Both the position numbers and the translations under genes were made by a program. Positions 1 to 34,909 of a DNA stretch of 34,909 bases are shown in pieces (position 1 is the stretch's first letter; every line of letters begins with the position of its first letter). The notes under the pieces were generated by a model that made no database searches, was not told the origin of the DNA, and saw only the letters and a list, made by a program, of their open reading frames with translations. Source of the stretch: Actinomycetes bacterium (lineage in GTDB: Bacteria > Actinomycetota > Acidimicrobiia > Acidimicrobiales > Bog-793); contig JAKACA010000017.1 of the NCBI GenBank assembly GCA_021796455.1, positions 1 through 34,909 of the forward strand. The letters are read 5' to 3'.

Positions 1-61
1 TAGATTCTCACACCCCCGTGGCGCTCTCCCCTACAACCGGGAAGAGCATGGGTTGTGATCC

Positions 62-769
62 CTATGTGGGCTCGACTCCAACGACATGCGTCTGGTCGGG
101 GCTCCCGAGCCCCGTGCCAGTCGCAACGGTCAAGGTCCGAGCGAGCGAGTTGGGCGTAGGGCCGGCGATCATCGTGAGGGTGTTGCGGTCGGTGTGCCGG
201 TAGGGGCTGGCACGACCAGGGATCTCGAGGACTGCCTCCTCGTCGTAGGACCACGTCCCGTCCGCGTTGACGGTCACTGTCATAGAGAAGCTGACCGTGT
301 GGAAAGCCGCGTGCAGGAACGGGTTGGACACGATGCCGTACGTCGGTGACCCGGCCGCTGCGGTGACCGTGAACTCCGTCGCGTCGGGCTCAGCGCTGCC
401 ACCGGCCAGCAGCACCTGGCCGCGGGGGATCGCGAGCGTGAAGACGACGGCGTGAGTCGCCGGCTCCCAGAGCCAGTAGCCGACCTGGTCGTGGAAGAGC
501 TCGACTTCGCCTGGCTTGACTATATGGGTGTGGTAGCGAAGTCCGTAGAAGAGCTGCGGACCGTTCGTCTGACGATCGATCGGTTGCAGCTCGTAGTGCT
601 CCACGTACTTCTCGAGCTCTGTGCCGTCCGCGACGGGGTGGTCGTCGTTGCCAACGGTGCCTTCCCATGTCCCGGCCAGCGGTCGCAGCGGGCCGAGGTT
701 CGCGAGGGTGTCGGGCTCGCTGTCGGCTTCGGTGTAGATGTCGTCGCCGTATTCCGCTGGCCAGGTCAC
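62..769 (-). CDS. Nitrobindin-like heme-binding beta-barrel protein
   Basis: A 235-residue protein of the THAP4/nitrobindin-like (DUF1794, FABP-like) family, whose characterised members bind heme b in a ten-stranded barrel and can isomerise peroxynitrite. The family's GxWxG signature is at residues 33-37 (GTWEG), followed by barrel strands with the typical order YELQ...LFYGLRYHT...FHDQVGYWLWEP. His192 in the C-terminal strand (YRHTDRNTL) sits where the proximal heme ligand is expected; that assignment is inference. The usual length is about 160-200 residues, so this one has extra residues at both ends. The start is GTG at 769; the ATG two bases upstream reads straight into a stop. GGAG at 781-784 serves as ribosome-binding site. 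It lies 15 bases downstream of the Lys-rich gene and is probably co-transcribed with it. Confidence 0.88.
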   Translation of the reverse strand: MTWPAEYGDDIYTEADSEPDTLANLGPLRPLAGTWEGTVGNDDHPVADGTELEKYVEHYELQPIDRQTNGPQLFYGLRYHTHIVKPGEVELFHDQVGYWLWEPATHAVVFTLAIPRGQVLLAGGSAEPDATEFTVTAAAGSPTYGIVSNPFLHAAFHTVSFSMTVTVNADGTWSYDEEAVLEIPGRASPYRHTDRNTLTMIAGPTPNSLARTLTVATGTGLGSPDQTHVVGVEPT

Positions 770-784
770 ATCGAGTCCGGCTCC

Positions 785-928
785 TCAGCGGCTCTTGTTG
801 GCTCGCAGCGCATCCATCTGACTGGCTCCGACGGCCGGATCGCTCTTCTGCTTCTTGGCTGCCCGCTTCTCCTTGAGGGACTTGCCGGCCTTCTTCGTCG
901 TCGTCTTCTTCGGTGATTTGTCGGCCAT
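785..928 (-). CDS. Small lysine-rich protein, 47 aa
   Basis: A 47-residue basic protein starting MADKSPKKTTTKKAGKSLKE and ending DALRANKSR. It is cytoplasmic, has no signal peptide, and 13 of 47 residues are Lys. ATG at 928 is preceded by AAGGAG with about 8 bases of spacing, and it is followed after 15 bases by the nitrobindin-like gene on the same strand. Short Lys-rich proteins of this shape are frequent hypothetical proteins in actinobacteria. Charge suggests nucleic acid or ribosome association, but no domain is recognised and no function is assigned. Support is the strong ribosome-binding site, the operon position and high-GC third positions. Confidence 0.72.
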   Translation of the reverse strand: MADKSPKKTTTKKAGKSLKEKRAAKKQKSDPAVGASQMDALRANKSR

Positions 929-1091
929 GGTCGAAACGCTCCTTCTGAGTCGTGTCCTGAGCCTACGAACTCTGGGACCTTCATGGCGCGATCTCGAGAT
1001 CCCTGCCTGCCTGCAAGCGCGAACCTTGTGCCCAGACTGAGCTCACTACGCTTCGGTGCAGCGGGGCGTACTTCGACCTGGAGGTGCTGAG

Positions 1092-1337
1092 TTGGACGAC
1101 CACGACATCGTGAAGCGGATCGACGACCTGGTCGAGGAGGAGCACCGGCTGCGGAGCCATCCGAGCGGTGCTCGCGGCCTGAACCCGGACGAGCGGGAGC
1201 GCCTGGCAGATCTCGAGGTAAAGCTGGATCAGCTGTGGGACCTGCTGCGCCAGCGGCGGGCGCGCCGGGAAATGGGTGTGAACCCCGACCAGGCACACCT
1301 CCGGCCCCCGGAGACTGTAGAGGGCTATCAGCAGTAG
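1092..1337 (+). CDS. DUF2630 family protein
   Basis: An 81-residue cytoplasmic protein of the DUF2630 family, which is widespread in actinobacteria and of unknown function. The family pattern is visible throughout: (L/M)DDHDIVKRIDDLVEEEH at the N terminus, LNPDERERLADLEVKLDQLW in the middle, LLRQRRARREMG and an NPDQAHLRPPETVEGYQQ tail. Most of the protein is predicted helical and charged, consistent with a short helical hairpin or coiled coil. TTG at 1092 is chosen because GGAGG at 1080-1084 lies 7 bases upstream and the family normally begins at this MDDxDI position; an in-frame ATG at 1056 has no ribosome-binding site. It diverges from the Lys-rich gene across 163 bases. Confidence 0.88.
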   Translation: MDDHDIVKRIDDLVEEEHRLRSHPSGARGLNPDERERLADLEVKLDQLWDLLRQRRARREMGVNPDQAHLRPPETVEGYQQ

Positions 1338-1349
1338 GCAGGTGAGCCA

Positions 1350-1434
1350 CGGCGCGCCCTGGGTCGACCGGCGCGCCCTGGGTCGACCGGCGCGCCCTGG
1401 GTCGACCGGCGCGCCCTGGGTCGACCGGCGCGCC
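1350..1434. repeat. 19-bp tandem repeat, 4.5 copies
   Basis: Four exact copies of cggcgcgccctgggtcgac (1350-1368, 1369-1387, 1388-1406, 1407-1425) and a 9-base partial copy to 1434. Each unit holds the 8-bp palindrome GGCGCGCC and the 6-bp palindrome GTCGAC. The array fills nearly all the space between the DUF2630 stop and the Fur-family start, ending about 26 bases before the ATG, so it lies in the probable promoter or leader of the regulator. Exact copies imply recent expansion or active homogenisation. Confidence 0.97.
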
Positions 1435-1460
1435 GTAGGCTTTGGGAAGTGATCACCGCC

Positions 1461-1895
1461 ATGGAGCAGACAACGTCACGGACAGTTGACGAGGTCCTCT
1501 CGCTGCTCCGTTCTCGCGGAGGCCGCATCACGGCAGCACGGCGGCAGCTGCTCGAGGCGCTGTTCGCGTCCACGGCCCATCGCACGGCCGAAGATCTCGC
1601 CTCCGAAGTGCAGTCACTTGCACCCGAGATCCACCTCTCGACCGTTTATCGCAACCTCGACGAGCTCGAACGGCTCGGCGTGATCGTCCATACCCACCTC
1701 GGCCACGGGCCGGCTATCTACCACCTGGCAGGCTCCGCCCACGGCCACCTTGTCTGCGAGCAGTGCGGTAAAGCCGTGGAAGCGCCCGACAGGCTGTTCA
1801 GCGGACTCTCCTCAGAGGCACTTGCCCGTTTCGGCTTCCGCATCGACCCGAGGCACTTCGCGGTTCTCGGTCGCTGCCGGGACTGCTCACCCTAA
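1461..1895 (+). CDS. Fur-family metalloregulator
   Basis: A 144-residue transcriptional repressor of the Fur/PerR/Zur family. Residues about 10-85 form the winged helix (GGRITAARRQLLEAL, then the DNA-recognition segment EIHLSTVYRNLDELERLGV, which is diagnostic). The C-terminal half is the dimer and metal domain with HGHLVCEQCG and a final CRDC, giving the two CxxC pairs of the structural zinc site. Which metal or peroxide it senses cannot be read from the sequence; the His-rich HHHxH stretch of iron-type Fur is reduced to HGH. ATG 1461 is preferred with GGGAAG at 1444-1449; an in-frame GTG at 1449 would add four residues. It lies 33 bases upstream of the LysR gene, so the two regulators probably share a transcript. 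Confidence 0.92.
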   Translation: MEQTTSRTVDEVLSLLRSRGGRITAARRQLLEALFASTAHRTAEDLASEVQSLAPEIHLSTVYRNLDELERLGVIVHTHLGHGPAIYHLAGSAHGHLVCEQCGKAVEAPDRLFSGLSSEALARFGFRIDPRHFAVLGRCRDCSP

Positions 1896-1928
1896 GGCGA
1901 GAGCTCCGCGCAGAGAAGGGAGCGAGTC

Positions 1929-2870
1929 GTGCCTGGCAGCAGCCCCCCGCCATCGCTGGAGGCGCTCCGCCTCTTCCTCGCAGTGGCGCGGCTGGGCAGC
2001 GTCTCGCGCGCGGCCGCAGCTTGCGGGATAACCCAGCCCTCGGCGACTGCCAGGCTCTCTCATCTCGAAACCCAGCTCGGTGTGGTCCTGCTCGAGCGTG
2101 GAGCGACCGGGTCGCGACCAACCGAGGCTGGCGCGCTCGTAGCCGAGTGGGCCACGACACTGCTCGAGGCGTCCGATCACTTCGGCGCCGCGGTCGGAGC
2201 CCTAAGGCGCGAGCGCACCGGCCGGCTACGTGTGAGCGCCAGCTACACAGTCGCCGAGTACCTCCTACCCGGGTGGCTGGCCAGATTTCGCGGACGGCAC
2301 CCGGCCATCACGGTCGAGCTGGACGTCGCGAACTCGACCCAGGTGGTCGAGCAGCTCCACGCTGGTCGGGCCGAACTGGGTTTCGTGGAGCTGCCCGAGC
2401 CGCCAAGGCATCTCGAGGGCCGGACAGTTGCGACCGACGAGCTTGTGGTCGTGGTCCGCCCCGACCACCCCTGGGCGGGCCGGCGACGCCCTGTTCCGGC
2501 GGCCACTCTCGCGACGACTCCGCTCGTCGTGAGGGAGATCGGCTCCGGCACCCGTGAGTCCCTCGAGCGCGCTCTTGCCACCGCCGGCTATGGCCCGGTC
2601 CGACCTCTTCTCGAGCTCGGTTCGACAAGTGCCGTCAAAGCGGCCGTTCTCGACGGCGCAGGTCCCGCAGTCGTCTCCGGCCTCGCAGTGCGGACCGAGA
2701 GCCAGATCGGCCAGCTCGTCACCGTCGCAGTGAGCGGACTCGACCTGAGCAGGGAGCTGAGAGCGGTCTGGTTGCCCGGTCACGCTCTCGTGCCGACGGC
2801 GGCCGCGTTCCTGGCTGAGCTCGACGGGATCGCCAGAGCGTTCCAGACATCGAGTGACTCTATGGCCTGA
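1929..2870 (+). CDS. LysR-family transcriptional regulator
   Basis: A 313-residue LysR-type regulator of normal family length. The N-terminal helix-turn-helix spans about residues 9-68 (LEALRLFLAVARLGSVSRAA, then ITQPSATARLSHLETQLG), followed by a linker helix and a two-lobed inducer-binding domain from about residue 95 (GRLRVSASYTVAEYLLPGWL) to 300. The GTG start at 1929 has AAGGGAG at 1916-1922. LysR regulators commonly control an adjacent operon; here the molybdoenzyme operon begins 203 bases downstream on the same strand, and a sulfur-compound or redox signal is a reasonable guess. The effector is not readable from the sequence. Confidence 0.93.
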   Translation: MPGSSPPPSLEALRLFLAVARLGSVSRAAAACGITQPSATARLSHLETQLGVVLLERGATGSRPTEAGALVAEWATTLLEASDHFGAAVGALRRERTGRLRVSASYTVAEYLLPGWLARFRGRHPAITVELDVANSTQVVEQLHAGRAELGFVELPEPPRHLEGRTVATDELVVVVRPDHPWAGRRRPVPAATLATTPLVVREIGSGTRESLERALATAGYGPVRPLLELGSTSAVKAAVLDGAGPAVVSGLAVRTESQIGQLVTVAVSGLDLSRELRAVWLPGHALVPTAAAFLAELDGIARAFQTSSDSMA

Positions 2871-3073
2871 TAGGCATTTGCCCACTTCACGAGGACCTCG
2901 TCGCTGCTTAGGATCACAAGACGTGGCCCCGAGCAAGGGCCAGCTGTCGGAACGTGAAGGGCCGAGCGCCGCAACATGGGCGATGGCAGTCACACCGGAC
3001 CAAAGTCGAGTCGAGGCGGCACAGCGCGAGAAGAGCCGCCCGGGCCGGTCCAGGGACATAGGAGAGAGCAGTA

Positions 3074-4795
3074 ATGGTGCTCGGCGCAACCGACGTAGCA
3101 ACGACAGGTGCCGCCCCAGCGCGAGCCGGCACGGCTGCCGCGGGGACGGCTGCCAGCGACCACATCGCCACCCCCCGCTGGGCGAAGGTTCTCGACCAGT
3201 CGCGATGCATTGGATGCCACGCATGCACGACGGCCTGCAAGAGCGAGAACGACGTGCCGCTCGGTGTGAGCCGCACATATGTGAAGTCAGTCGACGTCGG
3301 CGTGTTCCCCCAGGTCCGCCGGGCCTTCCAGGTGACGCGCTGCAACCAGTGCGACAACCCACCATGCGTGACGGCCTGCCCGACCGGCGCGATGCACCGC
3401 CGCGATGACGGCATCGTCGACTTCGACAAGAAGCTCTGCATCGGGTGCAAGGCGTGCATCGCGGCCTGCCCCTACGACGCGATCTTCATCAACCCTGAAG
3501 ACCACGCCGCGGAGAAGTGCAACTTCTGTGCCCAGCGGCTCGACATCGGGCTCGAGCCCGCATGCGTGGTCGTCTGCCCGACCGAGGCGATACTCGTGGG
3601 CAATCTCGACGACCCGAGCTCCAAGGTCGCCCAGATGATCCATAGGCAGGCTGTCACCGTGAGACGGCCGGAGAAAGAAACCCACCCCAAGCTGTACTAC
3701 AAGGGCGCCCATCAGGCGACCCTCGACCCGATCGCAGCGCGCCGGTCCGAGGGCGGCACGTTCATGTGGTCACAGATCCGCGAGGGTCACAATGTCGTCA
3801 ACTCCGGCCACCCCGGTGCAGGCCACTCGTCCTGGCGTGGCTCGGACACGCGCCACGCCCGGTGGTACGGCAAGGCGCTGGGCCACAGCAAGACGCTGGG
3901 CCACGGCAAGACGCTGGGCCACGGCAAGGGCCACGGGCACGGCGGGAACTCGTCCGCGGCTGCGCTGCTCTCCTACGACGTCGGCCACTCGATCCCCTGG
4001 GGCTTCGAAGTCTCGCTCTACACCTGGACCAAGGGACTGGCCGCAGGTGCGATGCTCGTGCCCCTCGTGCTCGTGCTCGCCGGCCAGATCAGCTGGCAGT
4101 CGGTCCTGTTGCGCGTGGTCGGCCCCGCAGTGGCGGTCGGGTTTCTCGGGTTGACAGGAGTGGTGCTCATCGCCGACCTCGACCGCCCGCAGCGTTTCTA
4201 CCTCTTGTTCACACACCCCCAGACGAAAAGCTGGCTCGTGCGCGGCGGGTTCATCATCGGCGCATATGGAGCCGTGCTCGTCGCAGCGCTAGGCGCGGGG
4301 ATCGCCCGTTTTGAACTTGGCGAGCAGATACTTGCCGGACCCGCACTGCTGGCAGCTCTGGGCACCGCTGTGTACACCGCGTACCTCTTCGCCCAAGCCA
4401 AGGCGCGCGACCTGTGGCAAACTCCCCTCCTCGCACCGCACCTCATCGTCCAGGCCGTGATGGTCGGGGCAGGCATCCTCCTTCCCTTCGCCGCCGGGCT
4501 GGCGCCGGGTGCGCTTCACCCCCTCGAAGTGCTCGTCGCCGGAGCCGCCATCGTGCACGTCGCGTTCGTCTTCGGCGAGACGACGGTGTCGCACGCGACC
4601 GCGCACGCCCACCTGGCCGTCGCGGAGATGACCCGTGGCCGCTATGCCGTCGCGTTCTGGCTCGGCGTGCTGCTCGTAACGGTGGGGGTGCTGGCTCCGT
4701 TCCTCGGCTGGTGGGCGGGCATAGTGGCACTGGTCGGGCTCCTTCCCCACGAGCACGCCTATGTCCAGTCAGGTCAGTCGGTGGCGCTCGCATGA
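3074..4795 (+). CDS. Fused 4x[4Fe-4S] electron-transfer subunit and NrfD-type membrane anchor
   Basis: A 573-residue fusion of two subunits usually encoded separately in the CISM family (DmsB/PsrB/SoeB plus PsrC/NrfD/SoeC). Residues 37-180 carry sixteen Cys in four cluster motifs: C45/48/51/55, C90/93/98/102, C122/125/128/132 and C149/152/164/168. Residues about 310-560 are hydrophobic and form roughly eight membrane helices with the quinone-site anchor. Between them lies a 130-residue linker holding a Gly-His-Lys repeat (residues 267-290). Electrons should pass between the Mo subunit and the quinone pool. AGGAGAG lies upstream of ATG 3074, and the last codons overlap the catalytic gene (ATGA). 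The clusters follow the N terminus without a Tat motif, so the Fe-S part should face the cytoplasm. Confidence 0.93.
   Translation: MVLGATDVATTGAAPARAGTAAAGTAASDHIATPRWAKVLDQSRCIGCHACTTACKSENDVPLGVSRTYVKSVDVGVFPQVRRAFQVTRCNQCDNPPCVTACPTGAMHRRDDGIVDFDKKLCIGCKACIAACPYDAIFINPEDHAAEKCNFCAQRLDIGLEPACVVVCPTEAILVGNLDDPSSKVAQMIHRQAVTVRRPEKETHPKLYYKGAHQATLDPIAARRSEGGTFMWSQIREGHNVVNSGHPGAGHSSWRGSDTRHARWYGKALGHSKTLGHGKTLGHGKGHGHGGNSSAAALLSYDVGHSIPWGFEVSLYTWTKGLAAGAMLVPLVLVLAGQISWQSVLLRVVGPAVAVGFLGLTGVVLIADLDRPQRFYLLFTHPQTKSWLVRGGFIIGAYGAVLVAALGAGIARFELGEQILAGPALLAALGTAVYTAYLFAQAKARDLWQTPLLAPHLIVQAVMVGAGILLPFAAGLAPGALHPLEVLVAGAAIVHVAFVFGETTVSHATAHAHLAVAEMTRGRYAVAFWLGVLLVTVGVLAPFLGWWAGIVALVGLLPHEHAYVQSGQSVALA
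3872..3943 (+). repeat. 18-bp in-gene repeat encoding Gly-His-Lys units
   Basis: Four consecutive 18-base units (3872, 3890, 3908, 3926; consensus aagacgctgggccacggc) encode K-[AT]-L-G-H-[SG] repeats, the last diverged to KGHGHG. The units keep the reading frame and sit in the linker between the ferredoxin and NrfD parts. Slippage of such a repeat would lengthen or shorten the linker by six residues at a time. Confidence 0.93.
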
Positions 4796-7761
4796 GCGCA
4801 GACAAGTCGGCCACAAGGAGCTCAATGACCCCGCCAGATCTAGACCGCCTGGGGCAGCGGGTGTCGGCTGCGCGCTCCGAGGTCGAGGCCCGCGGTGAGA
4901 CCTTCTACCCGGGCGCCTCAAGGATCCACCTGGCCGCCTTTCCGCCGAAGGAGCGCTGGGACGACTGGGTCGAGCTCGACAGCCGGGCCTGGCCCGCGCG
5001 GGTCGAGCGCCACTCGATGCTCGTACCGACGACCTGCTTCAACTGCGAGTCGGCCTGCGGACTGCTCGCCTATGTGGACACCGAGACGCTCCAGATCCGC
5101 AAATTCGAAGGAAACCCCGAGCACCCCGGCTCCAGGGGCCGCAACTGCGCGAAGGGGCCGGCCACGATCAACCAGGTCACCGACCCTGACAGGATCCTCT
5201 ATCCCTTGCGACGCGCCGGAAAGCGGGGAGAGGGCAACTGGGAGCGGGTGAGCTGGGACGAAGCCCTCGACGACATTGCCGCGCGGGTGAGGCGGGCGAT
5301 AACCGAGGACCGCAGGAACGAGATCATGGTTCACCTGGGTCGTCCCGGCGAGGACGGCTACACCGAGCGAGTGCTCGCGTCGTGGGGAGTCGACGGCCAC
5401 AACAGCCACACCAACGTCTGCTCGTCGGGTGGGCGTGCCGGGTACCACTACTGGCTCGGGATGGACCGTCCGAGTGCCGACTTTGCCAACGCCGACGTCA
5501 TCTACCTGATCAGCTCACACCTGGAGACCGGCCACTACTTCAACCCTCACGCCCAGCGCATCACCGAGGCAAAGGCACGAGGCGCCAAGCTGATCGTCGT
5601 CGACACCCGTCTCTCCAACACGGCTACCCACGCCGATTGGTGGCTGTCGCCCCATCCCGGCTCCGAGGCCGCCATCAACCTCGCGATCGCAAACCACCTC
5701 ATCTCGACCCGGCGCTACAACGCCGAGTTCGTGCGCAGGTGGTGGAACTGGGAGGAGTACCTGGCGGCCCGCCACCCCGAGATGGCGCGCACCTTCGAGA
5801 CGTTTCAAGAGGTGCTCTCGCAGCTGTATGCGAGCTACACCTTCGAGCTCGCGTCGCATGAGTCCGGCATCGACGTGCTCACACTCCAGCAGGTGGCCGC
5901 GGCCATCGCAGGCGCGGGAACCAAGCTAGCGAGCCACACCTGGCGCTCGGCAGCCGCGGGCAATCTCGGGGGCTGGCAGGTGTCCCGGACCATCTTTCTC
6001 CTAAATGCCCTCCTCGGCGCGGTAGCCACGGAGGGCGGGACCTTCCCCAACGCCTGGAACAAGTTCGTGCCCCGTCCGATCCACACTCCTCCGCACCCTC
6101 GGGTCTGGAACGACCTCTCGTGGCCGGTCGAGTACCCGGTCGCGATGAACGAGCTCTCGTTCCTCCTGCCAAGGTTCCTCGAGGAGGGCCGGGGCAGGCT
6201 GGAGGTCTACTTCACCAGGGTCTACAACCCGGTCTGGACGAACCCGGACGGCTTCTCCTGGATCGAGATGCTCCTCGACGAGGACAAGGTCGGCTGCTTC
6301 GTCGCCCTCACCCCCACCTGGAACGAAACTGCCTTCTTCGCCGACTACATCCTTCCCATGGGGCACGCTTCGGAACGGCACGACACCCACTCCTATGAGA
6401 CCCATGACGGCCAGTGGATCGGGTTTCGCCAGCCCGTGCTGCGGGCGGCGCGTGAGCGCCTCGGCGAGACCATGGACGACACCCGAGCCGCCAACCCAGG
6501 CGAAGTCTGGGAGGAGAACGAGCTCTGGATCGAGCTGTCCTGGCGGATCGATCCGGACGGCTCACTTCGGATACGCCAGTACCACGAATCGCGGGCACGT
6601 CCGGGAGAGAAGCTCACCGTCGACGAGTACTACGGATGGATGTTCGAGAACTCGGTCCCCGGCCTGCCGGAGGCGGCCGCGGCGGAAGGCCTCACCCCGC
6701 TCCAGTACATGAGGCGGTATGGCGCCTTCGAGATCTCCAAGGGAGTCGGTGCTCGTCACGAGCAGCCGGTACCCGACGATGAGCTCGACGACACCGCTGT
6801 CAGCTTGCTCGGCCGCGTCTACAGCCACGCCGACAAGCCCACCGGCCCCAACATCGTCCCGCTCGGAGATCCCGATCGCGACCCCGAGGGGCGCCGGCCC
6901 GTGGGTGTGGTCGTCGATGGCGAGATCCGGCGGGGTTTCCCGACTCCTTCGGGGCGGCTCGAGTTCTACTCGGCCACCTTGGAGAGCTGGGGGTGGGGCG
7001 AGTACGCGATACCCACCTATATACGGAGCCACGTGCACCGAGAGGAGCTCTCTCCCGATCAGCTGGTGTTGATATCGACATTTCGCCTACCTGTCCAGAT
7101 ACACACCCGGTCGGCCAACTCCAAGTGGCTGGACGAGATCGCCCACACGAACCCCGTGTGGATCCACCCTCGAGATGCCGCGCGCCTCGAGATCGGGCCC
7201 CGGGATCTCGTCCGAGTCGAGACCGACTCGGGCTACTTCGTCGCCGAGCCCTGGATCACGGAGGGAATCCGCCCCGGAGTCGTGGCCTGCAGCCACCACA
7301 TGGGCCGGTGGAAGATCCACGACCAGGGCCAGCGCCTCATGGCCCAGCCCGTCGCCCTCGCTCGAGACGGTACCGAGTGGAGCCTCTCGCCCCGAGGCAC
7401 CGTCTCGCCCTATGAGTCGTCCGATCCCGACACCAAGCGGATCTGGTGGACTGACGTGGGAGTGCACCAGAACCTCACGTTTCCCGTGCATCCCGATCCC
7501 GTCTCGGGTATGCATTGCTGGCACCAGGCGGTGCGAGTCAGACTGGCAGAGCCAGGCGATCGCCGCGGTGACATCTCGGTGGACACGGCCCGTTCCGGCG
7601 AGATCTACCGCCGCTGGCTCGCGATGGCTCGCTCGGCCCTGCAGGTATCCCCCGACGGCACGAGGCGCCCGCACTGGCTGCTCCGACCGCTCAAGCCGAG
7701 CGAGAAGGCCTTCGAGCTGCCGAGCGAGGGGCCGAACGGCCTTGCGGGCGAGCGGCGATGA
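4792..7761 (+). CDS. Molybdopterin oxidoreductase catalytic subunit, cytoplasmic (SoeA/PsrA-like)
   Basis: A 989-residue member of the DMSO-reductase superfamily. The N-terminal [4Fe-4S] site is C82-x2-C85-x3-C89...C119 (TTCFNCESACG, NCAKGP). The core Mo-bisPGD domains follow (NEIMVHLGRPGEDGY; ANADVIYLISSHLE; AKARGAKLIVVDTR), and the C-terminal dinucleotide-binding barrel is at about 760-940. Cys210 in NVCSSGG is the probable Mo ligand, as in polysulfide, thiosulfate and nitrate enzymes. There is no twin-arginine signal, so it should stay in the cytoplasm, like SoeA of sulfite:quinone oxidoreductase. The ATG at 4792 overlaps the preceding stop, and its stop overlaps the chaperone start. Linkage to a persulfide dioxygenase points to sulfite oxidation; thiosulfate, polysulfide or another oxyanion remain possible. 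Confidence 0.9.
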   Translation: MSADKSATRSSMTPPDLDRLGQRVSAARSEVEARGETFYPGASRIHLAAFPPKERWDDWVELDSRAWPARVERHSMLVPTTCFNCESACGLLAYVDTETLQIRKFEGNPEHPGSRGRNCAKGPATINQVTDPDRILYPLRRAGKRGEGNWERVSWDEALDDIAARVRRAITEDRRNEIMVHLGRPGEDGYTERVLASWGVDGHNSHTNVCSSGGRAGYHYWLGMDRPSADFANADVIYLISSHLETGHYFNPHAQRITEAKARGAKLIVVDTRLSNTATHADWWLSPHPGSEAAINLAIANHLISTRRYNAEFVRRWWNWEEYLAARHPEMARTFETFQEVLSQLYASYTFELASHESGIDVLTLQQVAAAIAGAGTKLASHTWRSAAAGNLGGWQVSRTIFLLNALLGAVATEGGTFPNAWNKFVPRPIHTPPHPRVWNDLSWPVEYPVAMNELSFLLPRFLEEGRGRLEVYFTRVYNPVWTNPDGFSWIEMLLDEDKVGCFVALTPTWNETAFFADYILPMGHASERHDTHSYETHDGQWIGFRQPVLRAARERLGETMDDTRAANPGEVWEENELWIELSWRIDPDGSLRIRQYHESRARPGEKLTVDEYYGWMFENSVPGLPEAAAAEGLTPLQYMRRYGAFEISKGVGARHEQPVPDDELDDTAVSLLGRVYSHADKPTGPNIVPLGDPDRDPEGRRPVGVVVDGEIRRGFPTPSGRLEFYSATLESWGWGEYAIPTYIRSHVHREELSPDQLVLISTFRLPVQIHTRSANSKWLDEIAHTNPVWIHPRDAARLEIGPRDLVRVETDSGYFVAEPWITEGIRPGVVACSHHMGRWKIHDQGQRLMAQPVALARDGTEWSLSPRGTVSPYESSDPDTKRIWWTDVGVHQNLTFPVHPDPVSGMHCWHQAVRVRLAEPGDRRGDISVDTARSGEIYRRWLAMARSALQVSPDGTRRPHWLLRPLKPSEKAFELPSEGPNGLAGERR

Positions 7762-8795
7762 GCTCGAACAAGCAGCACGCGGGCGCGGATTTCGGGCCCG
7801 CCGAGCCCGGCGCACGTCGAGCCGGGCCGAGCTCCGCGCCGCGCGCCGGGGAGCGCGCCGAGCTGATCCGGGCGCTCGCCGTCCTCGCGGAGATGCCGGG
7901 CGATCGCCATCGACGACTCGCGACGTCCCTTGGCCTGCCAGGCTCGCCGACCGCGAGCGGCCACACCGAGGCCCTCGTGCTCGGCGTCCACCCCTACGCC
8001 TCGGTCTACCTCGGCTCCGAGGGGATGCTTGGCGGCGAGACGGGCGACCGGGTCGCGGGGTTCTGGCGGGCCATCGGACTAGTGCCGCCGCCGGAGGCCG
8101 ACCACCTGAGCGCGCTGCTCGGGCTCTATGCCTCCCTGCTCGACGCCGAGCGCGAGGCGGAGAACGACCAGGGGCCCGAGGAGGCTCTCGTCGACTCTAA
8201 TCGCAGGCGGGCAGCTGCCGCGTCCCGTCGTGCCAGGGAGACCCTCCTAAGCGAGCATCTCCTGCCATGGATCCCACTGTTCTGCCGGGCCGTCGAGAAG
8301 GCAGGCGACGAGACTCACGCCGCCTGGGCAAAGCTCCTGCTCGAGGTGGTGCTCGACGAAGCCGCGGGATGTCCCGCTCCCATCGGGCTCTCCGCTCACC
8401 TCGAGGCTGCCCCAGGGCTTGACAGGGATCCCTCATCCCTCTCAGACCTCGTCGACCAAGCCTGCACGCCAGCTCGTACCGGCATCGTGCTCACGAGGCT
8501 CGACCTTGCAAGCGCGTCCCGTCGACTCGGCCTTGGGCTTCGCATCGGCGAGCGCCGTTACATGCTGAGATCTCTCCTCGAACAGGATCCGCCGGGCACG
8601 CTCGACTGGCTCGCTGCCGAGGCTCGCAGCTGGGCACAGTGGCTCGCCGGAACTGGGGAGCGTGCCGGCCCCTCCGCCAATTTCTGGGCCGGGCGCGCCA
8701 CAATGGCAGCAGCGCAATGGACAGCGGCCGCCGCCGAGGCACGAAGCGACAAGGCGAAGGGCACATCGGCTTTCAAAAAGGAGGGCACGACTTGA
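7758..8795 (+). CDS. TorD/DmsD-family molybdoenzyme chaperone
   Basis: A 345-residue all-helical protein resembling the TorD family of redox-enzyme maturation chaperones, which hold the apo-Mo subunit until cofactor insertion. The family pattern is seen in VHPYASVYLGSEGMLGG, VAGFWRAIGLVPPPEADHLSALLGLYASLL and the later SEHLLPWIPLFCRAVE. Typical members have about 200 residues; this one has an Ala/Arg-rich N-terminal extension of about 35 residues and a longer C-terminal helical region ending in a Lys-rich tail. ATG 7758 overlaps the catalytic-subunit stop by 4 bases, which supports dedicated service to that enzyme. The client lacks a Tat signal, so the role is presumably cofactor loading rather than export proofreading. 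Confidence 0.85.
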   Translation: MSSNKQHAGADFGPAEPGARRAGPSSAPRAGERAELIRALAVLAEMPGDRHRRLATSLGLPGSPTASGHTEALVLGVHPYASVYLGSEGMLGGETGDRVAGFWRAIGLVPPPEADHLSALLGLYASLLDAEREAENDQGPEEALVDSNRRRAAAASRRARETLLSEHLLPWIPLFCRAVEKAGDETHAAWAKLLLEVVLDEAAGCPAPIGLSAHLEAAPGLDRDPSSLSDLVDQACTPARTGIVLTRLDLASASRRLGLGLRIGERRYMLRSLLEQDPPGTLDWLAAEARSWAQWLAGTGERAGPSANFWAGRATMAAAQWTAAAAEARSDKAKGTSAFKKEGTT

Positions 8796-10180
8796 TCGAG
8801 GTCGTGACGATCGAAACGCCCGAGCTTGGCGATCGCAGCTACATTGTGCACGACGGATCCGAGGCCCTCGTCGTCGATCCGCAGCGCGACATCGACCGGT
8901 GCACCGAGGCCGCAGAGCGCCTCGGGGTGAAGATCACGGCAGTGGCCGAGTCCCATATCCACAACGACTACGTCTCGGGCGGCCTTGCCCTTGCCACGAT
9001 GGTCGGGGCCCGCTACGTCGTTGCCGCGGCAGACGAGGTGGGTTTCGAGAGAGTTGGGGTGCAGGACCATGACATCCTCACCGTCGCTTCGTTCACCGTG
9101 GAAGTGCTCTCGACCCCCGGACACACCCCGAACCACTGCTCCTACTTGATAAGAGAAGGCGATCACCCCGTCGCTCTGTGCACCGGTGGCTCGCTCCTCT
9201 ACGGCACCGTCGGGCGCACGGACCTGATTGGCGCGGACGTCACCGAGGAGCTGACGAGGGCGCAGTACCGCTCGGCGCAGCGCCTCGCCCAGCTGCCTGG
9301 GGACGTCGGTGTGTATCCGACGCATGGTTTCGGGAGCTTCTGCTCCTCGACCTCGACTTCCGGCTCGACTACGAGCACGATCGGGCAAGAGCGACAGATG
9401 AACCTCGCGCTCACGATTGACGACGAGGACACCTTCGTAAAAACCCTCCTTGCAGGCCTGACCGCCTATCCCCGCTATTACGTGCACATGGGGGCCGAGA
9501 ACCGCCGCGGGGCCGCCCCTGTGGACCTCTCTCCCCCCGAGCCTGTCGATACTGATGAGCTGCGGCGGCGGATCGAGGCCGGAGAGTGGGTCGTCGACCT
9601 GCGTGCCCGGCGTGCATTCGCGAGAGGCCACATCTCCGGGACGATCGGGATCGAGCTCGGGGATCTGTTCTCGACTTACCTGGGCTGGCTCATCCCCTGG
9701 GGCACGCCGGTGACGCTGCTTGGAGAGACCCCGGATGCTGTAGCCAAAGCCCAGCGCGATCTCGTCAGGATCGGGATCGACCGCCCTGCCGGTTCCGCCG
9801 TCGGCGCAATCGACAAGCTCGCCGGGGGCTCGCCGCTCCGCTCCTACCCCTGCATCGACTTCGAGACCCTCGTGCGCGAACGCAGCACGCACCCTGACCT
9901 GTTGATCGTTGATGTACGCCGCGACGACGAGCGCCTCGATGCGCACCTGCCGAGCAGCATCCATATCCCCCTCCAGAACCTCGAAGAGCGCATGGACGAG
10001 ATCCCGCCCGATCGGGGTACGCTCTTCGTCCACTGCGCCGCTGGCTTCAGGGCCTCGCTTGCAGCCAGCCTGCTGGATCGGGCGGGCTACGAGGTCGTGC
10101 TCGTGGACGACGACTTCGCGGTCGCGCTCACGGCCGGGCCCGAGCTCCGGCGGGGCCGTGTCGCCAATAGGGAGCAGTGA
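8792..10180 (+). CDS. ETHE1-like persulfide dioxygenase with two rhodanese domains
   Basis: A 462-residue metallo-beta-lactamase-fold protein followed by tandem rhodanese domains. The MBL part (1-235) has the iron motif SHIHNDY, TPGHTPNHCSY and PTHGFGSFC, as in persulfide dioxygenases that oxidise glutathione- or thiol-persulfide to sulfite. The sixth position of HxHxDH is Tyr; Phe or Tyr there is common in this rhodanese-fused subgroup. The first rhodanese domain (about 250-345) lacks a catalytic Cys. The second (about 360-455) has the active loop VHCAAGFRA. TTG 8792 is chosen because AAAGGAGG at 8777-8784 lies 7 bases upstream and it overlaps the chaperone stop as TTGA. As last gene of the coupled operon it likely supplies or handles the sulfur substrate of the Mo enzyme. 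Confidence 0.92.
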   Translation: MIEVVTIETPELGDRSYIVHDGSEALVVDPQRDIDRCTEAAERLGVKITAVAESHIHNDYVSGGLALATMVGARYVVAAADEVGFERVGVQDHDILTVASFTVEVLSTPGHTPNHCSYLIREGDHPVALCTGGSLLYGTVGRTDLIGADVTEELTRAQYRSAQRLAQLPGDVGVYPTHGFGSFCSSTSTSGSTTSTIGQERQMNLALTIDDEDTFVKTLLAGLTAYPRYYVHMGAENRRGAAPVDLSPPEPVDTDELRRRIEAGEWVVDLRARRAFARGHISGTIGIELGDLFSTYLGWLIPWGTPVTLLGETPDAVAKAQRDLVRIGIDRPAGSAVGAIDKLAGGSPLRSYPCIDFETLVRERSTHPDLLIVDVRRDDERLDAHLPSSIHIPLQNLEERMDEIPPDRGTLFVHCAAGFRASLAASLLDRAGYEVVLVDDDFAVALTAGPELRRGRVANREQ

Positions 10181-10270
10181 CCGCGACGGAGCACGGAGCA
10201 GGGAGCACGACGCACGGATCTCGCAGAACCAGTCGGTGACGACGGCCAAGGACGGCCAAGGGGGAACGTA

Positions 10271-10810
10271 ATGACGCTTTACGACGTTGACCCGGTGCGC
10301 TCGAGCGTGAACGTGAGCGGAAAGTCGAGCCTGCACCCGATGCACGGGACGGCAAGGAGCGCCTGCTTGTCCGGCACGATCGAGGCCACGGTCGCGGCTG
10401 GGGCCGTCGACCTCAGCTGCCCGACGAGAGGGCGAGTCGAATTCCCCGTCGCGCAGCTGAGCTTCGGCAACAGTCTCTACGACAGGGAGCTGCCGAAGCG
10501 GCTCGATACCCGGCGGTATCCACTCATCGTCGTCGAGCTCACAGCGGCCGCCGGTGCGGGCGAGAGCCGGATGCGCCTCGATCTCGACCTCACGTTCCAC
10601 GGTGTCACACGGCACTTCAGCGAGGACGTGTCCGTCGTCGTCGGCGGCGGCGGCGGCGGCAGCCACGGTGACAGCGGCACTCTCGTCATATCCGGCCGGC
10701 ATTCCTTCGACGTGCGGGACTTCGACGTGCAACCCCCGAAGATACTCGGGCTGTCCGTGAAGCCCGACTTCGATGTCGAAGTGGAGCTCGTAGCCAGAGC
10801 GCAGGCATGA
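10271..10810 (+). CDS. YceI-family lipocalin-like protein
   Basis: A 179-residue YceI-like beta-barrel protein. Characterised relatives bind polyprenyl chains or amphiphiles in a lipocalin-like fold. The family pattern is visible: YDVDPVRSSVNVSGKSSLHP at the N terminus, VEFPVAQLSFGNSLYDRELPKRLD in the middle and a C-terminal FDVRDFDVQPPKILGLSVKPD strand pair. There is no signal peptide, unlike E. coli YceI, so it should be cytoplasmic. A Gly7 run near residues 125-131 fills a loop. AGGGGGAA precedes ATG 10271. It is 90 bases after the dioxygenase, separated by short direct repeats (gacggccaag twice near 10239-10260), and may belong to the sulfur operon. It is convergent with the Crp-type gene at 18 bases. 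Confidence 0.88.
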   Translation: MTLYDVDPVRSSVNVSGKSSLHPMHGTARSACLSGTIEATVAAGAVDLSCPTRGRVEFPVAQLSFGNSLYDRELPKRLDTRRYPLIVVELTAAAGAGESRMRLDLDLTFHGVTRHFSEDVSVVVGGGGGGSHGDSGTLVISGRHSFDVRDFDVQPPKILGLSVKPDFDVEVELVARAQA

Positions 10811-10828
10811 CCACCGGGGGCGTTGCCG

Positions 10829-11506
10829 CTATCCCATGCGCGCGCGCCTTTGGATCGCCGCGACGTCATGCAAGGTGAGGGTCCGCCCTTCGATTGTCAG
10901 CCATCCAAGGCTGCGCAACTGCCGGAAACCCTTCACGACAGCCTCCCGCGACATACCTGACCACGCTGCTAGCTCTCCCTGGTGGAACGGAGCGGTCACC
11001 TCGGTCAGGTCTGCTTGCTCTTGCCCGTAACGGTTCGCGAGCTCGACGAGCGTCGCACACAGGCGGGCAAGGGTATCCATCGTCCCGAACTCCAGCTGGC
11101 GGATCGACGCATCGCGCAAACGTGCCGCTACCAAGCGCAACAGCTCGGTGGCAAGCCTTGGGTGCTCCTCGAGCAACTCGTTGAACTCTTCATGAGTCGT
11201 GACTTCGACCTCCACCGGCTCGAGGGCGACCACCGTCGCAGAGCGCGGCGCCCCGTCGACCGCGCTCAACTCACCGAGGAGCGCGCCCTCGTCCAAGACT
11301 GCAAGGATCACCTCTCGCCCCGCGCGCCTAGAGCACACCTTGACCCGACCGGTCCGGACGACGAAGACCTCGTCAGCGGCATCACCCTCGCGAAAAAGCG
11401 TCGCCCCGCGCTCGTAGCTCCTCCGCCGGCTCCGACGCTCGAGGCTTGAGGCCTCGGCGTCGGTCAGCCGGGAAAGAAAGCTGCGACTGTCCGCTCCAGC
11501 CGGCAC
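10829..11506 (-). CDS. Crp/Fnr-family transcriptional regulator
   Basis: A 225-residue regulator with an N-terminal cyclic-nucleotide-binding jelly roll (about residues 15-125) and a C-terminal winged helix (about 165-220: GELAAWSGMSREAVVKGFRQLRSLGW, split by a short gap from the dimer helix). The phosphate-binding cassette GELSAVDGAPRSATV has the Glu and Arg-Ser expected for cNMP binding. There is no Cys cluster of Fnr type, so cAMP or cGMP sensing, or ligand-free action, is likelier than oxygen sensing. The start is GTG 11506 with only a weak ribosome-binding site. It follows the double-glycine peptide gene by 82 bases on the same strand, and the exporter upstream also carries cNMP-binding domains. 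Confidence 0.92.
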   Translation of the reverse strand: MPAGADSRSFLSRLTDAEASSLERRSRRRSYERGATLFREGDAADEVFVVRTGRVKVCSRRAGREVILAVLDEGALLGELSAVDGAPRSATVVALEPVEVEVTTHEEFNELLEEHPRLATELLRLVAARLRDASIRQLEFGTMDTLARLCATLVELANRYGQEQADLTEVTAPFHQGELAAWSGMSREAVVKGFRQLRSLGWLTIEGRTLTLHDVAAIQRRARMG

Positions 11507-11588
11507 CTGGATCCCGCAACCATCACCTAGCGAAAAGTGAACTCAGTGCGCTTATTGAGGACTGTCCGCTCCGACTCGCTCCTCACCC

Positions 11589-11768
11589 TCAGCGACCACT
11601 CCCCCAAGCGTTTCCGGTCCCTTCGCGCTTTGCGATGTCGCGCCGCAACTCACGCTTCTCGATCATCGCGAAGCCACCGGCCACCTGCGAAGCGGTCTCG
11701 TCGTCGACGGCGAGGTCGCCGTCGAGCTCTGTCTCGTCAAGGCCTGTCTCGATGTTCTCTTTGGTCAT
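11589..11768 (-). CDS. Double-glycine leader precursor peptide, 59 aa (putative bacteriocin or signal)
   Basis: A 59-residue peptide not previously obvious because of its size. The leader is acidic and ends ELDGDLAVDDETASQVAGG at Gly31-Gly32. It matches the double-glycine pattern read by C39 peptidases: Val at -12, Glu at -9, Ala at -7, Val at -4 and GG at -2/-1. Cleavage would release a 27-residue basic core that begins FAMIEKRELRRDIAKRE and ends GNAWGSGR. The core has no Cys, and no lanthipeptide, YcaO or radical-SAM enzyme is nearby, so an unmodified peptide is likely. ATG 11768 has a strong GGAGGAGGAG ribosome-binding site. It lies downstream of a C39-peptidase exporter and a PpiC-like protein on the same strand. 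Bioactivity is inference. Confidence 0.8.
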   Translation of the reverse strand: MTKENIETGLDETELDGDLAVDDETASQVAGGFAMIEKRELRRDIAKREGTGNAWGSGR

Positions 11769-11812
11769 CTCGTTCTCCTCCTCCGTGGTCCCGTTTCCTG
11801 CGGACTGTGCTC

Positions 11813-11841
11813 ATAGTAAAGATGGAGCGACCGCTTGCGAA
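11813..11841 (-). promoter_or_regulatory. Candidate promoter for the double-glycine peptide gene
   Basis: On the minus strand TTCGCA (11841-11836) and TACTAT (11818-11813) are separated by 17 bases, giving a sigma70-like -35/-10 pair with four matches in each box. The predicted start lies about 35 bases upstream of ATG 11768. It suggests the peptide is transcribed independently of the exporter, a usual arrangement where peptide must outnumber transporter. Confidence 0.35.
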
Positions 11842-11892
11842 GCCCCCAACACTGAGTACGTGTACCACCTCCGGGAGCTGCCGCCCCGTCAG

Positions 11893-11971
11893 GCCGGCGG
11901 GCGGGGGCGGCCGGACGGGCGAGCCGGCGAGCCGGACGGGCGAGCCGGCGGGCGGGGGCGGCCGGACGGGC
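11893..11971. repeat. GC-rich direct repeat block
   Basis: A 28-base unit starting gccggcgggcgggggcggcc occurs exactly twice (11893-11920 and 11944-11971), with shorter gccggacgggcgagccggc pieces between. The block is almost all G and C on the plus strand (C-rich on the other), within the 400-base space (11769-12168) between exporter and peptide genes. No gene is supported there: apparent Pro-rich translations are artefacts of the repeats. It could form stable structure in a read-through transcript and so attenuate it. Confidence 0.85.
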
Positions 11972-12026
11972 TGAGCCCCGGAGAAAGCCAACTGTGTGCC
12001 GAGAGTACCCGGACACCCCCCTCCCC

Positions 12027-12184
12027 GGTCACCTGAGGCACAAGGTTGCTCGCACAACTATCCAGGCACCGGCGATTCGGTCACTTGAGGCACGAGGTTG
12101 CCCGCACAACTATCCAGGCACCGGCGATCCGGTCACTTTGGGCACGAGGTTGCCAGAACGGCTACGCATCAGACATCGGCGATC
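12027..12184. repeat. 52-bp tandem repeat, three copies, at exporter 3' end
   Basis: Two close copies (12027-12078 and 12079-12130) and a third diverged copy from 12131 that runs into the last codons of the exporter. Shared blocks are ggtcac-ytgaggcacraggttgc, gcacaactatccaggcaccgg and cggcgat-yc. Each copy contains short self-complementary pieces (gttg...caac and accgg-cgat-ccggt) and stops in several frames, so it is non-coding. It may be an array of regulatory or structured elements, or a relic of serial duplication of the gene end. Confidence 0.88.
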
Positions 12185-15100
12185 CCGAGCTGCTGGCTGT
12201 ACAGGTAGAAATAGACGCCTTGGCGGGCGAGGAGCTCGTCGTGGGTGCCCTTCTCCACGAGCCGGCCCTTGTCGAGCACGACGATGACGTCGGCGTTGCG
12301 GATGGTGCTGAGGCGGTGAGCGACGACAAAGGCTGTGCGACCCTCCAGAAGCCTGTCGATGTTGGCCTTCACTTTTGCCTCCGACTCGGTGTCGAGCGAG
12401 CTCGTGGCCTCGTCGAACAGCAACACGGGCGGCCGGCGGTACAGCGCCCTCGCGATCGCGAGACGTTGTGCCTGGCCTCCCGAAAGTGGCAGTCCACGGT
12501 CTCCGACCGTGGTCTCGTACCCAAGCGGCAACCGCTCGACCAGCTCGACCAGATCGGCTATCTCCGCTGCCGCGCGTACCGCATCGAGATCGACCTCGGT
12601 CTCGCCGAGTGCGATGTTCTCAGCAATCGAGGCGGCAAAGACATAAGGCGCCTGCAGCACGAAACCCACCTGGCGCCTCAGCTCCCCGTACCGCAACGAC
12701 GTCGACTCGGTGCGGTCGTAGAAGATGGAGCCCGAGCTCGGCTCGATCAACCCGGCGAGCAGGCGCAACAGCGTGGTCTTCCCCGATCCAGACCGCCCGA
12801 CCACGGCGACCGTCGTGCCCGGCGCGACGTCCAGGTCGACGTCTGCCAGGATCGGCTCGTCGACGCCGGGAGGGCTGTAGGACACGTGGCGGAGCTGCAC
12901 ACGACCTTCGAGCGTCGGCACAGGCTCGAGCCCTGAGGTATCGGAGCCCTGCTCCGGCTCTTGGTCCAACACGTCGGCAATGCGGTTCAAGAGCACGGCC
13001 GATACCTGCACGTCGTCCCAAGCGTCGAGCAGCAGGACGAGCGGGCCGGTGATCATGAGCACGAGGACGGTGAATGCGACATAGCCGCCAACACTAAGAG
13101 CACCGACGTGCGCGAGAAGAGCGCCGAGAAAGACGAATAGCCCGTAAGTGAGAAGGGAGATGAGCTGGACGATCGATCCGTACCCTGCGACAACCCGGTA
13201 CGAAGTCGCGGTACGGCCCATCAATTCGCCAAAGGCACGGCGCAGCCGCCGACGCAGGCCGGCTTCGGTGCCGGTCGACTTGACCGTTTCGATGCCCTTC
13301 AACAGGTCGATCTGATCAGCCGAGTACCGGCCGAAGCTCTCCTCGATGCTGGCATAAAGTGGGCGCAAACGCCGCGTCGAGTACCTCATCGCCATCAAGT
13401 AGACCGGGATGACAGCGAGGAATACGAGGGTCAGGACCCACGACAGGGCAAACAGAATGCCTACCCCCACGATTACCTGGGCCGCTGCCGACAGGCTCTG
13501 GATACCCTGCTGCACCACGACACGGCGCACTTCTCGCACTCCCATGAGGCGCCGCTCGATGTCGCCTACCCGGCGGCTGACGAAATAGGACATGGGCAGG
13601 CCGAGCAGGCGCTCGGTCATGAAGTCGAGCGTGTCACTGTCGAAGCTGACAGTTGCACCTACGAGCACCAGGCGCTGGAAGAGGGACGCGGCCGTCCCGG
13701 CAACAACGAGCCCGAGGATGCCGAGGCCGAGCAGGTCGATGGCCGAAGCGGAGCCCCGCGTCACCACGTCGTTCACGATTGCCTGGACGACGAGAGGCAG
13801 CGCCACTTCGCCCGCGGCGCCACCAAGGGCAAGCAGGAGAGCGACCGACAGCGCCCGCCGGTGCGCAAGCAGGAAAGGACGCAGCCAGCCCAGGTTCGGA
13901 GCGCTCTTCGGGAGATCGACCACGGCTCCGGTCGGGGTGACTTGCGCGCAGTACCCGTCCCAGTGGCTGACGAGCTCGCTCCGGGTGATCCGCACGACGC
14001 CGACGGCGGGGTCCGCTATCTCCGCACCGTGGGCGTCGAGACGAACGAGCACGACCCAGTGCCTCTTGTCCCAGTGGATGATCGCCGGGAGCTTGAGGTC
14101 CTCCAGGCGGTCCCGCGACGCCTTGAGCGCGGCGACGTCCAGTCCGATCCGCGCGCCGGCGCTCGCTAGTCCGCGGAGCGTCGTCCCCGCCACGCTCGTC
14201 CCTGCCACGTCGCGTAGCCACGAGGTCGAGACGTCGATCCCGTACCACTTCCCGATCATCGAGAGGCAGGCGACGCCGCAGTCCATCTCGTCGAGCTGGT
14301 GCACGAAGACGAACCGCTTGCGGCGCGAGGCCCTCGTCCGCGATGGCGCTGCGACAGCCTTCGCGGCCGGCTCCTCGGCCGGTGCCTCCTCGGCTTGTGC
14401 CACGTCGACGCGACCTGGCAGGATCTCCTCGCTAAAGTCAAGCGGCACACGGGCCTGGCTGCGAAAGTCCCGACCACGTGCCATCTCCTCGATTCGGTCG
14501 CCGAAGCCAGGAAAGCTGCGCGCCAACTCGTCGAAACCCGCCTTGTCGAGGGTTAGCAGCCTGGAGTCGCCAAGGGCGCGGACAGTCGCCACCCGAGCCT
14601 CCCCGGTCACGAGCGAACGCTCCCCGAATATGTCGCCCGTCCGCAGAAACCCGACCGCGTGCTTCTCGGATCCTTCCTGCCGGCTCGCCTCGAGGCGGCC
14701 GTCCTCGACGAAGTACATCGACCCACCCGGCGCACCCTCAGCTACGACGATCTCCCCCTTGGCCACCGCTACCGGCTTGAGGAGCCGGAACATCGCCGTC
14801 GCCGCCTGGAGCGACACCTCCTCGAATGCGGCATGGGTGCGGAGAAACCGATGGAGGCTCTGTACCCGTGCCTGGTCGCCGAACGCTCCCCTGACACCAG
14901 GATGCAGCTCCAAAAGCGAGTCGAAGACGAGCCGGTCGAGCCAGAGGGCGCGAACGGGCTGGGAGGCGCGCACTGTCGCGCTCCTGGTCGAGCCGTCGAG
15001 GAGAGATGTCTCGCCGAACCACTCTCCTGGACCGAGGCGCGCGATGGTCACCTCCTCGCCCTCGTGATCCACGAGAACCCGGACTGTGCCCTCTACGACC

Positions 15101-15336
15101 AGGTACATGCCGTCGGGCTGGTCTCCGGCAGAGAACACCGTTTCCCCGAACTCGAACGAGCGGGGCCGAAAGAGCCGGACGACCAGTGCCTCCAGAGCCG
15201 GGGGCAGGCTCGCGAGAAACGGCAGCGCTCTCAGCATCGCCTGCTCATCGCGCTCCCCGACCGGAGCGCCACTGGCACCGTCGCGGCCGCCAGTGCGCTC
15301 CATAGCCCCGGTGTCTTCTCCCAGGTCTGCGCTCAA
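12169..15336 (-). CDS. Peptidase-containing ABC exporter with two cNMP-binding domains (C39)
   Basis: A 1055-residue protein that would cleave double-glycine leaders and export the cores. Order of domains: cNMP-binding 1 (about 35-150; FGETSLLDGSTRSATV), cNMP-binding 2 (about 160-285; FGERSLVTGEARVATV), Ala/Glu-rich linker, C39 peptidase (340-470) with full triad Cys353 (DEMDCGVACLSMIG), His426 (KRHWVVL) and Asp442 (DPAVG), a six-helix exporter membrane domain (about 485-780), and an ATPase domain with Walker A GRSGSGKTT at 847-855, LSGGQ at 951-955, Walker B LLFDEATSS and His1007. Bacteriocin exporters such as LagD-type have only the C39-ABC part; cyanobacterial HetC-like proteins carry a cNMP-type domain. 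Start is TTG 15336, overlapping the PpiC-like stop as TTGA. Confidence 0.94.
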   Translation of the reverse strand: MSADLGEDTGAMERTGGRDGASGAPVGERDEQAMLRALPFLASLPPALEALVVRLFRPRSFEFGETVFSAGDQPDGMYLVVEGTVRVLVDHEGEEVTIARLGPGEWFGETSLLDGSTRSATVRASQPVRALWLDRLVFDSLLELHPGVRGAFGDQARVQSLHRFLRTHAAFEEVSLQAATAMFRLLKPVAVAKGEIVVAEGAPGGSMYFVEDGRLEASRQEGSEKHAVGFLRTGDIFGERSLVTGEARVATVRALGDSRLLTLDKAGFDELARSFPGFGDRIEEMARGRDFRSQARVPLDFSEEILPGRVDVAQAEEAPAEEPAAKAVAAPSRTRASRRKRFVFVHQLDEMDCGVACLSMIGKWYGIDVSTSWLRDVAGTSVAGTTLRGLASAGARIGLDVAALKASRDRLEDLKLPAIIHWDKRHWVVLVRLDAHGAEIADPAVGVVRITRSELVSHWDGYCAQVTPTGAVVDLPKSAPNLGWLRPFLLAHRRALSVALLLALGGAAGEVALPLVVQAIVNDVVTRGSASAIDLLGLGILGLVVAGTAASLFQRLVLVGATVSFDSDTLDFMTERLLGLPMSYFVSRRVGDIERRLMGVREVRRVVVQQGIQSLSAAAQVIVGVGILFALSWVLTLVFLAVIPVYLMAMRYSTRRLRPLYASIEESFGRYSADQIDLLKGIETVKSTGTEAGLRRRLRRAFGELMGRTATSYRVVAGYGSIVQLISLLTYGLFVFLGALLAHVGALSVGGYVAFTVLVLMITGPLVLLLDAWDDVQVSAVLLNRIADVLDQEPEQGSDTSGLEPVPTLEGRVQLRHVSYSPPGVDEPILADVDLDVAPGTTVAVVGRSGSGKTTLLRLLAGLIEPSSGSIFYDRTESTSLRYGELRRQVGFVLQAPYVFAASIAENIALGETEVDLDAVRAAAEIADLVELVERLPLGYETTVGDRGLPLSGGQAQRLAIARALYRRPPVLLFDEATSSLDTESEAKVKANIDRLLEGRTAFVVAHRLSTIRNADVIVVLDKGRLVEKGTHDELLARQGVYFYLYSQQLGIADV

Positions 15337-16391
15337 AGGGGGCCCACCCGGATCACCCGTCCCGCGAGAGCCCGGTCGAGCACCTCACCGAGGAGCTCGG
15401 ACCTCGCCTGAGCCCGGCTTTCGGGGTCGTCCGGCGAGGGAGGCCGGCGCGACTCGAGCCAGAGCACGTGGAAGCCGTCGGCGCTCTCGATCGGTCCAAG
15501 TGCCTCGCCCACGATCGCACCGCCCAGGAGCGCCGCCATCTTAGGAGCGAGCTGGTCCCGCCGAAGGTCCATGCGCAGCAGCTCACCACCTGCTCGCGTC
15601 GCTATCTCGCTTGGCTCCACTCCCTCGTCTCGCGAGCACATGACCGCCTCGTTCGCCGCGGAGCGGCTCGCCAGGCAGAGATCGTCGAACCTCACCCGCA
15701 TCCAGTCGACGGCGTGCTCGGCGACCCGCGCCGTGACGGCGGCCTCCGAGCCGAAGCGCTGCTCGACGTCCTCGAGAGCCCGCTCGCGCACCTTCAAGAG
15801 CTGCAGTTGCGACACGCACCACTGCAGCTCGAGCTCACCCACGACGCGCGCCCGCTCGACTATCTCCGTGGCCCTTGCCAGCTCGTCGGGGCTGTGGCCG
15901 TGACTGCTCACCACGGTCCGCTCTGCTCCGGTCACAGCGACAGCTGCCAAGTACCGCTCCAGCACGTGAGCAGCTTTGCCCCACCAGCCGTTGCAAGCGA
16001 GATCGACTCCCACGGCCTCGGCCAGCCCGTCGGGCGAGCTGGCCTGCTCCGGGACATCTACGGGCAGCCTCGCTGCGAGGACGCGGCGTAGGTGAGCCTC
16101 CCAGTCGGGGGTTTCGAGATGGCGCTGTGCCAGGAAGGACCTCAGGTCCTCGCCGCTCTGCAACTTCTTGCGCTGGCGGTACTCAACCGCCTCGACTCGA
16201 AGCTCCTCTCGGGTCGGAGATGAGATCCCGCTCTCGAGTACCTGCAGGCCACGCGTCGTCGCAGCTATGGCCGTGTCGAGGAGGCCGGTCGCGGCGCCCA
16301 CGAGCAGCAGCTCCCGGTACGTCACCGCCTCCTCCCCCACGCGCAGCGCAACGTCGTCGATCTCCGGCCACACCCGTGAAGTATCGCCCAA
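15333..16391 (-). CDS. PpiC/SurA-like peptidyl-prolyl isomerase-related protein (peptide maturation)
   Basis: A 352-residue protein with a helical N-terminal chaperone-like region (about 1-245, with SurA-like helices) and a C-terminal parvulin-related domain (about 250-345: GGELLRMDLRRDQLAPKMAAL, IVGEALGPIESADGFHVLWL). The parvulin fold seems reduced, and several catalytic His/Cys/Asp positions are not evident, so isomerase activity is doubtful. No signal peptide or membrane helix is seen, so it acts in the cytoplasm. PpiC-related proteins accompany C39 exporters in several putative peptide-maturation loci. Translational coupling to the exporter (TTGA) supports a role in folding or presenting the precursor. 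TTG 16391 lacks a clear ribosome-binding site; GTG 16373 is an alternative start. Confidence 0.78.
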   Translation of the reverse strand: MGDTSRVWPEIDDVALRVGEEAVTYRELLLVGAATGLLDTAIAATTRGLQVLESGISSPTREELRVEAVEYRQRKKLQSGEDLRSFLAQRHLETPDWEAHLRRVLAARLPVDVPEQASSPDGLAEAVGVDLACNGWWGKAAHVLERYLAAVAVTGAERTVVSSHGHSPDELARATEIVERARVVGELELQWCVSQLQLLKVRERALEDVEQRFGSEAAVTARVAEHAVDWMRVRFDDLCLASRSAANEAVMCSRDEGVEPSEIATRAGGELLRMDLRRDQLAPKMAALLGGAIVGEALGPIESADGFHVLWLESRRPPSPDDPESRAQARSELLGEVLDRALAGRVIRVGPL

Positions 16392-16496
16392 GCAGCGAAC
16401 TGCGCCGCGCGCGAACCATCCAGCCGCAGTTCAGGCGATAATCGAGGGACTGAAGACCTGGCCCCTCGCACGGCACCAGCACAGCAAAGGAGAGCG

Positions 16497-17741
16497 ATGC
16501 CGACCCATCAGGCGCCACGAGCCGTGTCGCTCCGCTTCGCCGGCGCTCTCATCGTCGTAGCCCTCCTCGCCGGTGGGGGCGCCGCGTTCGCCGCGACCCG
16601 GCTGTCACGCCACGCCCATGGGAGCACAGATTCGAGCACGGGGACCAGCGCCACAATCGCGCAGCAGGCAGGGGCCACGACAACAAAGGCCACCGGCAGC
16701 ACAGCGTCAACATCGGGGTCCCAATCAACCTCGACGACCCGTCCGCCAGTCCTGTCCGTGACTTCGATCAGTCCTCCCGCGCAGGCCGTCTCGGTCTCTC
16801 CGACTCGGCCGATCACCGTGACGCTCTCTGCGCCCATCGCGGCGTCGTCGCCTCGTCCCACCATCGCCCCCGCGGCACCAGGCACCTGGCAGATCCACGG
16901 GAACGTGGTCAGCTTCGTGCCGAGCGAACCTCTCCTGCCACTGAGCGAGATCACTCTCAGGGTGCCTGGAGGTGCCGCAGGCGTGCGGAGCACCGATGGA
17001 GGCACGCTCAGTCGCACCGTCACCGAGCACTTCCGGATCGTCGATGCATCGATCCTCCGGCTCCAACAGCTGCTTTCCCTCCTCGACTACTCGCCCCTTT
17101 CCTGGACGCCGAGAGGGGCTGCAGTCGCGCCGGGCAACGCGGCAGCGCAGCTCGCAGCGCTCTACAGCCCTCCGGTGGGCCACTTCTCCTGGTTGAACCG
17201 AGGCTGGCCGAGGCAGCTTAGAGCGCTGTGGCGCCGAGGCGTCGACAACGTCTTCACGAGGGGGCTCATCATGTCCTTCGAGGCTGACCACGGACTGACG
17301 CCGAACGGCAACCTCGGACCCAGCCTCTGGAATGCTCTGCTCGTCGCGCTGCAGGCAAACACAGTCAACACCGGGGGCTACAACTTCGCACTCGCGAACA
17401 AGACGGTGCCGGAGACCCTCACCGTCTGGCACGACGGCAAAGTTGTGATCAAGAGCCCCGCCAACACCGGCATCGCCCAGTCCCCGACGGCCGACGGAAC
17501 ATTCACGGTGTACTCCCGGCTGCGGAGCCAGGTGATGAAAGGCACCAATCCCAACGGCTCCCCCTATGCCGACCTCGTGCAGTACATCGCCTACTTCAAC
17601 GGCAACGACGCCGTCCACTACATGCCACGGGCCGGGTACGGGATACCGCAGAGCCTCGGCTGCGTCGAGCTCCCCTACAGCGACGCGGCGGCGGTATGGC
17701 CTTACCTTGCATATGGCACTCTCGTCATGGTCGTCAACTGA
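16497..17741 (+). CDS. L,D-transpeptidase (YkuD) with Ig-like domain, membrane-anchored
   Basis: A 414-residue cell-wall enzyme that would form 3-3 peptidoglycan cross-links or attach proteins. It has an uncleaved signal anchor at residues 11-34, a Ser/Thr/Ala-rich linker (40-82), a bacterial Ig-like domain (about 85-180; SPTRPITVTLSAPIA), a central helical region containing a peptidoglycan-binding-like segment (about 240-285, FEADHGLTPNGNLGPSLWNA) and a C-terminal YkuD domain (about 300-414). The catalytic motif is H374...SLGC389VELP. AAAGGAGAG precedes ATG 16497, and a GATAAT -10-like hexamer lies at 16437-16442. It is divergent from the PpiC-like gene across 105 bases and convergent with the MTHFR-like gene. 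Catalytic Cys and His are intact. Confidence 0.92.
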   Translation: MPTHQAPRAVSLRFAGALIVVALLAGGGAAFAATRLSRHAHGSTDSSTGTSATIAQQAGATTTKATGSTASTSGSQSTSTTRPPVLSVTSISPPAQAVSVSPTRPITVTLSAPIAASSPRPTIAPAAPGTWQIHGNVVSFVPSEPLLPLSEITLRVPGGAAGVRSTDGGTLSRTVTEHFRIVDASILRLQQLLSLLDYSPLSWTPRGAAVAPGNAAAQLAALYSPPVGHFSWLNRGWPRQLRALWRRGVDNVFTRGLIMSFEADHGLTPNGNLGPSLWNALLVALQANTVNTGGYNFALANKTVPETLTVWHDGKVVIKSPANTGIAQSPTADGTFTVYSRLRSQVMKGTNPNGSPYADLVQYIAYFNGNDAVHYMPRAGYGIPQSLGCVELPYSDAAAVWPYLAYGTLVMVVN

Positions 17742-17773
17742 TCTGGTCGCCGACTGATCTGGTCGCCGACTGA
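17737..17773. repeat. 16-bp tandem duplication at a gene end
   Basis: The sequence actgatctggtcgccg is repeated exactly at 17737-17752 and 17753-17768, followed by a partial actga. The first copy includes the L,D-transpeptidase stop codon. It lies in the short convergent gap before the MTHFR-like gene; no terminator hairpin is seen there. Confidence 0.9.
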
Positions 17774-17799
17774 CCGGGCCCGGATGCGTCCCGCAGCGG

Positions 17800-18603
17800 T
17801 CATTTCCGGCTCTCGGTCTTTCGACTCCAGCCGGCGAGCTCGAGCCTCCTCGCGACCTCCCTGTACCGCCCGACCGGCACGAGGTGCGCCCCGTCAAAAG
17901 CGCCCGAAGCTCTGACGCGCTCCAGCATCTCGCAAGCGTGGTCGATGCCGGCGTCCGGCTGGCTCTCCAAGCGCTCCAGGAGCTCCGGCGGTACGCGAAT
18001 CTGGGAGGTCGTTGCTTCTAGTGCCCGCGCCATGTCGGAGGACGCCACGACGAGCACCCCGGTATAGACACGGCCCGAGAAATTGACACTCTCTCGCCAC
18101 CTCACGAGCGCGTCGGCATCGAAGGAGGCCTGGACGAACAGGAAGTCGGCCGCCTGCTTCCAACTCGGAATCGGCGCCAGACGGCTCGTGACTCCGACCG
18201 AGAAACGGCCGGTCCCTCGAAAGGCTGGCGAGGTCCCGAACTCCCGTACCTCCTCGAGCATGGAGCGCACGGTGAGGTCGTTCGAGCGCCCGCCGCTCGA
18301 GGGGTGGTCGCCGAAGACGCAGAGAAGCTCGTCCACTCCATAAGCCGCTGCGGTCAAGAGGTCCCGCTGGAAACCCAGCCGGTTGCGATCCCGGCTGTTC
18401 AGGCACGCGATCGCCCGCACGCCCATGCTCGCCACCTCGTGGGCCACCGCGATGCTGGAGACCGTGGCTCGCCCGAGGTGGTTGTCCGGGATGAGAAACC
18501 CGTCGCTTACCGGCGCGAGCACCCCGACCTGGTGACGGGCTCGCGTGAGATCCGCGCGGATCGCGGGCTCCACCTCGCAGACCACCTCGAACCTGTCTCC
18601 CAC
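17800..18603 (-). CDS. Methylenetetrahydrofolate reductase-like protein
   Basis: A 267-residue TIM-barrel protein related to MetF. Visible family features are EVVCEVEPAIRADL at the N terminus, VSDGFLIPDNHLGRATVSSI, and MGVRAIACLNSRDRNRLGFQ followed by GVDELLCVFGDHPSSG, which corresponds to the MetF segment around the FAD and folate pocket (LRGDxP). It is slightly short for MetF (about 290-300). MetF-like proteins in catabolic loci often serve folate-linked C1 steps rather than methionine synthesis, so the substrate is open. GTG 18603 is 9 bases after the MFS stop, making it the last gene of the minus-strand run. Confidence 0.82.
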   Translation of the reverse strand: MGDRFEVVCEVEPAIRADLTRARHQVGVLAPVSDGFLIPDNHLGRATVSSIAVAHEVASMGVRAIACLNSRDRNRLGFQRDLLTAAAYGVDELLCVFGDHPSSGGRSNDLTVRSMLEEVREFGTSPAFRGTGRFSVGVTSRLAPIPSWKQAADFLFVQASFDADALVRWRESVNFSGRVYTGVLVVASSDMARALEATTSQIRVPPELLERLESQPDAGIDHACEMLERVRASGAFDGAHLVPVGRYREVARRLELAGWSRKTESRK

Positions 18604-18612
18604 CGCACAACC

Positions 18613-19851
18613 CTACCGGGCGGCGAGCTGGCGTACCGCCGGGACGCCAAGCACGACAAGGCTGGACAGCCCGACCCAGACGCCGGCGCCGAGCAGCATC
18701 GGCCTTGCTCCGATGGCAGCGCTCAGAGGCCCGGCGATCGCGTAACCCACCGGAAGGAGGGCGACCGACCCCAGGTAGTCGTAGGCCGAGACACTGGACA
18801 GCACCCGCTCGGGCACCTCTCGCTGGAGCGTCGTGTCCCACAGGGGTCCGAAGACACCGAGAGACATCCCAGCGACAAGAGCACCGAGCGCGACCGACCA
18901 CGCGGGCGCCGCGACACCGAGCAGGACCATGGGAAGGATCCAGGCGAGCCCTGAGAGGGTCGCGACTCGGAGCGGGTACCTGGGCCTGAAGCGCAGCACG
19001 ATCAGGCTGCCGAGCAGCGATCCAAAGCCGAGCGCCGCCAGGATGGCCCCCCAGGCAGTCGCGCCGCCAAGCGAGGACTTCGCGATGACTACACCGAGCA
19101 CCATGAATGGAGCAAGCACGATCAGGTGAAAGAGGGCGTACTGACCCACGATCGCCGAGAGCCAGATCCGGGACCAGAACTCGCTCCAGCCGTCGCGAAG
19201 CTGTCCCATGAACGAGGTCGCCGACCTCGCCTTTGCCGCCGGCAGATGGAGCATCAGCAAGGACCCGGCACTTACGGCGTAGGAGATGGAGTCGGCTACT
19301 ACCGCCCATCCAGGGTTGGCGGCAGCCACGATGACTCCGGCAGCTGCCGGGCCGACAACGGTTGCAAGCGAGGTGGCGAGACCTCGCAGGCTGTTGGCCT
19401 GCTGGAGGTGGTCGGGGTTGGTGACGAGCTCAGGTACGAGCCCGGTCGACGCGGGGGCGAACAGCGCGGTCCCGAGGCCGACGACGGCTTCGGCCGAGGC
19501 AAATGCCCATAGCGGCGGGTGCCCGAGGAGGATCCAGCAGCCGAGAGATCCCTGAGCTGCCACTCTCATCAAATCGGCGACGACCATGACCATCCGCCGT
19601 CCCCACCGGTCGGCCAGGCCCCCGCCGATGAGCAGGAACGCGACGAGCGGGACACTCTGCGCGGCGAGGACCTCACCGAGCTGTGTCGCGGTGCCATGCT
19701 GCGCGAGGATCGCGAAGGAGACCGCGACTGGTGCCATCGACGACCCGAGCAGAGACGCCACTCTCCCGGCGAGAAAGAGGGCAAGCTCCCTCTCGCTGAG
19801 CGCGCCGAACCACGCCCTCCAGCCAGTGCTGGACCGCCACCGTGGGCTCAA
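18613..19851 (-). CDS. Major facilitator superfamily transporter
   Basis: A 412-residue integral membrane protein with about twelve helices in two six-helix halves. The loop 2-3 signature GGGLADRWGRRMVMVVADLM is of the MFS type, and the layout is like the EntS/MFS_3 group of exporters. A cytoplasmic central loop is near residues 195-215 (KARSATSFMGQLRDGW). TTG 19851 overlaps the SIS-gene stop (TTGA) and no better start with a ribosome-binding site is visible. In the run of sugar kinase and SIS genes it could export a product or side product; no substrate can be inferred from the sequence. Confidence 0.87.
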   Translation of the reverse strand: MSPRWRSSTGWRAWFGALSERELALFLAGRVASLLGSSMAPVAVSFAILAQHGTATQLGEVLAAQSVPLVAFLLIGGGLADRWGRRMVMVVADLMRVAAQGSLGCWILLGHPPLWAFASAEAVVGLGTALFAPASTGLVPELVTNPDHLQQANSLRGLATSLATVVGPAAAGVIVAAANPGWAVVADSISYAVSAGSLLMLHLPAAKARSATSFMGQLRDGWSEFWSRIWLSAIVGQYALFHLIVLAPFMVLGVVIAKSSLGGATAWGAILAALGFGSLLGSLIVLRFRPRYPLRVATLSGLAWILPMVLLGVAAPAWSVALGALVAGMSLGVFGPLWDTTLQREVPERVLSSVSAYDYLGSVALLPVGYAIAGPLSAAIGARPMLLGAGVWVGLSSLVVLGVPAVRQLAAR

Positions 19852-20870
19852 TGAGTAGGTGTCACCTTCGTGAGGCCGCTCGGATGATCTGGGTCAAGAC
19901 CCCGTGCCAGTGCGAGGTGGTAGGCCAACTGCTGGCCGACCACGGTGGCGACGATGCAGTACATGACCTCGGGCAGCCCGCCAGGCATTGGAAGCGTGCT
20001 GCCGCCAAGGGGCATGCAGGTAGCGGTAGGGGCACCGAGGCCAACAAGCCGGCGGACGAGATCGCTGCTGTCGCTCGCGAGCGGCGCGCCGCCGTCGATG
20101 CTGAGCACTGGGAGATCGGCACCGACGGTGGCAATGGGGCCGTGCAGCAGATCGGCGACAGATAGCCCCTCGGCCAGGATCCGAGAGGTTTCTTTGATCT
20201 TGAGAGCTGTTTCGAGCGCGGCTGCGTAGAGGAGGCCGCGCGCCGTCACGACGAGGCGGTCGTAGCTCGCCCACCTGGCCGCGAGCTCCACCGCAGGCGC
20301 CTCGTTGGCAAGCACCGCCGCTACCACCTCAGGAACGGCCCCCAGGGCCCCCACCCCTTGTAGGCCGCGACCGAGCGCTCCAGCGACGACGAGGACCAGG
20401 GCCATCTCGGCCGTGACCGTCTTTGTTGCCGGGACGGCAAGCTCCTCTCCGGCATCGGTCAGGAGGACGAGATGGCTCACCGCGGCGAGCGCGCTGGACT
20501 TACCGTTGGTGATGGCGACGACGACCGCGCCGCTTTCGCGTAGTCGCTCGCACGTGGTGACCACCTCAGGAGTGGCACCGGACTGGCTGAGCCCGACCAC
20601 GAGGTAACCGCGATAGTCGACTTTAGCGTCGTAACGGGTATGGAGGCTCGGGGCGGCCAGACCCGCCGGTCGGCCAGAGGCGATCTCAGCGGCATAGCGC
20701 CCGAGCACAGCGGCGTTGTCCGACGATCCGCGCCCGACAAAGGAGATGCCATCGAGCCGGGTGGGCAGGATGCGCCGTATCTGCTCACTCAACTCGCCGG
20801 CACGACTTGCTATCGCGGCCAGCACGGCTGGCTGCTCGGCCATCTCCCTGGCCATGAGAAAGCCGGTCAC
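19848..20870 (-). CDS. Double-SIS-domain sugar isomerase/deglycase (GlmS-C/FrlB/AgaS type)
   Basis: A 340-residue protein with two sugar-isomerase (SIS) domains and no glutaminase domain. SIS1 (about 35-165) has ISFVGRGSSDNAA and the phosphosugar loop VVGLSQSGATPEVV. SIS2 (about 195-330) has LETALKIKETSRILAEGLSV and LLHGPIA, corresponding to the GlmS catalytic helix with its Glu. Such free-standing proteins deglycate 6-phosphofructosamines (FrlB, FraB), deaminate glucosamine-6-phosphate (NagB-II) or isomerise amino sugars (AgaS). Coupling to an FGGY kinase (stop of one overlaps start of the other) and an APC permease favours the deglycase role, but that is inference. Start is GTG 20870. Confidence 0.88.
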   Translation of the reverse strand: MTGFLMAREMAEQPAVLAAIASRAGELSEQIRRILPTRLDGISFVGRGSSDNAAVLGRYAAEIASGRPAGLAAPSLHTRYDAKVDYRGYLVVGLSQSGATPEVVTTCERLRESGAVVVAITNGKSSALAAVSHLVLLTDAGEELAVPATKTVTAEMALVLVVAGALGRGLQGVGALGAVPEVVAAVLANEAPAVELAARWASYDRLVVTARGLLYAAALETALKIKETSRILAEGLSVADLLHGPIATVGADLPVLSIDGGAPLASDSSDLVRRLVGLGAPTATCMPLGGSTLPMPGGLPEVMYCIVATVVGQQLAYHLALARGLDPDHPSGLTKVTPTH

Positions 20871-22390
20871 GAGCAGCCACCCTTTCCGAAGATACCCGAA
20901 TGGTACAAAGGACGGAGCGCCGCCAGCGCCAGCTCATGGCTGGCAAACAGATGGTCCCAGACCCGGCCCCGTGCCTCGTCGGGCTCGACCACGATCGCTG
21001 CGCTCTCGAGACCCTCGCGCATCGACTGCTCCACCGTGGCGCCCGCAACCGCGCGGGCCGCGAGCATGGCAGCCCCAAGAACCGAGGAGCCCGCCGTCGC
21101 CCCTGGCGCGACGACGACCTGCCTCCTGCTGGCATCTGCGAGATCCTGGCTGAAAGCGGAGGCCGCCATGCCCGGTCCGGAGAAATGCAGGGGCGAGTGC
21201 GGCAGACCGGTCTCGGCGATCACCTCGAGGCACCGGCGACTCTCCAACGCGATGCCATTGAGCATTGCGCGGGCAATGTGGCTTCTCTCATGGTGAACGC
21301 CGAGACCGAGCAACGAGCCCCGCAAAGTGGGATCCCAGAGCGCACCCTGCTCGCCGCCACCGAGGTACGGCAGGAATACCGGCGCCTGTGCGGGCTCGAC
21401 TGCGCGCGCGACTTCTCCAAGAGCGGCGACCGAGTCCGAGCCGAGAATCTGTGCCAGCCACGCGAGACCGCTACCCGTCGCGAGAAGGTCCATCTCCAGG
21501 CCCCACATTCCATCGCCTGGCATCGGCGTGACGAGGTACCGGCGTGATCTGTCAAGGACGAGTTGCGAGCTCAGCGCGAGAAGGACCGAGCTCGTGCCGG
21601 CGATATAGGCGACTTCACCGTCGCGTGTGACCCCGAGCCCGGTGGCGCCGACCACAGAGTCCGCCGCGCCAAGGTTCACGGGGAGTCCCGCTGGCAGCCC
21701 TAGCAGCGATGCCGCCCGTGGGGACAGCGAGCGCACCGTCGACGACGGCTCCAGCGCGGGCAGTCTTGGCACCGCTGCAGGCAGCAGATCCGCGACGACA
21801 TCGACTATCCCCTGATGCCATGATCGAGCGGTGAGGTCATAGCATCCAAAGCCCGTCGCCGTGCTCGGATCAGTTGCGAGCTCGCCCGTGAGCTGGAGGA
21901 ACACGTAGTCCTTGGCTGAGCAGATTGCCGCTGTCGCGCTGCTGCGAACGTGGTCCTCCTCGCTCAAGCGGCAGAACATCGGCAGCAGGTAGCGCGCGTC
22001 CAGGCGCTGCCCAGTGACGCTGTAGAGCCTCTCCTCCCCCACCACGACGCGCATACGGGCCGCCTGTATTTCGGCACGACCGTCCTCCCAGGTGACTGCT
22101 GGACCAGTTGGCAGACCCTCAGCATCAAGGGTCACGAGGGTCGGGATCATGCCTGTCAGGCCGATGCAGGCCCACGACCGAGGGTCCCGCTGCTGCGCGA
22201 GCTCGGCGACGACGGCCCCCGTGCTCCTGATCCAGTCGGCCGGGTCCTGCTCGGCCGCTCCAGGCACCAGATGGTGGGTCGCGTAAGGCGATGTCGCGCG
22301 GGCTACCACAGAGCCCGTCTCGTCAAGGACGGCCCCCTTCAGGCCCGAGGTCCCGAGATCGAGTCCAACATAAGCAGGACCTCCCCTCAC
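20867..22390 (-). CDS. FGGY-family carbohydrate kinase
   Basis: A 507-residue sugar kinase of the xylulokinase/gluconokinase superfamily. The phosphate-1 motif is VGLDLGTSGLKGAVLDETG (from residue 8, Asp11), the substrate-side motif is TWEDGRAE (100-107), and the catalytic base is Asp244 in NLGAADSVVGATGLG. The adenosine loop follows (AGTSSVLLALS), with a C-terminal GPGMAASAFSQDLADA. The GTG at 22390 is chosen because it overlaps the permease stop (GTGA) and leaves a protein of standard length; upstream in-frame sequence lies inside the permease gene. Its substrate is unknown; context suggests a sugar or sugar-amino-acid conjugate brought in by the APC permease. Confidence 0.92.
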   Translation of the reverse strand: MRGGPAYVGLDLGTSGLKGAVLDETGSVVARATSPYATHHLVPGAAEQDPADWIRSTGAVVAELAQQRDPRSWACIGLTGMIPTLVTLDAEGLPTGPAVTWEDGRAEIQAARMRVVVGEERLYSVTGQRLDARYLLPMFCRLSEEDHVRSSATAAICSAKDYVFLQLTGELATDPSTATGFGCYDLTARSWHQGIVDVVADLLPAAVPRLPALEPSSTVRSLSPRAASLLGLPAGLPVNLGAADSVVGATGLGVTRDGEVAYIAGTSSVLLALSSQLVLDRSRRYLVTPMPGDGMWGLEMDLLATGSGLAWLAQILGSDSVAALGEVARAVEPAQAPVFLPYLGGGEQGALWDPTLRGSLLGLGVHHERSHIARAMLNGIALESRRCLEVIAETGLPHSPLHFSGPGMAASAFSQDLADASRRQVVVAPGATAGSSVLGAAMLAARAVAGATVEQSMREGLESAAIVVEPDEARGRVWDHLFASHELALAALRPLYHSGIFGKGGCS

Positions 22391-23880
22391 AAAGGGACGC
22401 CTTCGGGAGACTCCGGTGACGCAGCGAGCTCGCTCTCGATGCTGTCGCCGTGGCTCACGGTTGGATCGGAGTAAAAGCGCGCCTTGCCGACACGTGAGGA
22501 GATCAACGAAAGCACGAGGCCGAACGCGGCAAAGCCGAAGCCGAAGCCGATCTCGACTCCATTCAGCGCATTGGTCGCGAGCTCGTAAATGATGACAAAG
22601 GCCATGAAGGCCGCGCCGATCCCCGGCATGACGCCGCCGAGGAAGAAGTCGGCCACGCTCGACATGATCGATCGCCGGTAGCACCAGATAGCTGTTCCAG
22701 CTGTGAGCAGGTAGAACATCGCGGCAATGAGACCGAGGGTGCTCACGATGTCACCGAGTGCGGTACCGATCGAACCGACGAGCGTGGAGCCCCAGAGAAA
22801 TACGACGTTCAACAGACCGACGAGCACGGTCGCGTTCATCGGCGTGCGGTAGTGAGCGCTGACCTGTCCGAACCACCGGGGAAAGACGCGGTCTCGCCCC
22901 ATGGCAAAAGAGATACGCCCGGCGCTCACGATCGCGGCCTGGAGCGAGGCGAGCGTCCCTCCAAGGACTGCGACGATCATCACGTCTGCCCAGAAACCCC
23001 CACCGATCCGTTGGCCGATATACGCGAGCACATCCGCGGCGTGGGCCTGTATGACCGATATCGGTGCCACCCCTTGGAGTGCTACAACTCCGACGGCATA
23101 TATCACGAACAACAGCACGACGCTCGTAATAGCAGCAGATCCCGCGGCTTTTCCTTCCACCTCCTCGCCTACATAGGCAGCAGTGTCCCAGCCGGAGTAG
23201 AGGAAGATCGCGATCAGGATGCCGGAGATAAGAGCGTGAAAGCCTCCAGCACCGTTTATGGTGAACCAAGCCGACGTGATATGCACTGAATGACTGATGT
23301 GCCCGCTGTAGATCAGAACGACCGCGGTGACGCAGAAGCCGAGGAGGACCGTGTACTCAAATACTGCCCAGGTCCACTGGAAGCGCGACGAGATCTTGAT
23401 CCCGACGGCTGCAACGACGAGGACGAGGATGTTCAGCACTGTCCCAACGAGCGCGGTGTCATATTTGTCGTTGGCCGCCGCGTTGGAGAAGAAGCTGAGA
23501 AGGTAGGAACCGAGGATTGGCGTGAGGCTGACTGTTCCGATCGTGTAGTACATCAACATGATCCAGCCCGAGAAGAAGCCTGCGTGCGGATTGAGAGACC
23601 TACCCACCCACGAGTACGTCGCTCCCGCGCTCGGCTGCCAGGCATTGAGGCGTTGGTAGCCAATCGCGATGCCGATCATCGGCACGAAGCAGATAACGAT
23701 CGGGAGGAAGCCGGCGAAGGCGACCGCGAGCACGATGGCTGCCAGCGATGTCGCGATGCTCTGGGTCGGTCCCGAGCTCGCCATAGCGAGGATGACGGTG
23801 TCGCGCATATGGAGGGCACCGGAAAGCAATCCGGTCTCTCCTCTCTCGGCCGCGGCGGCCCCCGCTTTGAGTGTGGACAT
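22387..23880 (-). CDS. APC-superfamily amino acid/amine permease
   Basis: A 497-residue membrane transporter with twelve predicted helices. The first helix carries the substrate-binding break ILAMASSGPTQSI, and helix 6 has FLYSGWDTAAYVGEEVEG, the APC pattern with its Gly-rich unwound region. The tail (SDPTVSHGDSIESELAASPE) is cytoplasmic. It is the second gene in the run after the GntR regulator, 2 bases downstream, and overlaps the kinase start. The permease of the E. coli fructoselysine operon (FrlA) is also APC-type, which supports uptake of an amino-acid conjugate here. ATG 23880 starts the gene. Confidence 0.92.
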   Translation of the reverse strand: MSTLKAGAAAAERGETGLLSGALHMRDTVILAMASSGPTQSIATSLAAIVLAVAFAGFLPIVICFVPMIGIAIGYQRLNAWQPSAGATYSWVGRSLNPHAGFFSGWIMLMYYTIGTVSLTPILGSYLLSFFSNAAANDKYDTALVGTVLNILVLVVAAVGIKISSRFQWTWAVFEYTVLLGFCVTAVVLIYSGHISHSVHITSAWFTINGAGGFHALISGILIAIFLYSGWDTAAYVGEEVEGKAAGSAAITSVVLLFVIYAVGVVALQGVAPISVIQAHAADVLAYIGQRIGGGFWADVMIVAVLGGTLASLQAAIVSAGRISFAMGRDRVFPRWFGQVSAHYRTPMNATVLVGLLNVVFLWGSTLVGSIGTALGDIVSTLGLIAAMFYLLTAGTAIWCYRRSIMSSVADFFLGGVMPGIGAAFMAFVIIYELATNALNGVEIGFGFGFAAFGLVLSLISSRVGKARFYSDPTVSHGDSIESELAASPESPEGVPL

Positions 23881-23882
23881 GG

Positions 23883-24752
23883 CTACTCGGCTCCCCCCTT
23901 GCTCGGTACTGCGTCGATCTGCGAAACAGTCCAGTCCTTCGTCGCCGGGTTGACGATGAGCTCGCGGGTCGCGCCACCTGGCAGGTAGAAAGCGAAGTCA
24001 GAGGCCGGGTACACCTGTTCGAAACAGTCGAACGGCCGTCCACCGGGGTCGACGCTGAGCCCGCGGATGCGCACCACGCTCGATCCCGTGCTCAAGTTGA
24101 GAAGCCGGCGCTGCTCGTCGGTCGGCGAGACCACCTCGAGGTACTGCTCCTCCGAAGCGTCCTTGAGCAAATAGCGCCGTTCGAGCAGGCCATAGAGCGA
24201 GTCCGTCACCTCCCCGCCGTAGCGGTCGAGGTCGGGCGCGAGCTCGACTGGGATGGCTGCGGTCTCTACGACCATCGGGCGGCCGTCGAGCAGGCGCAGG
24301 CGGTGGATCCACCAGATGCGTGCGCCGGGTGAGAGCTTGAGGGCTTCTCGCAGATCGTGTGACGGCAGGCCCGCCACCAGGCTCAGCACTCTCGTGCCGA
24401 CTCGAATCGCCGCTGATCCACTCGAAACTGTCCCGAGTAGGCCACCCGAGCGTGCAGGCTCGGCCGTGATCCTTGGTCGAGCCAGAAACGTCCCTACCCC
24501 CTGGTGGCGCCGGATCCGGCCCTGACGCTCGAGCTCTGTGAGGGCGCGCGTGACAGTGATGCGACTCACGCCGGCGAGCTCACAAAGCTCGGCTTGCGTA
24601 GGCAGCAGGTCGCCCGGGACCAGCTGGCGCTCGGTGATCGTCTGTTCGAGCAGATCGATCACCTGCTCGTAGCGGAGACGTGAGGGGGCGGCACCTGCCA
24701 CCCGCGGCCCATTACCGCCCCGCCTCATCTGGCCGAGATCTATCAGCGTCAC
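23883..24752 (-). CDS. GntR-family (HutC/UTRA) transcriptional regulator
   Basis: A 289-residue regulator with a GntR winged helix at about 27-92 (LRYEQVIDLLEQTITERQLVPG, CELAGVSRITVTRALTELER, GVGTFLARP) and a UTRA effector domain from about 105 to 275 (PGARIWWIHRLRLLDGRPMV, PASDFAFYLPGG). HutC-type members sense phosphosugars, amino sugars or histidine-pathway compounds; FrlR of the fructoselysine operon is of this type. It heads the permease-kinase-isomerase set and should repress it until its effector binds. The start is most likely GTG 24752. It is 44 bases after the aminotransferase on the same strand. Confidence 0.92.
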   Translation of the reverse strand: MTLIDLGQMRRGGNGPRVAGAAPSRLRYEQVIDLLEQTITERQLVPGDLLPTQAELCELAGVSRITVTRALTELERQGRIRRHQGVGTFLARPRITAEPARSGGLLGTVSSGSAAIRVGTRVLSLVAGLPSHDLREALKLSPGARIWWIHRLRLLDGRPMVVETAAIPVELAPDLDRYGGEVTDSLYGLLERRYLLKDASEEQYLEVVSPTDEQRRLLNLSTGSSVVRIRGLSVDPGGRPFDCFEQVYPASDFAFYLPGGATRELIVNPATKDWTVSQIDAVPSKGGAE

Positions 24753-24796
24753 GTGTCCCCCTTCTTCGCGTGAGCGAGCTCGTCGATACCCTCTTG

Positions 24797-26155
24797 CTAT
24801 CCGAGCCGAGCGGACTTCTTCGCGACAGCTGTCATCGCGTCGCCTGCAGCGTTCAGGGTCTCGTCTATGTCCTGGTCCGTGTGGACGAGGGAGACGAAGA
24901 GATTCTCGAACTGGCTCGGATGGAACAGCACGCCACGCATCACCATCTCCTCGTACCAGCTTCTGAAGAGCGCCGTGTCGGCATAGCGCGCGGCGTCACG
25001 CCAGTTCCTGATCGGATGCTCGCTGAACCACAGCTGGAACACCGTCCCGAGCCCCTCGATCGTGACCGCAAGCCCGCTGGAGTCCGCGAGGGATCGCAAG
25101 CCTTCGGCGAGGCGGTAACCGAGCTTTACCTGCCGCTCGTAGAGCCCGGGCTCCGAGAGCACGTCCATCGTCGCCGAGACGGCCGCGCATTGTATGACGT
25201 TCGCGTTGTAGGTGCCCGAGTGGGAGTAGCGACCATCGGCGATCATGGCCATCACCTCTTTGCTTCCGCCGATCGCCGCCACTGGGAAGCCACCACCGAG
25301 ACCCTTGGCGAGAGTGGTGATGTCTGGCATCACGCCGTAGAACTCCTGCGCTCCGCCCCGGGCGAAGCGAAAGCCTGTGATCACCTCGTCGAAGATGAGG
25401 AGCGAGCCGTGGCGTTGCGTCTCTTCACGGAGCAGCTCCAAATAGCCCGGCTCGGGGAGGATGCAACCGGTGTTGAAAACGGCAGGCTCGGTGATGATCG
25501 CGGCCACCTCTGCGCCGCGCTCGGACATGACGCGAGCAAGGCTCTCGGGGTCGTTCCAAGAAAGGACGATCAAGGTGTCCGCAAGCTCTCGCGGGACTCC
25601 AGGGCCAGCAGGCACGGGTCGGGGCGACTCCATTGGCCCGGCCTTTTTCGGATCGACGTGATTGCTCCAGTACACGGTGTCCTGCCACCCGTGGTAGTGG
25701 CCCTCGAAGCGGATGATCATGCGCCGTCCGGTATATGCACGGGCAAGGCGGACCGCGGTACCTACGACCTCGCTCCCGGAGTTGGAGAAGCGCACCATCT
25801 CGATGCTCGGGACCGCCGCGACCACTTTCTCCGCCGCCTCGATCTCGAGCTCGTACGAAAGACCAAAGCAGGTGCCCAGATCTTGGATCGCCTCGACAAC
25901 CGCCTTGGTGACAGCGGGATGACGGTGACCAAGGATCATCGGTCCAAGGCCCAGGAGATAGTCGATGTACTCGTTGCCGTCGACGTCCCTCATGCGGGAG
26001 CCCGAGCCCTCAGCGATGAAAGGTGGGTACGGCTCCCACCCGAACTTCACCGTCCGGGCGCTGCTCCCGGCACCGCCGGGAATGACCGCGCTTGCCCTCT
26101 CGAACAGCTCGAGCGAGTGAGATAGGCGGGCGGCGTACTCCTCGTCGAAACCCAT
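24797..26155 (-). CDS. Class III PLP aminotransferase (glutamate-1-semialdehyde aminomutase-like)
   Basis: A 452-residue fold-type I PLP enzyme. The PLP Lys is K284 in TLAKGLGGGFPVAAIGG, the ring-N Asp is D256 in LLIFDEVITGFR, the phosphate-binding GSE is at 127-129, and the stacking Tyr is Y154 in EGHYHGW. Resemblance to HemL is clear, but no other heme genes are nearby, and the linked APC permease and GntR regulator favour amino-acid or amine catabolism over 5-aminolevulinate synthesis. GGAGG lies 10 bases before ATG 26155. It could be transcribed from its own promoter after the intrinsic terminator at 26262-26309. Confidence 0.88.
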   Translation of the reverse strand: MGFDEEYAARLSHSLELFERASAVIPGGAGSSARTVKFGWEPYPPFIAEGSGSRMRDVDGNEYIDYLLGLGPMILGHRHPAVTKAVVEAIQDLGTCFGLSYELEIEAAEKVVAAVPSIEMVRFSNSGSEVVGTAVRLARAYTGRRMIIRFEGHYHGWQDTVYWSNHVDPKKAGPMESPRPVPAGPGVPRELADTLIVLSWNDPESLARVMSERGAEVAAIITEPAVFNTGCILPEPGYLELLREETQRHGSLLIFDEVITGFRFARGGAQEFYGVMPDITTLAKGLGGGFPVAAIGGSKEVMAMIADGRYSHSGTYNANVIQCAAVSATMDVLSEPGLYERQVKLGYRLAEGLRSLADSSGLAVTIEGLGTVFQLWFSEHPIRNWRDAARYADTALFRSWYEEMVMRGVLFHPSQFENLFVSLVHTDQDIDETLNAAGDAMTAVAKKSARLG

Positions 26156-26214
26156 CTCGAAGCAACCTCCGGCACCCGATCCCGTCCCTGCTGCGGCTGC
26201 ACGCTACTATGCCA

Positions 26215-26237
26215 TGTCAAGGATAGCAAGCATGACA
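26215..26237. promoter_or_regulatory. Candidate operator/promoter of the aminotransferase run
   Basis: The sequence TGTCA-13 bases-TGACA is an inverted repeat 60 bases upstream of the aminotransferase ATG. On the minus strand the left arm reads TTGACA (26220-26215), an exact -35 hexamer, but no good -10 follows at 17 bases. The spacing of repeat and start fits an operator; the local GntR protein is the obvious candidate to bind it. Confidence 0.3.
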
Positions 26238-26261
26238 AGTGTGAGGATGTCCTCGGCAGCG

Positions 26262-26309
26262 AGAAAAGAAAAGGCCCGGCAGCCGCGCTTTCGCGCGTCT
26301 GCCGGGCCT
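26262..26309 (-). terminator. Intrinsic terminator after the liv operon
   Basis: On the minus strand GGCCCGGCAG pairs with CTGCCGGGCC (10 bp), with an inner CGCGC-GAAA-GCGCG hairpin, followed by TTTTCTTTTCT. A long GC stem, tetraloop and U-rich tail make a convincing rho-independent terminator. It lies 46 bases beyond the binding-protein stop and separates the importer from the aminotransferase run. Confidence 0.93.
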
Positions 26310-26354
26310 CTTCGTCGCTGAGCCGCCGCTCTAAGCGACTACGGCACCAAAGCC

Positions 26355-27638
26355 TCAGTACAGCGCCGCGAGCTTGCTCGCCGGCTCCACGAAGACCGTG
26401 TGGAGGCTGCCGCTCGCGCTGAACTGCTCGACTTCGAAGGACGAGAACACGTTGTGGTACTTGTTGAAGTTCTCGTTGCCGCTGGCGCCCTCGTAGTTGA
26501 TCTTGCGGTGCTTCTTCAAGAGCGCCAAGCAGCTCGGGTACGTGTAGCACTTCGTCCCAGGCGGGTTCGAGATCTTCGTGATGAAGGGCCGCCATACCAC
26601 CGGGTTCGTCGAGTGCGCGGCGTCCATCGCGAGAGAGGCAATGATGACCGCGTCGTACATTGCCGGCGAGGCCGGCAGCGGGGACCTCGTGTGCCAGACC
26701 TTCTGGTAGGCGTTGAGGAACGCTGCGTTGGCCGGAGCGTACGCCGGCGGGGCCGCCATCCCGGTCATCCAGTGCGCGGCATACTTGAGCCCGAAAGCTT
26801 GTGCCAGCTGGATCGCGGCGCCCGTGTCGCCTGTGATGTAGGGGATGTTCATGTGACCAAGCTGCCTGATGTTCGCGAAGAACGTGCTTGCCGTCTGCGG
26901 GTCCATGTGGAAGAAGGCACACTGCGGCTTCTTCCCGCTGAACAGCTTGGCGACGGCTGACAGGTACGAGCTCTGCCCTGCGACGATCGTCGCGCTCGCG
27001 ACGATCTTGCCGCCAAGGTGCGTGAAGGCGCGAGTCACCGGGCCGACCTCGGCCTGCGCGTTCGGGCCGGAGTCGTAGATCTCGGCAGCGTAGCGACAGT
27101 TCTTCGCGTGGTAGGCGTAGTAGGCCTCGCCCGAGAGAAGCTCGGAGTCCGACGGGAACACCCTGTAGACATAGGGGTAGTTCATGTAGTCGAGCTGTGT
27201 CGTGCCGCCTTCCATCAGGTCGACGACGTGGTCGGGACCGAACTGGCGGATGACGCCCTCGATCTCGAGCGACGACGGCCCGAACACCACGACCGGGTGG
27301 TAGAGCAGCAGCGTCCTAAATGCCGTCACCGCGTCGACCGGGTCGCCCGCCGTGTCCTCGAGGTGGGTGGAGTACTGCGCCCCCATGATCCCCCCGGCGT
27401 GATCGACGGCATAGATCCCGGCCTGGACGCCGTGGTCAAACCACTGGCCGACGAACGCCTCCTTGCCGCTCATCGGCAGGAGGATCCCGGCGCTCACCGA
27501 CTTCGGTGCCTTTCGCACGCTGGCAGTGGCCGGGGCGGCGCTCAACGCGCTGACAGCCGACAGGACAAGGGCTCCCGCTAACACGAGCGGGACTCCGACC
27601 TTCGTGCGCCAGCGCCTCGTAGCACGCTTGAGTGACAT
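26355..27638 (-). CDS. Branched-chain-type ABC importer substrate-binding protein
   Basis: A 427-residue periplasmic-type binding protein (type I, HAAT/LivK-like) that delivers amino acids, amides, urea or small acids to the LivHMGF complex. Residues 1-39 form a signal sequence (MSLKRATRRWRTKVG, then a hydrophobic stretch and ALSAAPATA). The mature N terminus has the family pattern SAGILLPMSGKEAFVGQWFDHGVQAG, and the two lobes are joined by a hinge near the middle. ATG 27638 is chosen because GGAGG precedes it and it begins the signal sequence; in-frame sequence upstream to 27722 has no support. The ligand cannot be read. A single Cys pair (CYTYPSC) may be disulfide-bonded outside the cell. 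Confidence 0.92.
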   Translation of the reverse strand: MSLKRATRRWRTKVGVPLVLAGALVLSAVSALSAAPATASVRKAPKSVSAGILLPMSGKEAFVGQWFDHGVQAGIYAVDHAGGIMGAQYSTHLEDTAGDPVDAVTAFRTLLLYHPVVVFGPSSLEIEGVIRQFGPDHVVDLMEGGTTQLDYMNYPYVYRVFPSDSELLSGEAYYAYHAKNCRYAAEIYDSGPNAQAEVGPVTRAFTHLGGKIVASATIVAGQSSYLSAVAKLFSGKKPQCAFFHMDPQTASTFFANIRQLGHMNIPYITGDTGAAIQLAQAFGLKYAAHWMTGMAAPPAYAPANAAFLNAYQKVWHTRSPLPASPAMYDAVIIASLAMDAAHSTNPVVWRPFITKISNPPGTKCYTYPSCLALLKKHRKINYEGASGNENFNKYHNVFSSFEVEQFSASGSLHTVFVEPASKLAALY

Positions 27639-27728
27639 GATGCCTCCTTCGCTTTCTTGGTGGTGTTTTTTCTCTACTTCCCTGACCTGGGCGCGTAGCG
27701 CGCCACGGGCGGGTTCCCTCACCCCTCC

Positions 27729-28529
27729 TCAGGGCGAGACCTTGTTGTCGAGAGGTCCCTCCAGCCTCCCGGCGAGCACGTGCTTTTCGCTTTGCGACTC
27801 GCTTTGCGACTCGCCTCGCGCGCGATCGGATGCACCAAGGAAGATCGCCGCCAGATCGAGGTCCGCAAGGCGCGCCGGGGTGCCGCGCTCGTGATTGCGC
27901 CCGGCGACGAGGATGTAGACCCAGTCAGCGCTGCGCAGAGCACGGTCGACGTTCTGCTCGACGACGACGACCGACGTGCCGAGCTCGGCGATGCGACGGA
28001 CCTGCGACCAGACGACGTCGACATTTGCCGGCGACAGGCCCGCGGTCGGCTCGTCCAAGAGGATCACCTTCGGGTCCGACATGAGCGCGCGGGCCATGCC
28101 GAGCATGTTGCGCTGCCCCCCGCTCAACTGCCCGGCCTTGCGTCGCCGAGCGATCGCGAGGTCGGGGAAGATGTCGAACACCTCGCTCTGACGCCCGGCG
28201 AGGTTGCGCCGGTTCACGAACGCGCCGAGCTCGAGGTTCTCCTCGACGCTCATCGCGGCGAACACGTTCTCGACCTGCGGGACATATGCCATCCCGGCAC
28301 GGGCCACCTCGTGGGCGAGAAGGTGTGAGATGTCCTGCTCGTCGAGGAGCACCTTCCCCGCGTTCCGCTCGACGAGACCGAAGGTAGCCTTCATCGCCGT
28401 CGACTTCCCGGCGCCGTTCGGCCCGACGATCGCGACCACCTGGCTCACACGAGCCTCGAGCGCGATATCGAAGATGACGGGGACGCGGCCGTAGCCCGCG
28501 GTCAGCCCCTCAACTTTCAGCACGCACAT
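27729..28529 (-). CDS. livF: LivF-type ABC transporter ATPase
   Basis: A 266-residue ATPase of the branched-chain-type importer. Walker A is GPNGAGKST, the signature is LSGGQRNMLGMARALMSDP, Walker B is VILLDEPTAGLSP, and the switch His is replaced by Gln (VVVVEQNV), which is normal for LivF. It is about 30 residues longer than typical because of a C-terminal tail containing ESQSESQSEK, encoded by a short tandem repeat at 27786-27812. GGGGAG precedes ATG 28529. Gap to the upstream livG stop is 30 bases. Confidence 0.93.
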   Translation of the reverse strand: MCVLKVEGLTAGYGRVPVIFDIALEARVSQVVAIVGPNGAGKSTAMKATFGLVERNAGKVLLDEQDISHLLAHEVARAGMAYVPQVENVFAAMSVEENLELGAFVNRRNLAGRQSEVFDIFPDLAIARRRKAGQLSGGQRNMLGMARALMSDPKVILLDEPTAGLSPANVDVVWSQVRRIAELGTSVVVVEQNVDRALRSADWVYILVAGRNHERGTPARLADLDLAAIFLGASDRARGESQSESQSEKHVLAGRLEGPLDNKVSP

Positions 28530-28559
28530 CTCGAAGCTCCCCTGAGCGCACTCAACGCG

Positions 28560-29417
28560 TCATCCCTTCGCACCGACCTCTACGACTCCCCCGGTGAGGT
28601 ACGCCGATACCACCTCGCTATTGCCTCGGAGCTCGGCCATCGTCCCGGTTGCAAGCGTCTGGCCGACCGCCATCACGATGGCCCGGTCGCACATCTTCTC
28701 GACCACGTCGAGGTTGTGCTCGACCATGAGGAAGGTCGTCCCTCGCTCATCTCTCAGCCGGGAGATGTGGTCGGCAAGCCTCTCGATGAGAGCAGGATTG
28801 ATCCCCGCCATCGGCTCGTCGAGGACGAGCATCTTCGGGTCGGCCATAACGGCTCGCGCCAGCTCGAGCAGGCGCTTCTGACCGCCGCTGAGCGCTCGCG
28901 CATAGTCGTTGCGCTTCCCGTAGAGGCCGAACTCGGCGAGGACCTCGACAGCACGCTGCACGTGCGCGCGCTCTTCAGCACGAAACTTCCCCGGGCGGAA
29001 GAGCACGGTCGCGAGCTTCTCCCCCGCCTGGCGCTGCGGCGACACCATGAGGTTTTCGAGCACGGTCATCGCTGGGTACTCGCGCGATATCTGGAAGGTC
29101 CGGATCAGTCCACCGAGCGCCACCTCATGGCTCGGCCTCCCGGTGATGTCGCGCCCGTCGAAGAGCACCTTGCCCCCCTGCGGGCGGATCGCCCCTGCCA
29201 CCACATTGACGAGCGTCGTTTTTCCTGCCCCGTTGGGGCCGATGAGAGCCGTGATGCTCCCTCTCTCGACACCGAAGCTGCAACCCGTCAGCGCGCGCAC
29301 GCCACCGAAGCTCCGGACGAGGTCGTGGACCTCGAGTATCTCGTCGACGACCTTCTGGCCGGCGGGCTGTGGCGCCGGCCGCGCGGCGGGCTGTGGCGCC
29401 GGGGAGCTACCGCTCAT
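28560..29417 (-). CDS. livG: LivG-type ABC transporter ATPase
   Basis: A 285-residue ATPase partner of LivF. Walker A is GPNGAGKTT, the signature is LSGGQKRLLELARAVMADP, Walker B is MLVLDEPMAGINP and the switch His is in LMVEHNLDVV. The N terminus has an unusual Ala/Pro/Gln-rich extension of about 20 residues made of PAPQPA repeats (an 18-base unit repeated at 29361 and 29385). ATG 29417 overlaps the stop of a six-codon micro-ORF created by a local duplication (see that entry), so translation may depend on re-initiation. Start choice is supported by coupling to livM. Confidence 0.93.
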   Translation of the reverse strand: MSGSSPAPQPAARPAPQPAGQKVVDEILEVHDLVRSFGGVRALTGCSFGVERGSITALIGPNGAGKTTLVNVVAGAIRPQGGKVLFDGRDITGRPSHEVALGGLIRTFQISREYPAMTVLENLMVSPQRQAGEKLATVLFRPGKFRAEERAHVQRAVEVLAEFGLYGKRNDYARALSGGQKRLLELARAVMADPKMLVLDEPMAGINPALIERLADHISRLRDERGTTFLMVEHNLDVVEKMCDRAIVMAVGQTLATGTMAELRGNSEVVSAYLTGGVVEVGAKG

Positions 29418-29444
29418 GGCTCAGTTGCGCTCATGGCTCAGTTG
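29411..29444. repeat. 17-bp tandem duplication at livM/livG junction
   Basis: cgctcatggctcagttg occurs exactly at 29411-29427 and 29428-29444. On the minus strand it duplicates the stop-start junction: after the livM TGA there is GCC, then ATG AGC GCA ACT GAG CCA TGA (29434-29414), a six-codon micro-ORF whose stop overlaps the livG ATG. Without the second copy livG would begin 3 bases after livM. Confidence 0.92.
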
Positions 29445-30451
29445 GTGCTCGCCGCGGCCGGGGCGGGAGCCAGGTCGAGGGAGTCCGTCCGCAGCGGCAC
29501 TTCGAAAAAGCGCGCCTTGCGCTCGCCGATCACGCCTTGGGGTCGGAACCAGAGGGTCAGGATCACTAGCGCCCCGATGCACATGTTGCGGATCTCGGGG
29601 ATAAGGCTCGGGAAGGAGGGGATCGCCGGGAGGAACCGAGTCGCCTCGTTGAAGAGCACGGCCACGAGGAACGACCCGACAACGGCACCGAGATTGTTGC
29701 CGCGCCCGCCGACGATGAGCGCGGCCCACACGACGAACGTCTCGCTCGTGCCCCAGCCCGCCGGCGCAAGAGCGGTGATGAACCATATCGTCAGGACTCC
29801 GCCGATCCCGACGAAGACGCAACCTGTCACCATCGCAGTCATCCGTACGCGAAAGGTCCGCTTGCCATATGCCTCGGCGACGTCGAGATCCTCACGAATC
29901 GCGCGCATCGTGCGGCCGAGAGGTGAGTTGTAGATCCGGTTGGCGACGAGCCAGCAGATCACCATGATGACCGCGCACATGCCGAGGAAGAACAGGGTGT
30001 AGGAGTTAGGCGAGAGGTTGAGGACCCCGGCGAACGGCTGGGGGACACCGACGAGACCCTCGAAGCCGTCAAACAGGCCGTTGCTGTTGCCCACGATCCC
30101 AAGAACGATCGACCCGGCCGCGAGGGTGACGATGGCCAGGTAGTCGCTGCGCAACCGGCGCAGCGCGATGAGACCGACGGCATAACCAAGCGCTCCAGCC
30201 GCCGCGGCACCTATGAGGAGTGCCAACGGCCAGGGCAGGGAGAGCCCGAGGATGTAGTAGATGCCGCTTCCGGGTTGGGAAGGGCCGAGGGAGGCAACTC
30301 CTGCCATGTAGCCGCCCATGGCCATGAACGTGATGACTGTGAAGTCGAGTATTCCCGCGTAGCCGAACTGGATGTTCAGGCCGAGAGCGAAGATGTTGTA
30401 GGTGCAGAAGTACACGCCAAGGGTGGCGATGTAGCCGAGGACGACGCCCAT
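29438..30451 (-). CDS. livM: LivM-type ABC transporter permease
   Basis: A 337-residue membrane subunit with about nine to ten helices. The BPD_transp_2 pattern is clear: GLNIQFGYAGILDFTVITFMAMGGY in the first third, LRSDYLAIVTLAAGSI, the cytoplasmic coupling region SPLGRTMRAIREDLDVAEAYGK, and a C-terminal GGRGNNLGAVVGSFLVAVL. The last 25 residues are Ala/Pro-rich. ATG 30451 is 8 bases downstream of the livH stop. It pairs with LivH to form the translocation pore of the importer. Confidence 0.93.
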   Translation of the reverse strand: MGVVLGYIATLGVYFCTYNIFALGLNIQFGYAGILDFTVITFMAMGGYMAGVASLGPSQPGSGIYYILGLSLPWPLALLIGAAAAGALGYAVGLIALRRLRSDYLAIVTLAAGSIVLGIVGNSNGLFDGFEGLVGVPQPFAGVLNLSPNSYTLFFLGMCAVIMVICWLVANRIYNSPLGRTMRAIREDLDVAEAYGKRTFRVRMTAMVTGCVFVGIGGVLTIWFITALAPAGWGTSETFVVWAALIVGGRGNNLGAVVGSFLVAVLFNEATRFLPAIPSFPSLIPEIRNMCIGALVILTLWFRPQGVIGERKARFFEVPLRTDSLDLAPAPAAASTN

Positions 30452-30459
30452 TTGGAGGT

Positions 30460-31335
30460 CTAAGCCTTCCCGATCGTGGGGATGATCCCCTGGGGACGGA
30501 TAACGAGGACGAGCACGAGCACCGCGAATGCCGCGTCGAGGTCATAAGCGGAAGAGATCACGAGGCCGGCGAAGTTGACGACGAGCCCGATGATGATGGC
30601 CCCGATCATCGCCCCGTAGATCTGGCCGATGCCGCCGAGGATCACGGCCGCAAAGATCACGAACAGAAACGTGTTACCGGTGAAGGCCTGGAACTCGACG
30701 GTGTTGAACGCGAGCGTGATCCCACCGAGCCCCGCCAGGCAGCCGCTGATGAACCAGGTCCACAGGGTCACCTTCCTCGTGTCGATGCCGGTGGCGCGTG
30801 CGAGCGGCGCGTTGTCCGACATGGCGCGCATCGACTTTCCGAGGTTGGTCCGGGTGAGCAGAAGGTGGACGGCGACCATCGTCACGACTGCTATGCCGAC
30901 GACCCAGATCTGCGCCGCGGTGAAGCTGAACGGGCCGATGTTCACCGGATTGCCCGCTGCCACCTGGAACTCGTCGAAGCCGACTCCCCATATTGCCTGG
31001 ACAAGGTTGAGCAAGATGAGCGAGAGCCCGAACGTGACGATCAGGAGGAAGAAACCCGACGTACCTCTCCTGACGAACGGCTCGAGAACCAGAGCGTCGA
31101 CCACGACTGCGACGAGCCCCGTGGCGACTACGCCGATCACCGCGGCGAGCCAGATCGGCAGATGGAGAGCTGTCTGTGCCGTGTAAGTGAAGAACATCCC
31201 GAAGGCGAGAAAGGACCCGTACGCGAAGTTCACGTAGTTGGTGACGCCGAACTGAAGGCTGAGCCCGACTGCCGCGAGCGCGAGAACGGCCGAGGTGACG
31301 ATCCCAAAGCCGAGAGTCAAGAGGAAGAGGCTCAC
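30460..31335 (-). CDS. livH: LivH-type ABC transporter permease
   Basis: A 291-residue membrane subunit with about eight helices and the LivH pattern: LAAVGLSLQFGVTNYVNFAYGSF near the N terminus, the coupling segment TNLGKSMRAMSDNAPLARATGI and GGIGQIYGAMIGAIIIGLV. It is the first gene of the livHMGF/binding-protein run, which proceeds on the minus strand to the terminator at 26262. The GTG start at 31335 has only a weak ribosome-binding site. Upstream is a 426-base space shared with the divergent sensor kinase. Confidence 0.92.
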   Translation of the reverse strand: MSLFLLTLGFGIVTSAVLALAAVGLSLQFGVTNYVNFAYGSFLAFGMFFTYTAQTALHLPIWLAAVIGVVATGLVAVVVDALVLEPFVRRGTSGFFLLIVTFGLSLILLNLVQAIWGVGFDEFQVAAGNPVNIGPFSFTAAQIWVVGIAVVTMVAVHLLLTRTNLGKSMRAMSDNAPLARATGIDTRKVTLWTWFISGCLAGLGGITLAFNTVEFQAFTGNTFLFVIFAAVILGGIGQIYGAMIGAIIIGLVVNFAGLVISSAYDLDAAFAVLVLVLVIRPQGIIPTIGKA

Positions 31336-31761
31336 CTGACCACGCCCCTGCGCGCTCCGCCACTCGGAGCGCGGCGCGCGTCGCTCGGGCCCTCACGCCA
31401 ACTGATCACCCCTACACCCCCCATTTACCGGCTCGACAACGACGCACGGAGGGTACGCGCGCCGGCTCCCTGACACGGGCTTGCTCTCGTAACCCAAAGC
31501 TCTGCTCAAACGAGTCGTTCTGCTGATTTTGCTCACGGCCGCCCACCCTGGCCCGCCCGCGCAGTAGCCGGCCCCCCATATACCTCGTCGCGAGGGCGCC
31601 TGAGCACCACCGGGAGGGCGTAGAGTGCCTCCGCTGGGTGCCAGAATGCGCGAGCAAGGGCGCATCCGAGCCATCCGATGCGAGCAGTGGTCGGCAGCAC
31701 TTGTCGGGACCAGCAAAGAGGCTGGGACGCTTTAGGAGTGTGCCCCGGGGGGGATGGGTTG
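31336..31761. other. Divergent intergenic region between livH and sensor kinase
   Basis: A 426-base space with no supported gene. It should hold both the livH and kinase promoters. I see imperfect repeats of the type GCTC(A)AACGAG...GCTCACGG near 31506-31545 and a run of gctgg/ctgcc-type GC-rich pieces, but no strong sigma70 pair, terminator or riboswitch. A response-regulator binding site is expected because CitB-type regulators act on neighbouring transport genes. Confidence 0.5.
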
Positions 31762-33423
31762 ATGCAGAGGCATGGGCTTTCCAGGCGGGTCTTGCACCTG
31801 CACATCCTGGTGCTCCTGGCGGCCGTTTTCGCCGGGCTCGCCTGGCGCGAGTACCGCTCGACCCCGTCTTCGAGTGGTGAGCGGGAAGCGATGCACCAAG
31901 CCCTGCTCATCTCCGAGACGATCACCGCGTCGCTGTCCCGGCCAATGCCGTCGGCGACCGGGACGGGGCTCGAGCACGCGACGGTCGCGATCGCAGCCCT
32001 GGAACGAACCCGTGCGACGACTGGCGCTGTCCTCGTCGACGTCGTCAACCGCCACGGCGTCGTCCTTTTCCGCTCCGGACCCCAGCTGAGCCCCGCGGCT
32101 TTCGACGGGGTGGCGGCAGCGACTCGTAGCGGAGGCGGCTGGCGCGGCAGGCTGCAGCTTCCCTCCGGCGCTCGCCTCGGCGCGGCAGCGGTAGCGCTGC
32201 GCACCCCGGCGGGAGCCTTCGGCGGGTCGCTCGTAGTTGCAGTCTCCCCGACGCCGGTGTCGCGAACCATCCCCGATCTGGTCCTCACACTTGAAGCGCT
32301 CATTATCGCGCTTGCTGTCGGCACAGCAGGCTCGATCCTTGCGACAAGATGGCTGCGGACACAGACCTTCGGCCTCGAGCTCGACGAGCTGACAAACCTG
32401 ATCCGCGAGCAGGAGGCGATGTTCCACGGGATCCGCGAGGCCGTCGTCGGTCTCGACGAGCGCGGAATATTCCAGTTTGCGAACGCCGAGGCCTGCCGCG
32501 TCCTCCATCTCCCCTCGCGCTTCTTGCACCGCCCTGCGACAGTCCTCGTACCAAGGGGTCGGGTGCAGGACATCCTCACCGGCCGCATCGAGGGAAAGGA
32601 CCTCGTGGCAATCTACGACGACAGGATCCTCGTCATGAACAGGCGACCGGTGATCGTCGGCGAACGGCTGCTCGGATACGTGGTCACCATTGTCGACCGC
32701 ACAGAGTCCGAGGTGCTGCTGCGCGAGCTCGAGGGCATGCTCGGTCTCACCGAGGCCCTGCGGGCCCAGGCACACGACTTCTCGAACCGCCTCCACACGA
32801 TCGTCGGGCTGATCGAGCTGGGCGCACCTGCGGAAGCCGCGCGCTTTGCGACCGACCTTACGGTTCGCGACGCCAATCTGGCCGAGCGACTTGTCACCGA
32901 GGTCGGCCATCCCATGCTTGTCGCGCTCCTCCTTGCCAAGAGCGCGGTCGCTGCCGAGCGCAACGTCCAGCTCCGTCTGGCTCCGAGCACCCGCGTCCCC
33001 GACGACGTACCCTCGCCCGCGGATCTGATCACGGTCGTGGGCAATCTCGTGGACAACGCGGTGGAGGCGACACAGGGACAAGAGCCGGCATGGGTCGAGG
33101 TCCAAGTGAGGAGAGCCAACGGCCGGCTCGAGATCGAGGTGAGCGACTCCGGCCCTGGGGTGCCGCCGGACAACCTCGAAGCCATCTTCGTCGACGGGTA
33201 CTCGACGAAGATGGCGACCTCCGGCGCCCGCCGTGGTCTCGGCTTGGCACTGGTTCGCCAGCTGGTCCACCGGTGGGGAGGCTCGATATCGGTGACGTGC
33301 CGGATCGGCGCCGTCTTCACGGTCGTGCTTCCCCTTGGGCCCGCCCCTGGAGGCGGGCTCACCATCGACGACGAAACCGGCTCGCTCGCCGGCACCGACG
33401 TCGCTGCGGGGTCGCGCGGATGA
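31762..33423 (+). CDS. CitA/DcuS-type sensor histidine kinase
   Basis: A 553-residue membrane sensor. TM1 is residues 11-28 and TM2 is 173-195, enclosing an extracytoplasmic sensing domain of about 140 residues of PASc/CHASE-like type. A cytoplasmic PAS domain (about 218-315) is followed by the phospho-acceptor His338 in the CitA-type box QAHDFSNRLHTIVGLIELG, and an ATPase domain with N box VVGNLVDNAVEA, DSGPGVPP and GLGLALV. CitA/DcuS kinases sense citrate or C4-dicarboxylates; the ligand here is unknown. ATG 31762 (after GGGGGGG at 31747-31753) is chosen as first Met before TM1. It overlaps the regulator start by 4 bases and diverges from livH. Confidence 0.93.
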   Translation: MQRHGLSRRVLHLHILVLLAAVFAGLAWREYRSTPSSSGEREAMHQALLISETITASLSRPMPSATGTGLEHATVAIAALERTRATTGAVLVDVVNRHGVVLFRSGPQLSPAAFDGVAAATRSGGGWRGRLQLPSGARLGAAAVALRTPAGAFGGSLVVAVSPTPVSRTIPDLVLTLEALIIALAVGTAGSILATRWLRTQTFGLELDELTNLIREQEAMFHGIREAVVGLDERGIFQFANAEACRVLHLPSRFLHRPATVLVPRGRVQDILTGRIEGKDLVAIYDDRILVMNRRPVIVGERLLGYVVTIVDRTESEVLLRELEGMLGLTEALRAQAHDFSNRLHTIVGLIELGAPAEAARFATDLTVRDANLAERLVTEVGHPMLVALLLAKSAVAAERNVQLRLAPSTRVPDDVPSPADLITVVGNLVDNAVEATQGQEPAWVEVQVRRANGRLEIEVSDSGPGVPPDNLEAIFVDGYSTKMATSGARRGLGLALVRQLVHRWGGSISVTCRIGAVFTVVLPLGPAPGGGLTIDDETGSLAGTDVAAGSRG

Positions 33424-34088
33424 TCGACGTCCTCGTTGTCGACGACGACTTTCGGGTCGCGGCGCTGCACCGTGCGTACGTGGAGATGGTGGAGGGCTTC
33501 CGGGTCGTCGGCGAGGCGTACTCAGGTGCGGGCGCCCTCGAGGCAGTCGCCCGGCTCCAGCCCGATCTCGTCCTGCTCGACATCTACCTGCCCGACATCG
33601 CGGGCCTCGAGGTGCTCCGCAGGCTCCGTGCCTCGCCGGAGCAACGTGTCGACGTGATCGTCGTCACCGCCGCCCGAGACGCCGCAAGCATCGAGGAGGC
33701 TCTCCGCAACGGCTCGCTCTACTACCTGGTGAAGCCATTTGGAGCCGCTAGGCTGCGGGAGCGCCTCGTCGCATACGGAGAGATGCGCCGCAAGCTCTCG
33801 TCACTTTCCGAAGCGAGCCAGGGCGCCGTCGACGAGATCTACGCGGCGCTTCGCACGAGCGCCGAGCGGGAGCTGCCAAAAGGTCACTCGCCGCAGACCC
33901 TCGGCACGATCGTCGAGACCCTGCGTGGTGCTGGGCGGGACCTCTCGGCTGAGGAAGTGGCGGCCGAGACCGGAGTCAGCCGCGCGACGGCCCAGCGTTA
34001 CCTCTCACACCTCGCGCGCATCGGACGGATCGAGCTCGTCCTTCGCTACGGACCGGGGCGGCCCGAGCACCGGTACCGCTGGCCCTGA
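33420..34088 (+). CDS. CitB/DctR-type response regulator
   Basis: A 222-residue regulator. The receiver domain (1-120) has the acidic pocket DDD at 8-10, phospho-acceptor Asp54 in LVLLDIYLPD, switch Thr in VVVTAA and Lys in YYLVKPF. A linker leads to a helix-turn-helix (about 165-215: LSAEEVAAETGVSRATAQRYLSHL). This layout is that of the CitB/DpiA/MalR group that partners CitA-type kinases. ATG 33420 overlaps the kinase stop (ATGA). Regulation of the divergent liv genes is inferred from position. Confidence 0.93.
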   Translation: MIDVLVVDDDFRVAALHRAYVEMVEGFRVVGEAYSGAGALEAVARLQPDLVLLDIYLPDIAGLEVLRRLRASPEQRVDVIVVTAARDAASIEEALRNGSLYYLVKPFGAARLRERLVAYGEMRRKLSSLSEASQGAVDEIYAALRTSAERELPKGHSPQTLGTIVETLRGAGRDLSAEEVAAETGVSRATAQRYLSHLARIGRIELVLRYGPGRPEHRYRWP

Positions 34089-34114
34089 GCTACCCGCCGA
34101 GCCGCTTGCCGCCT

Positions 34115-34148
34115 GCAATAGAATGCGAGTCAACTGCTAGCATATTGC
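34115..34148 (+). promoter_or_regulatory. Candidate promoter/operator of the toxin-antitoxin pair
   Basis: An inverted repeat gcaata (34115-34120) ... tattgc (34143-34148) lies just before the antitoxin ATG at 34152. It overlaps a -10-like TAGAAT (34119-34124). Antitoxins of the FitA/VapB kind bind such repeats over their own promoter to autoregulate. No clear -35 is seen. Confidence 0.4.
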
Positions 34149-34151
34149 GAC

Positions 34152-34373
34152 ATGAGGACTCTCTACCTACGCAACGTGCCGGACGAGGTCGTCGAGCGAC
34201 TGCGGCAGCTGGCCGCTCGCGACGGCACGTCGGTTGGAGCCGTGGCCGTGCGCGAGCTCGCTGAGGTGTCCCGCCGAGCCGACAACCCTTCCCTGCTCGG
34301 ATCCCTCCCCGACCTCGGCGTGGACATCGAGACGATCCGCAGCGACGTCGAGGCCGGACGAGCAGAGAGGTGA
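34152..34373 (+). CDS. FitA/VapB-type ribbon-helix-helix antitoxin
   Basis: A 73-residue protein with an N-terminal ribbon-helix-helix of the FitA/Arc type ([25 protein letters not shown], split by the usual turn) and an acidic C-terminal tail ([20 protein letters not shown]) that would wrap around the toxin's active site. It should form a dimer that binds the operator at 34115-34148. It overlaps the toxin start by 4 bases (GTGA), the standard order of antitoxin then toxin. Confidence 0.9.
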
Positions 34374-34753
34374 TAGTGGTCGATGCTTCGGCCGCGCTGT
34401 CGGGCCTGCTCAACGCCGGGCCGGCGCGAAGCCTTATGTCGAGCGAGCAGCTGCACGCGCCGCACCTGTTGGATACCGAGGTGTCCAACGCCCTACGGCG
34501 CCACGTAGCCGCGCGAAAGATGGACGCGAGTATCGGCTGGGTTGTCCTCGATGCGCTGCGCCAGCTTGGGATGACCCGCTATCCGACATTTCCCTTCCTC
34601 GATCGGATCTGGCAGCTCCGTGACAACCTTTCGGCATATGACGCCTCCTACGTCGCACTCGCGGAGCTCCTCGGGTGCAGCCTCGTCACAGCAGACGGAC
34701 GGCTCAGCCAATCGCCGGGTATCCGCTGCCCAGTCACAGTCGTCCCGCGCTAA
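34370..34753 (+). CDS. vapC: VapC-type PIN-domain toxin ribonuclease
   Basis: A 127-residue PIN-domain protein of normal VapC length. The acidic metal site is complete: Asp5 (MIVVDASA), Glu37 ([12 protein letters not shown]), Asp91 ([15 protein letters not shown]) and Asp109 (VTADGRLS). PIN toxins cut tRNA or rRNA in the cytoplasm when free of antitoxin. The start is GTG 34370 within the overlap. No second pair is visible in the remaining 156 bases. Confidence 0.93.
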
Positions 34754-34909
34754 GCAGGCCGGACCACAAATACGATTGCGTATCTGGTGAAGGCTGCGAC
34801 AGCTCGCGGCACGCGCGCAGCATTGTTCCACCCCTGATGTGTGTCACACCCCCCAAGTACCCTCGCGGACATGGCTTTCGGAGGGCGGAAGTGCCCTGGC
34901 GACCACGTG

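Follow-up and report, generated by a model that had tools for sequence, protein, structure and literature searches.

Among the closest described systems are the cyanobacterial bacteriocin clusters of groups I, II and VI, which, in the available text of the published accounts, combine 'long-type' C39 ABC transporters carrying an N-terminal CAP_ED domain with a SurA protein that has a rotamase domain and with double-glycine precursors (Wang et al. 2011, PMC3140520; also PMC4558948). The record of Leptolyngbya boryana pLBY is annotated with a peptidylprolyl isomerase, a PCAT and HlyD. A second relevant system is HetC of Nostoc PCC 7120, a cNMP-C39-ABC exporter with catalytic residues that putatively exports a signal under nucleotide control. 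According to the available passages of that study, the cNMP domain is needed in vivo, and the N-terminal part binds and is stabilised by ppGpp, not cAMP; these passages place no double-glycine gene near hetC, and the authors call identification of the substrate the next crucial step (PMC10986499). Finally, the accessible portion of the report on the rosaritide cluster mirABCD describes a PpiC-type protein, MirC, that is encoded beside a PCAT gene and is required for biosynthesis (PMC13097080).

The locus considered here lies in 34,909 nucleotides of DNA from an Actinomycetes bacterium, and we call this whole stretch the window and its genome G000 (334 contigs, 93% complete). It holds a four-gene cassette that is a stripped-down variant of the bacteriocin-type export clusters known from cyanobacteria. 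We found no paper on this cassette in the open-licence literature. An earlier inspection of the letters (the sequence-only reading) had called the system uncharacterised, a description that holds for the window's branch only, since the cyanobacterial CAP_ED-C39-ABC plus SurA clusters and HetC are already in print.

The cassette and its recurrence

The four consecutive minus-strand genes that the sequence-only reading had claimed are all present where it had placed them, as ORFs of 352, 1055, 59 and 225 aa. Their order is PpiC/SurA-like gene, cNMP-cNMP-C39-ABC exporter gene, double-glycine precursor gene and Crp regulator gene, with the following features.

15333..16391, minus strand: PpiC/SurA-like protein, 352 aa, TTG start (Rotamase_2 match at 3.7e-4, below the curated cut-off)
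12169..15336, minus strand: exporter, 1055 aa (Pfam), with CNB1 at residues ~35-143, CNB2 at ~185-298, C39 peptidase at 342-469, ABC membrane part at 498-766 and ATPase at 830-979
12025..12164, no strand: repeat in which a 36-nt unit occurs three times, spaced 52 nt apart, between the exporter and precursor genes
11589..11768, minus strand: double-glycine precursor, 59 aa, no Cys, made of a 32-residue leader and a 27-residue core (translation, conservation, leader HMM)
11673..11768, minus strand: leader, 32 residues, ending DLAVDDETASQVAGG, with a predicted C39 cut after GG
11592..11672, minus strand: core, 27 residues, hydrophilic, net charge +3, calculated average mass 3105.5 Da
10829..11506, minus strand: Crp/Fnr-type regulator, 225 aa (cNMP_binding and HTH_Crp_2, Pfam)

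The cassette is kept in identical order across three genera, represented by the window and by the genomes G009 and G031 from two other genera of the family (together the f1 loci). Besides its four genes, no window ORF of at least 100 aa recurs on the G009 or G031 contigs. Identities to the G009 and G031 homologues are 66 and 60% for the exporter, 41% and 37% for the PpiC-like protein and 64% and 59% for the Crp regulator, the last two in the same place as in the window; the G031 Crp frame has no ATG, GTG or TTG start before position 5082 of L004. A full-length exporter occurs in only 3 of 35 family genomes, a patchy distribution, and one further family match, in G017, spans exporter residues 319-1045, C39 region included. 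Across wider searches we worked with nine full-length exporters, near homologues with an exporter identity of 43-66%. Six weaker matches found at order, class and phylum level (G091, G567, G661, G662, G769 and G845; E 8.5e-21 to 6.7e-29) were excluded from this set, and a pattern scan of the 6.1-kb G662 contig for leader genes yielded none.

The exporter matches Pfam models for two cNMP_binding stretches (PF00027, 7.9e-46), Peptidase_C39 (3.3e-33), ABC_membrane and ABC_tran. Gln347, Cys353, His426 and Asp442, which we take to be the catalytic residues, are intact together with the ABC motifs, and the C39 and ABC motif residues are likewise intact in all nine exporters. The peptidase triad reported earlier is seen in the C39 Cys, His and Asp, in a domain joined to the ABC membrane and ATPase parts. 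The solved PCAT 4ry2 aligns with residues 337-1048 at 3.7e-103 and, judged by sequence, the protein qualifies as a PCAT, with a C39-ABC fusion and a cognate double-glycine precursor gene nearby. Its score against the NHLP bacteriocin exporter model TIGR03796 is 441 bits, below the curated cut-off of 853.3 bits.

The PpiC/SurA-like gene overlaps the exporter gene by 4 nt, as do its homologues in G009 and G031, which bears out the coupling of these two genes noted in the window alone. A PpiC-like neighbour is found at eight of the nine exporters (five beyond the window, G009 and G031), and at the ninth the contig end cuts the locus. Five of the six PpiC-like homologues tested (those of G031, G048, G063, G1015 and G1048) match TIGR04500 weakly, at 16-35 bits against a cut-off of 180 bits, and the window protein and its G009 homologue give no match to this model at E 1. 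A profile of the window protein found only weak matches among solved structures (E 0.28 and, for a PpiC-type isomerase, 0.59), a single-sequence structure model was unusable (pLDDT 44), and a search of plasmids with the PpiC-like protein returned no match. On sequence grounds, the PpiC similarity of the 352-aa protein is real but weak, and the protein has diverged. It is a probable chaperone or partner protein whose parvulin part is probably degenerate and, coupled to the exporter through the 4-nt overlap, it would most likely hold the precursor or hand it over without acting as a catalyst.

The precursor peptide as probable exporter cargo

The precursor gene, whose ATG is preceded by GGAGGAGG, encodes the double-glycine leader noticed by the sequence-only reading, and this leader is conserved in three genera. 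Each pair of the f1 loci has 12 identical residues among the 20 that precede the cut, whereas the cores share only 0-1 of 17 positions in register. The three f1 cores are 17-27 residues long, have GRAVY values of -0.88 to -1.24 and are without Cys. Neither the peptide itself (at E 1) nor a three-row profile (at E 0.1) revealed further precursors in G000, and the profile of the three f1 precursors produced weak matches in only two of six distant genomes. The precursor matched none of the NCBIfam and Pfam families at E 0.1, and we therefore regard it as neither an NHLP nor an N11P precursor.

It is reasonable to ask whether a frame of 59 codons might be a chance ORF, with the exporter handling some other cargo. 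The precursor gene lies 400 nt away from the exporter gene, and an earlier leader model built from more distant genomes only (G048, G063 and f100 leaders) missed the frame, giving a non-significant E of 2.5, tied fourth of 903. Against this stands a leave-genome-out leader HMM, trained without G000 but including the G009 and G031 leaders, in which the 59-aa frame ranks first among the window's 323 ORFs with lengths of 25-130 aa, at an E of 4.7e-5, the next having an E of 4.0. None of 757 control ORFs reached 10 bits, although a GG-less ORF on the G031 contig scored 10.6 bits with G031's own leader model, a point against the proposed system. The frame is also conserved in both G009 and G031 between the same neighbours. 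On this conservation and the E of 4.7e-5 we reject the chance reading, which we consider extremely improbable.

The sequence-only reading had named two outcomes that would speak against a single peptide-export system: loss of the 59-codon frame in relatives with conserved flanks, and homologous exporters that consistently lack an adjacent GG-leader gene. The frame is kept in G009 and G031, and with leave-genome-out HMMs a significant leader gene is found near eight of the nine full-length exporters, the ninth (G1008) having a weak candidate that is not significant (E 0.16). With leader genes adjoining homologous exporters and the frame conserved between conserved neighbours, the proposal of one peptide-export system gains support, and the exporter of the cassette quite probably exports the peptide of the 59-aa precursor. 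The acidic leader would be bound by the exporter's C39 domain, and the precursor would be cut after Gly-Gly, a site predicted from family knowledge. The ABC part would then pump out the 27-residue core.

A Pfam scan of 25 other window ORFs recognised no lanthipeptide or other modifying enzyme, and genome-wide searches, which covered LanB (PF04738) and graspetide synthetase (TIGR04187), gave no match to either in G000, G009 or G031. A lanthipeptide would require a Lan enzyme and a Cys-containing core; here the core is without Cys and G000 is without a PF04738 match. The earlier statement that no modification enzyme is present holds for the window as far as these searches reach, but relatives of the exporter do sit in lanthipeptide-type loci. 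LanB is encoded on the same contig as the exporter in 3 of 9 cases, LanC beside 2 of 9 and glycosyltransferase-like genes beside 1 of 9 (of which one scores above the Pfam cut-off and one below it), and in G048 LanB is on another contig. The pump, chaperone and leader therefore look like a module that is used here without lanthipeptide enzymes, which suggests that the module is portable, being found with LanB in three of the nine loci and without it here.

The same neighbourhoods, including the separate contig of the G048 LanB, lend weight to a different reading, namely that this is a RiPP locus and that the gene for its modifying enzyme lies elsewhere. The core would then be exported in modified form, and the PpiC-like protein would be the partner of an unlinked enzyme, much as MirC, in the available part of the rosaritide report, is the partner of the modifying enzyme MirB (PMC13097080). 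The lack of PF04738 and TIGR04187 matches in the three genomes, the Cys-free f1 cores and the scan of the 25 other window ORFs all speak against such a hidden enzyme, which we judge to be rather improbable. We prefer the view that the core probably leaves the cell with neither a lanthionine nor a graspetide modification.

Class II bacteriocin loci pair a C39 exporter with a GG precursor, and a classical unmodified bacteriocin that kills related strains, with the Crp gene only adjusting expression, would fit this arrangement as well as the patchy distribution and the lack of core conservation. Membrane-active bacteriocins, however, are unlike these short, hydrophilic cores. Only the four cassette genes recur, and the window ORFs scanned include no recognisable immunity gene. 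A bacteriocin is thus unlikely, if somewhat less so than a hidden enzyme, and the hydrophilic make-up of the core suggests that it might be more signal-like than pore-forming.

Possible nucleotide sensing and the Crp gene

PKA regulatory subunits are the best fold matches of the tandem CNB pair, and in a sequence search they rank best after one Toxoplasma protein (9ya0). The Glu and Arg of the GE...R motif, which we presume to be the phosphate-binding cassette residues, are kept in CNB1 of all nine near exporters. In CNB2 the Glu is kept in all nine and the Arg in six, the window included, with Arg lost in three, G009 and G031 among them. The N-terminal half of the exporter is 21-27% identical to two cyanobacterial and two Sulfuritalea relatives that were aligned with it. 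In the four distant long-type exporters compared, the phosphate-binding Arg of CNB1 is lost (L033, both copies of L034, and L036), and the Sulfuritalea exporters have it in CNB2.

These losses, in CNB1 of the distant exporters and in CNB2 of three near ones, are what might be expected if the domains sense no ligand and are inherited structural or dimerisation modules. This reading is a serious contender that nevertheless falls short of an even chance: CNB1 Glu and Arg are retained in 9/9 near homologues (43-66% exporter identity), the Sulfuritalea copies retain Arg in CNB2, and the corresponding HetC domain is, in the available text, essential in vivo (PMC10986499). We favour a sensing role, in which the tandem domains would most likely put export under the control of a nucleotide inside the cell. 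CNB1 would be the domain that senses it, and CNB2 would be partly degenerate. Gating by cyclic nucleotides, as raised by the sequence-only reading, is a conjecture; candidate ligands are cAMP and cGMP but also other nucleotides, for instance ppGpp. Class III cyclase domains gave four matches over the cut-off in G000, two of them within one frame.

Through the adjacent Crp regulator, the cassette would probably be expressed in response to the signal that acts on the exporter, or to one related to it. The regulator matches the bacteriocin-type transport-associated protein model TIGR03896 at 38 bits, over the CNB part only and below the curated cut-off of 161 bits. By tblastn, no separate Crp gene was found in the compared stretches of the other six exporter loci. 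The precursor gene begins 400 nt downstream of the exporter gene, behind the repeat, which counts against reading the genes as one cassette, and a single transcript should therefore not be assumed. A shared Crp operator upstream of the precursor gene was considered and rejected, as the three loci have no significant common element (null fractions 0.52, 0.74 and 0.065); G009 has an 18-nt palindrome, and in the other two loci even the best symmetric sites are weaker.

The whole chain, with nucleotide gating and an unmodified signal, is a tentative proposal that we consider less likely than not and well behind its first step of peptide export. Its most specific form, toward the doubtful end of that proposal, is a stand-alone signalling unit in which one nucleotide controls both transcription, via Crp, and processing and export, via the PKA-R-like CNB pair, so that the cell lets out an unmodified, fast-evolving peptide in one particular nucleotide state and not in others. 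The cassette may illustrate the gating of peptide secretion by a small signal molecule. With exporter, leader and candidate core side by side, cutting, transport and gating can be tested with purified parts.

Relation to known systems

PCATs of the PCAT1 and ComA type (4ry2, 8hf7) align end to end with exporter residues 337-1048, and the aligned chains are without the CNB region. The PKA regulatory subunits (6rsx, 1rgs and others) have a similar tandem CNB pair, whereas the window pair is fused to a peptide exporter and not associated with a kinase. HetC, in the available text, has one Pfam cNMP domain and no nearby double-glycine gene, in contrast to the two CNB domains and the precursor gene of the cassette. 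The window brings together a probably nucleotide-sensing PCAT and its probable substrate in one short cassette.

With mirABCD, as far as it is described in the available text, the window shares a PpiC-type protein, a PCAT and a precursor peptide. The rosaritide cluster has a graspetide synthetase, whereas G000 has no TIGR04187 match and the window PpiC-like protein no TIGR04500 match at E 1; that text mentions no cNMP domain for MirD (PMC13097080), and the window exporter has two.

The long-type clusters share with the window an N-terminal CAP_ED/cNMP region on a C39 exporter (two PF00027 stretches in the window) and a double-glycine precursor. Their SurA has a rotamase domain; the window protein matches Rotamase_2 at 3.7e-4, below the cut-off. 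They include an HlyD gene, which is absent from the 25 other window ORFs scanned, and NHLP or N11P precursors, whereas a Pfam and NCBIfam search at E 0.1 assigns the window precursor to no family; the window in turn has an adjacent Crp gene. On the reading as a stand-alone signalling unit, the cassette would be the enzyme-free core of a module, comprising a CNB-PCAT, a PpiC-like chaperone and an acidic GG leader, that is combined elsewhere with LanB/LanC or glycosyltransferases. What is new here is a form lacking both modifying enzymes and HlyD, together with its family of acidic leaders and the Crp gene alongside.

A precursor peptide gene conserved beside its probable exporter

The sequence-only reading described four consecutive minus-strand genes, and all are present as it described:

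15333-16391, minus strand, PpiC/SurA-like protein
12169-15336, minus strand, exporter
11589-11768, minus strand, 59-codon gene for a double-glycine (GG) precursor peptide
10829-11506, minus strand, Crp/Fnr regulator

By Pfam, the exporter carries two PF00027 cyclic-nucleotide-binding domains (CNB1 and CNB2) followed by Peptidase_C39, ABC_membrane and ABC_tran, and the Crp-like protein carries PF00027 and HTH_Crp_2.

We conclude that the peptide gene is real. When 35 genomes of the window's family were searched with the full exporter, full-length homologues were found in three: the window's own, G009 (66%) and G031 (60%). Matches in the remaining 32 genomes were without the CNB part, one of them (in G017) spanning exporter residues 319-1045. 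Both relatives carry homologues of all four genes in unchanged order and repeat the 4-nt overlap between the PpiC and exporter genes, with the start of the G031 Crp frame uncertain (no standard start codon before L004:5082 on its contig). Apart from cassette-antisense frames and general ABC ATPases, no other window ORF of at least 100 aa matched the G009 and G031 contigs (E 1e-8, >60 bits). The sequence-only reading proposed checking whether the 59-codon frame and its GG leader are conserved, and both are kept in the two relatives. Over the 20 residues that end in the GG, any two of the three precursors agree at 12; over the first 17 residues of the core, they agree at 0-1.

A leave-genome-out leader model ranked the window frame first among 323 ORFs of 25-130 aa (E 4.7e-5; runner-up 4.0). 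None of 757 control ORFs, from 27 loci around other ABC exporters, reached 10 bits under any of nine leader models; on the G031 contig, however, an ORF that lacks a GG scored 10.6 bits. With a model trained solely on more distant genomes, the window frame was not significant. A profile of the three family precursors found exactly one site in each of their genomes and hit two of the six distant genomes, weakly (0.006 and 0.014).

Several other features were observed at these loci. The gap between the window's exporter and peptide genes holds three copies of a 36-nt unit at 52-nt spacing (12025-12164), adjoined by a GC-rich repeat (11880-11971). The window core (11592-11672) and the G031 core (L004:4832-4882), otherwise unlike, both contain the string E-K/H-RELR at differing positions. 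An 18-nt inverted repeat in G009 (L003:1417-1434, AGTATGAG-TG-CTCATACT), 85-102 nt upstream of the peptide gene, is a possible operator; no site as good is present in the window or G031 loci.

Wider searches used the exporter N-terminal half as query, at E limits of 1e-20 for order, class and phylum samples and 1e-40 for the family and class of the distant genome G1008.

Genomes matching the exporter N-terminal half (samples overlap; the first three counts each include the window's own genome)
Order: 5 of 397
Class: 7 of 395
Phylum: 7 of 396
G1008's family: 4 of 35
G1008's class: 4 of 66

All searches pooled, there are nine full-length homologues (G000, the window's genome; G009, G031, G048, G063, G976, G1008, G1015 and G1048). 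The expectation that GG-leader genes accompany such exporters is borne out, since at least one is significant in eight of the nine loci by the leave-genome-out test. The G1008 candidate, first of 35 ORFs, falls short of significance, with E 0.16 and a score of 4.1 bits (best control, 3.2). A PpiC-like gene adjoins the exporter in eight of nine, the G1008 contig stopping 54 nt past the exporter, and a separate Crp gene in only three, all from the window's family; these assemblies are fragmented, and contig ends may hide genes.

Predicted nucleotide-binding domains and the PpiC-like protein

Peptidase-containing ABC transporters of solved structure align to exporter residues 337-1048 (for example 4ry2, 3.7e-103). 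The solved sequence nearest to the CNB region is a Toxoplasma protein (9ya0, 5.5e-30), followed by PKA regulatory subunits (6rsx, 1.4e-23). A predicted model of the N-terminal half, built from five sequences (mean pLDDT 74.7), has 749 PDB chains within E 0.001, with PKA regulatory subunits and PKG in the top rows; model-normalised TM-scores are low (~0.25-0.30) because the matches cover only part of the model.

Judged by the phosphate-binding cassette motif of PKA and CRP, CNB1 keeps Glu and Arg in all nine homologues, and CNB2 keeps Glu in nine and Arg in six (absent in G009, G031 and G048). The CNB1 Arg is missing from four distant long-type exporters (in three records), of which the two from Sulfuritalea retain Arg in CNB2. 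The window's genome also has four class III cyclase domain matches above cut-off, two within one frame. These sequence patterns are compatible with a possible nucleotide gating of the exporter. For HetC, the published passages describe a cNMP domain needed in vivo, protection by GDP, GTP and ppGpp and none from cAMP or 2-oxoglutarate, and a ppGpp Kd of ~59 uM (PMC10986499); therefore, cAMP should not be assumed to be the window exporter's ligand.

The PpiC assignment of the window protein is weak (Rotamase_2 3.7e-4, below cut-off). Active parvulins have His-Ile-Leu in a stretch that, compared by eye, is RFDDL, RFDEL and EFELL in the three family proteins; the second His of parvulins is seen, among these three, in the window protein only. 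Among seven PpiC-like proteins (the partial G976 copy left out), TIGR04500 was the sole NCBIfam match in five, far under cut-off (G031 0.0044; G048 5.9e-5; G063 3.4e-7; G1015 1.1e-8; G1048 1.6e-5), and the window and G009 proteins had no match to it. The protein is more likely to act as a chaperone, by analogy with MirC. In the published passages, MirC is required alongside a graspetide synthetase, and parts of it are less like a PPIase than like the chaperone domain of SurA-type proteins (PMC13097080).

Modifying enzymes in related loci

Genome-wide searches covered LanB and the graspetide synthetase TIGR04187. LanB shares the exporter's contig in G976, G1015 and G1048, lies on a different contig in G048, and has no match in the G000, G009, G031, G063 and G1008 genomes. 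LanC is also on the contig in G1015 and G1048, and none is found on the 9.2-kb G976 contig. TIGR04187 reaches cut-off in none of the nine genomes, with no match whatever in G000, G009 and G031. Given that LanB occurs in some loci and not in the window's family, the leader, the exporter and its PpiC-like neighbour seem to form a module, which the window's family uses without LanB.

The three loci with LanB on the contig have tiny cores (for example TTFNCPTSH and TSLGCMTR), most of the listed ones with Thr/Ser and one Cys and some lacking Cys, which would fit a one-ring lanthipeptide. Several acidic GG precursors per locus surround LanB (G976, L139:3637-9166; G1015, L140:783-8344; G1048, L142:4534-11286), with cores of about 7-16 residues in those read. 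They may represent very small class I lanthipeptides, a candidate family that a C39 exporter would cleave. In G1008, two glycosyltransferase-like genes, one above and one below the Pfam cut-off, sit between the leader candidate and the exporter (L138:3251-5862), and its peptide is possibly glycosylated. A G063 precursor core (L127:7252-7458) contains CPGC and CNPGC in a genome without a LanB match, and might be a metal-binding or disulfide peptide.

Comparison with cyanobacterial clusters

In Sulfuritalea (L034:1398-9084), an HlyD gene lies between two cNMP-cNMP-C39-ABC exporters, the first of which has Ser in place of the C39 Cys, and a Leptolyngbyaceae long-type exporter (L036:5977-8976) has a degenerate C39 domain that has lost the Cys position.

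Cyanobacterial groups I, II and VI, as the published passages describe them, combine a long-type exporter (CAP_ED, C39, ABC) with a SurA gene and HlyD (PMC3140520, PMC4558948). One annotated case is Leptolyngbya boryana pLBY, whose exporter matches the window exporter in a region that takes in the CNB part. Because such clusters are already known, the window cassette is a variant of that kind. Unlike them, it lacks HlyD and modifying enzymes among the window ORFs scanned, has its own leader family and includes a Crp gene, and it is this HlyD- and enzyme-free form, together with the leader family and the Crp gene, that is new in the window.
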